Made by a program: the position numbers and the translations under genes
Shown here: positions 1 to 64,000 of the stretch, piece by piece
Position numbering within the stretch: position 1 is the stretch's first letter
Layout: every line of letters starts with the position of its first letter
Assembly: GCA_029624765.1 (NCBI GenBank)
Contig: JARSSO010000007.1
Coordinates: forward strand, 1-64,000
DNA length: 64,000 nucleotides
Direction: 5' to 3'
Source of the DNA: Candidatus Contendibacter sp.
GTDB lineage: Bacteria > Pseudomonadota > Gammaproteobacteria > Competibacterales > Competibacteraceae
The notes under the pieces: generated by a model
Database searches by the model: none
The model's input: only the letters and a program-made list of their open reading frames with translations
What the model was told of the DNA's origin: nothing

Positions 1-133
1 CCCCGCGTTTCCCCCACTTTCGCCGACCAACTCCCCGCGTTTCCCCCACTTTCGCCGACCAACTCCCTGCGTTTCCCCCACCTTACTCCCCGCGTTTCCC
101 CCACTTTCACTCCCCGCGTTTCCCCCACTTTCG
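1..133. repeat. Tandem direct repeats at the window edge
   Basis: Five copies of the core CCC(C/T)GCGTTTCCCCCAC begin at 1, 33, 65, 88 and 112. The first two are followed by the same 12-base spacer CGCCGACCAACT, giving a 32-base period; the later copies have shorter spacers and 23-24 base periods. The array may continue to the left of the window. Possible readings are the multiple terminal repeats of a mobile element, iterons, or an assembly-edge repeat. No transposase or replication gene is visible next to it, so the type is open. Confidence 0.85.
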
Positions 134-251
134 TTTTGCAAGCTGTTGAAATTTATGAAGTTTTTGCATACCCTTAATTGTATTTAAAACTACTAAGTAA
201 AGACAACTACAGCGACGGTCCGATTGGAGTCCGAACCCGGTAAAAATGTTG

Positions 252-295
252 TTTGTTGCTTTTTTATTGTATTAAAAAGACAAAAAAACAACAAA
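252..295. other. Imperfect AT-rich dyad in a gene-free stretch
   Basis: Positions 134-461 contain no convincing gene. Within them TTTGTTGCTTTTTT (252-265) is the near-perfect reverse complement of 282-295 (13 of 14 positions) around a 16-base loop. The base composition is much richer in A and T than the surrounding genes. It could be a weak terminator-like structure or a protein-binding dyad ahead of the PepSY gene. I see no clear -35/-10 pair. Confidence 0.5.
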
Positions 296-461
296 GACGG
301 TTGCCATACCCATGCCAATGTTTTTCACCGCCTTCCCCGCAATTCAGCCTGGTTTAACACAGATCCCCTAAAGTAATGTCCCAAGCCAAGGTTCCGGTAC
401 AACCCCGCCAAGACCGGTAACCAGGCTTTCAATCTCACACTCAACCAAGGGGTCAACCCGA

Positions 462-797
462 ATGAACTTGCGCCGACTGATCAATGCAGCAGCTCTGGCC
501 ACGATCGCAACCACCGTCACCGTCGCCGCCACTGCCGCCACTGCCGCCGGTGAAACCCCCGCCACCCCGCCATCCGCCACCACGACCAAGGCCGCCCCGG
601 CCAAGACCCCGATCACCAAGGAACAAGCCATTGAGATGGCCCTCAAGGCGCACCCCGGCAAGGTCACCAAGGCTTACGAGGACATCAAGAAGGGCAAAAA
701 GACCTGGGAAGTGAAGATCAAGGGCGACGACAGCAAAAAGTGGGAGGTGTACTACGAGATCGCGACTGGCGAACTGGTCGCCGAGGAAGCCGACTGA
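462..797 (+). CDS. PepSY-domain periplasmic protein
   Basis: A 111-residue exported protein. Residues 1-29 form a signal peptide (basic MNLRR start, Ala/Thr-rich core, AxA-type end). A low-complexity Ala/Thr/Pro linker follows. Residues about 50-108 match the PepSY pattern: a helix with 'ITKEQAIEMALKAHPG', then strands ending in 'KWEVYYEIATGELVAEE'. PepSY domains are small periplasmic modules often linked to redox or protease control. The gene opens a block with a b-type cytochrome, a second PepSY gene and a two-component pair, all on the same strand. That arrangement suggests the PepSY proteins serve as periplasmic input or modulators for the sensor; this is inference. Confidence 0.85.
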   Translation: MNLRRLINAAALATIATTVTVAATAATAAGETPATPPSATTTKAAPAKTPITKEQAIEMALKAHPGKVTKAYEDIKKGKKTWEVKIKGDDSKKWEVYYEIATGELVAEEAD

Positions 798-869
798 CCC
801 TCAAAGAAATCGTGCCTCCCCCCCGGCTTGATCGCCGTGGCGGAGGCGCGGCCAAGGAAAGAGATTCCC

Positions 870-1481
870 ATGACCGACCGTAACGCCGACGAAATCACCG
901 TCTGGGACCCGCTGGTCCGTTTGTTTCACTGGACCCTGGTCATCGCTTTCACCCTCGCCTATCTCAGCCAGGGCGAGCCCTTCGAGGAGCTACAGGATCG
1001 ATTGGATGGCGAGTGGCTGCAGGCCATCCATGTCTGGGCCGGCTATACCATCGCCGGGTTGTTGCTGTTCCGTTTGTTCTGGGGCTTCGCTGGACCGTGC
1101 CACGCCCGGTTCGCTGATTTCGTGCGCGGACCGCGCGCGACCTTGCGCTACGTCAGGGAGGTGTTGACCCTGCGCGCGCCGCGTTATTTGGGGCACAATC
1201 CCGCCGGCGGCGCGATGATCGTTACCCTCCTGCTGAGCCTGACCGTCACCGCCGTCGCCGGATTGGTGCTGTACGGCGCCGACAAGGGGTTGGGACCGCT
1301 GGCCGGGCTGCTGGCGGACAGCGGCGAGGCGACCATTCATTCCATCGAGGAGGTTCACGAATTTTTCGCCAACCTGACCCTCCTGCTGGTCGTCGGGCAC
1401 CTGGTCGGCGTCATCTGGGAAAGTTTGCTGCACCGCGAGAATCTGGCCCACGCTATGATCACCGGGCGCAAGCGGGCCTGA
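870..1481 (+). CDS. Cytochrome b561-type integral membrane protein
   Basis: A 203-residue di-heme cytochrome b of the bacterial cytochrome b561/hydrogenase b-subunit family. It moves electrons across or within the inner membrane. Four hydrophobic segments are visible (about 18-35, 55-75, 115-137 and 165-185). Candidate axial histidines are H20, H54, H163 and H177; the H163/H177 spacing of 14 residues is typical of heme pairs in one helix. A TTG 42 bases upstream keeps the frame open, but the ATG at 870 has a GGAAAGAGA ribosome site at the right distance and starts the 'MTDRN...WDPLVRLFHW' pattern seen in the family. It lies between the two PepSY genes. Confidence 0.87.
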   Translation: MTDRNADEITVWDPLVRLFHWTLVIAFTLAYLSQGEPFEELQDRLDGEWLQAIHVWAGYTIAGLLLFRLFWGFAGPCHARFADFVRGPRATLRYVREVLTLRAPRYLGHNPAGGAMIVTLLLSLTVTAVAGLVLYGADKGLGPLAGLLADSGEATIHSIEEVHEFFANLTLLLVVGHLVGVIWESLLHRENLAHAMITGRKRA

Positions 1482-1507
1482 GCGCGTCACGCCGGGGAGT
1501 TAAGCCC

Positions 1508-1834
1508 ATGCATCGCACTGCCGGACCGGCCGCCGTTCTGTTGCTGGCGGCGGGCCTGCTGGCGTCCAGCCAGGTCGACGCCGGACGCGATCAGGAGGAA
1601 ATTCGCCGCCTGCGCGGCGCGGGGCGGATTGTGTCGCTGGAAACCATCATCGCCAACCACCGTCGCCAGTACCCCGGTGGTCAACTGTTGGAAGCGGAGC
1701 TGGAATTCGAGCGGAATCGCTACGTCTACGAACTGAAAATGCTGGGCGACGACGGCGTGGTGCGCGAGTTCGAATACGACGCCGGCACCGGCGAGTTGTG
1801 GCGCATTGAGCGGAAAGAAGAGCGGAAGGAATAG
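1508..1834 (+). CDS. Second PepSY-domain periplasmic protein
   Basis: A 108-residue protein with an N-terminal signal peptide (hydrophobic '[13 protein letters not shown]') and one PepSY unit from about residue 30 to 100. The unit has the pattern helix '[23 protein letters not shown]', then '[28 protein letters not shown]'. It stops two bases before the response-regulator start at 1837, so the two are almost surely cotranscribed. It differs clearly from the PepSY gene at 462 and is not a recent copy. PepSY genes directly upstream of OmpR-family pairs are a recurrent proteobacterial arrangement; a role in modulating the kinase is inferred. Confidence 0.85.
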
Positions 1835-1836
1835 CG

Positions 1837-2508
1837 ATGCGCTTGTTGCTGGCCGAAGACGACGCCGCCTTGAGCGGCCGGTTACGAACCGAACTGGAGC
1901 AGGCCGGCTTTGCCGTCGACGTAGCGGCAGAGGGGGTGGACGCCGAATTCATGGGCGAGTCCGAACCCTACGCCGCGGTGGTGCTCGATCTGGGCCTGCC
2001 CGGCCGTTCCGGGCTGGAGGTGCTGCGCCGCTGGCGCGCGGCCGGCAATCCGGTCCCGGTGTTGATTCTGACCGCCCGCGACGCCTGGCACGAAAAGGTC
2101 GACGGCTTCAAGGCCGGCGCCGACGATTATCTCGGCAAGCCGTTCCACGTCGCCGAACTGCTCGCTCGACTCCAGGCTCTGCTGCGGCGGGGGATCGCCC
2201 GGCCGCACGGTCCCTTGCGGGTCGCCGGTCTGGAACTGGACGAGGACACTCAGGCCGCGCGAGTCCTGGCCACGGATGAAACCTTCGATCTGACCGGTAC
2301 CGAATTTCGCCTCCTCCGCTACTTCATGCGCCACCCGGGCCGGGTATTGTCCAAAAGCCGGCTGGCCGGGCAGGTCTACGATTTCGACGCCGAGCGCGAC
2401 AGCAACGTGCTGGAGGTTTACATCAACCGGCTGCGTCGCAAACTGGGCCGCGAACTGATCGTCACCCGTCGCGGGCAGGGTTACATTTTTGGAGCCGGGG
2501 ACGCATGA
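1837..2508 (+). CDS. OmpR/PhoB-family response regulator
   Basis: A 223-residue DNA-binding response regulator. Residues 1-115 are a receiver domain with the acidic triad 'EDD' at 7-9, phospho-acceptor D51 in 'VVLDLGLPG', and the conserved lysine in 'LGKPFH'. Residues about 125-220 are a winged-helix output domain, with '[25 protein letters not shown]' and the recognition region '[17 protein letters not shown]'. It is closest in style to the QseB/PmrA/PhoP group. The stop overlaps the downstream kinase start by four bases (ATGA), so the pair is translationally coupled. Target genes may include the PepSY and cytochrome genes upstream. Confidence 0.93.
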
Positions 2509-3851
2509 CTTCCCTGCAAGCCCGGTTGTCCACCGGCTTGATCCTGGCGCTGGCCCTGCTGACCATCCTGGCGATCGCGGTCGGTGGCTATTCGCTGCGC
2601 CAGATGGCCGAGAATTTTGTCGCGGCCCGCCTGGAACACGATCTTGAAACCGTGCTGGCCGCCCTGACCTTCGACGCTGGCGGCAAACCCCAAGTGGCCG
2701 CCGACCGGATCGGCGCCAGTTTTCACCAACCGTATTCGGGCCACTATTACCAGGTCGAAACCGTCGGCGGCGAACTCTGCTCCCGCTCGCTGTGGGACGC
2801 CGACCTGATGCTGCCGCCGCTGGCGGCCGACCGCGTCACCCGAGCTTTCGTCGCCGGCCCGCAGGAGCAGCGGTTGTTGCTGGTCGGTCGCGCCTTCCGG
2901 GTCCAGGATCGGCCGGTCACCATCGCCGTGACCGAGGATTTCGCGCCGGTGAACGCCGGCCTCCGGCGCCTGCTGCTGGAATTCATCCTGATCGCCGTCG
3001 TTCTGTTCGGGGCGCTGCTGCTGCTGCAACGCTTGATCGTGCGGCGCGGCCTCGAACCGTTGGAGCAGGTCCGCCGCGAGTTGCCCCGGCTGGCGCGGGG
3101 AGAAATCCCGCAACTGTCGCTGGAAGCGCCGGACGAGGTACGGCCGCTGGTCGCCGAACTCAACCGCCTCCTCGACTTGCTGAACCAGCGCCAGCGCCGG
3201 TCCCGCCACGCCCTGGGTAATCTCGCCCATGCCTTGAAGACCCCCCTGACCACCCTTACCCAGCTTGCCGAGCAACCCCCGCCGTCCGGCGACGCCACCG
3301 GCTGGTGGCGGGAGCTACGCCAGCAACTTCAGCAGATCCGCGCCTTGACCGAGCGCGAACTCAAACGGGCGCGTATCGCCGGTGGTGGCGCACCCGGCCA
3401 GCGGGTGTTGCTTGACCGGGAGGTGGCCGATTTGATCGCTACCTTGCGCCGTATTCATCGCAACCGGGACCTTGCCATCCAAATCCGGATTCCGCCGGGC
3501 AGCGGGTTCGTTGGCGACCGCGACGACTTGCTGGAATTGTTGGGCAATCTGCTGGATAACGCCTGTCAGTGGGCGGAAACCGAGGTGTGGCTGACCGCTG
3601 GCGCGGACGCGGCGCGGCTCTGGCTGCGGATCGAGGACGACGGGCCGGGTTGCCCGCCGGACCGGTTGGAAGCGTTGCGGCAACGCGGGACGCGAATCGA
3701 CGAGTCCCGCGCCGGTTATGGTCTGGGTCTGGCCATCGTCGGCGACATCGTCGCGCAATATGGTGGAACCCTGCGGTTGGGCCGCTCCGAGGGCTTGGGC
3801 GGCTTTCTTGCCGAGGTTGCGCTGCCCTGCCCGTCGGTCGGTGATCGATAG
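2505..3851 (+). CDS. Membrane sensor histidine kinase
   Basis: A 448-residue inner-membrane kinase, partner of the regulator at 1837. It has a transmembrane helix at about 7-30, a periplasmic sensor of about 125 residues, and a second helix near 156-180. A HAMP-like linker follows, then the dimerisation segment with the likely phospho-acceptor H242 in '[10 protein letters not shown]'. The C-terminal ATPase has an N-box '[10 protein letters not shown]', 'DDGPGCP' and '[13 protein letters not shown]'. The form 'AHALKTPL' is found in PhoQ-like kinases. The periplasmic region could read the PepSY proteins or a cation; the sequence does not decide. Confidence 0.92.
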
Positions 3852-3875
3852 AAAAACCCCCGCGCGTGGCGGGGG
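3852..3875 (-). terminator. Rho-independent terminator (minus strand)
   Basis: CCCCCGC (857-863 of this kilobase) pairs with GCGGGGG (869-875) across a five-base loop. On the minus strand the hairpin is followed directly by TTTTT (complement of 3852-3856). It ends transcription of the small gene at 3891-4169, and the bare hairpin may also slow the convergent kinase transcript. Confidence 0.8.
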
Positions 3876-3890
3876 GCGGTGGACGCGAAG

Positions 3891-4169
3891 TCAGGCGACT
3901 TCGCATTCCATCGCGTGGGGGTGGCTGGCGGCGAAATGATCCAACACTTCCCGCCAATGCCGCGCTTCTCCAGGATGGCCATGACGCATGGCCGTTTCGA
4001 TATCATCCTCGATGATATGCTCGATGGTGAATTCACCGCCGGGATTGTGAGCCAGCCAACAGCCCATCTCGGCGGCGACGATTTCCGGCACATGCTCGTG
4101 TTCGGCGATGGCCGCGATCTCTTCTTCGTCCAGGTCGCTCAACCCGACGCAATCCTCGAAGCTCAACAT
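3891..4169 (-). CDS. Small acidic conserved protein of unknown function
   Basis: A 92-residue soluble, strongly acidic protein rich in Glu, Asp and His ('DLDEEEIAAIAEHEHVPEIVAAEMG', then 'HGHPGEARHWREVLDHFAASHPHAMECEV'). It has no signal peptide or membrane segment and looks mostly helical. The many histidines and acidic residues could bind metal, but no known motif is visible. A good terminator follows it. A structured leader with a terminator-like hairpin lies 42-105 bases upstream, so its expression may be attenuated. The start ATG has a GGGGAGACG ribosome site. I do not recognise a named family. Confidence 0.7.
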   Translation of the reverse strand: MLSFEDCVGLSDLDEEEIAAIAEHEHVPEIVAAEMGCWLAHNPGGEFTIEHIIEDDIETAMRHGHPGEARHWREVLDHFAASHPHAMECEVA

Positions 4170-4210
4170 GACACGTCTCCCCGTCTCTGACTGCTGATCC
4201 GCATATTCCC

Positions 4211-4274
4211 AAAAATAAAAACCGGACTGCCGCGAACAGCCCTGACGGGGTCGTGTCCGGCAGTCCGGCAGTCC
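4211..4274 (-). terminator. Terminator or attenuator with tandem competing arms
   Basis: On the minus strand the stem formed by 4222-4232 and 4258-4268 (CCGGACTGCCG against its complement, 11 bp) is followed by TTTTTATTTTT. The upstream arm is duplicated in tandem: GGCAGTCC occurs at 4259-4266 and again at 4267-4274, so two alternative pairings compete. It could end the long gene at 4423-8514. It could also act as an attenuator in the leader of the gene at 3891-4169, whose start is about 40 bases downstream. Further upstream on the same strand is a small hairpin with a GTGA loop near 4311-4324. Confidence 0.65.
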
Positions 4275-4422
4275 TGAATCCTTGCAGGATCCGCGACTCT
4301 CCCCCCCCTATCTCACGATAGGTTCGGCTTTTTCCGAATCGTCTGATTTTAATTTAGTTTAGCACGAAAGACCCTGATTTGCATATGGTGTTGCTGAATC
4401 CGCGCCAGGATGCGCCGGTCGA

Positions 4423-7400
4423 TCAGTGGGCGTAATCCGCTCCTTTCCGCCGGCGCAGCGGCTGCCACAGGCCGCCGGCACTGAAGCATTCCCAGGCCCA
4501 GCCCAGCCAGCGCAGCAGGGCATACGCCAGCCACAGCGACCACGCCAGCATCAGGCCACGATAGAGCAGGATCGGCGCGGAGATCACCCACGCGGTCGGC
4601 AAGGGACCGGCGCCGCGGTCCTGATACCAGTCGAGCTGATAGGCGCTGGAACCGTTGCCGACGATTTGCATCTCCGGCGTGCCCAGCAGACCCTGTTCGA
4701 TCCCGCCCAGCAACGCCGTCAGCGCCGCCAGGGTCAACGCCGCCAGTCCCAGTTGCCACAGATCGAAGCGGAAGTGGCCGATGGTTCCGACCGCCAGCGT
4801 TTTGCGTCGCGCCAGGAGAACCAGCCAGCCGGCCACCAGCAGCGTCGCCAGGATATGGCTTTGGCTCAGGCCGACGCCGAGCAGGAACCAGTGATGGACG
4901 CGGAGAGGTGTGCCGCCGAAACGGGCCAGAACCACCGCGCCGCCCAGGATGACCATCAGGACGCCCCAAAACAGCACGGCGGGTCCCAGCGGCGGTCCCC
5001 CGACCCACAGCGGCCAGCGGTCATACGGCAGGACGACGCTCAAGCGGGCGTTGACGCTGGGACCGCCCAGATCCACCGGCGGCGTTCGATAGTAGGCGGC
5101 GATGCCCCGCTCCTCGCGCCAGGTCAGCGCGACCTTTTGGACGCCGGGCGCCAGCGGCAGAACGACCTGTCGTTCCCGCTGGCGCAGCGGTTGCGAAATC
5201 CCGTTGATCCGTGCCCCGGTCAGGGTCGCGCCCGGCGGCAGGGTGATGATGCGCTCGGCCCCGCGACTGGCGCGCAAGGTCAGTTCCAGGGTAGCCTCAC
5301 TCCGCCGCTGGCCCGGATTCAGCCGCAAATGGCTCTGATCCACGGTCACGATGTCGCCGGGAGCGCCTTCCGGCCGGTCGATGTTCAGGGTGACGCTCTC
5401 GCCTGGCCAGGGCCGCCACTCCGGCGCCCATTGCCCCTCGGCGTCGATGCGCCGCACCGGCGGGATGCCGGCCGTTTGCACCCGCCACAGCGGGCCGGCG
5501 CGCAACCGCCAGACTTCCACGAAATCCTGACTGTCCGCCGCGCGCAGGGTCAGGGCGTCGGTTCGATCCAGGGCCGCGCTCCAGCCGGTTTCCGCCTGGT
5601 CCGGCGGCAGATTGAGCAACACCCGACCCTCGCGCACCCGGATGCCGGGCGTGGTGATCCGTTCCTCCGCCAGCAGGGGGATTTCCACCACCGCCGCCGA
5701 ATCGGCCTGACTCAACCGCCGCACTTTGGTTTCCACCCGCCAGTCCACGTCCAGCGTCAACTCCCGTTCCACCTGCACGAACGGCGGCATGACACCGGCC
5801 TGGAGCGGAGCGGCGGCGGTCGAGCGCTGGCGGGTCAGTTGCAACTGCCGGTCGGCGCGGCCCTCGACGTAACCTTCCACCCGCCAGCCCTCCGCGTCCA
5901 GCTCGACCCGGCCTGGCGCCATCGGCAGCGGCAGTTGCAGGGTGGCGACCGTCCTTGGCGCGACGGCGACGACGGTGGCTTCATGGATGCCGGCCGGCAG
6001 CCGCAGCCACAACAGTTGCGCGGCGTCGCGGAACAACAGCGCCGGTTGGCCGTCCAGTTCGATGCTCCGCACGATCAGCCCCTCGCGCGGCAACGGCAAC
6101 GGCACGGCAACGTCGGTCTGAGCGTGCAGGGTCAGCCGCAGCCGCAGATCGTCGCCCCTGACGGTCAGCGCCAGCGCCGCCAGATCGCCGCAGCGCGGGC
6201 AGTCCGGCGGTTCGGTCAGCCGGGCGCGCAATTCCCGCAGCAGTTCCGGCGAAGGAAAGTCGGCGCGGGCCGGCGCCGACGCGGCCAGAAGAAACGCGGT
6301 CAGCAGTCCGGCCAGCGCCACCGCGGCGGTGCTGGCGATGGGCGGCGCGGCTTCCTCCGGCCGCGTCGGTGCCGGGTTCTTCCCGCTCCGCCGCTCCGGG
6401 CGGAACACCCGCGCGCCCATCGCCAGCACCAGGCCCAGCCCGACCAGGAGAAACAGGCGCGTGCCCCATGGCGGCAACAGCCACAGCCGCAGCCGCTCGT
6501 CGGCCGCGACCGGACCGCTCCAGCGCAGGGTGGCGCTTTGCCAGCCCCAGTCGGGCAGGCCAGGACCGGTCTGGACCTTGATGTCCGGGGCGTATTGCTG
6601 TTGCGGGAGCTTTGACGAGCGTCCGGTCTTGTCCGACGGTTCCGGGCTGGCCGGGAGGCGGGGGCGCGGGATATTTGAGGCTTCGTCCAGATTCGCCGAC
6701 AGCGGCGCGTTGGCCCACATCACGAGCGGTCCCACCGGCGACGGGCCGGACGCCAACCGCTCCAGTTGCGGATAGAGCGCCCCACGCACCTGCTGGATGG
6801 CGAACAATCCGCCGATGACCAGCAACGTCAGCAGGGCCAGCCTGCGGTAGACGTCAATCAGGGTGTGCAACCGTCCCGGCGGCAGCACCCGCAGCAGGGC
6901 GATGGCCGCCAGCGCGTTGAGCCAGACGTAGAGCGGCGCGTCGGGTTCGTGGAGGGTTAGCGTCATGCCCGTCAGCGCCACCACGCCCCAGCGCCAGCCC
7001 CACAGTTTGGCGAAGCCGAGGGCGACGATCAGCGCCAGGAACAGGTCGAGCAGATTCCAGGCGTACAGCCAGGCGTCGCTGGCGCTGTCCGGGCCGAACG
7101 CCGCCAGCAGGCGCCAGCCGGGCGGCAGGTTGAGCGTGGTCTGGATGCTCTGCGGCGCGATGCGCCAGCCGACCGCCGGCAGGTCGCCGACGACTGTCGG
7201 CTCCAGACGGCTGTCGGCGACCAGTTGCAAATGGTTCAGTTGTCGAACTTCCACGCCGGTTGCATCCGCGCCGGGCTGGATGGTGATGAACTGATCCTCG
7301 CCGTTGGTGGCGACCCGGCCCAGCCGCAGCTCGGGGGCGGCCTCGATCCGGGTCGCGTTCAGGTTGCCGCTCAGGCGGTCCCGCGCGGTGTAGCCATTGC

Positions 7401-8514
7401 CGGCGAAGTCGAGCCAGAGCGTGCGCTCCAGGCTCAGGCGTTCCGGGACGGGGGCAACTTCACCGCGCTGGCGGGTCGGGAAGTGCAATTCCCCGCCGGT
7501 TTGCAACAGATAAGCGGGCCATGGCCGCCAGTCCTCGGGCAGATTGGTTTGAGTCGGGTCGAGCGCCGGAGCGCCCTCCACCTGGACCACCCGCAGGGCG
7601 GTTTGCGCCTGAAAACTCCAGATTTCCTGGGTGGGCCAGTTCGCCAAAGCGGCGGGCAGGGCCAGCGCGTCCAGCGGACCGCGATGGCGGGCGGTCAGGC
7701 CGACCGTCCAACTGCCCGGCGACAGCCGCACCCGCAGCCGGCCGTCGGGTTCCAGGCGGGCCGGCAGCGGGCTGTTCAGGGCCAGCGGCAGGAAATCCGG
7801 CAACAGCACCGGCCCGAGCGTTTCCTCCCGCGCCTGGCCGGAAACGTTAAGTTCCAGCCGGGTGGTCACCGTGAACGGAATCCCGTCGGTCAACAAGCGG
7901 AATGCCTGGATTTCGAGCCGATCCTGGGGAGCCGCCGCGGCCGGGCGCTGACGCAGCCACAAAACGCCATCCTCCTCCAGCTGGGGCAGCGGGACCGGTT
8001 TGCCCTCCAGGCGCAGGTCAAGCAGGGCGGCGTTGGCGGGAACGCGGATCGCTTCCGGCGGTTCGCTCCAGAAAAACCGGCCGGTGATCCGGTGATCGCC
8101 AGCCGGGACCTTGAGCGCCGGCCGCTCGTTCCGCTCCACGACCGGCGCGGGCTGATCGTCCAACCGCACTTCCTGCGGCCAGTAACGGCGGTCGCCGGGC
8201 AATGTCAGCCAGCCTTCGGCGTCGGTGCGGGCCTGCTGGCCGAAATCGCCGCCCCGCGCGTCGAGGTTCAGGCTCAGCGCCGTTGGCCAGATACAGCGGC
8301 GCTGTTTCGGGTCGGCGTAATCCACCGGACAGCGCCAGTCGGCCGGTTCGCGCAGTACCCAACCGATCCAGGGTTGCAGGGCCGGGGGAACGCGCGCCAG
8401 CGCGGCGGCGGTCACCGTCGGTTCGGCGGCCTGGACCGACTGCGCGATCCATCCCAGCGCCAGCGGGCAGAGCGCGACGAGAAGAATCGGGAAGGAAAGG
8501 AAGCGAGCGCGCAT
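4423..8514 (-). CDS. Very large two-part exported/membrane protein of unknown function
   Basis: A 1363-residue protein. The start at 8514 ('MRARFLSFPILLVALCPLALG') has a GGGAGAA ribosome site and begins a signal peptide; an in-frame start 39 bases upstream is less likely. Two large beta-rich periplasmic regions alternate with membrane clusters. Both regions begin with a cysteine pair (one 'WRCPVDY...RRCIWP', the other 'PPDCPRCGDL') and both later carry an 'LPAG(D/I)H' stretch, so the protein looks like an internal duplication. Several membrane helices lie in the middle and a helix-rich block closes the C-terminus. Uncharacterised long membrane proteins of this layout occur in other gammaproteobacteria. 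No enzymatic motif is visible. Confidence 0.8.
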   Translation of the reverse strand: MRARFLSFPILLVALCPLALGWIAQSVQAAEPTVTAAALARVPPALQPWIGWVLREPADWRCPVDYADPKQRRCIWPTALSLNLDARGGDFGQQARTDAEGWLTLPGDRRYWPQEVRLDDQPAPVVERNERPALKVPAGDHRITGRFFWSEPPEAIRVPANAALLDLRLEGKPVPLPQLEEDGVLWLRQRPAAAAPQDRLEIQAFRLLTDGIPFTVTTRLELNVSGQAREETLGPVLLPDFLPLALNSPLPARLEPDGRLRVRLSPGSWTVGLTARHRGPLDALALPAALANWPTQEIWSFQAQTALRVVQVEGAPALDPTQTNLPEDWRPWPAYLLQTGGELHFPTRQRGEVAPVPERLSLERTLWLDFAGNGYTARDRLSGNLNATRIEAAPELRLGRVATNGEDQFITIQPGADATGVEVRQLNHLQLVADSRLEPTVVGDLPAVGWRIAPQSIQTTLNLPPGWRLLAAFGPDSASDAWLYAWNLLDLFLALIVALGFAKLWGWRWGVVALTGMTLTLHEPDAPLYVWLNALAAIALLRVLPPGRLHTLIDVYRRLALLTLLVIGGLFAIQQVRGALYPQLERLASGPSPVGPLVMWANAPLSANLDEASNIPRPRLPASPEPSDKTGRSSKLPQQQYAPDIKVQTGPGLPDWGWQSATLRWSGPVAADERLRLWLLPPWGTRLFLLVGLGLVLAMGARVFRPERRSGKNPAPTRPEEAAPPIASTAAVALAGLLTAFLLAASAPARADFPSPELLRELRARLTEPPDCPRCGDLAALALTVRGDDLRLRLTLHAQTDVAVPLPLPREGLIVRSIELDGQPALLFRDAAQLLWLRLPAGIHEATVVAVAPRTVATLQLPLPMAPGRVELDAEGWRVEGYVEGRADRQLQLTRQRSTAAAPLQAGVMPPFVQVERELTLDVDWRVETKVRRLSQADSAAVVEIPLLAEERITTPGIRVREGRVLLNLPPDQAETGWSAALDRTDALTLRAADSQDFVEVWRLRAGPLWRVQTAGIPPVRRIDAEGQWAPEWRPWPGESVTLNIDRPEGAPGDIVTVDQSHLRLNPGQRRSEATLELTLRASRGAERIITLPPGATLTGARINGISQPLRQRERQVVLPLAPGVQKVALTWREERGIAAYYRTPPVDLGGPSVNARLSVVLPYDRWPLWVGGPPLGPAVLFWGVLMVILGGAVVLARFGGTPLRVHHWFLLGVGLSQSHILATLLVAGWLVLLARRKTLAVGTIGHFRFDLWQLGLAALTLAALTALLGGIEQGLLGTPEMQIVGNGSSAYQLDWYQDRGAGPLPTAWVISAPILLYRGLMLAWSLWLAYALLRWLGWAWECFSAGGLWQPLRRRKGADYAH

Positions 8515-8552
8515 GGCGATTCTCCCGGTGACGCCGTGAGGGGATGGGGTCA

Positions 8553-8587
8553 AGTATAGTTCTACTTTGTCAGATTCATGTATCTGA
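8553..8587 (-). promoter_or_regulatory. Candidate promoter with operator dyad for the 1363-residue gene
   Basis: On the minus strand TATACT (8558-8553) is a good -10 box about 40 bases before the start codon. No good -35 is seen. In its place lies a dyad TCAGAT-N6-ATCTGA (8570-8587) that would overlap the polymerase site. On the plus strand the same dyad is followed by ATTTTTT, so it could also act as a weak terminator. Confidence 0.4.
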
Positions 8588-8700
8588 ATTTTTTCAATAA
8601 ATTAAGATAATCCAAAGCGGCTGCCGCTCCAGCTTGTCGCAAACGGAAAGCAAGCTAACGATTTGAAACGGCTTATGTATCTAAGCTCGCCGTCATTCTC

Positions 8701-8730
8701 TTGATCCCAAAAAGGGAACATGACTATACT
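8701..8730 (+). promoter_or_regulatory. Candidate promoter of higBA
   Basis: TTGATC (8701-8706) and TATACT (8725-8730) are separated by 18 bases and resemble a sigma-70 promoter. Transcription would begin at about 8737, the same position as the proposed HigB start codon, so the toxin may be translated from a leaderless or nearly leaderless message. Confidence 0.45.
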
Positions 8731-8736
8731 GAATTT

Positions 8737-9030
8737 ATGAGGATTATCATCCGTAAAGCGCTCAAGGAATTCTGGGACTGCCACCCAGACGCCAAGCAGC
8801 CATTGAAGGCGTGGTTTAAGTTTGCGCAAAAGGCGGATTGGAAAGCCCCGATGGAAGTAAAGGCGGACTACCGAAACGCCAGCTTCCTTGAAGATAACCG
8901 GGTTTGCTTCAACATCGCCGGAAACAAGTATCGGCTGGTGGTGAAGATCAACTATCCCTATCGGATCATATACATCCGCTTCGTGGGCACTCATGCGGAG
9001 TATGACAAAGTCGATGTAGCCCAGGTATGA
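8737..9030 (+). CDS. higB: HigB-family mRNA interferase toxin
   Basis: A 97-residue toxin of the HigB/RelE superfamily, which cuts mRNA on the ribosome. The start 'MRIIIRKALKEFWDCHPDAKQPLKAWFKFA' is characteristic of HigB toxins placed upstream of their antitoxin. The C-terminus 'RIIYIRFVGTHAEYDKVD' carries the conserved RFxGTHxxYD(K) motif thought to form the active site. Start 8737 is chosen by family match; an upstream in-frame codon would add 12 residues that do not fit. Antitoxin HigA follows after 12 bases. This reverse order (toxin first) is typical for HigBA. Confidence 0.9.
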   Translation: MRIIIRKALKEFWDCHPDAKQPLKAWFKFAQKADWKAPMEVKADYRNASFLEDNRVCFNIAGNKYRLVVKINYPYRIIYIRFVGTHAEYDKVDVAQV

Positions 9031-9042
9031 GAGAGGCCAGCC

Positions 9043-9420
9043 ATGGACATCAAACCGATTAGAACCGAAGAGGACTACCGGGTCACGCTTGAAGAAATCC
9101 AACGGCTGATGGATGCGGAACCGGATACCCCGGAAGGGGATCGGTTGGACGTTCTGGCGACGCTTGCCGAGGCATGGGAAGCAAAGCATTACCCCATCGA
9201 GGAGCCAGACCCTATCGAGGCCATCCGGCATCGCATGGAGGCCCTTGGCATGAGCCGCAAGGACCTTGAGCCGATGATCGGGGGGCGGAACCGGGTTTCC
9301 GAAGTGCTTTCCCGCAAGCGCCCGTTGACCATTCACATGATCCGCCGCCTGAGCGAGGGAATGCACATTCCCGCCGGTGTTCTAATTCGGGCTTACGAGA
9401 CCGGCGGCAAAAGGCCATGA
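9043..9420 (+). CDS. higA: HigA-family antitoxin with HTH-XRE domain
   Basis: A 125-residue antitoxin. The N-terminal 60 residues form the toxin-binding helical part ('IRTEEDYRVTLEEIQRLMDAEPDTPEGDRLDVLATLAEAWEAKHYPI'). Residues about 68-120 are a helix-turn-helix of the Cro/XRE class ('MEALGMSRKDLEPMIGGRNRVSEVLSRKRPLTIHMIRRLSEGM'). It neutralises HigB by direct binding and normally represses its own promoter. The ribosome site GAGAGG precedes the ATG. It is convergent with the hydrolase gene that ends at 9465. Confidence 0.93.
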   Translation: MDIKPIRTEEDYRVTLEEIQRLMDAEPDTPEGDRLDVLATLAEAWEAKHYPIEEPDPIEAIRHRMEALGMSRKDLEPMIGGRNRVSEVLSRKRPLTIHMIRRLSEGMHIPAGVLIRAYETGGKRP

Positions 9421-9464
9421 GAAAGTGGGGTGGGACTTGTCAATCATCCATGAACCGACAGCAG

Positions 9465-10142
9465 CTATGGAGGCGCCGGGTCGCGCAAGTCGCCTGGCGG
9501 CTGCGCGAGCCGGTAGAAACGAATTCGCTCCGCCGGTGGCAGACTTCCACCGGGATCGGGATCGCCGATGAACCGCAGCGTGCGGCTGTCTTCCCAGGGA
9601 GCCAGGGGGCCGAGCGCCTGGGAGGACTGGGGGTAGTAGAAATTGACCACCAGCGACCGACCACTTTGCCGTTCCCATGGCGTCTGGATGAACGGATTGT
9701 CCCGGCCGCGCAGAGCCGCGTGGGCGGCGTCCACGGCCAGCCGCCAGCGGGTGGGGTCTTGCGGGCAAAGGAAGTCGTTCGAGAACGGCGAACGGAGCGA
9801 GACCGCCGGGTTGAACTGCTTCGGCTGGAAAATCACTCCGGCGACTCCGTCGCCGTACTGGCGGCGCGCGACGGCGGACGTTTCGCTCAACCGCACCCGG
9901 TTCATCACTCCCCAGGCGATGCCCCGGTAGACGCGGGGATCGTCGGCGAAGCCGGTGGAGCGGCCCTCGGCGTAGGCCAGCCGGGCCAGCAGTTCCTCGT
10001 CGGCCGGTGAAATCTTCATCACGGCGGAGCGCGTCGTTTCGTCCGCCGCGCGGGTCAGGCAAGCCGGCAAGTCGGCGGCGACCGCCGTTCCCGTCCATAG
10101 CAGGCCGGCGGCGAGCCAGCCGAAACTGGACGGCCAGGCCAT
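9465..10142 (-). CDS. SleB-like cell-wall hydrolase
   Basis: A 225-residue exported protein. The signal peptide is 'MAWPSSFGWLAAGLLWTGTAVAADLP'. The mature part has the Hydrolase_2 (SleB/CwlJ) pattern: 'LARLAYAEGRS' with a catalytic glutamate, 'IAWGVMNRVRL', and 'GVIFQPKQFNPA', as in peptidoglycan hydrolases. The ATG shares its A with the stop of ovoA (TGATG), so the two are translationally coupled. The long frame upstream of this start is a shadow of ovoA. The link between a wall hydrolase and ovothiol synthesis is not obvious from known biology. Confidence 0.82.
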   Translation of the reverse strand: MAWPSSFGWLAAGLLWTGTAVAADLPACLTRAADETTRSAVMKISPADEELLARLAYAEGRSTGFADDPRVYRGIAWGVMNRVRLSETSAVARRQYGDGVAGVIFQPKQFNPAVSLRSPFSNDFLCPQDPTRWRLAVDAAHAALRGRDNPFIQTPWERQSGRSLVVNFYYPQSSQALGPLAPWEDSRTLRFIGDPDPGGSLPPAERIRFYRLAQPPGDLRDPAPP

Positions 10143-12568
10143 CACGCGACCCGCCGCCACAACATGGCGTGCGTGACGATGTACTGATACTTGCGGGCGT
10201 GTTCGCGGATCACCAGCGGCACGTCGGCCTCGCGCAACAGCTCGAAGTTTTCGCTCCGCAGGAACTCGGCCAGCGCCGCCGCGCTTCCGACCGGCTTCCC
10301 GTCCCGCTCGCAGCCGCCCAGCCACGCCTCCGGCGGCGTGAACTGTTCCAGCCAACTGTACGGCGAGAAGATCGCCAGCAGACCGCCGACCTTCACCAAC
10401 CCGCGCGGGCCGCCCAGTCGCCCCAGCAGCGATTTGGGGCTAGGCAACCGGCACAGTAGATTGGCCAGCAGCACGGCGTCGAAATCCACCAGTTCGGCGG
10501 GCAGCGAGCAGGCGTCGGCCTGGCGGAAACCCACCCGGTTGCGATCAATCGCCGGGTCCACCATCGCGCTGAGGGTAGCGCCCAACAGACCCTCGTCCTT
10601 GCGGAAATAGCGCAGTTCGCCGTCGCGGCGCAGAGTCTCCGCCGCGTCGATGAAGGCTCGGCTCAGGTCCACGCCCAGTACGGTTCGGTAGCCGCGCGCC
10701 AGTTCGAAACTGGCCCGGCCCACCGCGCACCCCACATCCAGCGCCCGGTCGGTTGAAACCCCATGGTCGCGGGCGGCGTCGGTCAACCAGCGGGCGCAAC
10801 GCACCGGAAATTCGACCGCGTCGCGTGGGCCGAAGGCATAGGGCATCTGGTCGTCGGCCGCGCCGTAGTGCAGCAGCAGGTATTCATTCAGGATTTGCGG
10901 ATCTTCGTACACCTGGCTCGACGATCCGGCGCGATTCAGCCGCACCGCGCCGCTTTCGCCGTCGCTTCGCACCAGCCGGAAGCCGGCGTGCTGGAAGAAA
11001 TGCGGGCGGAAGTGGAAACGCGACCAGACGCTTGCTTCGTCGCCGGTGGACACCCAGGAGCCGCCCAGGAGCATCTGGTGCTGACCGTCGTAGCAGGGCG
11101 TGCTGAAGTCGTCGTAATACGGATGCACCTTGGCGCCGGGCAGCGGGTTGAAATGATCCTCCAGCCACTGCCAGACGTTGCCGAACACGTCGTGGAAACC
11201 AGCAGCGGTCGGTTGCCCGGTATCGACCGGCCAGGACGAACTCCAGGCGAGGTTGAGGTTCCAGCCGCATTCCCGCGCCAGAGCCGCGCCGTCGAATTGC
11301 ATCACCGGATCGGATTCGACGCCGAGCGTGGTTGCCTCACGTTGCCGGGCCGCGCGCAGCGCCTGATGCTCGGCTTCGCTGGACAGCCGACAGGGCGTGT
11401 TTTCCCGCTCGGTGCGCCACGCGCAATACGCCTTGGCCTCGTGGTGGTTGACCTCGACCGGCCAGTTCCAGGGCATGTCGATGACCTCGAACAGGGTCCG
11501 CAGCTTGTAGCGGTGCAGGCCGGCGGGACCGTCCAGGACCCAGAACGTCGGCCATTTGAGGTTGCGGAACGAGCGCCAGGCCCAGCCGGTTTCCGACCAG
11601 TAGCGTTGTTCGCGATAACCGCCGGCGGTCACGAAGGCGTGGAATTCACCGTTGCTGATCAGATAACGGCTGGCTTGGAACGGTTGCACGGCGGTCTCGC
11701 GCCGGCCGTATTCGTTGTCCCACCCGTAGGAAGGCCAGTCGCCCGGTTTGCCAAGCGCCACCGGCTGGCCCGGCACGCCGATGAATTCGTTCGGCGGATA
11801 ATCCACGCCGGGGCGCGGTGGGAAAGCGGGGGGTTCCGCCCGCGCCGCCGACGAATGCAGGGGTGGCCATTCGGGGGGACGCTGGACCAGCGCCAGCGGC
11901 AATTCGTGGATCAGCACCGAGGAGGTTTCCAGGTGAATCCGCTCGTGCTCGAAGCCCATGAACAGCGCCCACAATGGATGATTCTGGGCGATGGGCGCAT
12001 GGCCGGACGCCAGATCGGGATGGGTTTCGATCAGGTCGTGAACGATGCGATACACCTGCCGGCGGTAGGCGTGGACCTCCTGGATGCTGGGCCAGCGCAT
12101 CTCGTTCTTGGACATGTCGTCCCAGCGCATTTCGTCCACGCCGGTCTCGAACAGCCGCTCGAAGTACGGATTCAGGGGCTTTTCGATCAACCCGGCCACC
12201 CGCAGCTTGTTGATGTACAGCGCCGGTGGATGGCCGAAATAGAAGATCATCGGGTGGCGCAAGTGATGGTAGGGCGGGCGGAAAAAGGCTTCCTCGCCCT
12301 GAAGGCTGGAGAACAGGACCTCGGTCAACGTCCAGGTATTGTCGAAATAATCCAGCACCTGCTGGCGGGTGCAGGTCGCCAGATTCGGCAGCGGCAGCGA
12401 GGTTAGCGCATCGTCCGGTTGCAAGCCGGGGCAATTTTGGGGTGACTGGCCCGTCCACCACCAGGCGGGACGGGGGCCAGTCAGTTCCGCGTCAAGTTCG
12501 CCGCGCAGGTTGTCGCGCCAGGCTTCGGTCGTCGTATCCGGAATCGTGGTCGCCAGGGGTGGGGTCAT
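10142..12568 (-). CDS. ovoA: Ovothiol synthase OvoA (5-histidylcysteine sulfoxide synthase with methyltransferase)
   Basis: An 808-residue iron enzyme that joins histidine and cysteine with oxygen, the first step of ovothiol A synthesis. The C-terminal domain is a SAM methyltransferase for the imidazole N. The N-terminal DinB-like part carries the iron motif 'EHERIHLE' (H208, H212), with the third histidine probably in 'YHHLRH' near 101-105. A formylglycine-enzyme-like domain covers about 270-560. The methyltransferase carries 'ALDVGCAVGRASFELARGY'. Start 12568 has an AGGAG ribosome site; the longer frame lacks one. OvoB, the lyase for the next step, is not in this window. The gene lies 55 bases downstream of the ATPase pair. 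Confidence 0.93.
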   Translation of the reverse strand: MTPPLATTIPDTTTEAWRDNLRGELDAELTGPRPAWWWTGQSPQNCPGLQPDDALTSLPLPNLATCTRQQVLDYFDNTWTLTEVLFSSLQGEEAFFRPPYHHLRHPMIFYFGHPPALYINKLRVAGLIEKPLNPYFERLFETGVDEMRWDDMSKNEMRWPSIQEVHAYRRQVYRIVHDLIETHPDLASGHAPIAQNHPLWALFMGFEHERIHLETSSVLIHELPLALVQRPPEWPPLHSSAARAEPPAFPPRPGVDYPPNEFIGVPGQPVALGKPGDWPSYGWDNEYGRRETAVQPFQASRYLISNGEFHAFVTAGGYREQRYWSETGWAWRSFRNLKWPTFWVLDGPAGLHRYKLRTLFEVIDMPWNWPVEVNHHEAKAYCAWRTERENTPCRLSSEAEHQALRAARQREATTLGVESDPVMQFDGAALARECGWNLNLAWSSSWPVDTGQPTAAGFHDVFGNVWQWLEDHFNPLPGAKVHPYYDDFSTPCYDGQHQMLLGGSWVSTGDEASVWSRFHFRPHFFQHAGFRLVRSDGESGAVRLNRAGSSSQVYEDPQILNEYLLLHYGAADDQMPYAFGPRDAVEFPVRCARWLTDAARDHGVSTDRALDVGCAVGRASFELARGYRTVLGVDLSRAFIDAAETLRRDGELRYFRKDEGLLGATLSAMVDPAIDRNRVGFRQADACSLPAELVDFDAVLLANLLCRLPSPKSLLGRLGGPRGLVKVGGLLAIFSPYSWLEQFTPPEAWLGGCERDGKPVGSAAALAEFLRSENFELLREADVPLVIREHARKYQYIVTHAMLWRRVA

Positions 12569-12623
12569 GGATCGCTCCTGTTTGATTCGGCGCGGCCGGT
12601 GGCAAGTGGCCGTCGTGGGTATA

Positions 12624-15600
12624 TTAGCCAATACCAAGCTCCGTCGGTGGTTTCTCGCCGCCCGTGAGCCGCTGGAACATGCGCTTGGCCGCGCCCTGAA
12701 CCTCGGGTTCAAGCTCGTCCAGGCTTTGCGGACGGTTCGCGATCGCCGCCTCGAAAGCCAGCAGCAGCGGGCGGGCCGATGGCTCGAAACCCAGTTCGCG
12801 CAGCAGTTCGAGCAAGGCGCGGGCCGCTGTCCCCTGGGTCAAGGCCGGCGCCAGCACGCCCTCGACGAAAGCCTCGTCGACCAAGGCTCCCGCCAGGTCG
12901 GCGGACTCCGCACGCAGACACCGCAACGCCTCGCGCAAGGCGGTCGGGTCGTCGGCACGCCAGGCCCGCCGGGCCGATTCCACGAGCGCATGGTCCTTCA
13001 AGCGCGCCGCCCGCTGTTGAAAAAAGAATCGAAACCGAGTGCTTCGCTCGCTGGCCTGGGCATAAACCTCGATTGCCTCGTCGGGTCGGTTCTGTTGCTC
13101 CAGCAATTTGCCGAGGTTCATGCGAGCCGAATCCGCGACTTCCGTGGCTGGATCGAGTTCGATCGCCCGGCGGTAGGCGGCCTCGGCTTCGTCGAAACGA
13201 TTGAGTTGGTCGGCGAGCAGGTTGCCCAGGTTGTTCCACGGCTCGGCATCCCCCGGATCGAGTTCGATCGCCTGGCGGTAGGCGTCCTCGGCGTCGTCGA
13301 AGCGCTGGAGCGGGTCGGCGAGCAGGAAGCCTAGATTGTTCCACGGCCGGGCATCCTTCGGATCGAGTTCGATCGCCCGGCGATAGGCGGCCTCAGCTTC
13401 GTCGAAGCGATTGAGTTGGTCGGCGAGCAGGAAGCCCAGGTTATTCCACGGCAGGGCATACGCCGGATCGAGTTCGATCGCCCGGCGGTAGGCCGCCTCA
13501 GCGTCGTCGAAGCGCTGGAGCTTGTTGGCGAGCAGGTTGCCCAGGTTGTTCCACGGCCAGGCATCCGCCGGATCGAGTTCGATCGCCCGGCGGTAGGCGG
13601 CTTCGGCTTCGTCGAAGCGCTGGAGCTTGTTGGTGAGCAGGATGCCCAAGCCGTACCACGGCAAGGCATCCGTCGGATCGAGTTCGATCGCCCGGCGGTA
13701 GGCGGCCTCGGCTTCGGCCGCATCGCTCTTGCCGGCATTCAACAAGGCCCCTCGCTCGTACCAGGCGCGCGCGCTCTCACCCACTTGGAAGGCCAGACCG
13801 AGGGCCTCGGCCGCCGGAGCCAGCCGTCCGCTGCGGCGCATCGCGCCGGCGACGTTGGCCCACTCGGTCGAAGTGGCGGCGCGCGCCTCCCGCCTGCCCC
13901 ACTCCAGCCAATCCCGCGCCGTGTCGTCGTTGGCGAACTTCACCCACTCCCGCGCGCCGAGCAGCCGCCAGATCAGGGCGGCGAGGGTGGCGCGATCAGG
14001 TTGCAGCAGCGCCGCCTCGGCGTCGCCGACGGTCAGCCAGGGCAAGGGCAGATAGCCTGTGGCGCGCAGGCGGAACAGCCGCGCGAGGTTGTTGTCTCCC
14101 AGGCCGCCGCTACGCAGGCGCCGGCGTTCGGCGGCCAATAGCGGGCGCAGGCGCGCGACTTCGTTCGGGGCGCGTGCCGGATCGCAAAGCGCCTCGACGC
14201 TGGCCTGCTTGGCGTCCAGCGCGAGGTCCAGCGAACCGATGAGCGCGTCCTGCTCGGCGGCTGTCAGGCCACCGCCCCGGCAATCGTGCAGGCGCTGGCG
14301 CAGGCGGACGATGGCGTCAAGTTCGGCTGGCAGATCGCCCGCCGGCAGGTAGTCGTCGAACCGGGAGCCGTCCGCGTGGACCTGTTGCAGGACGTAGTCG
14401 GCGCCGCGCGCTTCCAGTCCCCGCCGCAAGAACGCCGCGTCGCTGCCGCCGGCGACGGCGAAACTCAAACGCGCGGCGGCGAGCGGTCCGGCTCCCGGTT
14501 CCCGGCTCAGGCAGGCTTTCAGTTCGTCCAGGTCGAACATCGCCTCAAGGAATTCGCTCAGCCCGGTGACGCTCTGGCGGATGCGGCGGGTGGCGCGCAT
14601 CTGCAACCAGAGGCGAAACAGTTGCTCGGCGATGCGGTACTGGGTGCGGCCGTGCGCGGCGTTTTTTTCGACCAGGCCCTCGCGTTCGAGTACGTCGATC
14701 TGCGCCGAGACGGTATTGGTCGCCAAACCGGCGTGCGCGCCGATTTCGGCGGCGGTGTGGCCGAAGCGCAGGCCGTCGCCGCTGGGCCGGCGCACGGCCA
14801 GGGCGTGCATCACCACTTGCGCCTGCTCCGAAAGATCCTCGAAGCGCGCCTTGTAGTAGGGCGTGGTGATGTCCATCAGGCGCTCGAAGTCTTCCACCGC
14901 GCGGCTGGTGGGTCCTTCGCGCAGCAGCTCGAAAATCAGGCCGAGCGCGCGCGGATTGCCGCCCGTCAGCTCGTAAAGGGCGTCGATCCGGCTTGGGCGC
15001 GTTTGCAGCCGTTCCTTGACCTCCGGCACGCCCTGCTGCTCGGCGAGCGTTTCGAGGACGCGAAACACCTCGTCACGCGGCAGCTTGCCGAGTCGCCTGG
15101 GCAGAAAGAAGTCGTAGAAGGCCTTGTCGTAATCGGTGAACGGCTCCGAAAGGCGGATCGAGCCGCCGATGACGATGGGCGCGGTGGTGGTCGACAGCGC
15201 TTCGCGCAGGGCCCAGTAAGCGGCGGCGTGCGGGTCCTTGAGCCTGCGGCCGGATTTGTCGATGCGCTGGAAGACCAGGTCGAGATTGTCGACCAGCAGC
15301 ACCGGTCGCCGGCCCAGTTCGCCGCAAGCGGCTTGCAGCCGCGCCAGGCCGGCGTCGGAAAGGCCCTCGGAACGGGCGGCGGCGGCTCCGGCGCGACCGT
15401 CATCGACCGCCGCGTACAGTCGCGCCGACGCGGCCTCCTGCCCGAGCCGGTCGAGTTCGTCGGCCAGGGCTTCGCAGGCGGCCCACCAGAAGTCGGCCAG
15501 GTGCTTCACCTGATACAACTCCTCGGGAAACGACAGCGCGATCAGGTGGTCGCGCAAATCCTCGTCGCGCCGGATGGCGACCGCGAGACGCTTCAGCAAA

Positions 15601-15788
15601 GTGGTCTTGCCGCTGCCGCGCGGCCCGACCAGCAGATGGTGCTGGACACTGCCGACGCGTGGCGCGCGGGCGAGTTCGTCGCGCAGGAAGGCGAATTCGC
15701 TTTGCCGGGCGACGAAACCGGCGACCAGGACGTCGTCGTCGAGCCAGTCGGGGTTGTAATGGCGCGGCCCCGCGGTCGGCCCGCTCAT
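12624..15788 (-). CDS. AAA/STAND-type ATPase with winged helix and TPR array
   Basis: A 1054-residue predicted signal-transduction ATPase. Near residue 55 is a Walker A 'GPRGSGKTT', and a Walker B 'PVLLVDNLD' follows around 160. After the ATPase is a MarR/ArsR-like winged helix ('HTAAEIGAHAGLATNTVSAQIDVLEREGLVEKNA'). A long helical region then leads to at least six TPR units of 35 residues. The ATG overlaps the stop of the upstream ATPase by four bases (ATGA). The layout NTPase + wHTH + TPR is that of STAND regulators, many of which act in signalling or phage defence. Nothing here identifies the ligand or effector. The upstream open frame is a shadow of the neighbouring gene. Confidence 0.82.
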   Translation of the reverse strand: MSGPTAGPRHYNPDWLDDDVLVAGFVARQSEFAFLRDELARAPRVGSVQHHLLVGPRGSGKTTLLKRLAVAIRRDEDLRDHLIALSFPEELYQVKHLADFWWAACEALADELDRLGQEAASARLYAAVDDGRAGAAAARSEGLSDAGLARLQAACGELGRRPVLLVDNLDLVFQRIDKSGRRLKDPHAAAYWALREALSTTTAPIVIGGSIRLSEPFTDYDKAFYDFFLPRRLGKLPRDEVFRVLETLAEQQGVPEVKERLQTRPSRIDALYELTGGNPRALGLIFELLREGPTSRAVEDFERLMDITTPYYKARFEDLSEQAQVVMHALAVRRPSGDGLRFGHTAAEIGAHAGLATNTVSAQIDVLEREGLVEKNAAHGRTQYRIAEQLFRLWLQMRATRRIRQSVTGLSEFLEAMFDLDELKACLSREPGAGPLAAARLSFAVAGGSDAAFLRRGLEARGADYVLQQVHADGSRFDDYLPAGDLPAELDAIVRLRQRLHDCRGGGLTAAEQDALIGSLDLALDAKQASVEALCDPARAPNEVARLRPLLAAERRRLRSGGLGDNNLARLFRLRATGYLPLPWLTVGDAEAALLQPDRATLAALIWRLLGAREWVKFANDDTARDWLEWGRREARAATSTEWANVAGAMRRSGRLAPAAEALGLAFQVGESARAWYERGALLNAGKSDAAEAEAAYRRAIELDPTDALPWYGLGILLTNKLQRFDEAEAAYRRAIELDPADAWPWNNLGNLLANKLQRFDDAEAAYRRAIELDPAYALPWNNLGFLLADQLNRFDEAEAAYRRAIELDPKDARPWNNLGFLLADPLQRFDDAEDAYRQAIELDPGDAEPWNNLGNLLADQLNRFDEAEAAYRRAIELDPATEVADSARMNLGKLLEQQNRPDEAIEVYAQASERSTRFRFFFQQRAARLKDHALVESARRAWRADDPTALREALRCLRAESADLAGALVDEAFVEGVLAPALTQGTAARALLELLRELGFEPSARPLLLAFEAAIANRPQSLDELEPEVQGAAKRMFQRLTGGEKPPTELGIG
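13145..13725. repeat. 105-bp coding minisatellite (TPR units)
   Basis: The motif GGATCGAGTTCGATCGCC recurs about every 105 bases (near 13150, 13255, 13360, 13465, 13570 and 13675) inside the ATPase/TPR gene. Each unit encodes 35 residues built around 'AEAAYRRAIELDP' and 'WNNLG(N/F)LLA'. The DNA copies are highly alike, so the repeat number could change by recombination without breaking the frame. Confidence 0.88.
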
Positions 15789-17008
15789 AGCGTGTTCCGG
15801 CGCCGCCACCAGCGCCGCAACGGTTCGAGCAGGAAGCGGTAGCGCCGTCCTTCGGCGCCCTCGGCGGCGCCCCAGTAGCCGTCGCGCAGCAGGATATCGC
15901 GCAGATCGACGAAGATCTGCTTCACGTCCTCGGCGGTGGCGTTCGGCAGGCGCTCGGCCAGCGTCGCCAGCAGCAGCTCGGCCCTGGCCCCGTCGCGGGT
16001 CGCCGCCGCCTGGTTGAGCAGGGCGCGGGCATGTCCGGCCGTGGCCGGCGCAAGCTGTTCGGCCAGGCGCTTTTCCCAATGGTGGAAATCGTTGTCGGCC
16101 GACGATTGCGCGACTTGCTCGATGGTGGCGTCGATCAGCGTGTCCGGCGCGGCTCCGGGTCGCGCGGCGAGCAGACCGCGCAATTCGCTGAACGCGAGTT
16201 GGACGTAGTAAGGCTGTAGCCACTGAATCGCGGCGAGGAGCGTCGCGGCGTCGGTAGGGGCCAGCGCCAGCCCGTAGCGCGCGCCCAGCCGGTCGAGCAT
16301 CGCCGTCGCCTCCGGTTCGGTGAAGGGCGGCAGCGTGACCTGGCGGAGCGTGTTGATGGTGTCGGCCATCGCGTGCTGCTGAACCAGCGTGTCCAGACCA
16401 ATCGAACCCGAAATGAGCCAGCGCACCCGCGCCGCGCCCGGCAGCCCCCGCACGTCGTTGCGAAACCAGTCGAGGAAGCGGCGCACGCGCTCCACGCCGG
16501 TCGCCGGGTCGCCGCGAATGATGCGGGTCAGGAGCATGATCGGCAGTTCGTCGATATAGATCAGCCAGCGCTGATCGAGCCTCGCGATCAGCGCGATCAG
16601 TTCGCTGGCGACGGTCGTCCAGTCTTCGGCCGACGCGGCGCGCAGTTCGACGCCGATCATGCCGGGGATTCGGACCGTTTGGATCCGCGCGCGGATCGCG
16701 CTTAGCGAGGCGCTGACCGAGTTCCAAAGCTTGTCGCCGAGCGAGGCGGTCTCTTGTTGCAAGACGGCTTCCAGCTTCTCGACAAAGGCGCGTTCGTCGA
16801 GGCACGCCGCGACGTTGATCTCGACGACCCGCCACCCGGCCTCGCGCATGGCGCGCATCAGGGCGCGGGCGATTGAGGTTTTGCCGATGCGGCGCGGCCC
16901 GAGCAGCAGCAGATCGTGATGTTCGAGCAGTTCCCGCAAGGTGTTGATGTCGGCCGCGCGGCCAAAGAAATTGTCGCCTTCGACCGGCGGACCCGCGATG
17001 TTGTCCAT
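15785..17008 (-). CDS. Archaeal-type AAA ATPase (ATP-binding regulator)
   Basis: A 407-residue P-loop ATPase of the archaeal ATPase_2/ORC-like group. The Walker A is 'GPRRIGKTSIARALM' at about 36-50. The Walker B 'RWLIYIDELP' lies near residue 150, and the sensor-like 'WLISGSIGL' near 207. A helical and winged C-terminus follows, ending 'LLEPLRRWWRRRNTL'. The first residues 'GPPVEGDNFFGR' match the usual entry to this fold. The GGAGG ribosome site is strong. Two palindromes directly upstream suggest autoregulation. It is coupled to the larger ATPase gene by an ATGA overlap, so the two products probably act together. Confidence 0.83.
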   Translation of the reverse strand: MDNIAGPPVEGDNFFGRAADINTLRELLEHHDLLLLGPRRIGKTSIARALMRAMREAGWRVVEINVAACLDERAFVEKLEAVLQQETASLGDKLWNSVSASLSAIRARIQTVRIPGMIGVELRAASAEDWTTVASELIALIARLDQRWLIYIDELPIMLLTRIIRGDPATGVERVRRFLDWFRNDVRGLPGAARVRWLISGSIGLDTLVQQHAMADTINTLRQVTLPPFTEPEATAMLDRLGARYGLALAPTDAATLLAAIQWLQPYYVQLAFSELRGLLAARPGAAPDTLIDATIEQVAQSSADNDFHHWEKRLAEQLAPATAGHARALLNQAAATRDGARAELLLATLAERLPNATAEDVKQIFVDLRDILLRDGYWGAAEGAEGRRYRFLLEPLRRWWRRRNTL

Positions 17009-17023
17009 GAGACCCCCTCCGAA

Positions 17024-17079
17024 TTTGCACTATGAAATCATAGTGCAAAATCTTTATTGCGCAAAGAAAATTTTGCGCA
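17024..17079 (-). promoter_or_regulatory. Two palindromic operators before the ATPase pair
   Basis: Palindrome 1 spans 17024-17049: TTTGCACTATGA, AA, then its exact complement (12-bp arms). Palindrome 2 spans 17058-17079: TGCGCAAA, six bases, TTTGCGCA (8-bp arms). Both contain TTGC(A/G)C half-elements. They begin 16 bases upstream of the ATPase start codon and would cover its promoter. A dimeric repressor or activator is expected; the winged helix in the downstream ATPase is one candidate. Confidence 0.7.
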
Positions 17080-17125
17080 TCCTCGGATCGGAGGGGACCG
17101 AACGGCTACGTAAAGCGCCAGATGT

Positions 17126-18247
17126 TCAAGCCAGCGCGAAAAGGTCGGCTTCCACGGCGCTGGGTTCCCGCCGCCGGCCTTGGGCGGTGGAATCGTAAAC
17201 CACCAGAATCTGGCGGGCCGCGCCGCCGGTCGGGGCGAACAGCGTCATGCCCTCGGCCTGGTCCTGGCCCGCCTGCCGGTCCGCGCCGCCGGGAAGTTCC
17301 AGCACGGTCGATAAATCTTTGCCGAAAATCAGCGATTCCCCGCCGGGCCGCGCCCCGCCCGACCAGCGAAAGACCTTTTGCGGTCCGGCCACCGTCATGG
17401 TCGGACCCGCCAGAACCAGCAAATCATCGCCTTGCGCGCACAGGTCCCGAACGCCCAGACCCCCCAGGTCGAGAAAGTGCTTGCGGTAGGGCCGGCCGTC
17501 CGGTCCGATGGGTTTCAGCATCAGGGTGGAAGCGTCCTGTTCCTCCAGGGCTAGCTCCAGAATCACCGCCCAGCCGCGCAGCACCGGACCACGCAGCCCA
17601 ACGAAAACGCGGTGACCGGCGACGGCCAACCCTTCGATATCGAAGCCGTTGTCCTTGCTGGGAATGGCAAGGAACGGTCCCAGATGTTCGTCGCCCGCCA
17701 ACGCTCTGGTCAGCGCGTTGGTTTTCTGGTTGCCGGCCAGGCGCGCGGCGGTGCGCGAATGGCCGTTCTGCCCGACCGTCCGCTCCAGCGATGGCGTGGC
17801 GTCGTCCGACAGGGGAATGCGGGCCAGCAGGAAGCGGTTGCCGTCGCGGCTGACCTTGGCCAAACGTTCGGCGTTCTTTTCGGTGGAGTTTTCCTGCTTC
17901 GGCTTGTCGCGCTTCAAGCTGTGCGAACCGACCAGCCAGAGATAGCCGCCGTCGTGGTCGAGTCCCTCGATGTCCGCTTCCTCGATCTTGTCGTCCTCCT
18001 CGGGCGGCGTCGGCAGTTCAAGAAAATCACGCAACGGGAATTGCCGGTGGCTGGCGTAGCGAATGTCGCCGTTGCTGGTTTCATCCCGCCGGAAGAGCTG
18101 TTCCAGGCTCAAGGCTTCATCGTTGGCGACCCAAAGCGTGTCACCGACTTGCGCCACGGCGGACAGCCCATCCCACAGCTTCTTATCCTTGCGCAACTGG
18201 TTCAGGTTGGGGTTGAATTCCAGTAACAATGTTCCGGTTCGATTCAC
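17126..18247 (-). CDS. DUF3616-domain protein
   Basis: A 373-residue protein of the DUF3616 family, whose function is unknown. The text 'LWDGLSAVAQVGDTLWVANDEALSLEQL', 'IEGLDHDGGYLWLVGSHSLKR' and 'FDIEGLAVAGHRVFVGLRGPVLRGWAVILEL' has the repeating strand pattern of a beta-propeller-like fold. I chose the GTG at 18247 because GGAGA lies eight bases before it and the family pattern begins just after; an ATG at 18334 would add 29 residues without a ribosome site. No signal peptide is seen. It lies 117 bases upstream of the ATPase pair on the same strand. Confidence 0.82.
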   Translation of the reverse strand: MNRTGTLLLEFNPNLNQLRKDKKLWDGLSAVAQVGDTLWVANDEALSLEQLFRRDETSNGDIRYASHRQFPLRDFLELPTPPEEDDKIEEADIEGLDHDGGYLWLVGSHSLKRDKPKQENSTEKNAERLAKVSRDGNRFLLARIPLSDDATPSLERTVGQNGHSRTAARLAGNQKTNALTRALAGDEHLGPFLAIPSKDNGFDIEGLAVAGHRVFVGLRGPVLRGWAVILELALEEQDASTLMLKPIGPDGRPYRKHFLDLGGLGVRDLCAQGDDLLVLAGPTMTVAGPQKVFRWSGGARPGGESLIFGKDLSTVLELPGGADRQAGQDQAEGMTLFAPTGGAARQILVVYDSTAQGRRREPSAVEADLFALA

Positions 18248-18426
18248 AGTGATGTCTCCATAAGTCGACGAAGATGCCTTATCCTTACAATTCTCGCGAA
18301 GGGTTTGAAAAGCAGGGTGGTGTGGAAATTCCATAACCCGCGCGGGAATGTTATAGCAGTTCCCGATGGATTTGCCCCGTCCAAGTAGCAGTTGGATTTT
18401 ATTGATCGCTTTCCTGCCCGAATCCC

Positions 18427-20391
18427 ATGCATGCCTTGAATGCCGACATTCAAACCGAACTTGAAGAGCGGCTGCGGTTTGAAACCCTGCTGGCCGCCCT
18501 CTCGGCGCGTTTTGTCAACCTGCCCCCCGATCGGGTGGACCAGGAAATCGAGAATGCCCTGCGCTGCCTGGCCGAAGCCTTGCGCGCGGACCGGTCCGCC
18601 TTGGGGCGCCTGACCGAGGACGGCCGGGATTTGGTCGTGACCCACTCGTTTGCCTTGCCCGGGATTGCGGCGTTCCCTCTGTTCCCCTCTTTGGCCACCG
18701 AGGCGCCGCTGCTGTCGCGGACGCTGTTGAGCGGCCAGCCGTTCGTGATGGCGCGTCTGGCCGATCTGCCCCCGGAGGGCGAACAGGATCGGCGGCTCTT
18801 CGCGGACCGTGAGATAGTGTCCGGCATGGTGATTCCCCTGGTGGTGGGCGGTCGGGTCATCGGCGGCGTCGGTTGCAGTCTGGCGCGCGGCGAGCGCGAA
18901 TGGCCGGAGCCCGTGGTGCGCGGGATGCGTCTGATCGCCGACGTGTTTGCCAATGCCCTGGCTCGCCAGGATGCCGACCGGGCGCTGCGCGAAAGCGAGG
19001 AACGCATGCGTCTGGCGGCGGAGGCGGCCCAGATCGGCCTGTGGGCCTGGGATATTCCCCACGACGCCATCTGGGCCTCGGACCGGGCGCGTGCCCTGTA
19101 CGGCGCCCAGCCCGACGAGCCGGTGAACTTTCGACGGTTCATGACCTGCGTTCATCCCGAGGACCGGACCCGGGTGGACGACGCGATACGGAACGCTTTC
19201 CGCCACGGCGGTGAATTCCGCGAGGAATATCGCGTCGTGCATCCCGATGGCGTCGTCCGCTGGCTCCATGTCGTCAGCTCCTGCCAACTGGACGCTGAAA
19301 GCCAACCGGCGCGAATGGTGGGTGCTTCCCTCGATGTCACCGAACGCCGGGACCATGAAACACGTTTTCGGAACGCCCTGGAGGAAGTGCGGCGCTTGCA
19401 GGCGCAACTCCAGCGGGAAAATCTCTATCTCCAACAGAAAGTGAGGTCCAGTCAGGGTCATGGCCGCGTCGTCGGCCAAAGCCCGGCCATCGTTCGAGTG
19501 TTGGCGCAGGTGGAGCAGGTGGCTCCCACGGCTTCCTCGGTGCTGCTGCTGGGCGAAACCGGAACCGGCAAGGAACTGCTCGCGACGGCGATTCACGAAC
19601 TGAGCCCGCGTCGCGACCGCGCCGTGGTGCGGGTCAACTGCGCGACGATTCCGGCGGCGCTGATCGAGAGTGAGTTGTTCGGGCGCGAGAAAGGCGCCTA
19701 TACCGGCGCGCTGGCCCGGCAGATCGGCCGCTTCGAGATGGCCAATGGTTCGACGATTTTCCTCGACGAAATCAGCGAACTGCCGCCCGAGTCCCAGGCC
19801 AAGCTGCTTCGGGTGCTGCAGGAAAAGGAAATCGAGCGGCTGGGCAGTCCGAAGCCGGTCAAGGTGGATGTTCGAGTCATCGCCGCCACCAACCGGGATT
19901 TGGCCAGGGCGGTCGCCGAAGGCCGTTTTCGTGAAGATCTGTACTACCGCCTGAACGTGTTCCCGATCACCGCGCCGCCGTTGCGCGAGCGGCGGGAGGA
20001 CATTCCGTTGCTGGTCTGGGCCTTCGTGGAGGAATTTTCGAAAGCCATGGGCAAGCCAATCCAGGCCGTCGCCAAGGCCAGCCTGCGGGCGCTGCAACAG
20101 TATGCCTGGCCTGGCAATGTGCGCGAATTGCGCAACGCCATCGAGCGGGCGATGATTTTGACGAGCGGTCCCATGCTCCGGATCGACCCGCCGAGCGTTG
20201 TCTCCGTCCCGGTATCGCGGGGTCTTGCCACCTTGGCGGAGGTCGAGCGCGAACACATCCAGCGGGTCCTGGAATCGACCCGCTGGCGCATCCGGGGAGC
20301 AGGAGGCGCGGCGGAAATCCTCGGCCTTCCCCCCACCACCCTCGAAAGCCGCATGGCCAAGCTTGGCCTGCGTCGCCATCCACCCCGTTAG
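18427..20391 (+). CDS. Sigma-54-dependent transcriptional activator (GAF-PAS-AAA-HTH)
   Basis: A 654-residue enhancer-binding protein. The N-terminus has a GAF-like sensor (about 15-180) and a PAS domain (about 190-310). A coiled coil ('[18 protein letters not shown]') leads to the AAA+ domain. This has Walker A 'GETGTGKE' near 375, the sigma-54 loop as 'GAYTGA' (usual form GAFTGA) near 423, and '[23 protein letters not shown]'. The Fis-type HTH ends with '[23 protein letters not shown]'. The likely target is the operon that begins at 20552, which has a -24/-12 promoter and a direct repeat placed as an upstream activating site. The inducing signal is unknown. Confidence 0.93.
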
Positions 20392-20394
20392 ACT

Positions 20395-20425
20395 ACGATA
20401 TTTCGGAGTTCCACGATATTTCGGA
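20395..20425 (+). promoter_or_regulatory. Candidate upstream activating site (direct repeat)
   Basis: ACGATATTTCGGA occurs exactly twice, at 20395-20407 and 20413-20425, with an 18-base period. It lies about 100-130 bases before the -24/-12 promoter at 20523, the usual position for a sigma-54 activator site. Binding by the activator encoded just upstream is inferred. Confidence 0.55.
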
Positions 20426-20522
20426 TGATCCGGGTGGGTTCGGTACGGCTGCGAACCTCGGATCCTTCGCGCGGTTCATTGTTTTAGGTGGCGATTTCAT
20501 TCCGGTCCGCATTTCGACCCGG

Positions 20523-20539
20523 CTGGCACGCTACCTGCC
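20523..20539 (+). promoter_or_regulatory. Sigma-54 (-24/-12) promoter of the ABM/DUF3141 operon
   Basis: CTGGCACG-CTAC-CTGC has the invariant GG (20525-20526) and GC (20537-20538) at the right ten-base spacing. The first T of the -12 box is C. Transcription should start near 20549-20551, only one to three bases before the ATG at 20552. Confidence 0.65.
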
Positions 20540-20551
20540 TTGCTGAAGTAC

Positions 20552-20896
20552 ATGATCGAACTGCGTCTTTGTCTCCAAGCCCGTCCCCAGCAAACCCAAC
20601 CGCTGGTTGCCGCGTTGCGGTCGCTGGCGCGGTCGGCTCGATTGGAGCGTGGCTGTCTGGAGGCCCATCTTTTCGTGGAAAGCGACGATTCCCGGCGTCT
20701 GTGCTACAGCGAGGTATGGGATGTGGAAGAAAATCTCCGATCCATGTTGCGCTCGAAGCGCTTCACCCACCTCGTGGAATTGATGGAAATGGCGGCCGAG
20801 CCACCCTCGCTCGATTTTCGGACCATCACCGAAACCCGTGGCATCGAATTCGCTCGACAGGCCCGAAGCGGCCAAAATGCGCTCTGGCCCGAATGA
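20552..20896 (+). CDS. ABM-fold (putative quinol monooxygenase) protein
   Basis: A 114-residue protein with the antibiotic-biosynthesis-monooxygenase fold: 'MIELRLCLQARPQQTQPLVAALRSLARSARLERGCLEAHLFVESDDSRRLCYSEVWD'. Such dimeric proteins oxidise quinones or only bind small aromatics; the substrate is not evident. The domain begins at the ATG, so the TTG 12 bases upstream is probably not used. It is the first gene after the sigma-54 promoter. It is followed after 94 bases by the DUF3141 gene, probably in the same transcript. No good ribosome site precedes the ATG. Confidence 0.78.
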   Translation: MIELRLCLQARPQQTQPLVAALRSLARSARLERGCLEAHLFVESDDSRRLCYSEVWDVEENLRSMLRSKRFTHLVELMEMAAEPPSLDFRTITETRGIEFARQARSGQNALWPE

Positions 20897-20990
20897 GGTG
20901 GATGCGTCCTTGGGTCTTTTGGGTTTTCGTCTTCCGAAAGCTCCGCGTTTGGCGTTTTGTTTTTGAAGATTCACTTGAGGAGATTCACCG

Positions 20991-23189
20991 ATGACCGATC
21001 CCAAAGTCTTCTCCCCTTTCCAACACCTGCCCGCCCCCGCTCAGCAAGTCGCCGACTACTGGGTCGACGGTTGGCAACGCACCATCCTGTTCTGGGACAC
21101 GCTGCGCCGGCGCGGCAACCAGTATTTCGAGCACAAGGCCATGACGGTGCCGCACGTCCTCACTTTTGAGGCCGAACTGGTGCTGGACGGGCGCACCTTC
21201 GAACGGCCGGTCAACTACGGGCTGGTGCGGATCAAGCCGCCGGAAGGCGTGGTGATCGATCCGAAAAAGCGCCCGTTCGTGGTGGTCGATCCGCGCGCCG
21301 GCCACGGACCGGGGATCGGTGGGTTCAAGGCCGACAGCGAACTGGGCGTGGCGTTGCGCGCCGGCCACCCCTGTTATTTCGTCGGTTTCACCCCCGAGCC
21401 GATGCCCGGTCAGACCATTGAGGACATCATGCACGCCGAGGCCCGGTTCCTGGAAAAGGTCATCGAGCTGCATCCCAACGCCGACGGCAAGCCCTGCGTG
21501 ATCGGCAACTGCCAGGCCGGCTGGGCGGTGATGATGCTGGCCGCCACCCGGCCGGAATTGTTCGGACCGATCATCGTCCCCGGCTCGCCCCTGTCCTACT
21601 GGGCCGGGGTGGAAGGCAAAAACCCGATGCGCTACACCGGCGGCGTGCTGGGCGGCAGTTGGCTGACCGCGCTCACCAGCGATCTGGGGCACGGCAAGTT
21701 CGACGGTGCCAACCTGGTCGGCAATTTCGAAAACCTCAATCCCGCCAACACCTACTGGACCAAGAACTACGAGCTTTGGTCGAAGGTGGACACCGAGAGC
21801 GAGCGTTTCCTCGAATTCGAGACCTGGTGGGGCGGCCACGTCAACCTCAACGCCGAGGAAATGCAGTGGATCGTCGATCAACTGTTCATCGGCAACCGGC
21901 TGGCCACCGCCGAAATCGTCACCAGCGACGGCGTGCGCATCGATCTGCGCAACATTCGCTCGCCCATCGTTTGCTTCTGCTCCCAGGGCGACAACATCAC
22001 CCCGCCGCAGCAGGCGCTGGGCTGGATCGTCGATCTCTACGAAACCGACGACGATCTCCGCGCCTGTGGCCAGACCATCGTCTACGCCATCCACGAGAGT
22101 ATCGGCCATCTGGGCATCTTCGTCTCGGGTGGCGTGGCGCGGAAGGAGCATCAGGAGTTCGCTTCGAACATCGATCTGATCGACGTGCTGCCGCCCGGCC
22201 TGTACGAAGCGGTGATGACGCCCAAGACGGCGGACGCCACCAGCCCCGACTTGATCGGCGGCGACTGGATCGTCCGTTTCGAGCCGCGCGCGCTGGCCGA
22301 CCTGCGCGCCATCGTCCAGCCCAGTCCCGAAAACGAACGCCGTTTCGCCACTGCGCGGCGGATGTCGGAAATCAACCTCGGTCTGTATCGCACCCTGTTT
22401 CAGCCGTTCGTCCGGGCCTTCGCCAACAGCCAGGCCGCCATCGAACCGCCGCACCAGATCAAACCCGCCGAGCTGCCCAACCTGCTGCTCTCGGATCGCA
22501 ACCCACTGATGCAACAGATCGCCCAACTGGCCGAGCAGGTGCGCGAGCAACGGCAACCGGTGGCGCCCGATAACCCCTTCCTCCAGTGGCAAGCCATGTT
22601 TTCGGAGGGAATGATTGCCGCCCTGGACGGTTGGCGCGACTTGCGCGACCGCAGTCTGGAGCAGATTTTTCTGGCGGTGTACAGCGCTCCCCTGCTGCAA
22701 GCGCTGGTGGGATTGCAAGCCTCGGACGAACCACCGCGCCGACGGCCCGGCGTGGAACCGGAACGGATCGCCTTCATCCGACAGCGCATCGCCGAACTCA
22801 AGGCGCGCGTCGCCGAGGGCGGCTTGCGCGAAGCGGCCATCCGCGGTCTGGTCTACATCGGCATGGCCGGGCCGGGGGTGGACGAGCGGGCCTTCAACGA
22901 ATTGCGCCAGATCCGCGCCGGTCACACCACAATCACTTTGGAAGAATTCAAGCGGGTGCTGCGCGAGCAGTTCTTCGCCCTGCTGCTTGACCGCGACGAG
23001 GCGCTGGCCGCGATTCCCAGGATGCTGCCCGCCGACCCGGCGGGTCGGGCGGAGATGCTGACGGCGATCCGGGCCGTCGTCTCGGCGGCCGGCGAAGTGA
23101 TCGGGGAACGGGCCGAACGGCTAGCGCGGATCGAGAAACTGTTCAACGGTGCGGAAACGATCAAATCGGATTCGGGGAAAACCGATTGA
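20991..23189 (+). CDS. DUF3141 protein (PHA-synthase-like alpha/beta hydrolase)
   Basis: A 732-residue cytoplasmic protein of the DUF3141 family. The N-terminal half has an alpha/beta-hydrolase core. The nucleophile elbow is 'IGNCQAG' with C174, like the cysteine box of PHA synthases (G-x-C-x-G). Downstream are 'SPIVCFCSQGDNITPPQQALGW', with a candidate catalytic Asp, and 'IHESIGHLGIFVSGG', with a candidate His. Residues beyond about 440 form a helical extension. The family is often found with acetate kinase and FabI, as here. Activity on hydroxyacyl-CoA is inferred from the cysteine box. It has an AGGAG ribosome site. Confidence 0.9.
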   Translation: MTDPKVFSPFQHLPAPAQQVADYWVDGWQRTILFWDTLRRRGNQYFEHKAMTVPHVLTFEAELVLDGRTFERPVNYGLVRIKPPEGVVIDPKKRPFVVVDPRAGHGPGIGGFKADSELGVALRAGHPCYFVGFTPEPMPGQTIEDIMHAEARFLEKVIELHPNADGKPCVIGNCQAGWAVMMLAATRPELFGPIIVPGSPLSYWAGVEGKNPMRYTGGVLGGSWLTALTSDLGHGKFDGANLVGNFENLNPANTYWTKNYELWSKVDTESERFLEFETWWGGHVNLNAEEMQWIVDQLFIGNRLATAEIVTSDGVRIDLRNIRSPIVCFCSQGDNITPPQQALGWIVDLYETDDDLRACGQTIVYAIHESIGHLGIFVSGGVARKEHQEFASNIDLIDVLPPGLYEAVMTPKTADATSPDLIGGDWIVRFEPRALADLRAIVQPSPENERRFATARRMSEINLGLYRTLFQPFVRAFANSQAAIEPPHQIKPAELPNLLLSDRNPLMQQIAQLAEQVREQRQPVAPDNPFLQWQAMFSEGMIAALDGWRDLRDRSLEQIFLAVYSAPLLQALVGLQASDEPPRRRPGVEPERIAFIRQRIAELKARVAEGGLREAAIRGLVYIGMAGPGVDERAFNELRQIRAGHTTITLEEFKRVLREQFFALLLDRDEALAAIPRMLPADPAGRAEMLTAIRAVVSAAGEVIGERAERLARIEKLFNGAETIKSDSGKTD

Positions 23190-23230
23190 TCGACACTTCG
23201 GCACGAGAACGTAAAAAAGGCGGTGGCGTG

Positions 23231-24418
23231 ATGAGCGACGCAATCCTGGTGGTCAACGCGGGTTCCTCCAGCATCAAGTTCTCGCTGTTTCTGGAGCGGG
23301 ACGAAGCACTCGACCTCCTGCTGGGCGGACAAATCGAAAGTCTCTACACCGCGCCCCGGTTCAAAGCCAGGGACGCGGCGGGCGGTATCGTCGGCGAACG
23401 GCAGTGGGCGGCGGGCGAAGCGCTCGGCCACGACGGCGCCGTCGGCTTTCTGGCCGGCTTTCTGCGCGAGCAGCTCGGCGATCACCGGCTGGTCGCCGTG
23501 GGACACCGGGTGGTGCACGGCGGTCTCGACTACGCGGCGCCGGTTCGGCTGAACGCCGAAATCGTCGGGCGCCTGGAGAAATTCGTCCCGCTGGCGCCCT
23601 TGCACCAGCCCCACAACCTCAAGCCGATCCGGCTGTTGCTGGCCAACCAGCCGCAATTGCCGCAGGTGGCCTGCTTCGACACGGCTTTCCATCGCAATCA
23701 GCCGGAGGTGGCGCAAGCCTTCGCGCTGCCGCCCGAAATTACCGAGCGGGGCGTGCGGCGCTATGGCTTCCACGGCCTGTCTTACGAATACATCGGGTCC
23801 GTTTTACCCCAATACGATCCCCGCGCGGCGGCGGGACGCACCGTGGTGCTGCATCTGGGCAACGGCGCCAGCATGGCCGCGATCCGCGCCGGCAAAAGCG
23901 TGGCCAGCACCATGGGCTTCACCGCCGTGGACGGATTGCCGATGGGCACCCGCAGCGGCAATCTCGACCCCGGCGTCGTCCTCTATCTCATGGACGAGTT
24001 GAAGATGGACGCCCGCGCCATCGAAAAGCTGCTCTACCAGCAGTCGGGTCTGCTGGGCGTCTCGGGCATCTCCAGCGACATGCGCACCCTGCTCGGTTCC
24101 GCCGAGCCGATGGCGAAATTCGCGGTGGAGCTGTTCGTTTACCGCATCGGCCGGGAACTGGGCTCGCTGGCCGCCGCGCTGGGCGGACTCGACGCCATCG
24201 TGTTCACCGGCGGCATCGGCGAACACGCGGCGCCGATCCGGGAGCGGGTCTGCCGCGCCGCCGCCTGGCTCGGCGTGGAACTCGATCCCGCCGCCAACGC
24301 GGCTGGCGGTCCGCGCATCAGTGCCCAGAACAGCCGGGTTCCAGTCTGGGTCATCCCGACCAACGAAGAACTGATGATCGCCCGGCATACCCGACGCATC
24401 CTCAACTCCGTTCCCTAA
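23231..24418 (+). CDS. ackA: Acetate kinase
   Basis: A 395-residue cytoplasmic enzyme interconverting acetate + ATP and acetyl phosphate + ADP (or propionate and related acids). The N-terminus 'ILVVNAGSSSIKFSLF' and internal 'HRVVHGG', 'GFHGLSYEYI' and 'HLGNGASMAAI' are family signatures. The ATG at 23231 is preferred over a TTG that overlaps the DUF3141 gene, because the family start follows it. The usual partner phosphotransacetylase is absent here although similar operons often carry one. It is 41 bases from the DUF3141 gene and 14 from fabI, so it is cotranscribed. Confidence 0.95.
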   Translation: MSDAILVVNAGSSSIKFSLFLERDEALDLLLGGQIESLYTAPRFKARDAAGGIVGERQWAAGEALGHDGAVGFLAGFLREQLGDHRLVAVGHRVVHGGLDYAAPVRLNAEIVGRLEKFVPLAPLHQPHNLKPIRLLLANQPQLPQVACFDTAFHRNQPEVAQAFALPPEITERGVRRYGFHGLSYEYIGSVLPQYDPRAAAGRTVVLHLGNGASMAAIRAGKSVASTMGFTAVDGLPMGTRSGNLDPGVVLYLMDELKMDARAIEKLLYQQSGLLGVSGISSDMRTLLGSAEPMAKFAVELFVYRIGRELGSLAAALGGLDAIVFTGGIGEHAAPIRERVCRAAAWLGVELDPAANAAGGPRISAQNSRVPVWVIPTNEELMIARHTRRILNSVP

Positions 24419-24432
24419 GGAGCACGAACACC

Positions 24433-25215
24433 ATGGCCGTCGAAATCCCCCGTCCCCCGCTCAAGGGCAAGAAAGCGCTGGTTGTCGGTATCGCCAACGA
24501 GCATTCCATCGCCTACGGCTGCGCCAAGGCGTTCCACGAACTGGAAGCCGACCTGGCCATCACCTATCTCAACGAAAAGTCCAAGCAGTACGTCGAGCCG
24601 CTGGCAACAGCCCTGGGAGCACCGATTTTCATGCCGCTCGACGTGAGCCAACCCGGCCAGCTCGAATCGCTGTTTGAGGCCATCACCCGGCAATGGGGCC
24701 GGCTCGACATCCTGGTCCATTCCATCGCCTTCGCGCCCAAGGAAGATTTGCAGGGTGGTCTGCTGGACTGCTCGGCGGCCGGCTTTGCCAAGGCGATGGA
24801 CATTTCCTGCCACTCCTTCATCCGCATGGCCAAGCTGACGGCGCCGCTGATGACCGAAGGCGGGGCGATGTTCGCCATGAGCTACCACGGCGCCAACGAG
24901 GTGGCGCCGAACTACAACGTGATGGGGCCGGTGAAAGCGGCGCTGGAAGCGGCCTGCCGCTACCTGGCCTACGAACTGGGGCATCGGAAGATTCGGGTTC
25001 ACGCCATCTCGCCCGGCCCGCTCAAGACCCGGGCGGCTTCGGGACTCAAGGACTTCGATCTGATGCTGAACGAAGCGGTGGCGCGGGCGCCGCTCGGCGA
25101 ACTGGTGGACATCATGGACGTGGGTTTCACCTGCGCCTTCCTGGCCACGCCCTACGCCCGCCGCCTGACCGGCAGCACGGTGTACGTGGACGGCGGCGTG
25201 AACATCATGGCTTAA
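24433..25215 (+). CDS. fabI: Enoyl-[acyl-carrier-protein] reductase FabI
   Basis: A 260-residue short-chain-dehydrogenase-type enzyme that reduces enoyl-ACP with NADH in the last step of fatty-acid elongation. The start 'PLKGKKALVVGIANEHSIAYGCAKAF' is the FabI nucleotide-binding signature. The catalytic tyrosine and lysine are in 'YNVMGPVKAALE' (Tyr-x6-Lys), and the C-terminus is 'GSTVYVDGGVNIMA'. The AAGGAG ribosome site overlaps the ackA stop region. In this operon it may act on acyl chains tied to storage or acid metabolism rather than be the main housekeeping copy; that is inference. Confidence 0.94.
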   Translation: MAVEIPRPPLKGKKALVVGIANEHSIAYGCAKAFHELEADLAITYLNEKSKQYVEPLATALGAPIFMPLDVSQPGQLESLFEAITRQWGRLDILVHSIAFAPKEDLQGGLLDCSAAGFAKAMDISCHSFIRMAKLTAPLMTEGGAMFAMSYHGANEVAPNYNVMGPVKAALEAACRYLAYELGHRKIRVHAISPGPLKTRAASGLKDFDLMLNEAVARAPLGELVDIMDVGFTCAFLATPYARRLTGSTVYVDGGVNIMA

Positions 25216-25229
25216 AAACCTTTACCAGA

Positions 25230-25292
25230 ACTTCCCTCCCCTTGTCGCTCCCCTTTCTTCCCGAAAGAGAGCGCCAGAGGTGAGGGAGAGAG
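25230..25292. repeat. Degenerate CCCTC/GAGGG palindromic repeat
   Basis: The pyrimidine-rich CTTCCCTCCCC... faces purine-rich ...GAGGTGAGGGAGAGAGGGAA across a TTCCCGAAA centre, forming an imperfect long hairpin. It resembles the repeat copies at 30182, 31411 and 43598 and lies between fabI and the next gene, where it may also act as a weak terminator. Confidence 0.5.
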
Positions 25293-25330
25293 GGAATTTG
25301 ATCCTGTCGAACCTGGGAAGGAGAACGATC

Positions 25331-26371
25331 ATGGCGTTTCGTCTTCTACAATCGATTTTTTCCGGCGCCGGCCCGTCGAGCAAATTCGACAAGGCGTTGA
25401 TGCTGAGAGGCATCGAGCGGGTGGTGGACGGCACCGACCCCCGCCTGCGGGCGGTGAGCCACTACCGGCGCAAACTGTGGGAGCCGGTGGAGCGCGCCAT
25501 CGATTTCGTGGTGAAGTTCGTCAACGATTTGCCGCCCGCCATCGTCGCCGACCGGCAAGGCTACATGACCGATCCCCGCTTGCGCGCCCTGTTCGCCTCG
25601 CCCGACAGCTTGCGGGAAACGCTGAGTTTCAGCGACGGCACCCGCAATTACCTGAAACAGGCGCCCAATCCTCTGCCGGTGGAACTGTACGGCGGCCTCG
25701 GCGCGGTTCGGATCGAAAAGAACGTGCTCGGGATCGAGATGGATGGGGAAATCCTCCGGCGGGATGTGCCGCAAACTGTGGTCAATTTCTCCGACCACCG
25801 GCTGGTCTTCCTGAACGACAACGAGCAGGACACCCGCCGGGAATTGATGCGGCGCGCGGCCGATTACCTGATCGAAACCGCCTTGCAACGCCTGACCGCC
25901 AGCCGTGTCCAGAAAACTCAACTGGAACAGCAACAGCGCAAGTTGCTCTTGCAAAAGGCCAATCTGCTGAAAAAGGCCCAGGTGGGTTTCGAATCCCTGG
26001 CGGAATCGGCCACCTCGGAACCGGTCGATTTAGCGGCCCTCGAACAGCAGCTTGAAGGGATCGAAACCGAACTGAGCCAACTGCGCGCGGACACCGCCAC
26101 ACTCGACAAGCATCTCGCCAAGGTCGCCGCCACCCTGAGCGAGCCGGAAAAATATCTGCGACTGGAGTCGGTTTCGTTCACCCTGGACCACACCAACACC
26201 AAGGTTCCCGCCGATTCGCCCCGGGTCGCCAACTCGATGACCTTTCAGGACATCGTGATGGGCAAAGATCGCCGGGTCACCGCGCTGTTCGTCCGGTTCC
26301 CCAGTGGCGATCTGCTGCCGCAGCCCGACTTTTTCAAGGAGGCCAATCGCTTGCTGCAATCGGTGCGATAA
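25331..26371 (+). CDS. Conserved protein of unknown function with coiled coil
   Basis: A 346-residue cytoplasmic protein. Start 25331 has a strong AAGGAG ribosome site; the upstream in-frame extension lies in repeat DNA. Residues about 20-175 are an unrecognised globular part ('RAIDFVVKFVNDLPPAIVADRQGYMTDPRLRALFAS'). Residues 195-290 are charged heptad-like helices ('QLEQQQRKLLLQKANLLKKAQ', 'LEQQLEGIETELSQLRADTATLDKHLAKVAATL'). A beta-rich end follows. It lies 115 bases after fabI on the same strand. No signal peptide or membrane helix is visible. I do not recognise the family. Confidence 0.72.
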   Translation: MAFRLLQSIFSGAGPSSKFDKALMLRGIERVVDGTDPRLRAVSHYRRKLWEPVERAIDFVVKFVNDLPPAIVADRQGYMTDPRLRALFASPDSLRETLSFSDGTRNYLKQAPNPLPVELYGGLGAVRIEKNVLGIEMDGEILRRDVPQTVVNFSDHRLVFLNDNEQDTRRELMRRAADYLIETALQRLTASRVQKTQLEQQQRKLLLQKANLLKKAQVGFESLAESATSEPVDLAALEQQLEGIETELSQLRADTATLDKHLAKVAATLSEPEKYLRLESVSFTLDHTNTKVPADSPRVANSMTFQDIVMGKDRRVTALFVRFPSGDLLPQPDFFKEANRLLQSVR

Positions 26372-26460
26372 GCCGGATTCACCACCGAGGATACCGCCGA
26401 ACCATCTTCAAATTCATTCCAACATTAGTTGCGTCCAATCATTTTCTTGGAGGGTTTCCG

Positions 26461-26910
26461 ATGAGCGTTCAAACCAAGTCAACCGATCTCGCAGCCATCA
26501 TCAAATCCTTGAGGAGTTACCTGTTGGAAAAGGGCAACCGCATCGAGCGCGGCCCTTCCTACGAAGGTCAGGGTAAGACCCCAGCCAGTGTCGCCGAAAT
26601 CGTGCGACGGTACGAAGGGAGGGGTTATACCAGGTACATGCAGGTTGGAACTCCGCCGGTCTACGCGATGCTGGGGCGTGGCCATCAGGAAGTACACATT
26701 TTTCAGCCGCAAGACCCAAAGGTTCGCGAATGGCTGGAGGACGACCGGAAGGCGTTGAACGATCCGGCTGTCCGCGCCTACCTGCTGCAAAGCGCCGGCC
26801 TGAGCGAAAGCGATCTGCCGGCCGCTCGCAAGCCGCAAGTCTTCCGCGTCGCTGAAGTGGACGACGTGTTCGTCATCACCAACGAGGATGCTTCCCCGGA
26901 ACGGCGGTGA
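26461..26910 (+). CDS. Hypothetical protein (149 residues)
   Basis: A 149-residue soluble protein starting 'MSVQTKSTDLAAIIKSLRSYLLEKGNRIERG', with a central 'YMQVGTPPVYAMLGRGHQEVHIFQPQDPKVREWLEDDRKALNDPAVRAYLLQSAGL'. A TTGGAGGG ribosome site precedes the ATG at good distance. No domain is recognised. It is 89 bases after the coiled-coil gene and converges with the zinc-ribbon gene at 26935, with no clear terminator between them. Confidence 0.68.
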   Translation: MSVQTKSTDLAAIIKSLRSYLLEKGNRIERGPSYEGQGKTPASVAEIVRRYEGRGYTRYMQVGTPPVYAMLGRGHQEVHIFQPQDPKVREWLEDDRKALNDPAVRAYLLQSAGLSESDLPAARKPQVFRVAEVDDVFVITNEDASPERR

Positions 26911-26934
26911 ATTTTTGAGGGGCCGGACGGTGTC

Positions 26935-28107
26935 TTAGCCGTGGTAAATTCGCGCGCCTGGGGTCGGCGAGTGGTGCTGGACCGCCGCGTAACGCTGCCA
27001 CAAGGCGAAACCGCCGCCGGCCAGTAGCGCCGCCAGCAGGATGGCCAGCGCGATTTTCCACGCGCTGTAGGGCCGTTCGCCCTGCACCTCTCCCGTGCGG
27101 CCGTTGACCACGAAACGATAAATCTTGTCGCGAAAGCGGAACGCCGACATCCATACCGGTAGCAGGATATGCTTGAAGGAAACATCGCCGTAGCGGGTTT
27201 GCAAGGCATGAATGCGCTGGTGATCGCCGCCGATATCGTATTCGACGTCCCGGCGGATGATGGGGACCATCAACTCGCGAGCGCGCTCGAAGCCCTGTTC
27301 CAGTTCCACCCCGTACATTTCGCTCTGGAAACCGCTCAGGTATTCCTCCCGATACGGCGTCAGACTCGCCAAATCCCAAGGCTCCAGCCGTTCGGTCACC
27401 GCTCGCGGTAGCGAGCGGCTGGCCAGCACCAGCACGTCGTCGAAGAAACGCGCGACCGTGCCCGCCGTCGGCGTCCAGCGGGTTTTGGTGACAACGCGGA
27501 CACGTTCCACTTCCTGACCGTTTTCGATGGCGCGATAACTTTCCTGAACCTGGTAGTCGTCGCCGCGTTCTCCCTGGTAGGTCGTGGTGGTGTCGGCGTC
27601 GTAAGTCCAGTACGGCACGTACATGCCGGCCAGGCGGGCGTCGTTGCGGGCGTAATCCTTCAGCCCGCCGGGCGCGAACCACAAACCGCCGAGCCATCGG
27701 CGGAAAGCCGCGCGGGCCTGATCGCGGCCGATCTGGAAGGGCAACAACGCCTGCACCTGCAATTGGCGGTGCTGTTCGGTTTTCGCCACCACCGGCGAGC
27801 CACAGAACGGACACTGTCCGGCGTGGGTGGCCGCATCGAAGCTGTAGGACGCGCCGCAGGAATCGCAGTGGATCGCGACGTTGTCGCGAGTGGCCGCGTT
27901 CGTGGCCAACGACCGGAGCGTCTCCCGAAAATCCTGCTCCAGGATCGGCGCGGTGGAACCGGCGATCCGGTTCTCGTGGCCGCAGTGCCCGCAGCGCAGC
28001 ACGTCGGTACCCGGCGCGTATTCCAGCGAAGCGCCGCATTGCGCGCAGGGGAAGCGGCGAGGTTCGGACTTGTTGGCGGGGGAGGGCGTTTCGGGTTCGG
28101 ATTGCAT
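26935..28107 (-). CDS. Zinc-ribbon membrane-anchored protein (helicase-like annotation family)
   Basis: A 390-residue protein with two treble-clef-like zinc ribbons at the N-terminus ('CAQCG...CGHCG' near 20-40 and 'CDSCG...CPFCG' near 80-105). A beta-rich region follows ('YWTYDADTTTTYQGERGDDYQV', 'LPVWMSAFRFRDKIYRFVVNGRTGEVQG'), and one transmembrane helix lies near the C-terminus ('IALAILLAALLAGGGFALW'). Family members are often labelled primosomal-protein-like from the zinc ribbon, but no helicase motif is present. ATG 28107 has a GGAGGA site; a TTG 15 bases upstream is less likely. It is divergent from the kdp operon. Confidence 0.8.
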   Translation of the reverse strand: MQSEPETPSPANKSEPRRFPCAQCGASLEYAPGTDVLRCGHCGHENRIAGSTAPILEQDFRETLRSLATNAATRDNVAIHCDSCGASYSFDAATHAGQCPFCGSPVVAKTEQHRQLQVQALLPFQIGRDQARAAFRRWLGGLWFAPGGLKDYARNDARLAGMYVPYWTYDADTTTTYQGERGDDYQVQESYRAIENGQEVERVRVVTKTRWTPTAGTVARFFDDVLVLASRSLPRAVTERLEPWDLASLTPYREEYLSGFQSEMYGVELEQGFERARELMVPIIRRDVEYDIGGDHQRIHALQTRYGDVSFKHILLPVWMSAFRFRDKIYRFVVNGRTGEVQGERPYSAWKIALAILLAALLAGGGFALWQRYAAVQHHSPTPGARIYHG

Positions 28108-28175
28108 CGGGGGTTCCTCCAAAGCGTTTTATCGGGAGTCTAGCAGGTTCGGTTTCGCGTTCCCCGATCCTGATA

Positions 28176-28240
28176 TTTACAGCTTCTTTACGCGGCGATG
28201 TCTCGTTTTTACCCCGTTTTTTCAACCGTCGGCTTATGCT
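28176..28240 (+). promoter_or_regulatory. Candidate KdpE-type operator and kdp promoter
   Basis: TTTAC occurs at 28176-28180, 28187-28191 and 28208-28212. The spacings are 11 and 21 bases, so the copies lie on one face of the helix, as expected for an OmpR-family site. TATGCT (28235-28240) is a possible -10 box without a good -35, which fits an activator-dependent promoter. Assignment to KdpE rests on position and the T-rich repeat. Confidence 0.45.
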
Positions 28241-28274
28241 CCACCACATCGGAACCGTCGCGTGGAGGCGCCGC

Positions 28275-28367
28275 ATGGATATCTTCTATCTCGCTGCAAT
28301 ATCTCTGGTTTTTTTGATGACCGCCGGCCTGGCGGCTGGCTGCGCCAAACTGGGAGGCACACCATGA
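28275..28367 (+). CDS. Thirty-residue membrane peptide upstream of kdpF
   Basis: A short frame, [18 protein letters not shown] followed by [12 protein letters not shown], encodes one hydrophobic helix. A GTGGAGGCG ribosome site precedes its ATG and its stop overlaps the kdpF start (ATGA). Small hydrophobic frames before kdpF are seen in other proteobacterial kdp operons. It could be a leader peptide or an extra accessory subunit. Confidence 0.65.
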
Positions 28368-28453
28368 CCTGGCTCTACGTTCTCGGCGGCCTCGTTTCGG
28401 TCGGGTTGCTGATCTATCTCGTTGCCGCCCTGCTCGTGGCGGAGGACTTATGA
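28364..28453 (+). CDS. kdpF: KdpF small subunit
   Basis: A 29-residue single-helix peptide (core '[19 protein letters not shown]'), matching KdpF, which stabilises the KdpABC complex in the inner membrane. It overlaps the preceding peptide and the kdpA start by four bases each (ATGA), so translation of the whole block is coupled. The pattern 'YL(V/L)AALL..E' is usual for the family. Confidence 0.85.
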
Positions 28454-30171
28454 TGACCCCGCACGCCTGGTTGTTGCTCGGGCTGTATCTGCTGGTCTTG
28501 TTCGTTCTGGTCAAGCCGCTCGGGATTTATATCGCGAACGTCGTGGAGGGGCGTTCGTGGGCGCTGCGCCTTGGAAGTCCCATCGAAGCGGTCATCTATC
28601 GCCTCGGCGGCGTCCGCAAAGAAAGCAAGATGGGGTGGTTGCAGTACGCGCTCGCTCTCTTGCTGTTCAACGCGCTGGGCGTGTTCGCCGTCTATGCCCT
28701 GCAACGACTCCAGCTCTGGCTGCCGCTCAATCCGCAACAGATGGCCAATGTCAGCCCCGATTCGGCGTTCAACACCGCCGTCAGTTTCGTCACCAACACC
28801 AACTGGCAGGGCTACGCCGGCGAAACGACGATGAGCTATCTCACGCAGATGCTCGCCCTGACGGTGCAGAATTTCCTGTCGGCGGCAACCGGCATCGTCG
28901 TCGTCATCGCCTTGATTCGCGGCTTTGCCCGCCACACCGCGCAAGACATCGGCAATGTCTGGGTCGATCTGACTCGCGTCACGCTCTACGTGTTGTTGCC
29001 GCTGTCGCTGGTGTTCGCGGTGTTTCTGATGAGTCAGGGTGTAATTCAAAACCTTGCTGCCTATCAAGACGTAACCACGCTGGAAAACGCCACGCAAACC
29101 CTGGCCATGGGGCCGGTCGCCTCGCAGGAAGCGATCAAGATGGTGGGTACGAACGGCGGCGGCTTCTTCAACGCCAATTCGGCGCATCCCTTCGAGAATC
29201 CGACGCCGCTGACCAATTTTTTTCAGATGCTGGCGATTTTTCTGATACCAGGCGCGCTGTGCCATGCCTTCGGCCGCATGGTCGGCGACATCCGCCAGGG
29301 CTGGGCCGTGCTGGCCGCGATGACGATCATTTTCGTGGTGGCGGCCGTTGCGACGATCGCTTTCGAGCAGCAGGGCAATCCGCTGTTCGCCGCCGCCGGG
29401 GTCGATCAGACCGCCAGCGCCATTCAGGCGGGCGGCAACATGGAAGGCAAGGAAACCCGCTTCGGCATCGCCGACTCGGGCCTGTTCGCCGCCATCACCA
29501 CCGCCGCCTCCTGCGGGGCGGTCATTGCCATGCACGATTCGTTCACCCCGCTCGGCGGGATGGTGCCGCTGGTCATGATGCAACTCGGCGAGGTGGTGTT
29601 CGGCGGCGTCGGCTCGGGTCTCTACGGCATGTTGGTGTTCGCCATCATGGCGGTGTTCATCGCCGGCCTGATGATCGGCCGCACGCCAGAATATCTGGGC
29701 AAGAAGATCGAAGCCTACGAGATGAAAATGACTTCCATCGCGATTCTGGTGACGCCGCTCTTGGTGCTGGGTGGAACCGCCGTCGCCGTGATGACCGCCA
29801 GCGGCCAAGCGGGCATCTTCAATCCGGGGCCGCACGGTTTTTCGGAAGTGTTGTACGCCTTCACCTCGGCTGGCAACAACAACGGCAGCGCCTTTGCTGG
29901 ACTTTCGGCCAACACGCCCTTTTACAACGTACTGCTGGCCATCGCCATGTGGTTCGGCCGCTTCGCGGTCATCGTGCCGGTGCTGGCCATGGCCGGCTCG
30001 CTGGCGGCAAAGAAGCGCCTTGCCACGACCGCCGGCACCCTGCCGACCCACGGGCCGCTGTTCGTGACCCTGCTGATCGGCACGGTTTTGTTGATCGGCC
30101 TGCTGAACTACGTTCCCGCGCTGGCGCTGGGACCGGTGGTCGAGCATTTGATGCTGTGGGCCGGTCACTGA
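28450..30171 (+). CDS. kdpA: KdpA, potassium-binding and translocating subunit
   Basis: A 573-residue inner-membrane channel-like subunit of the KdpFABC potassium pump, with about ten membrane helices. Selectivity-filter-like loops are recognisable ('[10 protein letters not shown]', '[19 protein letters not shown]', '[33 protein letters not shown]', '[20 protein letters not shown]'). Length is usual for KdpA. The ATG overlaps the kdpF stop, and a second ATG directly follows. It imports K+ at micromolar levels using ATP hydrolysed by KdpB. Confidence 0.96.
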
Positions 30172-30181
30172 AATCATTGAC

Positions 30182-30218
30182 TTCCTTTCCCTTCGGGAGA
30201 GGGTTGGGGTGAGGGAAA
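30182..30218. repeat. Palindromic repeat copy supplying the kdpB ribosome site
   Basis: CCCTTCGGGAGAGGG followed by TTGGGGTGAGGG belongs to the same family as the copies at 31411 and 43598. It fills the kdpA-kdpB gap. Its 3' end GAGGGA lies about eight bases before the kdpB ATG and is the only plausible ribosome site. Confidence 0.75.
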
Positions 30219-30224
30219 ACAAGC

Positions 30225-32333
30225 ATGTCTCGTAAAACGTTGACCTTGTTGGATCCGACTTTGGTGAAGCCGGCCATCGTCGATTCCTTTAAGAAGCTGG
30301 ACCCCCGGCTGCAATGGCGCAACCCGGTGATGTTCGTAGTTTACGTCGGCAGCATCTTGACCACGGTGCTGTGGGCGCAGGCGCTCGGTGGCCACGGCGA
30401 GGCGCCTGCCGGCTTCATTCTCGCCGTCGCCCTGTGGCTGTGGTTCACGGTGCTGTTCGCCAATTTCGCCGAGGCGCTGGCCGAAGGTCGCAGCAAGGCT
30501 CAGGCGGCGTCGCTGCGCGGCGCCAAGAAAACCGTCGTGGCCAAGAAACTGCGGGAACCCCGTTACGGAGCTCCGATGGATTTGCTGCCCGGTACCGAGT
30601 TGCGGCGCGGCGACGTGGTGCTGGTGGAAGCCGGTGACATGATCCCCGCCGATGGCGAGGTGATCGAGGGCGTCGCTTCGGTCAACGAAAGCGCCATCAC
30701 CGGCGAGTCCGCTCCGGTGATTCGCGAGTCCGGCGGCGATTTCAGCGCCGTCACCGGCGGTACCACCGTGCTGTCCGACTGGCTCGTGGTCCGCGTGTCG
30801 GTCAATCCCGGCGAGGCGTTCATCGACCGCATGATCGCGATGGTGGAGGGCGCCAAGCGCCAGAAGACCCCCAACGAAATCGCGCTCACCATCCTGCTGG
30901 TGGCGCTGACGATCATCTTTCTCGGCGTGACGGTGACCCTGTTGCCGTACTCGCTGTTCGGCGTGGAGGTGGCGAAAACCGGTTCGCCGGTGACGATCAC
31001 CGTGCTGGTCGCCCTGCTGGTCTGCCTGATTCCGACCACGATTGCCGGATTGCTGTCGGCCATCGGCGTGGCCGGCATGAGCCGGATGATGCAGGCCAAC
31101 GTGATCGCCACCTCGGGCCGGGCGGTGGAAGCGGCGGGCGACGTGGACGTGCTGCTGCTCGACAAGACCGGTACCATCACCCTCGGCAACCGGCAAGCGG
31201 CGGCGTTTCTGCCCGCCGCTGGCGTGACCGAGCGCGCTCTGGCCGATGCCGCCCAGCTCGCATCCCTGGCCGACGAAACGCCGGAAGGGCGCAGCATCGT
31301 CGTGCTCGCCAAGCAACGCTTCAATCTGCGCGAGCGCGACATCCACGGTCTTGGCGCCACCTTCGTGCATTTCTCGGCCCAGACCCGGATGAGCGGCGTG
31401 GATTTGCCACACTCCCCTCGCCCTTTGGGAGAGGGGCCGGGGGTAAGAGCGGTGCGGCAGATCCGCAAGGGTTCGGCGGACGCGATTCGCCAGCACGTCG
31501 AAGCGCTCGGTGGCGGGTTCCCAAGTCCGGTGACCCACACCGTGAACGAGGTGGCCAGTCGGGGCAGCACGCCGCTGGTGGTCGCCGACGGCGCGAAGGT
31601 GCTCGGCGTCATCGAACTCAAGGACATCGTCAAGGGCGGCATCAAGGAGCGCTTCGCCGAACTGCGCCGCATGGGCATCAAGACGGTGATGATCACCGGC
31701 GACAACCGGCTGACCGCCGCCGCCATCGCCGCTGAAGCGGGGGTGGACGATTTCCTGGCCGAAGCCACGCCGGAGGCGAAACTCGCTCTGATCCGCCAGC
31801 ATCAAGCCGAGGGCCGGCTGGTGGCGATGACCGGCGATGGCACCAACGACGCGCCCGCGCTGGCGCAGGCCGACGTGGCGGTCGCCATGAACACCGGTAC
31901 CCAGGCGGCCAAGGAAGCCGGCAACATGGTGGATCTGGATTCCAATCCGACCAAGTTGATCGAGATCGTCGAGACCGGCAAGCAGATGCTGATGACGCGC
32001 GGCTCGCTCACGACCTTCAGCGTCGCCAACGATATCGCCAAATTTTTCGCCATCATCCCGGCCGCTTTCGTCACCACCTATCCGCAACTGGCGGCGCTCA
32101 ACGTCATGGACCTGGCCAGCCCGGCCTCGGCGATCCTGTCGGCGGTGATTTTCAACGCCCTGATCATCATCTTCCTCATCCCGCTGGCGCTGAAGGGCGT
32201 CAGATACCGGCCGCTCGGCGCGGCGGTGCTGCTGCGGCGCAATCTGTTGATCTATGGCTTGGGCGGCGTGATTGTCCCGTTCGTTGGCATCAAGCTGATC
32301 GATCTGCTGATTTCGCTCGCGGGTTGGGCATAA
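30225..32333 (+). CDS. kdpB: KdpB, P-type ATPase subunit with an inserted repeat
   Basis: A 702-residue P-type ATPase, longer than the roughly 680 usual for KdpB. The phosphorylation site is D313 in 'DKTGT', and 'TGES', '[10 protein letters not shown]' and '[14 protein letters not shown]' are intact. In the nucleotide-binding domain, 'TRMSG' is followed by about 13 extra residues (around 396-410, '[16 protein letters not shown]') before 'IRKGS'. These are encoded by a palindromic repeat at 31411-31449. The frame is kept and all catalytic motifs remain, so the pump is probably active. Confidence 0.96.
31411..31449. repeat. Palindromic repeat inserted in frame within kdpB
   Basis: CCCCTC (31414-31419) pairs with GAGGGG (31431-31436), and inside it CCC-TTT-GGG forms the loop stem. 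The tail GGCCGGGGGTAAGAG matches the repeat tail GGCCGTGGGTGAGGG at 43621. It adds about 13 residues to KdpB relative to the usual 'RMSG...IRKGS' spacing. Confidence 0.82.
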
Positions 32334-32355
32334 GAGCTCGCAGGAGAAACGCACC

Positions 32356-32943
32356 ATGAAAACGCTCATTCGTCCCGCCGTGACACTCTTCATCCTGCTG
32401 TCCATCGTCACCGGCCTGATCTATCCGCTGCTGGTGACGGGAATCGGGCAAGCCCTGTTCCCGAAACAAGCCGCCGGCAGTTTGATCGAGCGCGACGGCA
32501 AGCCGGTCGGCTCACGGCTGATCGGCCAGAATTTCACCGACCCGAAATACTTCTGGGGCCGACCGTCGGCCACCAGTCCCTACCCCAACAACGCGGCGGC
32601 TTCCAGCGGCTCCAATCTCGGTCCGCTCAACCCCGCCCTGAAGGAAGCGGTAGAATCCCGCGTCAAGACGCTGCGTGAAGCCGATCCGGGTAACACCGCG
32701 CCGGTGCCGGTGGATTTAGTCACCGCGTCCGCCAGCGGACTCGATCCCCACATCGGTCCGGCCGCCGCCGAATATCAAGTGGCGCGGGTCGCGCGGGCGC
32801 GCGGCCTGGCGCCCGAAATCGTGCGAAACTTGGCCACGCAACAGACCGAGGATCGCCAGTGGGGAGTTTTCGGCGAACCGCGCGTCAACGTGCTTGAACT
32901 CAATCTCGCCCTCGACCAGTTACCAGCCGAACAAAAACCATGA
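32356..32943 (+). CDS. kdpC: KdpC, accessory subunit
   Basis: A 195-residue protein with one N-terminal membrane helix ('[24 protein letters not shown]') and a periplasmic domain. It has KdpC signatures such as 'GSRLIGQNF' and '[26 protein letters not shown]', and ends near '[20 protein letters not shown]'. KdpC helps ATP binding by KdpB and links KdpA and KdpB. A GGAG ribosome site is present. The stop overlaps the next gene by four bases (ATGA), tying a CorA-like gene to the operon. Confidence 0.95.
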
Positions 32944-34649
32944 ACGCGCTGATCGAACCTGCCCAGGGAGTAGCCACTGGCGGCGCCAGCAGTCCGGCTT
33001 CGCCGGTATTGCCGCTAGTCCGGCATTTTCGCCAAATCCTGCTGTGGCCGTTGCGGGTAATCCCGGGCCAGGCGGAAGGGATGCACACCTCGAAATATTG
33101 GGAACTGCTGGAGACATTGGGGGAAAGCTGTCCCTGGTGGGAAGCCATAGACGAATTCGGCGACCCCAAGAATTTTCGCGAGCGGCATTACAAGGAATTC
33201 ATCACCTTTCTGCCTTACGTACAGCGTTTCCTGTATGGCGAAAGCGCGGGCCGCGAAGGACAGATCGGCTACGGCAAATCCCCGATTCGGGTATTCCGCC
33301 GCCGCGATGTCGCCCAGATGCGGGTGATTCTCGACCCGTCAACGCCGCCATTGCTGTTCCAGATCGCCCATGTCGATCTCTATTTCTTTCACGATATCGA
33401 CATCCTGATTCTGGCAGTGGAATTTTTCGCCAACGATCTGCCGCTGTTGCTGGTCGAGGACGTGCTGTTCAAGGTCGGCCGGGCCTATCCGGCGTTCTGG
33501 GAGCTCAGTGGCCAGGGCGGTCAATGTCCGTACCGGGTGGAGTGGCTGTCGGCGGTGGGCGAGACGTTGGCGGTATCCGATTACGAGAACCGCGACAAAT
33601 ATCTTCAGTTCACCCGCCAGCACCGTTCCCCCAACGTCTCCGCCCATTGGGAGTATCTATTGCGACCGATGGCTCTGTACCATTCCGACCACGAGGGCGT
33701 AATCCGCTATCGGCAGATCGAATACCATCGCATGCCGCTGCTGGCCTATCTCAGCTTTAGCGATCCACAAGCCCTGACGCGCGGCGACTTCGCCCGGCTG
33801 GCGCTGATCACCAAGGCGGGACCGTCCGACACCCTGCCGTACTCCGCCAAGGAACTGATCCATTTCGAGGAGCACTACTGTTACGACAAGTTCTGGGATC
33901 CGGACAACCCGGCGTTGTCCAGTCGCTACCTGTGCTGTGGCCATGCCTTCGTGGTCGTCGGCAAGTCCAGCCACCCCTTTTTCGTCGATTCCGAAACCGG
34001 CCTTCTGGGCCAGTTCCGCCATCAATATTTCATCGTCAACCTGATCGCGCACTTCCAGAAAGCCGCCCTGATGCTGTTTTCAGAATGGTTGGTGGTGGCG
34101 ATCAGTCAACTCGATGTCCACGACCTCGACTCGGTTAGAACCTTCAAGCGGGAAATTCGCCGAATCATGGCTACGTTCCTGCGCTTCACCGAACGCTACT
34201 GGTTTCACGAAGTCTCCGACCAGGCGCAGATTCGCGATCTGTTCCGGCTGCTGACCGGTCATCTCAACACCGACCGGATTTATCAGGATGTCAGCGTATC
34301 GGTCAAGGAAATGAATCATTTCTTGGACAGTGACAGTCAGCGGCGGCAGGCGAACACCGTGACGCGCCTGACGGTGGTGACCACGCTGGGGCTGGTCGCG
34401 ACCGTCGCGACCGGTTTTCTGGGGATGAACCTCTTCGACGAAACCGATCAACCCGGCTGGGTCAAGCTCCTGATTTTTTGCATCGTGCTCGTTCCCAGCT
34501 CTCTCCTGGTCAACTATGCGGTCGCCAATTCCAAGGTCCTCTCGGATTTCATGGAAGCCCTGGCGGACAAGAAACTGACCTGGTGGGACCGGACCCGGAT
34601 ACTGCTCAGAATTTGGCGGAAATCTCCTGAAAAAGCGTCCAAACCGTGA
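32940..34649 (+). CDS. CorA-like membrane protein coupled to kdpC
   Basis: A 569-residue protein. Most of it is a large cytoplasmic region of unrecognised type ('[47 protein letters not shown]', '[20 protein letters not shown]'). The last about 100 residues carry two membrane helices with 'GMN' at 495-497 ('FLGMNLFD'), the CorA selectivity signature. CorA proteins move Mg2+, Co2+ or other divalent cations; the N-terminal domain is larger than usual. The ATG overlaps the kdpC stop, so it is translated with the K+ pump. A role in K+/Mg2+ balance is inferred. Confidence 0.78.
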
Positions 34650-34697
34650 ACGGCAAATCCGAAGACAACCGCCTGGACCCTGACCAGTGACCCGCCC

Positions 34698-35309
34698 TCA
34701 GCGCAGCACGGCGAAATCGGCGCGGCAGCCCTGATTGACCCAAATACCGTTCCGGTCGTAGCCCCAACTGGAATTGAAGCGACAGGCCGAGCGGGACAGT
34801 TGGCGCTGGATCTCGACCCGACCACGACCGATCCGGGCCGCGCAATATTGATCGTCGTTGTCGCGAGACTCGCAACGGACCACCTGCTCGGGCGCGTAGC
34901 CGTAATCGTGGTTGGGGGGCGGTTCGTAGCGGTACTCGTTCTCGTCATTATGGCGATTGGCCAGCGCCACCGCGCCGAGAACGCCCAGCGCCACCACGGC
35001 GGCGGCGGCGGCGTGCTTGTTGTTATGATCGTTGGATTCGCTGTATGCCTCGCCGGTCTCGAACCGGGCGCGGCAGCCGTTGCTGACCCAAACGCCGCGC
35101 CGGTCGTAGCCCCAGCTATCGCCCTGATAGCAGCCGTGCTTGCTGTACTGCGTCACCAGCCGCACCCCACCTCGGGTGTCGGCGGGGCAGTGATTGGTCT
35201 GCCCGCCTTGGGATTCGCAGACGATGGTCTCCGCCCGAACCGGCGCGGCATTCAGGCCGGCGGCCAGGGCGGCGGCCGCTACGAGGGGAGAAAGAACCAA
35301 TTTGCGCAT
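34698..35309 (-). CDS. DUF3011-domain exported protein
   Basis: A 203-residue protein with a signal peptide ('LVLSPLVAAAALAAGLNAAPVRA'). It has two similar cysteine-rich DUF3011 units: 'IVCESQGGQTNHCPADTRGGVRLVTQYSKHGCYQGDSWGYDRRGVWVSNGCRARF' and 'VRCESRDNDDQYCAARIGRGRVEIQRQLSRSACRFNSSWGYDRNGIWVNQGCRADF'. A short hydrophobic helix and a His/Asn-rich linker separate them. The four cysteines of each unit could form two disulfides. Function is unknown; the family is secreted or periplasmic. It lies in a run of small envelope proteins on the minus strand. Confidence 0.85.
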   Translation of the reverse strand: MRKLVLSPLVAAAALAAGLNAAPVRAETIVCESQGGQTNHCPADTRGGVRLVTQYSKHGCYQGDSWGYDRRGVWVSNGCRARFETGEAYSESNDHNNKHAAAAAVVALGVLGAVALANRHNDENEYRYEPPPNHDYGYAPEQVVRCESRDNDDQYCAARIGRGRVEIQRQLSRSACRFNSSWGYDRNGIWVNQGCRADFAVLR

Positions 35310-35339
35310 GATGCCGATCTCCTTTGCCAGGGTATGTGC

Positions 35340-35729
35340 TTACTTGCCGGACTTGGGGGGAGCACTGGCCCATTCGTCGGGGTCCAGCGCGCCGTTGCCG
35401 TCGCTGTCGGCCTTCTTGAAGGCTTTTTCGATCTGGGCGTTGTACGCCTCGATGGTCACCGTGCCGCCCTTGACCGACTGGCCGCTTTTGTCCTTGGCGG
35501 GCGGAGTTTCGTCCGGGGTCAGCCGCCCGTCGCCGTTGTGATCCATGGCATGAAAGACGTGCAGCATCCGGTTGCGGTATTCCTCCCAGGACACCTTGCC
35601 GTCGCCATCCACATCGACGCTGTCGAAGGACTTCTGGGTCGTTGTGTCCGGGGTGGCCCGGACGGCGGTCGCCGCGCCCAGACCGAGAACCACGGCCAGC
35701 GCCGTGGCGATGCCACGCAGGTTTCGCAT
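35340..35729 (-). CDS. EF-hand calcium-binding exported protein
   Basis: A 129-residue protein with a signal peptide ('IATALAVVLGLGAATAVRA'). It has at least three EF-hand loops: 'DVDGDGKVSWEEY', 'DHNGDGRLTPDE' and 'DSDGNGALDPDEW'. Each has Asp at positions 1, 3 and 5 or close equivalents and a Glu at 12, so calcium binding is likely. It is periplasmic. A GGAGG ribosome site is seen. It precedes the DUF3011 gene with 30 bases between them, so the two are probably cotranscribed. Target protein unknown. Confidence 0.88.
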   Translation of the reverse strand: MRNLRGIATALAVVLGLGAATAVRATPDTTTQKSFDSVDVDGDGKVSWEEYRNRMLHVFHAMDHNGDGRLTPDETPPAKDKSGQSVKGGTVTIEAYNAQIEKAFKKADSDGNGALDPDEWASAPPKSGK

Positions 35730-35819
35730 TGCAAACCTCCAGGAATAAGGGGGGATGTTGATTTGGCCGCCGGGCGGAGCGCCGGCAACCCGGCTTAAAC
35801 ACGAGACCCGAACGCGGCT

Positions 35820-36050
35820 TCAGCCTTTGCCGGTCACCTTGTCCTTAAGGTCCGCCGCGACCGAGCCAACCCGCTCGATCACATTGCCGACCGCTTCGGC
35901 CACATCGGCTTTGAGGTCCGCCGCTTTCTCCCGCACGGTGGCGCTGGCCTGCTCGATCTGACCTTCGGCTTCCAGTTGCCTGTCGCCGGTGACTTTACCC
36001 ACCGCTTCCTTGATCTTGCCTTTGGCCTTGTCAATCCTTGGATCACTCAT
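35820..36050 (-). CDS. CsbD-family stress protein
   Basis: A 76-residue hydrophilic helical protein with the CsbD pattern 'IDKAKGKIKEAVGKVTGDRQLEAEGQIEQASATVREKAADLKADV'. CsbD proteins build up under general stress, but their molecular function is not known. Start 36050 ('MSDPRIDKAKG') has a GGAG site; the frame is open six codons further upstream. It is 34 bases from the GlsB/YeaQ gene on the same strand, a common pairing. Confidence 0.9.
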   Translation of the reverse strand: MSDPRIDKAKGKIKEAVGKVTGDRQLEAEGQIEQASATVREKAADLKADVAEAVGNVIERVGSVAADLKDKVTGKG

Positions 36051-36083
36051 GGTCGATACTCCACTCATTAACTGAATAAAAAG

Positions 36084-36335
36084 TCAGGCTTTTTTGATTA
36101 AGCCGATCACGAACAGCAGTACCACGGCGCCGACTGTGGCGGTCACGATCAACCCGATTAGGCCGTTGGCGACCAGTCCCAGCACTCCGAACAAAAAACC
36201 GCCGACCACCGCGCCGATAATGCCGACGATGATATTGCCCAGCAGGCCGAGGCCACGCCCCTTCATGATCAGCCCGGCGAGCCAGCCGGCAACGGCGCCG
36301 ATGACCAGGAAAATAATCAGACTTTGTACGTCCAC
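36084..36335 (-). CDS. GlsB/YeaQ/YmgE-family stress membrane protein
   Basis: An 83-residue protein with three hydrophobic helices and the family pattern 'IIFLVIGAVAGWLAGLIMKGRGLGLLGNIIVGIIGAVVGGFLFG'. It is an inner-membrane stress protein, also called transglycosylase-associated. Regulation by a general stress response is usual for the family. It is probably cotranscribed with the CsbD gene downstream. The ribosome site is AAGAGG. Confidence 0.93.
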   Translation of the reverse strand: MDVQSLIIFLVIGAVAGWLAGLIMKGRGLGLLGNIIVGIIGAVVGGFLFGVLGLVANGLIGLIVTATVGAVVLLFVIGLIKKA

Positions 36336-36424
36336 GGTGAAATCCTCTTGGACTGTTCGAATATCGGAAACTCGATCTGGGGGTTATCCCGATCATCGCA
36401 CGCCCGTTGAATGGACCCGCCTCA

Positions 36425-37066
36425 TTAATCCTTGAAATGCTTGACTTCCATTTCCGCCGCGCCACGGTCGGACGTGTAGAAGTAGGTCTTGCCTTCGAAG
36501 ATGAACTGGGTGGTGCCCTCGGAAGTGTTGTAGGTCAACTGCTGGGGTTTCATACCTTCGAACGTCACGCTCACGCGTCTCCCACCCTGCCAGTTCAGAG
36601 TAATGGTCTGGTCGGGGTAACGGAGGACGGTCCTGCCACGGCCGCCGGGCGCCGCGCCCTCGACCGTGCATTTGTAGCGGTAGAGCTTGCCCTGGACCGT
36701 GACGCCACACACCGTGGCGAAACGGCCACCACTTGGGCCGGGTCCCGGCGCGGGCGCGCTTTCCGCAGCTCCGTCTTGACAATCGAAGGACGGCGACGTG
36801 ACGAGGGACTGGTAGCGGCCGTTGGCGGTGCGCACGGTGATGCACTGCCCGGTGCGGATATTGCGCCAGTTCGTGTAACTGTCGCTGCCGGATTTCTCGC
36901 CCTTGACGAATCGATACCCACGCTGCTGGAGAGCCTGTTCACCGCTGCTGCCGCGCGCCCCCACCAAGTCTTGCAGACCCGGCGCGGGGTCCTGGGCATA
37001 AGCGGCTTGCGCCAGGAGGAAGACGGTCAGCGCCCCGGCGGAATAACCAATGACTCGGTGTTTCAT
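36425..37066 (-). CDS. Exported protein of unknown function
   Basis: A 213-residue protein with a signal peptide ('SAGALTVFLLAQAAYAQDP'). The mature part has two sections. The first is about 80 residues with 'TNWRNIRTGQCITVRTANGRYQSLVTSPSFDC'. The second, after a Pro/Gly linker, is a beta-rich module with 'VCGVTVQGKLYRYKCTVEG'. The end 'FEGKTYFYTSDRGAAEMEVKHFKD' looks like a small beta-barrel. The cysteines may form disulfides. I do not recognise the family. It is one of four consecutive exported genes. Confidence 0.72.
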   Translation of the reverse strand: MKHRVIGYSAGALTVFLLAQAAYAQDPAPGLQDLVGARGSSGEQALQQRGYRFVKGEKSGSDSYTNWRNIRTGQCITVRTANGRYQSLVTSPSFDCQDGAAESAPAPGPGPSGGRFATVCGVTVQGKLYRYKCTVEGAAPGGRGRTVLRYPDQTITLNWQGGRRVSVTFEGMKPQQLTYNTSEGTTQFIFEGKTYFYTSDRGAAEMEVKHFKD

Positions 37067-37127
37067 ATGTAAACTCCTGAGTGGTTTTGAGGGGGGTAAA
37101 GCTCTAGAATCGGTAACCGAGTCGCGA

Positions 37128-37880
37128 TCAGCCGCCGAAGATCACCGCATCCGGGATCTCGTAGCGCTCCCGGCCGATGCGGATGATGCTCAGGTCGCCC
37201 TGCCTGGAAGCCCGAAATTCGCCGGGATCGGCTTGGCTTTTGTCGTAACCCGTCGCTCGCCCCCGCTCGAAAAAGATCGCCCGGGTCCGCCCGTCGGGCT
37301 TGGTCACGGTGACGACGCCGGAACCGTTGCCCTCGCGCTTCACACCAAAGGAGCACTGGCCGGTTGGCTGTCCGCTGCCCATGGAGCACGGGATGTCGCC
37401 GGTCGCGTGGAAGTCGGTTCCGGGAACCTTCGCGTCCCCTGCCGGTGCCGACGGTCCCTTCCCGCGCGCGGCGCCCGCGATCGCCACCTTCAGCCGGTAG
37501 CGGGCGCTCTCGTTGCGGCGCGCGGCGCTGCGCTCCAGGTAGACGCGGATCGTCTGCTCCCCGCTCTTCGCCAGGCTGCCCTCGAAGCGGTTGCCCTCGG
37601 TCGAGCCGACGAAAAAAGCGACCTCGGTCTCGCCGGGCGCGAGCAGGTTGAAGTAGTTGCCGGTGTTGTCGGTGGTCAGCGTCACGGTCATCCGCTGGCC
37701 GGCGGCGGCGCCAAGTTTGTAGTCAATGGTTTCCCGCCCCTTGAGAGTTCCCGTGAGGGTCGTGCTCGACGCACCACGCGGGAATTGGACCCGCACTTCG
37801 CGAATGGCATCCTGCGCCAGCGCGAGGGCCGGCGCGAAGGCAATGACGAGGGCGGCGGCAAACGATGCGAATGGCTTCAT
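37128..37880 (-). CDS. Exported protein of unknown function (beta-sandwich type)
   Basis: A 250-residue protein with a signal peptide ('ASFAAALVIAFAPALALAQD'). The first half has the pattern 'GTLKGRETIDYKLGAAAGQRMTVTLTTDNTGNYFNLLAPGETEVAFFVGSTEGNRFEGSLAKSGEQTIRVYLERSAARR', seen in exported proteins that resemble pre-peptidase C-terminal beta-sandwiches. The second half has 'IPCSMGSGQPTGQCSFGVKREGNGSGVVTVTKPDGRTRAIFFERG'. Function is unknown; periplasmic or secreted location is likely. It is adjacent to other exported genes on the minus strand. Confidence 0.75.
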   Translation of the reverse strand: MKPFASFAAALVIAFAPALALAQDAIREVRVQFPRGASSTTLTGTLKGRETIDYKLGAAAGQRMTVTLTTDNTGNYFNLLAPGETEVAFFVGSTEGNRFEGSLAKSGEQTIRVYLERSAARRNESARYRLKVAIAGAARGKGPSAPAGDAKVPGTDFHATGDIPCSMGSGQPTGQCSFGVKREGNGSGVVTVTKPDGRTRAIFFERGRATGYDKSQADPGEFRASRQGDLSIIRIGRERYEIPDAVIFGG

Positions 37881-38049
37881 GATGGCAACTCCAATGTTGA
37901 ACTGCTTCTCGGTCGATTCAGAACCATCAGTACCCTCCCTTCAGCAAAGGAGGGCTTGGTCAGGTCCGCTTCCCCACGCGACGCTGGAATTTCGCCGGCC
38001 TCTCGCGCAAAGGGGCGGGAGGCCGCGAGCGTGTTGCCGGGTGCTGGTG

Positions 38050-38595
38050 TCACCGACAATTGTCATCGGCGATGGTCTCGGCCTTGGAAACACGGCCCTG
38101 GCGCGTCTCGACCGAAAGGCACTCGCGGGAGCCGGCGTTCCACCAGGTGGTGACGGCGGCGTCGGCGGTCTTGTAACCGCCGATACTCTTGAAGCCACGA
38201 CCAGCCATCTCGGCGTCCAGGCTGCCGGCGCGCATGCCGACTAGATTAGCCGAGCTGCTTTGGCTGGCTTTGGGCTTGCCTTGGGTGAGGCTCAGGTCCT
38301 GAACCTTGCCGTCGTTGGAAACGAGGCAGCGCCAGCGTTCGGTCATGCCGCCGACGGGGTTGGCGTCCACCATGACCAGTGAGTTCGCTTCGGAGTATTC
38401 GGAGCTGCTGACCCGCACGTCGTATTTGCTGCCGTATTGGCGGTTGACGGCGGCCATGCAGGCGCTCTCGGCGGCGCTCGTGGCTTGCCGGGACCCGCTC
38501 GACTCCTTGTTGGAGTAACCCAAGTCGGTCGTGCCACAGGCGGCGAGGGTCAGCCCAACGACCGTGAGTACGGTGATCTTGATTGCGGTTGTCAT
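38050..38595 (-). CDS. Putative lipoprotein
   Basis: A 181-residue protein with a lipoprotein signal peptide ending 'LTLAACGTT' (lipobox LAAC, acylated Cys near residue 20). The body has a Ser-rich segment, a central 'YGSKYDVRVSSSEYSEANSLVMVDANPVGGMTERWRCLVSNDGKV', and a C-terminal part ending in cysteine ('ETIADDNCR'). It probably sits in the inner leaflet of the outer membrane. No named family is recognised. Confidence 0.78.
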   Translation of the reverse strand: MTTAIKITVLTVVGLTLAACGTTDLGYSNKESSGSRQATSAAESACMAAVNRQYGSKYDVRVSSSEYSEANSLVMVDANPVGGMTERWRCLVSNDGKVQDLSLTQGKPKASQSSSANLVGMRAGSLDAEMAGRGFKSIGGYKTADAAVTTWWNAGSRECLSVETRQGRVSKAETIADDNCR

Positions 38596-38661
38596 CTGAT
38601 TGGTTCTTTCTTGATGTCGTTGAAAGTAGAGTTATTAATCGGTTTCAAATCCGGGCGGGTC

Positions 38662-39039
38662 TCAGCGATGGCAGTCGCCCTTGCCCTCGCCCTCGCCCAG
38701 GTAGCGGTTGGCAACCCAGCCGGTGATGCCCTGGTATTCCACCTTGCACCAGCGGGGATTCTCCCGTTCCCGCTGCTTTCGCGCCGATGGCGACAACTCG
38801 GTGAATGCCTGAAAGGTCAGCCCGCCCTGGCAGCCGAGGTTGCGGATGCAGGCGCCGTCGGGCGGAATTTCACCGACCTTGCGTGCATGGGGGTTGGGCT
38901 CGGCGCGGATGTTCAGCATGTCGCCCGGAGCAACGCCCCGCACGACGTAGAAGTCCGGACCGTCGGCGTCGGCGAACACCACGCCCGAGCCCAGCGCCAG
39001 CGTCAATGCCGCAAACGGAAACCAGATTGCGTTGCGCAT
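38662..39039 (-). CDS. SH3-domain exported protein
   Basis: A 125-residue protein with a signal peptide ('FPFAALTLALGSGVVFADA') and one bacterial SH3 unit: 'FYVVRGVAPGDMLNIRAEPNPHARKVGEIPPDGACIRNLGCQGG', later 'RWCKVEYQGITGWVANRYL'. Such units bind peptidoglycan or proteins in the periplasm. The cysteines in 'CIRNLGC' may form a disulfide. It is the most upstream gene of the minus-strand envelope block. Confidence 0.87.
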   Translation of the reverse strand: MRNAIWFPFAALTLALGSGVVFADADGPDFYVVRGVAPGDMLNIRAEPNPHARKVGEIPPDGACIRNLGCQGGLTFQAFTELSPSARKQRERENPRWCKVEYQGITGWVANRYLGEGEGKGDCHR

Positions 39040-39268
39040 GGTATCGCTCTCCGATCGGGGTGGATTGCGTTTTGGATAAGTCGCGCGTTCGGGGCTTGAA
39101 GGACAGCCTCTCCATTTTGATTACTACACCCCGCCAAGGGATAATAGTGAGAATGCCAAGGCGCGCATTCTCACGCCCCGGCGCTTTCCTGGCAGCGAGC
39201 GGTTGGCGATAAGCAGGATTTCGACTGTAATCGAATTAATCATAACTCACGGTTTTCGTAAAAAAATC

Positions 39269-39294
39269 AGGATATTCCTGTAAGGATTTTCCTG
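39269..39294. promoter_or_regulatory. Tandem AGGAT(A/T)TTCCTG dyads in a divergent control region
   Basis: The 333-base region 39040-39372 between divergent genes holds no gene. In it AGGATATTCCTG (39269-39280) and AGGATTTTCCTG (39283-39294) repeat with a 14-base period, and each is itself a dyad. They look like paired sites for a dimeric regulator, perhaps the LuxR-type regulator of the operon to the right. Confidence 0.55.
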
Positions 39295-39321
39295 ACAGCC
39301 GGGTTTGGAGAGGTGATTATC

Positions 39322-39349
39322 TTGATAGGAAATTTCGCTCAATTAATAA
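39322..39349 (+). promoter_or_regulatory. Candidate sigma-70 promoter of the phosphorelay operon
   Basis: TTGATA (39322-39327) and TAATAA (39344-39349) are 16 bases apart and lie 24 bases before the GTG start at 39373. The tandem dyads at 39269-39294 end 27 bases upstream of the -35 box, a usual activator position. Confidence 0.45.
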
Positions 39350-39372
39350 CTTGACCGAAGGCGGGCGAACGG

Positions 39373-42300
39373 GTGAAAACCCTCGGTACACTTGTGCTGC
39401 TATGCATTGGGCTGCTATTCGCGGGGACCCTCGCCGCCGCCGAAACCGGCCCGGACGTGCTGACTCCCACCGAACGGGCCTGGCTTGCCGAGCATCCCGA
39501 AATCGTGCTGGGGGTCGGCGAGGAATGGGCGCCCGCGGTCGTCAAGGAAGCGAATGGCCGGTTTGGCGGTTTCGCCTTCGACCATATCGACTTGCTCAAC
39601 CAGAAGCTGGGGACCACTATCCGTTTGGAGGCGGGACCTTGGCACGCGATGGTCGAGAAGGCCGAGACCGGTCGCCTGGCCGGTCTGACCCTGTCCGCCC
39701 CCGTGGAAGCGCGCAAGGCCCATTTTCTCTTCACCCAGCCCTTTCACGCCGTTCAATACTTCATCTATTTGCGGACCGGGCAACCCATGCCCGATGACGG
39801 CATCAACGGGTTTCAGGGCCAGCGCGTCGGCTATCTCAAAGGTCTCCTGTACCTGCGCAACCTCCTGGCTACCCATCCCGCCATCGAGGCCATGCCGCTG
39901 GAGAGCACGGAGGCGCTGGCGCAAGCCTTGCTGAAGGGCGACGTCGACGCCGCGCTGGACTCCTACGGCCTGGAATATTGGCGCGTGAGCCACGGTATGT
40001 TGGGTTTCACGCCCATGCGGATGCTGCCCGAGAGTCAAACCAACCTGGTGGTCTCGATCCGCAAGGACTGGCCGGAACTGATCGAAATTCTGAACAAGGG
40101 ACTCGCGGCCATCACCCGGGAGGAGATGGCCGAACTCTACCGGCGCTGGTTCGGGCAGGATTACCTGAGCCGCATCGCGCCCCAGGCCGCGCTCACCGCC
40201 GAAGAGCAGGCCTGGCTAAGCGAGCACCCGGTCCTGCGGGCCGGCATCGATCCTCACTGGGCGCCGGTCGAGTTTTCCGACCAGGTCGGCGTGGCGCAAG
40301 GGATATCCCCAACCTATTTGAAACGCCTGGAAAAGATTCTCGGCGTGCGTTTCGAGATCGCCATGGGCTTGTCGTGGGGCGAGGCCCTGCGGCGGCTCAA
40401 GGATGGAACGCTCGACGTGTTGCCGGCCATGGCGGCGACGCCGGAACGACGACGCGCTTATCTCTTCACCGATCCTTATCTTTCTTTTCCCGCCGTGATC
40501 TTTTCGGCCGCGGATATCGCGTATCTGGGCAATCTCGACGCCCTCAAGGGAAAGATCGTGGCGGTGGTGCGGGACGAGGCCACTCACGCCTGGCTTCGGG
40601 AAAAGTGGCCAGAACTTCAGTTGCTGCCGGTAGCGGACACGCGCGAGGCGTTGCACAAGATGGCGGCGGGCGAGGCCTTCGCCTTCGTCGGCAACCTGGT
40701 CACCACCAGCTATTACATCGGCCAGTCCGGGCTGACCCGGATCAAGGTGGTCGGCGAAACGCCCTACGTCTACCAGCTCGGCATGGGCGTGCGCCGGGAT
40801 TGGCCGATGCTGGCCGGCATCCTGCAAAAGGGCCTCGACGCCATCCCGAAAAGCGAGCGCGACGCGATCTACCACGACTGGATCTCGATCCAGTACCAGC
40901 ACCATGTCGATTACGGCACGCTGTGGACGGTGTTGACCCTGGCGGCGCTGGCTCTGTTCGTCATCGTGTACTGGAATCGCCGGCTGGTGCTGGAGGTGAG
41001 CCACCGGCGCGAAGCCGAAGCCGCGCTGACCCAGGCCAAGCAGCAGGCCGAAGCCGCCAATCGCGCCAAAAGCGCTTTCCTGGCCAACGTCAGCCACGAG
41101 TTGCGAACCCCCTTGACCGCCGTGCTCGGGTTTGCTTCCCTGTTGCGCGGAAAAGTCCTGAGCGAGAAGGACCAGGGTTATCTGGAAGCGATCCGGGCGG
41201 CGGGCAAGAGCCTGTCGCAGCTCATCGACGACATTCTGGATCTCTCCCGGATCGAGGCCGACAAGATCGAACTGCGGACCCGGCCGGTCGAGCCGCGCGC
41301 CCTGCTGCGCGATCTGGAACGGATGTTTGGCCACGCGGCGAAGGCGAAAGGCCTGGGCTTGCGGGTTACGGTCGGCGAAGAAGTCCCGACGGCGTTGCTC
41401 GGCGACGAAATCCGGTTGCGCCAAATCCTTGTCAACCTGATCGGCAATGCCATCAAGTTCACCGATACCGGCCACGTCGAGGTGCGAGCCACCGGCCAGG
41501 AAGAGGGTGGAAACTTCCATCTGCGCGTCGCGGTGGCGGATACGGGACCGGGCATCCCGCCGGATCAACAGGAGGAGATTTTCCATCTGTTCACCCAGCG
41601 TCGGGGCCAGGATCACGCTCGTTACGGCGGTGCCGGGCTTGGACTCAGCATCTGTCGGCGGCTCGCGGCGCTGATGGGCGGCGAGGTCCAACTGGCCAGC
41701 GCACCGGGGCGGGGCAGCACCTTTACCCTGGTCCTGCCGTCCTTGACGATCACCCACCGGGCTGCCGTCACGGAGGAGCTCATGCCATCGGTTGAGGACG
41801 TCGCCTTCGCCCCGGCCCGGATTCTGGTGGCGGACGACAACGCGACCAACCGCCGGCTGCTGGTGGAATATCTGTCGCCCCATGGCTTTGAGGTGATCGA
41901 AGCCGGGAATGGCGTCCAGGCGCTGGCGCGGGTTCGGGAACACCGGCCGGCGCTGGTCCTGATGGACATCGCCATGCCGGTGCTGGACGGTCTGGAAGCG
42001 ACCCGGCGGCTGAAAGCCGATCCAGCGACAGCGAATATTCCCGTGATCGCGGTCACCGCCTCGGTAAGCCCGGAGCAGGAGGCGGATGTGCGAATCCTCT
42101 TTGATGCCTATCTGCGCAAACCCGTGAGCCAGCCGACGCTGATCGCCGCCTTGCGGCGGTTCCTGCCCCCTGTTCCAACGGCGCGGGCGGTGCCCAAAGC
42201 CCCGTCCGAGACTATCAATCCCTTGCCCAACCACGCCGATCTCCGATTTTCCACCGCTCTGTACGAACAGTTGCACACACTGCGACCGCCCTTCACTTCA

Positions 42301-42474
42301 ATCAACGAACTGGAGGCGTTCGGCCGCGCGTTGGCGCTGGAAGGCGAACGGCGAGAGAACCCCATCCTGCGGGACTTGGGCCAACTTTTGTTGCGCCAGG
42401 CGGAGGCGTTTGACATGGCGGGCCTGCGCCAGCGGATCGAAGCCCTCAAAACAGCGGTACGACTGGACCGGTAA
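39373..42474 (+). CDS. BvgS-like hybrid sensor kinase with two periplasmic solute-binding domains
   Basis: A 1033-residue sensor. After a signal peptide (1-22) come two SBP_bac_3 (Venus-flytrap) domains, about 30-265 and 270-505, then one membrane helix (about 517-537). A short coiled coil leads to the HisKA segment with H575 in 'FLANVSHELRTPL'. The ATPase has 'NLIGNAIKF', 'DTGPGIP' and 'GAGLGLSICRRL'. The receiver has D865 ('VLMDIAMPVLDG'). The layout is that of BvgS-type kinases, but I see no HPt domain, so phosphate may pass to a separate protein. The start is GTG with a weak ribosome site. It is the first gene of a three-gene operon. Confidence 0.92.
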   Translation: MKTLGTLVLLCIGLLFAGTLAAAETGPDVLTPTERAWLAEHPEIVLGVGEEWAPAVVKEANGRFGGFAFDHIDLLNQKLGTTIRLEAGPWHAMVEKAETGRLAGLTLSAPVEARKAHFLFTQPFHAVQYFIYLRTGQPMPDDGINGFQGQRVGYLKGLLYLRNLLATHPAIEAMPLESTEALAQALLKGDVDAALDSYGLEYWRVSHGMLGFTPMRMLPESQTNLVVSIRKDWPELIEILNKGLAAITREEMAELYRRWFGQDYLSRIAPQAALTAEEQAWLSEHPVLRAGIDPHWAPVEFSDQVGVAQGISPTYLKRLEKILGVRFEIAMGLSWGEALRRLKDGTLDVLPAMAATPERRRAYLFTDPYLSFPAVIFSAADIAYLGNLDALKGKIVAVVRDEATHAWLREKWPELQLLPVADTREALHKMAAGEAFAFVGNLVTTSYYIGQSGLTRIKVVGETPYVYQLGMGVRRDWPMLAGILQKGLDAIPKSERDAIYHDWISIQYQHHVDYGTLWTVLTLAALALFVIVYWNRRLVLEVSHRREAEAALTQAKQQAEAANRAKSAFLANVSHELRTPLTAVLGFASLLRGKVLSEKDQGYLEAIRAAGKSLSQLIDDILDLSRIEADKIELRTRPVEPRALLRDLERMFGHAAKAKGLGLRVTVGEEVPTALLGDEIRLRQILVNLIGNAIKFTDTGHVEVRATGQEEGGNFHLRVAVADTGPGIPPDQQEEIFHLFTQRRGQDHARYGGAGLGLSICRRLAALMGGEVQLASAPGRGSTFTLVLPSLTITHRAAVTEELMPSVEDVAFAPARILVADDNATNRRLLVEYLSPHGFEVIEAGNGVQALARVREHRPALVLMDIAMPVLDGLEATRRLKADPATANIPVIAVTASVSPEQEADVRILFDAYLRKPVSQPTLIAALRRFLPPVPTARAVPKAPSETINPLPNHADLRFSTALYEQLHTLRPPFTSINELEAFGRALALEGERRENPILRDLGQLLLRQAEAFDMAGLRQRIEALKTAVRLDR

Positions 42475-42481
42475 AGCATCC

Positions 42482-43633
42482 ATGTCGCGAGATCGGGGCG
42501 AAAACGGGCGGCGAAGCATCCTGGTGGCGGACGATGACCCGCACAATGTCCGGACGGTGGGCGGTCTGCTCAAGGAGTCCGGTTACCAGATTCATGTGGC
42601 CGACAGCGGCGAGCTGGCCCTGGTGATCGCCAGGGAAATCCCGCTCGATTTGATTTTGCTGGATATTCGGATGCCGACGGGGATGGACGGCATCGAAACC
42701 TGCCGCCGGCTCAAGGCCGACGACCGCATCCGCCCCGTTCCGGTGATCTTCCTCACCGGCAAGGAAGACGAGGAGACCATGGTGCGCGCGTTCGCGGCCG
42801 GCGGCGCGGACTATGTGAAAAAGCCCTTCAACGCCCGGGTGCTGTTGGCCCGGGTCCGGGCCCAGGTGGAACTGGGCCTGCTGTCGCGGGCGCTGAAGCG
42901 CGCCCTGGCCGAACGCACACAGGAATTGCGTGACGCCAATGCCCGGCTCCGGCAACTGGCCATGGAGGTGTCGTTGATCGAGGAACGGGAAAGGAAGCGC
43001 CTGGCGGGCGAACTCCACGACAGCCCGATGCAGAAGCTGGCGCTGGCCCAGATGCAAATCGCGTCGGCGGCGCAATGCCGCGATGGCGAATCGGACGCTT
43101 TACTGAAGTCCGGCCTGGAACTGATGCGGGAAGCGCTGGGAGAATTGCGCTCCCTGCAATTCGAACTCAGTCCCCCCTGTCTTTACCAGGAGGGTTTGGT
43201 TCCGGCTCTGGCATGGCTGGCATCCCATGCCACGCGCCGCTTCGGCGTCGCCTTTTCGTTTGACCCGCCCCGGGCGCGGCCAGCTCTCGACCAGAACTTG
43301 ACCATCGCCCTGTTCCAGTGCGCCAGGGAACTTGTTTACAACGTGGCCAAACACGCCCGCGCCTCGGCGGGCCGGATCGAACTTGAAGCGCGAGATAACG
43401 CGGTTCGGCTGGTCATCAGCGACGATGGCCGGGGTTTCCCGTCCGACGCCGCCACGAGGCAGCCGGGCATTGGGGGCGGCTACGGCTTGTTCGGCGTGCG
43501 CGAGCGCCTGGCGCTGCTGGGCGGCGATCTGGCCATCGAGTCGGACGCCAACGGTAGCCGTGTCTCGGTGCGGGCGCCGCTCGCGCCCCTGCCGACAACC
43601 TCCCTCGCCCTTTGGCGGAGGGGCCGTGGGTGA
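42482..43633 (+). CDS. Receiver-histidine kinase fusion (NarL-type partner)
   Basis: A 383-residue soluble protein. Residues 12-130 are a receiver with D61 in 'LILLDIRMPTGMDG'. A coiled coil leads to a HisKA_3 domain with H179 in 'ERKRLAGELHDSP', then a HATPase with 'GGGYGLFGVRERLALLGGDL'. HisKA_3 kinases pair with LuxR/NarL regulators, and one follows here. The last residues 'TTSLALWRRGRG' and the stop codon are encoded by a palindromic repeat (43598-43638), so the natural C-terminus was replaced or extended. It begins seven bases after the hybrid kinase. Confidence 0.9.
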   Translation: MSRDRGENGRRSILVADDDPHNVRTVGGLLKESGYQIHVADSGELALVIAREIPLDLILLDIRMPTGMDGIETCRRLKADDRIRPVPVIFLTGKEDEETMVRAFAAGGADYVKKPFNARVLLARVRAQVELGLLSRALKRALAERTQELRDANARLRQLAMEVSLIEERERKRLAGELHDSPMQKLALAQMQIASAAQCRDGESDALLKSGLELMREALGELRSLQFELSPPCLYQEGLVPALAWLASHATRRFGVAFSFDPPRARPALDQNLTIALFQCARELVYNVAKHARASAGRIELEARDNAVRLVISDDGRGFPSDAATRQPGIGGGYGLFGVRERLALLGGDLAIESDANGSRVSVRAPLAPLPTTSLALWRRGRG

Positions 43634-43638
43634 GGGCA
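43598..43638. repeat. Palindromic repeat at the 3' end of a kinase gene
   Basis: CCCTCGCC-CTTT-GGCGGAGGG, followed by GCCGTGGGTGAGGG, matches the copies at 30182 and 31411. The kinase stop codon (43631-43633) lies inside it. It may also act as a weak hairpin before the next gene. Confidence 0.78.
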
Positions 43639-43673
43639 TTTCCCGTGAGCGGAGGGTCGGAGCGGAAAGCGTC

Positions 43674-44315
43674 ATGACCATCACCGTTTTGCTCGCCGAC
43701 GATCATGTCTTGTTCCGGCAGGGGCTGGCTCTCCTGGTGCGCGAGCAGAGAGGCTGGGAAATCGTCGGCGAAGCCGGCGACGGAGCGGAGGCGGTCGCTC
43801 TCGCCCAGGCGCGCCGACCCCAAATCGCGGTGCTGGACGTGGAGATGCCCGGCGTGAACGGCATCGAGGCCGCGCGCCGCATCCGGCAGGTATCGCCGGA
43901 AACCCGTGTCGTGGCGCTATCGATGTACGGGGATGCGTACTATCAGCAGCAGATGTTCGCGGCGGGCGCCTCGGCCTATGTGCTGAAGAGCGAGGCCATC
44001 GCCGACCTGGTCGATGCCATCCAGGTCGCGCTGCGCGGGGAGCGATTCATCAGCCCCGCCGTGATCCAGCACGGCGCTCCGATCCCGGCGCGTAGCGCCG
44101 AACTGGACAAACGGGTTTTAAGCGATCGGGAAATTGAAGTGCTGCGACTATTGACCGAAGGCAGGCGCACCAGGGAAATCGCCGAGGGACTCGATATCAG
44201 CGTCAAGACGGTCGAAACTTATCGCGGCCGAATCATGTTGAAACTCGGCATCGATAATTTGGCCGAATTGGTCAAGTTCGCCATCCGGGCGGGGATTACG
44301 TCCACGGAACTTTGA
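43674..44315 (+). CDS. LuxR/NarL-family response regulator
   Basis: A 213-residue regulator. The receiver has 'ADDH' at 8-11, D55 in 'IAVLDVEMPG', and the lysine in 'YVLKSEA'. The C-terminal HTH is 'LSDREIEVLRLLTEGRRTREIAEGLDISVKTVETYRGRIMLKLGIDN'. It would be phosphorylated by the HisKA_3 kinase upstream. The start has GGAAAG at about the right distance. Targets are unknown; the tandem dyads upstream of the operon are a candidate site for autoregulation. Confidence 0.94.
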   Translation: MTITVLLADDHVLFRQGLALLVREQRGWEIVGEAGDGAEAVALAQARRPQIAVLDVEMPGVNGIEAARRIRQVSPETRVVALSMYGDAYYQQQMFAAGASAYVLKSEAIADLVDAIQVALRGERFISPAVIQHGAPIPARSAELDKRVLSDREIEVLRLLTEGRRTREIAEGLDISVKTVETYRGRIMLKLGIDNLAELVKFAIRAGITSTEL

Positions 44316-44381
44316 TCGACGGTTTCTGGCGAGCGCGTAAATCAACGTGTTCAAACTCGATCTGGCGCTGGACGATGACGC

Positions 44382-44402
44382 CAATCACCAATCACCAATC
44401 AC
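44382..44402. repeat. Three tandem CAATCAC heptamers before kdpD
   Basis: CAATCAC is repeated three times without a gap just before the proposed kdpD ATG at 44413. It falls in the translated region only if the GTG at 44347 is used. Copy number could vary by slippage, changing the frame or the leader length. Confidence 0.7.
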
Positions 44403-44412
44403 TGTTGACGAG

Positions 44413-47121
44413 ATGGCCGAGCAACGCCCAGACCCCGACCAACTGTTGAACCGCATCCGGGAAGAAGAAGTGCGCGCCCGGCGCGGCAAGCTGAAAATCT
44501 TTTTCGGCGCCTCGGCCGGCGTCGGCAAGACCTACGCCATGCTGCTGGCCGCCCGTCAGTTACGCGAACAGGGATTGGATGTCGTCGTCGGATTGGTCGA
44601 GACCCACGGCCGTCAGGAAACCGCCGCGTTGCTCGATGGCCTTGAACTGTTGCCGCGCAAGGAAATTCCCTATCGGGATCGGGTGCTTCAAGAATTCGAT
44701 CTCGATGGGGCGCTGGCGCGGCGGCCGGCGCTGATCCTGGTCGACGAGCTGGCGCATAGCAACGCCCCCGGCTGCCGACACCCGAAACGCTGGCAGGATG
44801 TCCAGGAACTGCTCGACACCGGCATCGATGTCCTGACCACGGTCAATGTCCAGCATCTCGAAAGCCTCAACGACGTGGTCGGCGGTATCACCGGCATCCG
44901 GGTCTGGGAAACGGTCACCGACCGGGTGTTCGACCAGGCCGACGAGGTGGTGCTGGTCGATCTGCCCCCCGACGAACTGCTGCAACGGCTCAGGGAAGGC
45001 AAGGTCTACCTGGCGGATCAGGCCGAACGCGCGATTCAGAACTTCTTCCGGAAGGGCAACCTGATCGCTCTGCGCGAGCTGGCGTTGCGGCGCACCGCCG
45101 ACCGCGTGGACGACCAGATGCAAAGCTACCGGCAGGAAGCCGGCGGCCCGACGCTATCCGCCCGCGAATCGCTGCTGGTGTGCGTCGGTCCCGGCGCCGG
45201 GGCGGATGCGCTGGTGCGCGCCGCCAGCCGGCTGGCTGGCAAACTGGATGGCGAATGGCACGCCCTGTACGTGGAAACGCCGGCGCTGCAACGCCTGCCG
45301 GAAACCCGCCGCCGGGCCATCCTGAGCACCCTCAAACTGGCCCAGGATCTCGGCGCCCATACCGCCACCCAAGCCGCCGCCGACATCGCCCAGACCATCG
45401 TGGAATACGCGCGCCGACACGGCCTGGGCTGGGTGGTGGTCGGCCGTCGCCGGCCGGATCGCTGGCGCTGGTTCCGGCGGGCGCTCGCCGGCCGCCTGGC
45501 CCGCCTGGCTCCCGACCTCGATCTGCTGGCGCTGGCGCAAGACGATGCGCCCCGTCGCCCCGTCAGCCCCGCGGCCAAGATCGAAAACGGAGAGCAAACC
45601 GTGCTGCCGGCCACGGCGCGACGCTACGGCGCGACGCTGCTGGTCTGCCTGGGAACCACGCTGGCGGTCACCCTGTTGCTGCCGTATTTCGATCTGGCCA
45701 ACATCATCATGTTGTTTCTGCTGGCGGTGGTCGGCGTGGCCGTTCGGTACGGGCGCGGCCCGGCGGTGCTGGCGGCGGTCGTCAACGTGGTGGCGTTCGA
45801 TGTCTTCTTCGTCCCGCCGCGCTTCTCGCTCGCGGTCCACGACTGGCAGTACCTGCTCACCTTCGCGGTGATGCTGATCGTCGGTCTGGTCGTCGGTCAA
45901 CTCACGGCCCGGTTCCGCTACCAGGCCCAGGTCGCCCATGCCCGCGAGGAGCGCGCCCGCTATCTTTACGAGATGTCGCGCGAGTTGTCCGGGGCGCTGG
46001 TCGCCGAGCAGGTGATCGAGATCAGCGAGCGCTGCGTCGAGGCCAGCTTTCGAGTCAAGGCGCGGTTGTTACTGCTAGACGACAGTGACCGATTGCAACA
46101 ACCGCCGGTACAATCCAGCAAGCCCAGAGTCGACCTTGCCATCGCGCAATGGTGTTTCGACCGCAACGATCCCGCTGGTCTCGGCACCGATACCCTGCCC
46201 GCCGCGTCGCTGTTGTATCTGCCGCTCAAGGCTCCATTGCGTACCCGTGGCGTGCTGGCCGTGGCGCCCGAGCAGCGGCGCCTGCTGATGATTCCGGAAC
46301 AGCGGCGGTTGCTGGACACCTTCGCCGCGCTGATCGCCATCGCTCTGGAACGGGTCCATTTCGCCGCCGTCGCCCGCGACACGCTGGTGAAGATGGAGGC
46401 GGAACGGCAGCGCAATTCCCTGCTGGCCGCGCTGTCCCACGATCTGCGCACGCCATTGACCGGCTTGATCGGGCTGGCGGAAACGTTGGCGCTGGAATTG
46501 GCCGCCGAGGAATCTCCCCATCAGGAATCGCTGACGGCGATCCGCGAACAGGCGGTGCGGATGGCCTTGCTGGCCGACAACCTGCTGGACATGGCCAGGT
46601 TGCGGGCCGGCGGCGTCCGCTTGCGCAAGGACTGGCAGTCGCTGGAGGAACTGGTCGGTTCGGCCACGCGGATGCTCGAACAACCGTTGCGCGAGCATCC
46701 GCTGCGGCTGGCGCTGGACCCGGAACTTCCGTTGATCAACTGCGACGCGGTGCTGATCGAACGGGTGTTGGTGAACCTGCTGGAGAACGCCACCAAGTAC
46801 ACGCCACCGGGTACCGTGATCGGCATCGCCGCCAGCGCCGCCAGCGACCGGCTGACGGTCGAGGTTTGGGACGAAGGACCGGGTTTACCGACTGGACGCG
46901 AACAAGCGCTGTTCGAAAAATTCGCTCGCGGCCAAACCGAATCGGCGGTGCCGGGCATCGGTCTCGGACTGGCGCTCTGTCGGGCGATCATCGACGCGCA
47001 CGGCGGCCAAATCCAGGCCGCGAACCGGCGGATGGGTGGCGCTAGTTTCGTGTTTACCTTGCCGCTGGAAACGCCGCCGCCGGTTGAAATCGATGATGAA
47101 TTTGATCCGAAGTCGACATGA
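44413..47121 (+). CDS. kdpD: KdpD, potassium/turgor sensor kinase
   Basis: A 902-residue sensor from the ATG at 44413 ('MAEQRPDPDQLLNRI', the usual KdpD start). A GTG at 44347 would add 22 unusual residues. The N-terminal KdpD domain has 'FFGASAGVGKTYAML' and 'LVDELAHSNAPG...HPKRWQDV'. A Usp-like region follows, then four membrane helices around 400-500, a GAF-like part, and the kinase core 'ALSHDLRTPLTGL' with ATPase motifs 'NLLENATKYTPPG' and 'GIGLGLALCRAI'. KdpD phosphorylates KdpE when K+ is short. It lies 11 kb from kdpFABC. Confidence 0.95.
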   Translation: MAEQRPDPDQLLNRIREEEVRARRGKLKIFFGASAGVGKTYAMLLAARQLREQGLDVVVGLVETHGRQETAALLDGLELLPRKEIPYRDRVLQEFDLDGALARRPALILVDELAHSNAPGCRHPKRWQDVQELLDTGIDVLTTVNVQHLESLNDVVGGITGIRVWETVTDRVFDQADEVVLVDLPPDELLQRLREGKVYLADQAERAIQNFFRKGNLIALRELALRRTADRVDDQMQSYRQEAGGPTLSARESLLVCVGPGAGADALVRAASRLAGKLDGEWHALYVETPALQRLPETRRRAILSTLKLAQDLGAHTATQAAADIAQTIVEYARRHGLGWVVVGRRRPDRWRWFRRALAGRLARLAPDLDLLALAQDDAPRRPVSPAAKIENGEQTVLPATARRYGATLLVCLGTTLAVTLLLPYFDLANIIMLFLLAVVGVAVRYGRGPAVLAAVVNVVAFDVFFVPPRFSLAVHDWQYLLTFAVMLIVGLVVGQLTARFRYQAQVAHAREERARYLYEMSRELSGALVAEQVIEISERCVEASFRVKARLLLLDDSDRLQQPPVQSSKPRVDLAIAQWCFDRNDPAGLGTDTLPAASLLYLPLKAPLRTRGVLAVAPEQRRLLMIPEQRRLLDTFAALIAIALERVHFAAVARDTLVKMEAERQRNSLLAALSHDLRTPLTGLIGLAETLALELAAEESPHQESLTAIREQAVRMALLADNLLDMARLRAGGVRLRKDWQSLEELVGSATRMLEQPLREHPLRLALDPELPLINCDAVLIERVLVNLLENATKYTPPGTVIGIAASAASDRLTVEVWDEGPGLPTGREQALFEKFARGQTESAVPGIGLGLALCRAIIDAHGGQIQAANRRMGGASFVFTLPLETPPPVEIDDEFDPKST

Positions 47122-47819
47122 TCGCCGCCATCGAACCTTCCCTGACCGTTTTGATCGTCGAGGACGAACAGGTTATCCGCCGCTTCGTCCGCGCTGCCCT
47201 GGAAGGCGAAGGCTATCGGGTGCATGAGGCGGACACCCTGCGGCGCGGTTTGTCGGAAGCTGGCACCCGCAAACCGGACTTGGTCGTTCTCGATCTCGGA
47301 TTGCCGGATGGCGACGGCATGAACTTCATCCGCGATCTGCGCGCCTGGAGCGGTGTGCCGGTGCTGGTGTTGTCAGCCCGGGTCGAGGAATACGATAAGG
47401 TCGAGGCGCTGGATGCCGGCGCCGACGATTATCTGATCAAGCCATTCGGCGTAGCGGAGTTGTTGGCTCGGGTGCGAGCGGTGTGCCGACGCCACGCGCG
47501 GGAGTCGGGCAATACCGCCATCGTCACCTTTAGCGAGGTGAGCGTGGACTTGGAACGTCGACAGGTAGCGCGCGCCGGCCAGCCGGTTCACGTCACGCCG
47601 ATCGAGTTCCGGCTGTTGGCCGCGTTGGTCACCAGACCCGGCAAGGTATTGACGCACCGTCAATTGCTACGGGAAGTTTGGGGTCCGGCCTATGTGGAGC
47701 GCGGCCACTATCTGCGCATCTACATGGGCCACCTGCGCCGGAAGCTGGAAGCCGACCCGACGCGACCCCAACATTTTCTCACCGAAACCGGGATTGGTTA
47801 TCGGTTTTGCCCAACCTGA
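47118..47819 (+). CDS. kdpE: KdpE response regulator
   Basis: A 233-residue OmpR-family regulator. The receiver has 'VEDEQ' and D59 in '[11 protein letters not shown]', and the lysine in 'YLIKPFG'. The winged helix has 'VHVTPIEFRLLAALVTRPGKVLTHRQLLREVWGPAYVERGHYLRIYMGHLRRKLEADP', the KdpE form. It overlaps kdpD by four bases (ATGA). It should activate the kdp promoter near 28176-28240. Confidence 0.95.
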   Translation: MIAAIEPSLTVLIVEDEQVIRRFVRAALEGEGYRVHEADTLRRGLSEAGTRKPDLVVLDLGLPDGDGMNFIRDLRAWSGVPVLVLSARVEEYDKVEALDAGADDYLIKPFGVAELLARVRAVCRRHARESGNTAIVTFSEVSVDLERRQVARAGQPVHVTPIEFRLLAALVTRPGKVLTHRQLLREVWGPAYVERGHYLRIYMGHLRRKLEADPTRPQHFLTETGIGYRFCPT

Positions 47820-47915
47820 TTTATCTTGTTCGCCGAAGGGGAAGCCGGCTGGGAATAGGAAATTATTCCACGTGGCATATTCGGGTGGAGCGCGAATGAA
47901 CGGGATACTCTTCTC

Positions 47916-49352
47916 ATGCTGAAGCAAGACCTCATCATACTGATCTCGACAGCGGTGGGGTTGATTCACACTCTGGGAGTGTTGTCGGCGATTCATGCCG
48001 TGGCCGGCGTCAGAACCCCCCAGGGCGCCATCGCCTGGGCCATTTCCCTGGTGACGTTTCCCTACGTCGCCTTGCCGCTGTATTGGATTTTGGGTCGGAA
48101 TCGGTTCCATGGCTACGTCGAAGCCTTGCAGCGCGGCGCGCTGGAGCAGGCCGATCGTGGCGGAGTTGCCTTGATCCTGGAGCGACTGCGCGGCCATCAA
48201 GTCGACCCGCCACCCGAGCGGGCCGGCGATCTCCATATCCTCGCTCGATTGACTCGCACTCCCTATACTCAGGGCAATACCCTGGAACTGTTGATCGATG
48301 GCGAGGCTACGTTCGACGCCATGTTCACCGCGCTCGAAGCGGCCGAGCGTTATATCCTGATTCAGTTCTTCATCATTAAGGACGACGACCTGGGCCGCGA
48401 GTTGCACGCCCGGCTGCTGCGCAAGGCGGCCGCCGGCGTGCCGATCCGGGTGCTGTACGACGAGATCGGCAGCCACGCGCTGCCGAAAACCTATGTCGAA
48501 ACCCTGCGCGCCGCTGGCGTCGCCGTGTCGGCGTTTCACACCACGCGCGGCCGGCGCAATCGTTTCCAGCTCAATTTCCGCAATCACCGCAAGATCGTGG
48601 TGGTGGATGGCCGGGTGGCGTTCGTCGGTGGCCTGAACGTGGGAGACGAATACCTGGGGCGCGGCCCGCTCGGCCATTGGCGCGACACGCATCTGCGGGT
48701 CGGGGGGCCGGCGGTGCAGGCGTTGCAACGGGTCTTTCTGGCGGACTGGTACTGGGCGACTCGGCAGGTACCCGACCTGGAATGGCGGCCAGTGGCAACC
48801 GGCAACCAGACCGCGTTGATTTTTCCCACCGGCCCGGCCGATGCCCTGGAAACCTGCTCGCTGTTTTTTCACCAGGCCATCGTCGGTGCGCGGCGGCGGT
48901 TGTGGATCGCCAGCCCCTATTTCGTGCCCGACCCGCCGGTGTTCGAGGCGCTGCAACTGGCGGCGCTGCGCGGGGTCGATGTCCGCGTCCTGTTGCCGGC
49001 CAAGCCGGATCACAAACTGGTCTATCTCGCCTCGTTTTCGTTCCTGGACGTGGCGGATCGAACCGGCATCCAGATTTATCGTTACCAGAGCGGCTTTCTG
49101 CACCAGAAGGTGATCTTGGTGGACGAGGAGGTTGCCGCGGTTGGGACCGCCAATCTGGACAACCGCTCGTTGCGGCTCAATTTCGAAGTCATGGCGGTGG
49201 TGGTGGACCGGACGTTCGCCGGCCAGGTCGCCGCGATGCTGGAACGGGATTTCCAGCAGTCCCGGCAAACCTCCGCCGCCGATTTGCGAAACCGGAGCTG
49301 GCCCTTTCGCTGGGCGGCGCGGGCGGCGCGGCTGTTCGATCCGATCCTCTAG
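47916..49352 (+). CDS. cls: Cardiolipin synthase
   Basis: A 478-residue inner-membrane phospholipase-D-type enzyme that condenses two phosphatidylglycerol molecules to cardiolipin. Two N-terminal helices ('LIHTLGVLSAIHAVAG', 'WAISLVTFPYVALPLYWILG') are followed by two HKD motifs: 'NHRKIVVVDGRVAFVGGLNVGDEYLG' and 'HQKVILVDEEVAAVGTANLDNRS'. Both are complete (HxKxxxxD). It follows kdpE by 96 bases, perhaps in the same transcript; cardiolipin rises under osmotic stress, which fits the Kdp theme. Confidence 0.94.
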   Translation: MLKQDLIILISTAVGLIHTLGVLSAIHAVAGVRTPQGAIAWAISLVTFPYVALPLYWILGRNRFHGYVEALQRGALEQADRGGVALILERLRGHQVDPPPERAGDLHILARLTRTPYTQGNTLELLIDGEATFDAMFTALEAAERYILIQFFIIKDDDLGRELHARLLRKAAAGVPIRVLYDEIGSHALPKTYVETLRAAGVAVSAFHTTRGRRNRFQLNFRNHRKIVVVDGRVAFVGGLNVGDEYLGRGPLGHWRDTHLRVGGPAVQALQRVFLADWYWATRQVPDLEWRPVATGNQTALIFPTGPADALETCSLFFHQAIVGARRRLWIASPYFVPDPPVFEALQLAALRGVDVRVLLPAKPDHKLVYLASFSFLDVADRTGIQIYRYQSGFLHQKVILVDEEVAAVGTANLDNRSLRLNFEVMAVVVDRTFAGQVAAMLERDFQQSRQTSAADLRNRSWPFRWAARAARLFDPIL

Positions 49353-49377
49353 TGGGCCGCCGCACAAGTTTTGATAG

Positions 49378-49500
49378 GTTCTCGTTCCCACGCTCCAGCG
49401 TGGGAATGCTGACAAGCCGCTCCAGCGGCCCGAATTCCCAATAAAATCGCGATGCTGGAGCGTCTGGACGTGCTCCCACGCTGGAGCGTGGGAGCCAGGC
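49378..49500. repeat. Paired palindromes of the CCCACGCTSSAGCGTGGG type
   Basis: Two near-identical hairpins lie at 49385-49406 and 49473-49494, each with ten-base arms built on CCCACGCT/AGCGTGGG. Two further partial GCTCCAGC and GCTGGAGC units lie between them. The pair forms a larger inverted arrangement like a bacterial interspersed mosaic element. It opens the 689-base gene-free region before the bufferin cluster. Confidence 0.85.
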
Positions 49501-49775
49501 TCGCTAAGCGCTACCTGTCAGAATTTATGCGTCAATCCACTAGATTCCGCAGGTCTTTTCATACGGTCTCATCGCAGGACAGCGATTTGATAAAAAGGAT
49601 TTTTTACCCGTCTTGGCTCGCTTTCCAGCGAAATCCCCCGCGGCGTCCCGATGGATGCCTATTTCTCGTGGTCATCGCGCCACGAGAGCTTGCGTTCCGC
49701 CGCGTCATGTCGCGGCAACCGTGAAATAGCGAGGTTCCTCTTCCGCTCCCTCGTTTTGTCCAATTCGTCTTTATG

Positions 49776-49807
49776 ATAATAAGTATTTGATAAATAATAC
49801 TTATTAT
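49776..49807. promoter_or_regulatory. Twelve-base-arm AT-rich palindrome before bufA
   Basis: ATAATAAGTATT (49776-49787) and its exact complement (49796-49807) surround an eight-base spacer TGATAAAT. It lies 14 bases before the candidate -24 box at 49821. It may bind a metal regulator (the GATAAT/ATTAT flavour recalls Fur-like sites) or an architectural protein. The rest of 49353-50041 holds the repeat pair and no gene. Confidence 0.65.
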
Positions 49808-49820
49808 TTTTATTTATGAC

Positions 49821-49837
49821 TTGGCACGGAGTTTGAA
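49821..49837 (+). promoter_or_regulatory. Candidate sigma-54 promoter of the bufferin cluster
   Basis: TTGGCACG-GAGT-TTGAA has the full -24 box; its -12 box has A where the conserved C of TTGC is expected. It shares TGGCACGGA with the perfect promoter at 56321. If it is used, the message has a leader of about 190 bases before the bufA ATG. Confidence 0.5.
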
Positions 49838-50041
49838 AAACAGTTCACGCGGGTCACCGCCGCAGATCGGAACTCCTCAACCAACCTAACCTAGCGGGTC
49901 CGGATCGGTTCGGCGGTATGTCCAGACGCACCAAGGCGATTGGCGAAACCCGGTCGCCTGGCAATCGCGGGAAGGCAACCTCCCGTAACTCGCTCAATGT
50001 CGTGAACTGTTTGTCAACCCACTCTGATAGGAGCCCTGCTC

Positions 50042-50308
50042 ATGAACAGCAAAACCCTCGTTAACTCCGCCCTCGCCAGCGTTTTCGCCCTGGGTCTGGT
50101 CGCCACCGCCGGTCAAGCCGTCGCCGCCGAGGAGAAGAACGCCGAGAAGTGCTACGGCGTCGTCAAGGCCGGCAAGAACGACTGTCAAACCAGCGCCCAC
50201 GCCTGCGCCGGTCAGGCCAAGAAGGACGGTCAGGGCGATTCCTGGGTTTACGTCCCCAAGGGCACCTGCGAGAAGATCGTCGGCGGCAGCTTGCAGCCGA
50301 AGGCCTGA
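50042..50308 (+). CDS. bufA: Bufferin-type RiPP precursor (DUF2282 family)
   Basis: An 88-residue precursor. A signal peptide ends near AVAAEE (1-29). The mature part has four cysteines, C37, C48, C55 and C76, in the order '[14 protein letters not shown]', 'HACAG' and 'PKGTC'. This is the DUF2282 pattern of bufferin precursors, whose cysteines are converted by an MNIO enzyme to sulfur heterocycles that buffer copper in the periplasm. The conserved EKCYG motif is intact. A TAGGAG ribosome site precedes the ATG. It is first in a bufA-bufB-bufC-doxX block. Metal use in this organism is inferred from the family. Confidence 0.88.
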
Positions 50309-50318
50309 GGCGATTCCG

Positions 50319-51194
50319 ATGACCGCCAAGCCGGCCCTGTCCAGGCTTGGTCCCAGCTCGATTCCGGCTCGCGCCGGAATCGGCCTGCGGGCCGAACACT
50401 ATGCCGCCGTTTTGGAAGCTCCCCCGCCGGTCGGCTGGCTGGAGGTCCACAGCGAAAACTATTTCGGCGCCGGGGGCAAGCCCCTGGATTACCTGGAGCG
50501 CATCCGCGCCCATTATCCCCTGAGCCTGCACGGCGTCGGGTTGTCCATCGGTTCGACCGATCCGCTCGACCAGCGGCATCTGGCCAGCCTCAAGAACCTG
50601 ATCCGGCGGTTCGAACCGGCGCTGGTTTCCGAACATTTGTCCTGGAACTCGGTCGGTGGGCGCTATTTCAACGATCTGTTGCCGCTGCCCTACACGGAAG
50701 AGGCGCTCGACCACATGGTGGCGCGGGTGGTCCAGGTTCAGGACGTTCTCGGTCGGCAAATCCTGATCGAGAATCCGTCCAGCTATCTGCAATACGTGGA
50801 ATCGGCCATTCCCGAAGGGGAGTTTCTGGTTGCCTTGGCCGACCGCTCCGGCTGCGGCGTGTTGCTGGACGTGAACAACGTTTACGTCAGCGCCCGCAAC
50901 CACGGTTTCGACGCCAGCGCCTATCTGCGCGCGATTCCGCGCCGCCTGGTCCAGGAAATCCATCTGGCCGGGTTTACGGTGAACCGTTTCGACGACGGCG
51001 AACTGTTGATCGATACCCACAACCGGCCGGTCTGGCCGGCGGTCTGGGCGCTCTACCGCCAAGCCGTGCAACGCTTCGGCCGGATTCCGACGCTGATCGA
51101 ATGGGACACCGACCTGCCCGAACTGGCGGTGTTGGTGGACGAAGCGCACCGGGCCGACGCGATCCTGGAGGAACATCATGCTCGGGCTGCGTGA
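50319..51194 (+). CDS. bufB: MNIO enzyme (DUF692), bufferin maturase
   Basis: A 291-residue TIM-barrel oxidase of the multinuclear non-heme iron family (DUF692). Candidate iron ligands are all present: H71 ('LHGVGLSIG'), E105/H106 ('SEHLSW'), E151/N152, D184 and N186/N187 ('LLDVNNVYV'), H215 ('EIHLAG'), D232/H234 ('DTH') and E261/D263 ('EWDTD'). The family modifies cysteines of the precursor peptide. It starts ten bases after bufA and overlaps bufC by 17 bases, so all are cotranscribed. Confidence 0.93.
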   Translation: MTAKPALSRLGPSSIPARAGIGLRAEHYAAVLEAPPPVGWLEVHSENYFGAGGKPLDYLERIRAHYPLSLHGVGLSIGSTDPLDQRHLASLKNLIRRFEPALVSEHLSWNSVGGRYFNDLLPLPYTEEALDHMVARVVQVQDVLGRQILIENPSSYLQYVESAIPEGEFLVALADRSGCGVLLDVNNVYVSARNHGFDASAYLRAIPRRLVQEIHLAGFTVNRFDDGELLIDTHNRPVWPAVWALYRQAVQRFGRIPTLIEWDTDLPELAVLVDEAHRADAILEEHHARAA

Positions 51195-51960
51195 ACTGCA
51201 ACTCGGTTTTGCCGCCGCGGTGCTGGACGGCGCCGATGGCGTTTTCGACCGCCACGTCCGGGCAGCGGGGCTGAGCGGCGCCCGTCGCTTGCAAGTCTAC
51301 CGCAACAACGCCCTGCTGAGCCTGACCGGCGCGCTCGAAGCGGTTTATCCGGTAACGCGCCGCGTGGTGGGGGAAGGATTTTTTCAGTACGCGGCGGCGC
51401 AATACATCGCGCGCCATCCGTCCCGCTCGGGCGATTTGCACGCATTCGGCGAACAGTTTCCGCCGTTTCTTCAATCGTTCGTGCCGGCCGCCGATCTGGT
51501 CTACCTGCCCGATGTCGCCCGGCTGGAATGGGCCTATCACCGGGTTTTCCACGCCGCCGATCATCGGCCGCTCGATGTGGCGGCGCTGGCGCGAGTGCCC
51601 GCCGAACGGCGAGGAGAATTGCGTTTCGAACTGCATCCCGCCGCCCGCCTGCTCGAATCGGCTTTTCCGATCCTGCGGATCTGGCAGGTCAACCAGGACG
51701 ATCACGACGGCGATGCGGCGGTGGATTTGAGCGAAGGCGGCGTCAAGCTGCTGATCGTCCGCCGCGAGAATCTGGAGATCGAATTTCAACCCCTGGAAGA
51801 GGGGGAATTTGATCTGTTGCAGGCCCTGGCCGGAGCTTGCGACTTCGCCACGGCCTGTGGGCGGGCGATGGCCGCGCGACCGACGCTCGATTTGCCGGCC
51901 TGCGTTCAACGGCACGTTTCCCAGGGCGTCCTGGTCGCCTTTCACCTGCCAGGTTCTTGA
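51178..51960 (+). CDS. bufC: DUF2063 partner protein of the MNIO enzyme
   Basis: A 260-residue protein. The N-terminal part ('LRELQLGFAAAVL', 'RRLQVYRNNALLSLTGALEAVYPVTRRVVGEGFFQYAAAQYIARHPSRSGDLHAFGEQFP') is the DUF2063 'putative DNA-binding' domain. In RiPP clusters it acts instead as a peptide-binding partner that presents the precursor to the MNIO enzyme. The C-terminal part is a beta-rich domain of about 120 residues. The 17-base overlap with bufB makes coupled translation certain. Confidence 0.9.
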   Translation: MLGLRELQLGFAAAVLDGADGVFDRHVRAAGLSGARRLQVYRNNALLSLTGALEAVYPVTRRVVGEGFFQYAAAQYIARHPSRSGDLHAFGEQFPPFLQSFVPAADLVYLPDVARLEWAYHRVFHAADHRPLDVAALARVPAERRGELRFELHPAARLLESAFPILRIWQVNQDDHDGDAAVDLSEGGVKLLIVRRENLEIEFQPLEEGEFDLLQALAGACDFATACGRAMAARPTLDLPACVQRHVSQGVLVAFHLPGS

Positions 51961-51996
51961 TCAACTTACCGATTTCAACCACCCGAGGAGAACCTC

Positions 51997-52551
51997 ATGA
52001 TGACCGCCACCGACATGCTCGATAACCCACCCCAGCGCTCGTTCTGGGCGAAAGCCGCTCCCGCTCTCAAGAAAGCCGACACCTTGTTCCACAAGGCCGC
52101 CGATTGGCTGGCGCCCGTCGCCGATTTATTGGCGCGCTACTGGGTCGCCGCCGCCTTCTTCGGTTCGGGGCTGACCAAGACCACGAGCGGCAGTTTCACG
52201 CTGTTCGGCCATACCTTCAACTATCCGCTGAGCGTGTTCCCGGCGGAGAGCACCTTCACGCTGTTCGAATACGAGTACCACGTGCCCTTGTTGCCATCCA
52301 CGCTGGCGGCTTACCTCGGCACGGCGGCGGAGTTGCTGTTGCCGGTGTTCCTGCTGCTGGGTCTGGGCACCCGCTACGCCGCGTTCGCGCTGTTCGTGTT
52401 CAACATCGTGGCCGTCGTTTCCTATCCCGACCTGATGGAGGCGGGGTTGAAGGATCACCAGGTTTGGGGTTTGTTGCTGCTGATCACACTCTGCCACGGT
52501 CCGGGCAAACTGTCCCTGGATCATTGGATCGGCCGCCTGGTTCGCCGCTGA
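51997..52551 (+). CDS. DoxX-family membrane protein of the bufferin cluster
   Basis: A 184-residue inner-membrane protein with four helices. DoxX features are 'LLARYWVAAAFFGSGLTKTTSGSFTLFGHTFNYPLSVFPAESTFTLFEYEYHVPLLPSTLAAYLGTAAELLLPVFLLLGLGTRYAAFALFVFNIVAVVSYPDL'. DoxX proteins are linked to quinone redox reactions and are a frequent fourth gene of bufferin-like operons (sometimes bufD). The ATG has GAGGAG. It lies 36 bases after bufC. Confidence 0.92.
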   Translation: MMTATDMLDNPPQRSFWAKAAPALKKADTLFHKAADWLAPVADLLARYWVAAAFFGSGLTKTTSGSFTLFGHTFNYPLSVFPAESTFTLFEYEYHVPLLPSTLAAYLGTAAELLLPVFLLLGLGTRYAAFALFVFNIVAVVSYPDLMEAGLKDHQVWGLLLLITLCHGPGKLSLDHWIGRLVRR

Positions 52552-52589
52552 TCGGCCGTTTCGCCACCAGCCGACGAGATCGATATCCC

Positions 52590-53186
52590 ATGAACAACCT
52601 GATTCAGCTTGTCGGCGAGGACGCGGTGACTCCGGTAGCCGCTTTATCGGGTTTTCCGGTCACCGAGGAGATCGACCTGCTGTGGCGAATCGGCCTGTTT
52701 TCCTCGGACGACGAACGGAATCTGCGGAAGCTTTGGCGAATCTTGAAGGGGCAGACCGATGATTACCTGGACATGGTGTTCGGCATGGTGGCCGCCTATC
52801 CAGCGTTGGCGACAACGCTGGCGGCGGCCTGCCGGGAGAACCTGGGGGATGCGGTGGACGGCTCCACGGCCGTTCGCTCCCTGTTTCGGGAGTGGTTGTC
52901 CGAAACTTGCCGGACCCCGCGCGAGCCGTCCTGGCTAAAGCGGCTGTATTCGTCGGGTTCCGATCTTCCGTCGGAACGGTCGATGGAAACGACCCTGGCG
53001 AAATTGCCGGGCTTTCGTTATCTCATCGCGCTGTCTTTTCCACTGGTCGCTACCCTGCGTTCCCTGCTGGTTGGCGCGGGTCTGGCGCATCAGGAAATCG
53101 AGCGGATGCAGTCCGCATTCCTGAAAGCCGTCCTCCTGCAAGTCGCCCTGTTGAGCAAGCTTTATGTCAGGGAGGGAACCTGGTAA
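52590..53186 (+). CDS. Protoglobin-fold protein lacking the proximal histidine
   Basis: A 198-residue helical protein. Its layout follows archaeal protoglobin: 'SSDDERNLRKLWRILKGQTDDYLDMVFGMVAAYPAL', then 'PGFRYLIALSFPLVATLRSLL', then 'FLKAVLLQVALLSKLYVREGTW'. The last block closely parallels the protoglobin end ('FKATTLQVALWSYPYVKYGDF', from memory). The region that holds the heme histidine in the family ('GLRHH') here reads 'WLKRLYSSGSDLPSERS'. The only histidine in the protein is H167. It may not bind heme, or may bind it unusually. It is 38 bases after the DoxX gene and probably in the same transcript. Confidence 0.82.
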   Translation: MNNLIQLVGEDAVTPVAALSGFPVTEEIDLLWRIGLFSSDDERNLRKLWRILKGQTDDYLDMVFGMVAAYPALATTLAAACRENLGDAVDGSTAVRSLFREWLSETCRTPREPSWLKRLYSSGSDLPSERSMETTLAKLPGFRYLIALSFPLVATLRSLLVGAGLAHQEIERMQSAFLKAVLLQVALLSKLYVREGTW

Positions 53187-53272
53187 CGGCGGCTCCATGA
53201 AGGAACTCGGCCAGCTACCCAATGCGTTCGGACTTTTTCCAATGGCGACTTTTGTCGATGGATAGTGTTTCC

Positions 53273-53336
53273 GACGTGGATAACTCTTTCCAAAGCCACC
53301 GATGATCGAGAGTTTGGTGGAGACGATATCCACGTC
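53273..53336. repeat. Ten-base inverted repeat after the protoglobin gene
   Basis: GACGTGGATA (53273-53282) and its exact complement (53327-53336) frame 44 bases that also contain CCACC and GGTGG. The stretch 53187-53411 holds no gene. It may act as a processing or stability structure between the bufferin block and the EF-hand gene. Confidence 0.6.
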
Positions 53337-53411
53337 CGAAGCGCTACCGCCAATCGAGCGGCGGTCGCATTACCCATGACTTGAACCTTATTCCAAAGCG
53401 AGGCATTTGCC

Positions 53412-53651
53412 ATGAAAACCTTGATCAAGCTGACCGTAACCTTGGTTACCGGCCTGGCCCTGAGCGCGGCGTTCGCCCAAGGCTTCAACATGAAGTCGGT
53501 GGAAGTGATGGACGCCAATAAAGATGGCATGATCACCAAGGAGGAGTACATGAAGCATAGCAACGACATGGCGGCCTGGGACAAGATGGACACCAACAAG
53601 GATGGGATGCTGGACGCGAATGAAATCAAGGTTGGTTTCAACCAGAAATAA
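53412..53651 (+). CDS. Small exported EF-hand protein
   Basis: A 79-residue protein with a signal peptide ('LTVTLVTGLALSAAFAQG') and two EF-hand loops, 'DANKDGMITKEEY' and 'DTNKDGMLDANEI'. Both have Asp at 1, Asn at 3, Asp at 5 and Glu at 12, so calcium binding in the periplasm is likely. A strong terminator lies 62 bases after its stop. It sits between the bufferin block and the sigma-54 activator. Confidence 0.9.
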   Translation: MKTLIKLTVTLVTGLALSAAFAQGFNMKSVEVMDANKDGMITKEEYMKHSNDMAAWDKMDTNKDGMLDANEIKVGFNQK

Positions 53652-53712
53652 CCCCAGTCGTCGTCCGACGCCATTGGAATTGTTTCCAGACCATCGGCGA
53701 TAGCGGACCAAG

Positions 53713-53743
53713 ATGGAGTGGAATGACGCCACTCCATTTTTTT
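53713..53743 (+). terminator. Rho-independent terminator after the EF-hand gene
   Basis: ATGGAGTGG (53713-53721) pairs perfectly with CCACTCCAT (53729-53737) across a seven-base loop and is followed by TTTTTT. It closes the transcript to the left. The remainder of 53652-53993 holds no gene. Confidence 0.93.
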
Positions 53744-53993
53744 CGTTACCCTCCCTCATATTGCCTTTTGGCATTCATTGTCACTTCTGTCAATCTTTCG
53801 AAGCATCCGTCATGAACGATGCCATGGAATTGAAATTCGCCAAGTCAGGATTGGTCGCGACAAACCCCGCCTGGATTTGAATGAAGACAGCGCCGGTGAA
53901 TCGTGCAATCCGCCAACCGGATCGAAAATCGTCACGAAAACGGCTAAACCTGCTATACCTGTTTCAGTAGTTCTTCTTGAAAGGACCCTTGGC

Positions 53994-55961
53994 ATGAATG
54001 AAACCGTTTCGCAGCCCGCCGATAGACGATCCGTTCCGCGCAGTGACCCAGCGTTCCTGCCTCCCGACGAGCGGGACGCCATGCACTTGGCCTTGCGGTC
54101 CATCGTCGAAGGCACGGTCACCGCCACGGGCACCGAATTCTTCCACGCGCTGGTGCGGGAACTCGCCCAGGCGCTGAACGTGCGCCATGCCTTCGTGAGC
54201 GAACTGTTGGAAAACAAGGCGCGCGTGCGCACGTTGGCGTTCTGGTTCGGCGGTAAGCCCGCCGACAACATCGAATTTGACCTGGACGGCACGCCCTGCG
54301 AAATCGTCATTCGCGGCGACACGGTGTATTACACCAGCAAAGTTTACGAGATGTTTCCCCGGCATCCCGAACTCAAGGAACTAGGGATCGAGAGCTACTT
54401 TGGCGTACCGCTGGTATCCGAATCGGGAAACGAAATGATGGGCCACTTGGCTGTCATGCACGACCAGCCGATGGTCAAGGAATTTCGAGGCATGGCGTTG
54501 CTCCGGATTTTCGCCACCCGCGCCAGGGTCGAACTGGAGCGCAAGCGTGCTGAACAGGCCCTGCGCAAAAGCGAGGAACGGTTGGCCAGCATTCTGGCCA
54601 GCGCCATGGATGCCGTCATCACCATCGACGCCGAACAGCGCATCACCTTGTTCAACCCCGCCGCCGAAAAAGCCTTTCGTTGCCAGGCGGCGCAGGCCGT
54701 CGGCCAGCCGTTCGAAACCTTCCTTTCCAAGCGCTTCGGCAATCTGCTCAAGGGGTACTGCCTGGCGGTCCAGCCCGCCACCGTAAGTTCTCGACAACTG
54801 TGGGCGCCCGAGGGGCTGACTGCCCGACGCCGGGACGGCGAGGAATTTCCGGTGGAGGCGACGATCTCTCCCCTGGAGATCGAGGGTCGGCGGTTCTTCA
54901 CCGTGATTTTGCGAGACGTGACCGAACGCTGGCGGTCCGAGGAAACCTTCAAGCAGTTGCAACTGGAAAACGTCTATCTTCAGGAAGAGATCAAGACCCG
55001 GCAAAGTCCCAGTCACATCGTCGGCGACTCGCCGGCCATGCAGGACGTGTTCGCCCACGCCGAACAGGTGGCGGGCACCGATTCCACCGTGCTCCTGACC
55101 GGGGAAACCGGCACCGGCAAGAGCGTCATCGCGCGGTCGATTCACGATTTGAGCGACCGCCGGGACAAGCTGTTCGTGCCGGTCAATTGCGCCGCCCTGC
55201 CGGGCGATTTGGTGGAAAGCGAGTTGTTCGGCCACGAGAAGGGCGCGTTCACCGGTGCGATCGCCCAGCGCAAGGGGCGTTTCGAACTGGCCGACGGCGG
55301 CACCCTGTTCCTGGACGAGGTTGGCGAGATGAGCGCCGGCGCCCAGGCCAAGCTGTTGCGGGTGTTGCAGGATCAGGAATTCGAGCGCGTCGGCGGCACG
55401 CAGACCTTGAAGGTCAACGTGCGGCTGGTCGCCGCCACCAACCGCGATTTGGCCCGAATGGTCAAGGAAGGCGGCTTTCGCGCCGATCTGTATTATCGGC
55501 TGAACGTATTTCCGATTCGGTTGCCGTCCCTGCGCGAGCGCCCGACCGACATTCCGTTGCTGGCCCGGTTTTTTCTGGACAAGTTCGCGCGGAAGATGGG
55601 CAAATCGATTCACGATCTCTCGCCCAAGGCGAGCGAGCGGCTGCTGCACTACTCGTGGCCCGGCAATATCCGGGAGCTGCAAAACGTGATCGAGCGCGCG
55701 GCCATTCTGACCCGTGGTTCCCTGCTCGAAATCGACAATGCGCTTGAATTGCGCCTGGAAGACCAGGAAACGAAGGCCGCTCCCGAACAATGGGTTTCTT
55801 TCGAGGACATGGAGCGGGCTTATATCCTCAAGGTATTGGAGCGCACGCGCTGGGTCATCGAGGGCGAGCAGGGCGCCGCGGCGATTTTGGATCTCAATCC
55901 CAGCACCCTGCGTTCCCGGATGCAGAAACTGAACATCCGCAAACCCAAAAATCTCCCCTGA
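53994..55961 (+). CDS. Second sigma-54-dependent transcriptional activator (GAF-PAS-AAA-HTH)
   Basis: A 655-residue enhancer-binding protein. Start 53994 has an AAAGGA ribosome site; an open frame of 72 codons upstream does not look coding. A GAF-like sensor covers about 30-185 and a PAS domain about 195-310. The AAA+ domain has Walker A 'GETGTGKS' near 367, the sigma-54 contact 'GAFTGA' near 418, and '[20 protein letters not shown]'. The HTH is '[24 protein letters not shown]'. Its order and HTH resemble the activator at 18427, so the two are paralogues. Likely targets are the perfect promoter at 56321 and perhaps the bufferin promoter at 49821. Confidence 0.93.
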
Positions 55962-56080
55962 ATCAAATCCTGCCTCCCTCCTTCCGCTATCGGTTCTTGA
56001 CCGGTTGTTCTCGCGCGTCTCCATTCGTCATCATCCCCGTGCAAGAGAGATTTGGAAACACCCTTGTCCCGCGCGTGGGG

Positions 56081-56140
56081 GAAAAACGGGTGTAAAGACC
56101 GTTTTTCGGCGGGCGGGCTCGTCAAAGGCCATGAAAAACG
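56081..56140. promoter_or_regulatory. GAAAAACG motif cluster downstream of the activator
   Basis: GAAAAACG occurs at 56081-56088 and 56133-56140, with its complement at 56100-56107. The first pair forms an eight-base-arm dyad (56082-56089 with 56099-56106). A further dyad CGTCAAA/TTTGACG lies at 56120-56126 and 56144-56150. They may form a terminator-like hairpin for the activator or protein sites for the promoter at 56321. Confidence 0.4.
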
Positions 56141-56221
56141 CTTTTTGACGGCCGCTGGAGAACCAGATCGTCGAGGTGGCCCTTTGAATCATGACGGCGG
56201 CCACGCTATTCGACGGCTTTG

Positions 56222-56292
56222 CGATATATCGTGGGACCGATTGCCCAAATCAGGCCAGCGCATGGAAGGCCATACAATTTAATCAATTGATT
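56222..56292 (+). promoter_or_regulatory. Candidate activator palindrome and IHF site
   Basis: CGATATATCG (56222-56231) is a perfect ten-base palindrome 90 bases before the -24 box, resembling the CGATATTTCG repeated at 20395. TAATCAATTGATT (56280-56292) fits the IHF consensus on the minus strand and lies between it and the promoter. DNA bending there is usual for sigma-54 promoters. Confidence 0.55.
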
Positions 56293-56320
56293 TTTATCAA
56301 TATTTATTGATGTTTCGCTG

Positions 56321-56337
56321 CTGGCACGGACATTGCT
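56321..56337 (+). promoter_or_regulatory. Consensus sigma-54 promoter
   Basis: CTGGCACG-GACA-TTGCT matches the -24/-12 consensus at every conserved position. Transcription should begin near 56348, giving a leader of about 47 bases before the ATG at 56395. Confidence 0.9.
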
Positions 56338-56394
56338 AAATAGAGATCGACACCAACGATGTCATCCCTAAACCAGCCAATGAGGAGTTACCCC

Positions 56395-56697
56395 ATGAAC
56401 AAGACCATCGCGACCACCCTGTTGATTCTGGCGTCCGGCCTGACTCTGAGCACCACCGCGCTGGCGGAGCCTTTCAATCGCAGCGGTTCCTATGTGAACG
56501 CCATCAGCAATGCTCATTCCAGCGTCGGTGTTCAAAGCACGCCGAGCGTTCGGCACACCGATGCGCTGGCGACGGTCAACAGTTTCAACGACCGGACGGA
56601 CTATGAAGTAACCACCGTCAATTCCAAGCCGGTTGTCGAGTCCCCCGTGTCCAGAATGCTTTCGATCATTACCCGCGGGTTCAACGATCGTAGCTGA
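56395..56697 (+). CDS. Small exported protein under a sigma-54 promoter
   Basis: A 100-residue protein. The signal peptide is 'TIATTLLILASGLTLSTTALAEP'. The mature 77 residues are polar, rich in Ser, Asn, Thr and Val ('NRSGSYVNAISNAHSSVGVQSTPSVRHTDALATVNSFNDRTDYEVTTVNSKPVVESPVS'), with no cysteine. No family is recognised. The GAGGAG ribosome site is excellent and the promoter upstream is the best sigma-54 site in the window, so it is likely produced strongly when the adjacent activator is switched on. It could be a periplasmic or secreted structural or stress protein. Confidence 0.82.
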   Translation: MNKTIATTLLILASGLTLSTTALAEPFNRSGSYVNAISNAHSSVGVQSTPSVRHTDALATVNSFNDRTDYEVTTVNSKPVVESPVSRMLSIITRGFNDRS

Positions 56698-56795
56698 ATC
56701 CTGATGCGCCGAGATCGCCAGCCAGGTTTTCCGATCTGGATAACTTGGCGGCGACTCGATCATTCATCGCATTTCATTGAGTGTGAGGTGATGTC

Positions 56796-56987
56796 ATGAA
56801 CCAGCCATCTATTTCCGCTTCCGCCGGCGCCACTCAGGTTTATTCGAGGAAATGGAGAATGGGGGGCGTGCTGAGTCTGGATCTATCACCCGCCTTGCTC
56901 AGCCTGGCGGCCCGGAGCAAGACCAAGCTGTTCCCATTGCGGCCCCCGGCGGTCAAGGCCGAGCCATCCCCCCGAATCGTTCCCTGA
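56796..56987 (+). CDS. Possible small protein
   Basis: A 63-codon frame ('MNQPSISASAGATQVYSRKWRMGG', later basic and Pro-rich) with a GAGGTGATG stretch before the ATG. Composition is odd for a folded protein and no homologue is recognised. It fills the gap between the sigma-54-driven gene and the SDR gene. It may be a leader or simply chance. Confidence 0.3.
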   Translation: MNQPSISASAGATQVYSRKWRMGGVLSLDLSPALLSLAARSKTKLFPLRPPAVKAEPSPRIVP

Positions 56988-57010
56988 ATTTCTGCTTGAG
57001 GAGAATACCC

Positions 57011-57832
57011 ATGTCGCTGACCGATACCTGCGAACTTCCCCTGAAGGGCCAGCGCGCCCTGGTGACCGGAGCCAGTTCCGGCATTGGCGCCGCCATCGCC
57101 AAGGCCCTGGCGGCGGCCGGCGCGAAAGTCGTCGTCAACTACGCCGGCGGCGCGGACCGGGCGCACGCCGTGGCGAACGCCATTCAGGCGGCCGGCGGCG
57201 AGGCGATGGCGATTCGCGCCGACGTCAGCCGGGAAGACGAGGTCGAGGCGATGTTCGCCCAGATGATCGAGACCTGGGGCAGCATCGATATTCTGGTCAA
57301 CAACGCCGGCTTGCAAAAAGACGCCCCCCTGGTCGAGATGAGCCTGGCCGACTGGCAAAAGGTCATCGACATCAATCTGACCGGTCAGTTTCTGTGTTCC
57401 CGCGCCGCCGTGCGCGAATTCCTCCGGCGCGGCGTCGTGCCGGAACTGTCGCGCGTCGCCGGCAAGATCATCTGCATGTCCTCGGTCCACGATGTGATTC
57501 CGTGGGCCGGACACGCCAACTACGCCGCGTCCAAGGGCGGTGTCAGCCTGTTGATGAAAACCATGGCCCAGGAACTCGCGCCGCGCTGCATCCGGGTCAA
57601 CGCCATTTCGCCCGGCGCGATCAAGACCCCGATCAACACCGCCGCCTGGATGACCCCCGAGGCCGAGGCGGAACTGTTGAAGCTGATTCCCTGCCGCCGG
57701 GTCGGCGAGCCGGAAGACATCGCCCGCGCCACGGTGTGGCTCGCCTCCGACGCGTCCGACTACGTCACCGGCGCCACGCTGTACGTGGACGGCGGCATGA
57801 CCCTCTATCCCGGTTTCGATCAGGGAGGCTGA
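57011..57832 (+). CDS. SDR-family oxidoreductase (glucose 1-dehydrogenase-like)
   Basis: A 273-residue NAD(P)-dependent dehydrogenase. The cofactor motif is 'VTGASSGIGAAIAKALAAAGAKVVVNY', followed by 'NNAGLQ'. The catalytic residues are in 'MSSVHDVIPWAGHANYAASKGG' (Ser, Tyr, Lys), and the end is 'TGATLYVDGGMTLYPGF'. The pattern is that of bacterial glucose 1-dehydrogenases, but SDR specificity is hard to predict. Start 57011 has TTGAGGAG. The next gene begins one base after the stop. Confidence 0.9.
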   Translation: MSLTDTCELPLKGQRALVTGASSGIGAAIAKALAAAGAKVVVNYAGGADRAHAVANAIQAAGGEAMAIRADVSREDEVEAMFAQMIETWGSIDILVNNAGLQKDAPLVEMSLADWQKVIDINLTGQFLCSRAAVREFLRRGVVPELSRVAGKIICMSSVHDVIPWAGHANYAASKGGVSLLMKTMAQELAPRCIRVNAISPGAIKTPINTAAWMTPEAEAELLKLIPCRRVGEPEDIARATVWLASDASDYVTGATLYVDGGMTLYPGFDQGG

Positions 57833-57833
57833 C

Positions 57834-58886
57834 ATGCAACGGATCGGATCGCGCCGTGCCATTCTCCCGCGCACGGTGCTGTTGGGTCTGTGCCTGGCCC
57901 AGCAACCTGGTGCTTGGGCCGCCGGCGAGGCTGGAACGCCGGCCCGTTCGGATTCCCGCGCCGACCATTCCAGCCTGCCCGCCGACGTACAGCCCTGGTG
58001 GCCGAGCCGCTATGGCGCGGACGATCAACTCGGCACCCTCAACGAAATCACCCCCGAGGTGGTGCGAGCGGCGACCGCCCTGGTGAAAACCGGAACCGTG
58101 GTCGATCTGGGCCGGGTACTGGACGACGACACCCCCAAGTTTCCCGGCCGCTACTGGCACCAGACCGTCGACGTTTCGCCCCATCTCGCCAACCTGCGCC
58201 GCCCGGACGTCGACGGCAAGGGTTGGGGCAAGAACCAGATCAACTGGATCACCGAGATTCAGGTGGGCACCTTTCAGGTCGGCACCCAGTTGGATTCCAT
58301 CGGCCACATCCAGATCGGCGACCGGTTTTACAACGGCTGGACCACGCGCGATGTGGTGGAGTCTTGGGGCCTGAACCGCTTCGGTACCGAAACCGTGCCG
58401 CCCATCGTTACCCGGGGCGTGCTGGTCGATATCGCCGCCTACAAGGGCGTGGAGCGCCTGGCCAAGGGCTACGTGATCACCCTGGCCGACGTGCAAGGCG
58501 CGTTGGAAAAGCAGGGCGTTACCCTGCGGCCCGGCGACGCGGTGCTGTTTCACACCGGCTGGGGTGGACTGTGGGGCAAGGACAACACCGAATTTCTTTC
58601 CGGCGAGCCCGGTCCCGGCCTGGAGGTCGTGAACTGGCTGTACGCGCAGCGCATCGCGTTGACCGGCGCCGACACCTGGAGCTACGGACCGGTGCCCGGC
58701 GAAGACCCGGAACGCCCCTTCCTGGTGCCACAGACCATGTACGTGAAGATGGGATTGTTTGGCCTGGAAAATCTGGCGACCGAAGAGTTGGCGCGGCGCG
58801 GCGTCCACGAATTCCTGTTCACCCTCACCCATGCCAAGACCCGCGGTTCAACGGCGGCGATCATCGCCCCGGCGGCGGTTTATTGA
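57834..58886 (+). CDS. Cyclase-family (kynurenine-formamidase-like) exported protein
   Basis: A 350-residue protein with a signal peptide ('ILPRTVLLGLCLAQQPGAWA'). The fold is the cyclase/formamidase type. The usual metal motif HxGTHxDxPxH is here 'QVGTQLDSIGH' (Q148, G150, T151, Q152, D154, H158). Both histidines of HxGTH are glutamine, while the Asp and last His remain. Related proteins with an incomplete motif exist, so it may bind metal differently or have another activity. Cotranscribed with the SDR and GMC genes. Confidence 0.84.
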   Translation: MQRIGSRRAILPRTVLLGLCLAQQPGAWAAGEAGTPARSDSRADHSSLPADVQPWWPSRYGADDQLGTLNEITPEVVRAATALVKTGTVVDLGRVLDDDTPKFPGRYWHQTVDVSPHLANLRRPDVDGKGWGKNQINWITEIQVGTFQVGTQLDSIGHIQIGDRFYNGWTTRDVVESWGLNRFGTETVPPIVTRGVLVDIAAYKGVERLAKGYVITLADVQGALEKQGVTLRPGDAVLFHTGWGGLWGKDNTEFLSGEPGPGLEVVNWLYAQRIALTGADTWSYGPVPGEDPERPFLVPQTMYVKMGLFGLENLATEELARRGVHEFLFTLTHAKTRGSTAAIIAPAAVY

Positions 58887-58901
58887 GAAGGAAACACAAC
58901 C

Positions 58902-60344
58902 ATGAACGAACGCTACGACATCCTCATCGTCGGTTCCGGCGCGGGCGGCTCGGCGGCGGCCTATGCCCTGGCGCGGGCCGGCCGGCGGGTGCTGCTGCTG
59001 GAAAAGGGTCGGGAACTGCCGCGCGACGGCAGCACGCTGGACGTGGACAAAGTCATCCGGCAGGGGATTTTCAAGAGCAAGGAGCATTGGCTGGACAAGA
59101 ATGGCCGAACCTTCGAGCCGGAGGAATATTTCAATCTGGGCGGCAAGACCAAGTGGTACGGCGCGGCCTTGGCACGCTTCGAGCCGCGCGAATTCGAGGC
59201 CGAGCCGGCGCACCAATGCCTGCCCTGGCCGATTTCGTATCGGGAATTGTCGCCCTACTACGAGCAGGCCGAAACCTTGCTAGGCGTCCATCGTTTCGAG
59301 CCAGAACCGGATTTGCAAGCCATCGTCGGCAAACTGACCCGCAACGGCGCCGGCTGGAATGCCCAGCCCCTGCCGCTGGCCCTGGACCCAAACATCGTCG
59401 AACATCGCGAAGAAGCCGCTCATTTCGACGCCTTCGCTTCGGTCAAGAACCTGAAGGCCGACGGCCAGCACGCCTTGCTGGAGCGGGTTCAGCACCTGCC
59501 TAACCTGGTCATCCTAACCAGGCGGGCGGTGCGCGATTTCATCTTCGACCCGGAGCGGCCCGAGCGGTTGATCGGGGTTCGCACCGAGAGTGGCGACGAA
59601 TTCGGGGCTAATACGGTGCTGCTGGCGGCGGGAGCGTTGCATTCGCCGCGTTTGTTGCAAGGCTATCTGAGCCGCAGCGGTTTGGCCGAGCGGCTGCCGT
59701 GCGCGGATGCGGTGGGGCGCAACTACAAATCCCACCTGCTCAGCGCCGTGCTGGCTTTTTCCGCCACTCCCAAGACCGATCTGCTGCGGAAGACCCTGTT
59801 GCTGTTGAACGACCGGCTGCCGCACAGCAGTATTCAGCCCCTGGGTTTCGATGGTGAACTGCTCAGTACCCTGATTCCGGGGTTCGTCCCGCGTTGGTTC
59901 GCCAGCGCGCTCGGTCATCGCGCCTACGGTTTCTTCTTGCAGACCGAGGACGGTTCCGATCCCGCCAACCGCGTCGTCGCCCAGACCAACGGCGCCCGCT
60001 ATCCGCAACTGGACTACGACCCGGCGCGCTTGCCGGCGGCGCTGGAGGAGCATCGGCGGCTGGTGCGCGATTTCAACTTCTCGCTGCTGAAGATCGGCCT
60101 GCCGGCGGCGGCCAAGGGAATTCCGCTGGCGGGCACCGCGCACGCTTGCGGCACGCTGGTCGCGGGCAACGATCCCCGTACCTCCGTGGTGGACGCCGAC
60201 GGCAAGGTGCATGGCCTGGACAATCTGTACGTGGTGGACGGCAGCGTGCTGCCGCGTTCCAGCCGGGTCAACCCGTCACTGACCATCTACGCCTGGGCGT
60301 TGCGGGTGGCGGAACGGTTGCAACAAGGGGAGCGGCCAGCATGA
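58902..60344 (+). CDS. GMC-family FAD oxidoreductase
   Basis: A 480-residue flavoenzyme. The N-terminal FAD motif is 'DILIVGSGAGGSAAAYALARAGRRVLLLEKG'. A central 'GGKTKWYGAALARFEPREF' has the GMC pattern, and the C-terminus is 'GTAHACGTLVAGNDPRTSVVDADGKVHGLDNLYVVDGSVLPRSSRVNPSLTIYAWALRVAE', with the conserved His and Asn. GMC enzymes oxidise sugars or alcohols. A sugar substrate is plausible given the SDR and debranching neighbours. The stop overlaps the next start by four bases (ATGA). Confidence 0.92.
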   Translation: MNERYDILIVGSGAGGSAAAYALARAGRRVLLLEKGRELPRDGSTLDVDKVIRQGIFKSKEHWLDKNGRTFEPEEYFNLGGKTKWYGAALARFEPREFEAEPAHQCLPWPISYRELSPYYEQAETLLGVHRFEPEPDLQAIVGKLTRNGAGWNAQPLPLALDPNIVEHREEAAHFDAFASVKNLKADGQHALLERVQHLPNLVILTRRAVRDFIFDPERPERLIGVRTESGDEFGANTVLLAAGALHSPRLLQGYLSRSGLAERLPCADAVGRNYKSHLLSAVLAFSATPKTDLLRKTLLLLNDRLPHSSIQPLGFDGELLSTLIPGFVPRWFASALGHRAYGFFLQTEDGSDPANRVVAQTNGARYPQLDYDPARLPAALEEHRRLVRDFNFSLLKIGLPAAAKGIPLAGTAHACGTLVAGNDPRTSVVDADGKVHGLDNLYVVDGSVLPRSSRVNPSLTIYAWALRVAERLQQGERPA

Positions 60345-62464
60345 GCGACAAACTGCCGGACTTTATCCGCTTCGGGCGGGCTATCTGTGGCGATCTCAGC
60401 CAGGCCGAGCGGCGCGAGTGGTGGCTGGGCAACGGCTTGGGCGCCTACGCCGCCGGCACGATTGCCGGGACTTTGACCCGCCGCTATCACGGCTTGTTGA
60501 TCGCGCCGGTTTATCCGCCGCTCGGCCGCTGGCTGGTGTTTTCCAAGGCCGACGCTACCTTCCTCGACGGCGATCGGGAAATCCCGCTGTTCACCAACCG
60601 TTGGAGCGGGGGAGCGGTGGTCCCCGAAGGGCACGTCCAGATCGAATCCTTCCACCTGCACGGTCGGATGCCGGTGTGGCGCCATGCCTTGGGCGACCGG
60701 GTGATCGAGCAGCGCATCTGGCTGGAGCCGAGAGCCAATACGGTTTATGTGGCGTACCGGCTGGAGGAAATCCCCCCGGCTTCGCCACCCCCCTTTTCCA
60801 AAGGGGGGGCAGGGGGGGATTTAGCGCTGCGGGTCCGTTTGCTGGTCAACGCTCGCGATCATCACGTTAGCATGGCGCCCGGTGGGTTCACACCGCAAGT
60901 GGAGAGGGCAGGGGAGCAATTGCACGTCATCTGTCCCGACCGGTTCACCTTGCGCTTCCAAGCGCCCGGCGGCCAGCTTCAAACCGAGTGGGACTGGATC
61001 GAGAATTTCGATCTGCCCTTGGAGCGGGAACGCGGACTGCCGGATCGCGACGCGCATCTGTGCGTCGGTCAGGCATTGCTGACCCTGCGCCCAGGAGTCT
61101 GGGTCGGCGTGGTCGCCAGTCTGCGCGACGACGCTTCCGCCGACCTAAACGCGGCGCTGCAACGGTTCTTCGACCACGAGACCACTTTGCTCGACCGCGC
61201 CCGCCCATCCCTCCAAATCCCCCCGGCTTCGCCACCCCCCTTTGCAAAATCCCCCCCTGCTCCCCCTTTGGAAAAGGGGGGAACGGGGGGATTGGGGGGG
61301 ATTTCGCCGCCCGACTGGATCGAACAACTGACGTTGGCCGCCGACAGCTTCCTGTTCGCCCGACCGTTGCCGAATCTGCCCGACGGCGAATCGGTGATCG
61401 CCGGCTACCCGTGGTTCGGCGACTGGGGCCGCGACACCATGATCGCTTTACCCGGCTTGACGCTGGCGACCGGTCGGCTTGACAGCGCCCGGCGCATCCT
61501 GCTCACCTTCGCCCGTTTCGTCGATCAGGGCATGTTGCCCAACGTGTTCCCCGGCGCGGGCGAAACGCCGGACTACAATACGGTGGATGCCGGACTGTGG
61601 TACTTCGAGGCGTGGCGGGCGTATCTGGAAGCCAGCGACGATTCGGCGGCATTGGCCGAGGTGTTCCCGGTACTGGCCGAGATGATCGACTGGCACGTTC
61701 GGGGCACGCGCTATCGCATCAGCATGGACCCGGCCGATGGGTTGCTCCACGCCGGCGAACCGGGCGTGCAACTCACCTGGATGGACGCCAAGGTCGGCGA
61801 CTGGGTGGTGACGCCGCGCATCGGCAAGCCGGTGGAGATCAACGCGCTCTGGTACAACGCCCTGAACATCATGGTCGATTTCGCCGAGCGGCTAAAGCGA
61901 CCGTCCGCGCCCTACGCGGAACTGGCGGCCAAGGCGCGGCAAGGTTTCCAACGCTTCGTCCGTTCCGATGGCGCCGGCCTGTTCGACGTGCTGGATAGCC
62001 CCGCTGGCGACGATCCCACCCCACGCCCCAACCAGATTTTCGCCGTCAGCCTGCCGCACAGTCCGCTGGACCCGGAAATCCAGCAGATCGTGGTGCGGGT
62101 CTGCGGGCGGGAGTTGCTGACTTCCTACGGTCTCCGCTCCCTGGCGCCCGGTCATCCCGATTACCGACCCCACTACCTCGGCGGGGTTTGGGAACGGGAC
62201 GGCGGCTATCACCAGGGGCCGGTCTGGGCCTGGCTGCTGGGCCATTACGCGCTGGCCGAGCATCGCGTCCACGGCGACGCAGCGGCGGCCCAAGCCCGGT
62301 TGCAGCCGATCCGCGATCACTTGCTGGACGCCGGCCTCGGTACGGTCAGCGAAATTCTCGACGGCGCGGCGCCCCACACCCCGCGCGGCGCGCCGGCCCA
62401 AGCCTGGTCGGTGGCCTGCGTGCTGGAGGCGTGGCAGCGACTGGAGCGGCTGAAACGGCAATAA
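60341..62464 (+). CDS. Glycogen debranching enzyme with two repeat-derived insertions
   Basis: A 707-residue amylo-alpha-1,6-glucosidase of the bacterial/archaeal type. The N-terminal domain begins 'WWLGNGLGAYAAGTIAGTLTRRYHGLLIAP'. The catalytic (alpha/alpha)6 part has 'GYPWFGDWGRDTMIALPGL', 'GETPDYNTVDAGLWYFEA' and 'LTWMDAKVGDWVVTPRIGKPVEINALWYNAL', with acidic residues intact. Two low-complexity insertions (about 143-160 and 292-321, 'IPPASPPPFSKGGAGGDL' type) come from palindromic repeats. They lie before and at the edge of the catalytic domain, so activity may survive. It is the last gene of the operon. Confidence 0.93.
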   Translation: MSDKLPDFIRFGRAICGDLSQAERREWWLGNGLGAYAAGTIAGTLTRRYHGLLIAPVYPPLGRWLVFSKADATFLDGDREIPLFTNRWSGGAVVPEGHVQIESFHLHGRMPVWRHALGDRVIEQRIWLEPRANTVYVAYRLEEIPPASPPPFSKGGAGGDLALRVRLLVNARDHHVSMAPGGFTPQVERAGEQLHVICPDRFTLRFQAPGGQLQTEWDWIENFDLPLERERGLPDRDAHLCVGQALLTLRPGVWVGVVASLRDDASADLNAALQRFFDHETTLLDRARPSLQIPPASPPPFAKSPPAPPLEKGGTGGLGGISPPDWIEQLTLAADSFLFARPLPNLPDGESVIAGYPWFGDWGRDTMIALPGLTLATGRLDSARRILLTFARFVDQGMLPNVFPGAGETPDYNTVDAGLWYFEAWRAYLEASDDSAALAEVFPVLAEMIDWHVRGTRYRISMDPADGLLHAGEPGVQLTWMDAKVGDWVVTPRIGKPVEINALWYNALNIMVDFAERLKRPSAPYAELAAKARQGFQRFVRSDGAGLFDVLDSPAGDDPTPRPNQIFAVSLPHSPLDPEIQQIVVRVCGRELLTSYGLRSLAPGHPDYRPHYLGGVWERDGGYHQGPVWAWLLGHYALAEHRVHGDAAAAQARLQPIRDHLLDAGLGTVSEILDGAAPHTPRGAPAQAWSVACVLEAWQRLERLKRQ
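60768..60822. repeat. C-run/G-run palindromic repeat in the debranching gene, copy 1
   Basis: AAATCCCCCC at one end and GGGGGGATTT at the other, with CCCCCCTTTTCCAAAGGGGGG near the middle. It shares 29 identical bases with copy 2 at 61214. It is translated as Pro- and Gly-rich sequence without breaking the frame. Confidence 0.9.
61214..61303. repeat. C-run/G-run palindromic repeat in the debranching gene, copy 2
   Basis: A longer, nested copy: two C-run blocks and two G-run blocks between AAATCCCCCC and GGGGGGATTT. It looks like one repeat inserted in another. It encodes about 30 Pro/Gly/Lys-rich residues in frame. Confidence 0.9.
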
Positions 62465-62548
62465 CTTTTTTCTTGGAGGTTGGAAAATGTTGCTCAGGAC
62501 TTGTTATGCGCGTGATGGCTTGACAGCCTACCGAGCGGGGCCTTTAAT

Positions 62549-62574
62549 GTGTATTCGTAGCGCGTTTCATACAC
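62549..62574. promoter_or_regulatory. Candidate vapBC operator
   Basis: GTGTAT (62549-62554) and ATACAC (62569-62574) form an inverted repeat with a 14-base spacer, 14 bases before the vapB start. VapBC complexes usually bind such dyads at their own promoter. Confidence 0.45.
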
Positions 62575-62588
62575 CTGAGGTGGCCTCC

Positions 62589-62780
62589 ATGCGAACGAAT
62601 ATTGTAATAGATGACACCCTGATGGACGACGCCTTGAAACTGACTGGTCTCAAGACCAAGCGAGAAGCCGTTGAACTTGGACTCAAGACGTTGATCTTAT
62701 TAAAGAAGCAGGAAAATATACGGCGTTTCCGGGGCAAATTGCGTTGGGAAGGCGATCTCGACGAAATGCGGACCGACTGA
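62589..62780 (+). CDS. vapB: VapB-type antitoxin
   Basis: A 63-residue antitoxin of the DUF2191/VapB family: 'MRTNIVIDDTLMDDALKLTGLKTKREAVELGLKTLI' is a ribbon-helix-helix DNA-binding part. The C-terminus 'RRFRGKLRWEGDLDEMRTD' is the toxin-binding tail. Start 62589 is chosen by family match; the open frame further upstream has no support. The stop shares one base with the toxin start (TGATG). Confidence 0.92.
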   Translation: MRTNIVIDDTLMDDALKLTGLKTKREAVELGLKTLILLKKQENIRRFRGKLRWEGDLDEMRTD

Positions 62781-63172
62781 TGGTTCTTGTGGATTCGAGC
62801 GTGTGGATTGCGTACTTCAATGGCGCTATTACACCCGAGACGGAACGACTTGACGCCTTGTTGGGCCAAGAGCCTGTTGGGCTTGGCGATTTGATTCTGG
62901 CCGAAGTGCTTCAAGGGTTTCGTCTCGATAAGGACTACCGCACCGCAAAGGAACTACTCACTTCCCTCACCATCTACGACCTTCTCGGCAAGGACTTGGC
63001 GATTCGGGCTGCGGACAACTACCGCGCCCTCCGAAAGCGCGGCGTCACAGTTCGAAAAACGACCGATGCAATAATTGCAACCTTCTGTATTGAGAAGGAC
63101 TTTGCACTACTCCATTCTGACAAAGACTTCTTACCTTTCGTAACGCACCTCAATCTTCGCGCGGCGCTCTAA
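62780..63172 (+). CDS. vapC: VapC-type PIN-domain ribonuclease toxin
   Basis: A 130-residue PIN-domain RNase. The first acidic residue is in 'MVLVDSSVWIAYF' (D5). A conserved Glu lies in 'DLILAEVLQGF', and further acids in 'RKTTDAIIATFCIEKDFALLHSDKDF'. VapC toxins cleave specific tRNA or rRNA and are held inactive by VapB. It is translationally coupled to vapB. Confidence 0.94.
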   Translation: MVLVDSSVWIAYFNGAITPETERLDALLGQEPVGLGDLILAEVLQGFRLDKDYRTAKELLTSLTIYDLLGKDLAIRAADNYRALRKRGVTVRKTTDAIIATFCIEKDFALLHSDKDFLPFVTHLNLRAAL

Positions 63173-63386
63173 AGCACATCACGGGCGGCGGGTAAGCCGC
63201 GAAAGGCAAGAAAGCCAAAGGCCTTTTTCGTCCGGGATCGGCTTGATCCGCGTGGTTGCGCGGCGCTTTGCGCCAGCGACAACGACTTCGCGCACCTGCC
63301 GTGCGTAGCGCGGCCAGGCGCAACGCCCATTTAAGCCAGCTTGTGAATGGGCTGCCGGAAATCACGGCAACCCAACCCATACGCTG
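63173..63386. other. Gene-free spacer between vapC and the GFA gene
   Basis: No gene is seen. The stretch has several GCGC-rich partial hairpins ('GGCGCTTTGCGCC' near 63268) and ends at the stop of the minus-strand GFA gene. It resembles the cassette-end spacers of integron-type loci, but no complete attachment site is found. Confidence 0.4.
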
Positions 63387-63800
63387 TTATTTAGGCGGCA
63401 TCGGTTGTCGCTCCACACGTTCGAGCGCCGGGTCCAAGCAAGCCCAACTCGGCGCACTCGCGGCCCAAATATTCGTGCTCGGTTGAATGGAGGAAGGATC
63501 ATCCAGGTTGCCCGCGCGAACCACCCGCAAATCTGGGCGGTTGGAGGATTTGGCGAACAGATGTGTGCCGCACCTCGGGCAGAATTGACGAGTGACCTCA
63601 TCGCCACTGTCGGCGGTCTTCGTGTACTCGGAAAGCACCCCGGAAAAGGTGAGTCCGTCCGCGGGGACAAGCAGATTCACCGACCCATTCGCCGCGATGT
63701 GTTGACAGTCGCGGCACCAGCAGATGCGGGTTGCCAGCGGTTCCGTTACCAGCTTAAAACTCACTGCGCCACAAAGACAACGACCGGCTCTTTCAGTCAT
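63387..63800 (-). CDS. GFA-family (Mss4-like) zinc protein
   Basis: A 137-residue protein of the glutathione-dependent formaldehyde-activating (GFA) family. It has 'GRCLCGAVSF' (C8, C10), 'RICWCRDCQ', and 'FCPRCGTHLFA', the three cysteine clusters that bind zinc. The family includes S-hydroxymethylglutathione synthase, but most members are uncharacterised. Such genes are common cargo in mobile cassettes. No ribosome site stands out. Confidence 0.9.
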   Translation of the reverse strand: MTERAGRCLCGAVSFKLVTEPLATRICWCRDCQHIAANGSVNLLVPADGLTFSGVLSEYTKTADSGDEVTRQFCPRCGTHLFAKSSNRPDLRVVRAGNLDDPSSIQPSTNIWAASAPSWACLDPALERVERQPMPPK

Positions 63801-63827
63801 GTGTTTGTCTCTCTATTGAGTGGATTG

Positions 63828-63932
63828 GGTCTAACGGGGCGGGCACTTCGCGCTCGCGACAGCGACGTGCATCAGTGACGCAGCTTGTCCGCGTCTTCTG
63901 GATACGACTGTCGGACGGCATCTGCTTAGACC
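63828..63932. repeat. Inverted GGTCTAA/TTAGACC ends (attC-like spacing)
   Basis: GGTCTAA (63828-63834) and TTAGACC (63926-63932) are exact complements 91 bases apart. GTCTAAC at the left end fits the RYYYAAC half-site of integron attC sites. The right end lacks the matching GTT, so this is only a resemblance. Confidence 0.3.
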
Positions 63933-64000
63933 AGCGTGGCGCCTTCCGCGAGCCCGGGTCGTGCCAGTTCGTTGATGCGCTTCAGCAGCTCCGGGGTCAG
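63926..64000 (-). CDS. C-terminal end of a gene cut by the window edge
   Basis: On the minus strand the last 75 bases read LTPELLKRINELARPGLAEG-ATLV and stop at TAA (63928-63926). The codon use looks like a real C-terminus, but only 24 residues are present. No function can be assigned. Confidence 0.35.
   Translation of the reverse strand: MTPELLKRINELARPGLAEGATLV

Follow-up and report, generated by a model that had tools for sequence, protein, structure and literature searches.

The paired repeats that precede several sigma-54 promoters in this Candidatus Contendibacter genome are very probably upstream activating (enhancer) sites, namely paired palindromes bound by dimers of two related activators, act1 and act2, at the promoters of small regulons. 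The window, that is, the whole analysed stretch of 64,000 nucleotides, contains three of these promoters (P1, P2 and P3) and both activator genes. By sequence it was shown that the paired site exists, that it is conserved and regularly spaced, that it is linked to sigma-54 promoters and co-occurs with the activators, and that the genome has one extra promoter of this kind. This arrangement exists and has been kept in evolution, but its general type is well known.

The paired palindrome element

An earlier note on this DNA had described similar short motifs before three candidate promoters, and all of its strings, the three motifs as well as the three -24/-12 candidates, were located where it had placed them. 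The motif ACGATATTTCGGA is duplicated before P1 (at 20395 and 20413, an offset of 18 bp), TGAAATAGCG is found at 49722-49731 before P2 and the palindrome CGATATATCG at 56222-56231 before P3, while the -24/-12 candidates are TGGCACGCTACCTGC at 20524, TGGCACGGAGTTTGA at 49822 and TGGCACGGACATTGC at 56322. The proposed common site CG(A/C)TAT(T/A)TC(G/A) turned out to be the core of the real site, which in full comprises two 16-bp palindromes set 18 or 19 bp apart. The 10-mer (CGMTATWTCR) gave 57 strand-matches in the 4.29-Mb genome versus 33 for the reversed pattern; it is therefore only weakly informative and, being unspecific, was dropped as a stand-alone genome-wide motif.

At P1-P3 the element consists of two palindromes with the consensus CCRCGAWA-TWTCGYGG, located upstream of the -24/-12 site, as follows:

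20393-20408, forward strand: P1 palindrome, copy 1, CTACGATATTTCGGAG; conserved beside act1 in 8 genomes, model score 26.6 bits
20411-20426, forward strand: P1 palindrome, copy 2, CCACGATATTTCGGAT; centre 18 bp from copy 1, footprint
49700-49715, forward strand: P2 palindrome, copy 1, CCGCGTCATGTCGCGG; footprint in 7 genomes, missed in the earlier note
49719-49734, forward strand: P2 palindrome, copy 2, CCGTGAAATAGCGAGG; centre 19 bp from copy 1, footprint
56201-56216, forward strand: P3 palindrome, copy 1, degenerate here (CCACGCTATTCGACGG; CCGCGTTATTTAACGG in relatives); footprint
56219-56234, forward strand: P3 palindrome, copy 2, TTGCGATATATCGTGG; centre 18 bp from copy 1, footprint

The footprints were obtained by aligning orthologous promoters from Competibacteraceae genomes, and it was revealed that the intergenic paired palindromes and the -24/-12 element are conserved while the flanks drift. 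The conserved block behind act1 reads CTACGATATTTCGGAG-TT-CCACGATATTTCGGAT. In the alignment of the bufA upstream region, CCGCGTCATGTCGCGG-CAA-CCGTGAAATAGCGAGG stands out as the most clearly conserved block apart from the -24/-12 element, the previously described TGAAATAGCG being the core of its second palindrome. The block before the gene for a small exported protein (P3) is CCGCGTTATTTAACGG-CT-TTGCGATATATCGYGG, with the first half degenerate in the genome under study. Of 65 pairs from the family, 64 have their centres 18 or 19 bp apart, although any spacing of 14-24 bp was permitted. The core CGATA-TATCG is common to P1, P2, P3 and a fourth promoter, P4, located just outside the window.

Note that exact 13-bp close direct repeats are frequent in the window (15 versus 0.07 expected in a first-order Markov simulation), so that repetition alone does not prove an element. 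The case for a paired regulatory site lies in conservation and promoter linkage rather than in repetition.

Sigma-54 promoters and spacers

The following promoter elements were found downstream of the palindromes:

20524-20539, forward strand: P1 sigma-54 -24/-12 element, TGGCACGCTACCTGCC; 14.1 bits, conserved in orthologues
49822-49837, forward strand: P2 sigma-54 element, TGGCACGGAGTTTGAA; 15.1 bits, footprint
56322-56337, forward strand: P3 sigma-54 element, TGGCACGGACATTGCT; 17.9 bits, conserved in 7 promoters

GG at -24 and GC at -12 at the standard spacing are present in P1, P3 and P4, and P2 has GA at -12. The perfect sequence TGGCAC-N5-TTGC occurs only at P3; at -12, P1 has CTGC and P2 has TTGA. 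The departure from the consensus before bufA is kept in most orthologues. The genome contains rpoN (PF04552, 1.8e-70, G000:C10) and six perfect TGGCAC-N5-TTGC sites. When one mismatch was allowed in the genome scan, 262 sites were found versus 301 in the reversed control; given this lack of excess, a promoter search alone cannot define the regulon.

The palindromes lie 75-128 bp upstream of the promoters. Five class medians of this distance (75, 84, 94, 105 and 126), chosen after the data had been seen, gave R = 0.92 at 10.5 bp (p about 0.005), and nine classes gave R = 0.64 (p = 0.02); the helical phasing is suggestive only. The spacer between site and promoter is AT-rich. Perfect IHF-like matches were present in 37% of the spacers versus 1.8% in shuffles, and matches with at most one mismatch in 68% versus 20%.

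The activators act1 and act2

Two genes of the window encode enhancer-binding proteins of the same domain order:

18427-20391, forward strand: act1, GAF-PAS-AAA+-Fis-type HTH enhancer-binding protein, 654 aa; Sigma54_activat 5e-70, PAS_3, GAF_2, HTH_8
53994-55961, forward strand: act2, GAF-PAS-AAA+-Fis-type HTH enhancer-binding protein, 655 aa; Sigma54_activat 4.5e-73, PAS_4, GAF, HTH_8

The E-values refer to the sigma-54 interaction AAA+ domain (PF00158), and both proteins carry a Fis-type C-terminal HTH (PF02954). The protein act2 has the loop KGAFTGA and the Walker A motif GETGTGKS; act1 has KGAYTGA, a one-residue variant of the GAFTGA loop, and GETGTGKE.

Orthologues of act1 (76-85%) were found in seven other genomes of the family (eight with its own) and those of act2 in 18 others (19 with its own), some of the latter being partial, at contig ends. 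Public records of close act2 orthologues are named Candidatus Contendobacter, Candidatus Competibacter or Competibacteraceae. An 81% act2 orthologue is also present on an 18109-base contig (JAAUTD010000038.1, L209) of a metagenome-assembled genome named Synechococcaceae cyanobacterium SM1_2_3, which looks mislabelled. In Contendobacter odensis (G007) there are two act2 copies (G007:C84 and G007:C200), and behind each of them lie a paired site and a sigma-54 promoter. A third paralogue with a similar HTH (G000:C7:108765-110168, L105), which might also bind the sites, has an apparent response-regulator receiver domain upstream in frame, and no paired site was found near it.

Enhancer-binding proteins bind palindromes as dimers, form AAA+ oligomers and, through DNA looping, open sigma-54 promoters with the energy of ATP. 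By analogy, dimers of act1 or act2 would bind the 16-bp palindromes and nucleate the AAA+ oligomer. The AT-rich DNA between site and promoter would be bent, perhaps by IHF, a role that we infer, and the DNA would loop back so that the activator could touch the sigma-54 RNA polymerase held at -24/-12. ATP hydrolysis by the activator would then open the promoter.

Probable target genes

The genes that follow the three promoters are listed below:

20552-20896, forward strand: first gene of P1, ABM-domain (antibiotic biosynthesis monooxygenase-like) protein, 114 aa; PF03992 3.2e-07
20991-23189, forward strand: DUF3141 protein, likely in the P1 operon; PF11339
23186-24418, forward strand: acetate kinase (ackA), likely in the P1 operon; PF00871
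24433-25215, forward strand: enoyl-ACP reductase-like SDR (FabI-type), likely in the P1 operon; adh_short_C2 1.9e-84
50042-50308, forward strand: bufA (P2), DUF2282 bufferin-type precursor with four Cys; PF10048 6.2e-26
50319-51194, forward strand: bufB, MNIO enzyme (MbnB_TglH_ChrH); PF05114 8e-110
51178-51960, forward strand: putative bufC-like partner (DUF2063 by position), judged from position and gene order
51997-52551, forward strand: DoxX membrane protein; PF07681 2.3e-14
56395-56697, forward strand: small exported protein (P3), 100 aa; orthologues in 5 other genomes
57011-57832, forward strand: SDR oxidoreductase, P3 cluster; from its translation and a homologue's Pfam match
57834-58886, forward strand: putative cyclase, P3 cluster; PF04199
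58902-60344, forward strand: GMC oxidoreductase, P3 cluster; PF05199, PF00732

Orthologues of the ABM gene also stand behind P1-type sites in other genomes. The operon behind P2 was assigned to the bufferins by its DUF2282 precursor with four cysteines, the MNIO enzyme and DoxX; the NCBIfam BufA2 model scored below its cut-off for bufA (35.7 versus 60). The small exported protein of P3 belongs to no family in Pfam or NCBIfam. P4 is followed by genes for an MGH1-like glycosidase and a DoxX/NDH-2 fusion.

Of the two activators, act1 would drive P1 (ABM, DUF3141, ackA and enoyl reductase genes), and act2 would drive P2 (the bufferin operon), P3 (small exported protein, SDR, cyclase and GMC oxidoreductase) and P4. 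Since the targets include bufferin, MsrA, DoxX and SDR/GMC oxidoreductases, the signal is presumably copper, oxidant or respiratory stress, which the GAF-PAS part of the activators would sense.

Genome and family scans

A sequence-only model, R1, was built from 21 palindrome pairs, all taken from orthologues of P1-P3. In the own genome (4.29 Mb) it found four places at E<=0.001, the three trained ones and a new one, and the next best place had E=0.5. The new site belongs to P4 (contig position 69511-69544, 24.7 bits), and a sigma-54 promoter, TGGCATAAGTGTTGCT, is located 67 nt downstream of it.

In the family, 70 sites were found in 22 of the 39 Competibacteraceae genomes. The earlier note had set enrichment near other -24/-12 promoters as a test, and it was borne out by the one more site of the own genome and by the family scan: 43 of the 49 untrained sites have a sigma-54 element scoring 11 bits or more within 180 nt. 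Some of the untrained sites are counterparts, in other genomes, of promoters used for training. The control rates were 3-5%, namely 4.9% for random windows treated in the same way and 2.9% for 210 gene-upstream regions. Wholly new classes among the untrained sites precede a glycosidase (14 genomes), an EF-hand exported protein and an SDR cluster. Another new class comprises three sites before a carboxymuconolactone decarboxylase, one of them in the training set. The sites before the exported EF-hand protein (P5-type) are present in several relatives (L144, L163 and L167), with an MsrA-like neighbour in G007; none was found in the own genome.

Site subtypes and co-occurrence with the activators

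Two subtypes of the site were distinguished: the P1-type occurs with act1 and the P2-6-type with act2. They differ at half-site positions +6 (G/T in the P1-type versus C/T in the P2-6-type) and +7 (A versus G). The presumed recognition helices, TTLESRM in act1 and STLRSRM in act2, differ in one charged residue.

According to counts that rest on draft genomes and on our own sorting of site types, P2-6-type sites are present in 19/19 act2 genomes versus 3/20 others (Fisher 2.6e-8, 39 family genomes). The three others are G008, G022 and G033, in which no clear act2 was found, and G033 is a weak case. P1-type sites were found in all eight act1 genomes by eye (seven of the eight by script) and, among genomes without act1, only in G008, a correlation that is inflated because P1 adjoins act1 in most genomes. 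The difference between the two counts is the G005 site GACTCCGATATTTCGGAATTCCACGATATTTCGGAT (3747), which was counted as P1-type by eye and had been filed otherwise by the regular expression.

All act1 genomes also contain act2, the C-terminal 50 residues of the two proteins are identical at 26 positions, and the palindrome core is shared by all the promoters. These features would fit a single activator, either act2 or the third paralogue at 108765, that binds all four promoters as one regulon, act1 having another target. We consider this unlikely: P1-type sites are confined to act1 genomes except for G008 (among the 19 act2 genomes, 8/8 with act1 and 0/11 without it), and both the +6/+7 positions and the recognition helices differ between the subtypes. 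As for the one common regulon proposed in the earlier note, the related sites before sigma-54 promoters stand, but they fall into two subtypes. Since these follow the two activators, there seem to be two sister regulons whose sites are related.

Sites outside Competibacteraceae

The class-wide scan of 369 genomes gave matches in eight further genomes at E<=0.02, which is about the number expected by chance. A strong sigma-54 element is located 77-88 nt away in three of these eight matches and is absent in the other five. In two of the three (G171 and G177), about 40 bp separate the stop codon of the genome's closest act2 homologue from the site, and the sigma-54 promoter comes next. This layout, with the site behind the activator gene, is that of act1 and P1 in the own genome, and it is the best evidence that activator and site belong together. 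In G171 an SDR follows the site, and DoxX-like and NDH-2-like genes, read by eye, are close by. The gene after the G177 site (L219, G177:C1:30223-31608) resembles CcoG/FixG by eye, a further link to copper and respiration.

Palindromic sites of 16 bp are typical of many regulators, and the palindromes could be operators of an unrelated repressor or response regulator at sigma-54 promoters, with act1 and act2 binding elsewhere or nowhere. This seems improbable to us, given that the sites lie 75-128 bp upstream of sigma-54 promoters, co-occur with the act genes and adjoin an act2 homologue in two other families. It is still far less probable that the P1 repeat, which begins 2 nt past the stop codon of act1, serves as a transcription terminator or RNA element of that gene. 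No T run follows it, and the same paired element is found at P2 and P4, away from the activators and outside the transcript of the promoter that it precedes. Furthermore, the copy behind act1 in G005 lacks a good promoter and its second palindrome is broken, while an intact copy lies ahead of the ABM gene about 4.7 kb away. A chance likeness of short AT-centred strings, for which the 57 matches of the 10-mer alone might speak, is hardly credible and is refuted by the conservation, the untrained fourth site, the 43/49 sigma-54 linkage and the fixed spacing.

The preferred reading, paired enhancer sites for act1 and act2, can be extended to a regulon module beyond Competibacteraceae: an activator with an FhlA-like HTH, a paired palindrome behind its own gene, and sigma-54 promoters of genes linked to copper, redox and respiration (bufferin, MsrA, SDR/GMC, DoxX/NDH-2 and the CcoG-like protein in G177). 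We give this extension an even chance. If it is true, one member of the module would be the first bufferin operon driven by sigma-54, and the recognition helix (E in act1, R in act2) would set the specificity for the site.

Comparison with known systems

Like FhlA of E. coli, act1 and act2 have a GAF-type sensing part, an AAA+ domain, a C-terminal HTH and upstream sites at sigma-54 promoters. The NCBIfam FhlA model (NF011958) aligns with residues 317-650 of act1 and 321-650 of act2, HTH included. However, the scores of 387.1 and 390.9 bits miss the cut-off of 830, so that neither protein is FhlA, and the targets are other than formate hydrogenlyase. The paired site of P1-P4 is also presumably unlike that of FhlA.

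The AAA+ architecture is the same as in the NifA/NorR/NtrC class, whereas the HTH, the paired site and the presence of PAS are different. The NifA model (TIGR01817, cut-off 528.85) gave 374.1 bits for act1 and 411.3 for act2; over the AAA+ domain, act2 scored 357 bits with the NorR model and 411 with NifA, below all curated cut-offs. The closest solved chain is a Nif-specific regulatory protein (9qq6). With scores so far below the FhlA, NifA and NorR cut-offs, act1 and act2 represent additions to a known class, and no description of the paired site was found in a partial literature search.

Among solved structures, the PAS domain of act2 (window 54519-55000) is closest to FixL, residues 182-325 aligning at 6e-14. 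A FixL-type heme is unlikely in it: the FixL segment ...RSRHDSY... reads ...GNLLKGY... in act2, without the heme histidine.

The P2 operon has the core reported for bufferin clusters, namely the DUF2282 precursor, the MNIO enzyme, the partner and DoxX (PMC12452194). Sigma-70-family sigma factors and the NrsF anti-sigma factor have been reported in those clusters (PMC12452194), whereas the P2 operon has a sigma-54 promoter and an enhancer-binding protein. Neither sigma-54 control of bufferins nor regulation in Competibacteraceae/Contendobacter was the subject of any paper in a partial literature search, which also gave nothing useful on DUF3141.

The Competibacteraceae, wastewater bacteria that accumulate glycogen, are known chiefly through metagenomes. 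In the uncultured bacterium under study, as far as sequence comparison can tell, two related activators most likely turn on the gene of a copper-buffering peptide and other genes probably involved in stress. A defined site with two activators provides a testable stress regulon for a set of so far uncharacterised genes, those of the small exported protein, the DUF3141 operon, the MGH1-like glycosidase and bufferin. The arrangement also suggests that sigma-54 control would be a new route of bufferin regulation, unlike the sigma-70-family factors reported so far.

Follow-up and report, generated by a model that had tools for sequence, protein, structure and literature searches.

Genes and features of the locus

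The window, that is, the whole 64,000-nt stretch of DNA analyzed here, contains a gene for a sigma-54-dependent activator, a sigma-54 promoter preceded by an IHF site and, farther upstream, a conserved block, and a row of genes that begins with the small protein SP100 (Table 1). Relatives are cited by genome labels (G001 and so on) where they must be told apart.

Table 1. Features around the SP100 promoter, in window coordinates.
Feature	Position	Strand	Remark
sigma-54-dependent activator, GAF-PAS-AAA+-Fis HTH	53994-55961	+	Pfam domains; start codon by homology
28-nt conserved upstream block TATTCGACGGCTTTGCGATATATCGTGG, probable activator binding site (UAS)	56207-56234	+	kept in 9/9 homologous promoters
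palindrome CGATATATCG, core of upstream block	56222-56231		
IHF consensus site WATCAANNNNTTR	56280-56292	-	exact; between UAS and promoter
-24/-12 sigma-54 promoter TGGCACGGACATTGCT	56322-56337	+	12/12 consensus positions
SP100, orphan, probably exported small protein, 100-aa precursor	56395-56697	+	start ATG 56395
strong mRNA hairpin 3' of SP100, no U-tract	56710-56758	+	own intergenic z = -3.48; 3/200 shuffles as good
orf63, second conserved small gene, 63 aa, core SRKWRIGGVLSLDISPALLSL	56796-56987	+	open in 6 compared loci and in G004
SDR oxidoreductase, glucose 1-dehydrogenase-like	57011-57832	+	Pfam adh_short_C2 2.5e-71; NCBIfam PRK07231 above cut-off
PF04199 Cyclase-family protein, putative hydrolase	57834-58886	+	Pfam 2.2e-26
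GMC-family FAD oxidoreductase	58902-60344	+	Pfam GMC_oxred_C 1.2e-19
amylo-alpha-1,6-glucosidase, glycogen debranching type	60341-62464	+	Pfam GDE_C 3.2e-114, GDE_N 1.5e-57

We judged sigma-54 promoters by the GG-N10-GC core, its TGGCACG-N4-TTGCW context, and a constant distance to the gene, all of which are found here. The element ends 57 nt before the SP100 start codon; the runner-up site in the 500 nt upstream of that codon scores 8, and no other site in the whole 64-kb window scores at least 11 with GG and GC kept. Exact matches to TGGCACG-N4-TTGCW number three in the 4.29-Mb genome, this promoter included, versus one for the reversed pattern used as a control. The strongest argument against chance is that all nine SP100 copies keep an element of 11–12 of 12 positions at 54–57 nt from the ATG, their second-best sites scoring 7–9. 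Judged from its letters and their conservation, the site, which an earlier note on this DNA had called ideal, is a genuine and evolutionarily conserved sigma-54 promoter, an ordinary kind of switch. The genome carries rpoN.

The 5' leader between promoter and start codon (56338-56394, CTAAACCAGCC..GAGGAGT) is unusually conserved across the nine SP100 copies; its frame is not preserved, so it perhaps has a role at the RNA level. Of the three exact sigma-54 matches in the genome, the remaining two lie at L020:7718 and L021:7842; one follows another activator-like gene and precedes a transporter-like ORF, and one precedes a 1089-aa protein-kinase-like ORF.

The upstream palindrome described in the earlier note proved to lie within a block common to all nine SP100 promoters. 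This block has the pattern TATTYR-N8-GCGRTATATC, followed by GYGG in most copies, and stands 113–116 nt before the -24 element in every one. Without mismatch, the pattern occurs 12 times in 39 Competibacteraceae genomes (nine SP100 promoters and three promoters of AhpD-like genes), each time preceding a sigma-54 element, and the ten genomes concerned all carry the activator, in G027 as a contig-edge fragment. Our own genome has a single match at 0 or 1 mismatch; the reversed pattern, with at most one mismatch allowed, gives six across the 39 genomes. Four further sites match with one mismatch. Those in G002 and G007 belong to SDR promoters, the former lying 257 nt before the -24 element, with a second G002 block at 106 nt. 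The site in G016 was rejected as a promoter UAS, being without a sigma-54 site of at least 10 within 300 nt, and the locus of the one in G035 is apparently cut at a contig end. Since all 12 exact matches precede a sigma-54 element, the block is a probable activator site, and the adjacent activator is the probable protein that binds it.

Shuffling the 75 nt before the -24 element of this promoter 300 times never produced as good a match as the IHF consensus site, which the earlier note had also reported. An IHF match stands in the same place across the SP100 promoters, exact in four and with one mismatch in five, single one-mismatch matches being not unusual (20–26% of shuffles for SP100 promoters). 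The best match is two mismatches or worse in five of nine SDR promoters and in one AhpD-like promoter. HU/IHF-family genes are present in the genome. With a predicted IHF site between UAS and -24 element, the SP100 promoter fits the IHF-assisted type.

SP100, orf63, and the genes behind them

The start of SP100, read by eye, resembles a signal peptide, with K3, a hydrophobic stretch, and AxA before E25; G15, L16, A22, and A24 are invariant in the nine aligned sequences. On this reading SP100 is probably exported, as the earlier note had held. That note had also described a 77-residue protein rich in Ser, Asn, and Thr. The composition stands, as the predicted mature form has 27 such residues (13 S, 7 N, 7 T) and is free of Cys; the length does not, since a cleavage site placed by eye after ALA would give a mature form of 76 residues.

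Homologues of SP100 amount to nine copies in eight of the 39 Competibacteraceae genomes, with contig titles naming Candidatus Contendobacter, Candidatus Competibacter, or Competibacteraceae. The invariant positions comprise parts of the leader, an internal FN, and a C-terminal GFNDR followed by S or G. The ending GFNDR[SG]-stop is kept in all nine copies, and a DNA search of the 39 genomes for GFNDR-x-stop matched only these genes. Indels are many and in-frame, and dN/dS between our copy and the eight others is 0.13–0.46, which indicates that SP100 is selected as a protein. An ORF containing MFSATIEGFNDRS with no stop behind it lies between the two SP100 copies of G015 (L017:5238-5480, minus strand) and is probably a decayed third copy.

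In agreement with the earlier claim of no known family, Pfam, NCBIfam, PHROGs, and PADLOC contain no match to SP100. When 369 genomes of the class were searched with a profile, our own copy and three weak matches came up; the latter are partial, with E values between 9e-4 and 7e-3 and stops in one of them, and were rejected as relatives. Searches of phages and plasmids returned none; no relative outside Competibacteraceae was found in these three sets. By these searches the SP100 family is new, a genuine orphan gene confined to one family of sludge bacteria. AlphaFold gave no usable fold (pLDDT 51.8, pTM 0.15).

The same four databases hold no match for orf63, and no signal peptide was seen in its product. 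Its dN/dS between our copy and five others is 0.15–0.35, and AlphaFold again gave no usable fold (pLDDT 58.3). The hairpin that separates orf63 from SP100 has a stem kept in six sequences with little covariation. It is possibly a 3' end stabilizer or an expression damper, keeping SP100 at a higher level than the genes downstream, and it may stop part of the transcripts.

According to the earlier note, SP100 is the only gene that the promoter serves. Our comparison does not support this. Behind SP100 come five genes of the same orientation at successive distances of 98, 23, 1, 15, and -4 nt, the start of the debranching enzyme overlapping the GMC stop. Between 56300 and 63400 no sigma-70-like promoter was found, and terminator-like sites are not in excess (6 vs 6.9 in shuffles). 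In six loci (ours, G018, G006, G037, G015a, and G004), the leader genes SP100 and/or orf63 stand directly before the SDR gene; in G004 the contig starts too close upstream of orf63 to show the promoter. The SDR gene has its own sigma-54 promoter with block in none of these six loci versus all ten other usable loci, all of them loci related to one another and two supplied by G027. This count started from 17 matches; G016 (start cut off) and G010 and G011 (63% identical, no promoter or block) were left out, and G007 (broken frames in the draft) and G013 contig 200 were added. Because the SDR gene lacks its own sigma-54 promoter where the leaders are adjacent, the SP100 promoter most likely serves the whole row there. 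Here it most likely heads the six-gene row SP100-orf63-SDR-cyclase-GMC-debranching enzyme rather than a single gene, and spacing and comparison suggest that the row is probably cotranscribed. SP100 is separated from the SDR operon in four of its nine copies (G013, G007, G033, and G015b) and can thus stand as a separate unit in relatives. Behind the operon, at 62592-63172, lie two small overlapping genes that by eye look like a VapB/VapC-type toxin-antitoxin pair.

The activator and its probable targets in relatives

The activator matches Sigma54_activat (4.5e-73), GAF, PAS, and HTH_8 in Pfam and carries GAFTGA and Walker A/B motifs. With its Sigma54_activat AAA+ domain, GAFTGA, and Fis HTH, the predicted protein is a bacterial enhancer-binding protein. 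It was rejected as NifA (TIGR01817, 411.3 bits vs a cut-off of 528.85) and as NorR (PRK05022, 356.6 vs 476 bits). A 79-aa EF-hand protein with a signal-peptide-like start is encoded just before it (53412-53651) and is kept in several relatives.

Orthologues of the activator, 75–93% identical, occur in 15 of the 39 family genomes. They are present in all eight SP100 genomes versus 7 of 31 without SP100 (Fisher 1e-4, uncorrected for kinship). Conserved synteny with the activator, a check that the earlier note had suggested, was found in six of the eight SP100 genomes, where the two genes adjoin; in G018 and G007 they are on different contigs. In G001 and G029, which have the activator, neither a block match nor an SDR orthologue above the threshold was found.

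Within the family, the block stands 92–116 nt before the -24 element in 21 promoters, which belong to three types of target; a 22nd is found in G013 contig 200. Besides SP100, there are two types. One is an AhpD-like (carboxymuconolactone-decarboxylase-family) gene behind a no-mismatch block in G025, G027, and G013 contig 84; in G013 a tautomerase gene and an OYE-type gene come next. The other is the SDR-(cyclase)-GMC-debranching operon, where ten loci have a block variant and a sigma-54 element about 70 nt before the SDR gene. Among the papers listed by our literature searches, none concerned this regulon. The regulon and its orphan peptides are new; the type of switch is well-known.

Among 369 genomes of the class, activator-like genes of 48–57% identity occur in five further genomes. 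At four of six such loci outside the family, the gene is near a sigma-54 element and an SDR gene (G170, G282, G249 contig 65, and G377); at the other two, G249 contig 13 and G378, no SDR operon was found. In G170 and G282, the activator-like gene precedes a weak sigma-54 element (9–10 of 12), a small ORF, and the SDR gene. In G249 contig 65, two activator-like genes are followed by a sigma-54 element, bufA, doxX, SDR, cyclase, GMC, and debranching enzyme genes. In G377, three such genes stand about 3 kb before a sigma-54 element, then bufABC, doxX, SDR, cyclase, and GMC, where the stretch ends. G170 has a block-like site between activator homologue and SDR gene at about the same distance (0/500 shuffles as good); those in G282, G249, and G377 are weak, with 2.8, 7.8, and 27% of shuffles as good.

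A bufferin-type locus is also found in our window (50042-52551), with a DUF2282 precursor (Pfam 6.2e-26) and synteny kept in relatives; the genes after the precursor we take to be bufB (MNIO), bufC (DUF2063), and doxX. This bufA-bufB-bufC-doxX set stands 3.8–6.3 kb before the SP100 promoter. A sigma-54-like TGGCAC-N-type site before bufA, kept in our genome, G006, G015, and G037, was rejected as a sigma-54 promoter, since it has TTGAA at -12, lacks GC there, and has no block. In the stretches L129:5813-12092 and L127:14225-19001 of more distant genomes, a sigma-54 element near activator homologues is followed first by a bufferin precursor and then by doxX-SDR-cyclase-GMC. Sigma-54 control of bufferins in distant genomes is, from this gene order, possible. 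A survey of bufferins names sigma-70-type sigma factors and NrsF (PMC12452194); in the accessible part of its text we found no mention of GMC or short-chain enzymes, nor of a link between bufferin-type loci and a sigma-54 activator such as G249 and G377 show.

Proposed working and comparison with known systems

We consider it quite probable that activator, block, IHF site, and sigma-54 element form a switch that drives a transcript from SP100 to the debranching enzyme. The activator would sense a signal through GAF/PAS and bind the block some 115 nt upstream of the -24 element; IHF would bend the DNA so that the bound activator reaches RNA polymerase–sigma-54, and ATP hydrolysis would open the promoter. 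A single transcript would yield much SP100, as the first and hairpin-capped gene, and less orf63 and enzymes. The same activator would drive the separate SDR and AhpD-like/tautomerase/OYE units of relatives. The enzymes would oxidize or reduce a stress compound inside the cell, and SP100 may serve as a disordered accessory peptide, either in the envelope or outside. It is only the enzyme families (SDR, GMC, AhpD-like, OYE, and the bufferin neighbors) that hint, weakly, at a conditional response to redox or reactive-carbonyl stress. Several observations speak against this scheme: the 98-nt gap with its strong hairpin could block much read-through, the one-mismatch IHF matches are singly unremarkable and several SDR promoters and one AhpD-like promoter have still poorer ones, the activator is unlinked in G018 and G007, SDR orthologue and block are missing in G001 and G029, and the activator-like loci G249 contig 13 and G378 lack the SDR operon.

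The hairpin also bears on a rather unlikely alternative, in which it ends or cuts the transcript, the promoter serves SP100 only, and the SDR operon has an unrecognized promoter. Its strength, and the copies of SP100, with or without orf63, that stand apart from the SDR operon in four loci, would suit this reading. However, the hairpin has no U-tract and is not called as a terminator, no sigma-70-like site was found before the SDR gene, and the SDR gene lacks its own sigma-54 promoter exactly where the leaders adjoin (0/6 vs 10/10). The block could instead be the site of another regulator and the adjacency of the activator accidental, as its placement on another contig in two SP100 genomes and its presence without a block match in G001 and G029 might suggest. 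We regard this as decidedly improbable; the activator is present in all ten genomes with a no-mismatch block (in one as the contig-edge fragment), and in the distant G170 the block-like site between activator homologue and SDR gene was equaled by no shuffle.

Very improbable, in our estimate, is that SP100 is not a working protein, its conservation reflecting a leader RNA or the drift of a recent family-specific ORF. The lack of a predicted fold (pLDDT 51.8), the narrow distribution, the many indels, and the conserved 5' leader fit such a view, but the residues that never vary at the signal-peptide-like start and in the C-terminal motif, the in-frame character of the indels, the dN/dS of 0.13–0.46, and GFNDR[SG]-stop in nine of nine copies argue for a protein.

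Going beyond the switch that we favor, a more speculative extension, to which we give little chance of being correct, would make SP100 and orf63 a lineage-specific two-peptide module, inserted in Competibacteraceae behind a mobile activator-block-promoter cassette and occupying the first-gene place that belongs to a bufferin precursor in more distant relatives. SP100, with its repeated FN-containing motifs and invariant GFNDR[SG], would then be extracytoplasmic, disordered, Cys-free, processed or sorted at its tail, and working with the SDR/GMC enzymes. For the uncultured, glycogen-accumulating bacteria of sludge, these results define a sigma-54 regulon with its activator, a probable binding block, and targets of three types, and they add a family of orphan, probably exported proteins whose tail is conserved. 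Knowing which signal the activator senses would point to the purpose of the orphan peptides.

The activator resembles GAF enhancer-binding proteins of the NifA, NorR, and FhlA type in its N-terminal GAF domain, AAA+ domain with GAFTGA, and C-terminal Fis-type HTH. Its best NCBIfam scores are for nifA, the formate-hydrogenlyase activator, PrdR, and NorR, and it falls below the cut-off of each of the 25 NCBIfam families shown. Unlike that type, it has GAF plus PAS and an upstream block of the CGATATATCG type. For SP100, we take small sigma-54-driven exported proteins of the PEP-CTERM/PrsR type as a class of likeness; both are small exported proteins (SP100 probably so) with a sigma-54 promoter and a conserved C-terminal end. 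In contrast to that type, SP100 has no PEP-CTERM match, and the activator is below the PEP_resp_reg cut-off and has no receiver domain. We rejected SP100 as a bufferin precursor, as it has no DUF2282 match, no Pfam match, and no Cys. It is nevertheless like the precursors of bufferin (MNIO/DUF692-DUF2063-DoxX) loci in being small, probably exported, and in the first-gene place, and in G249 and G377 bufA is the gene that, behind a sigma-54 element, leads the same SDR-cyclase-GMC genes.
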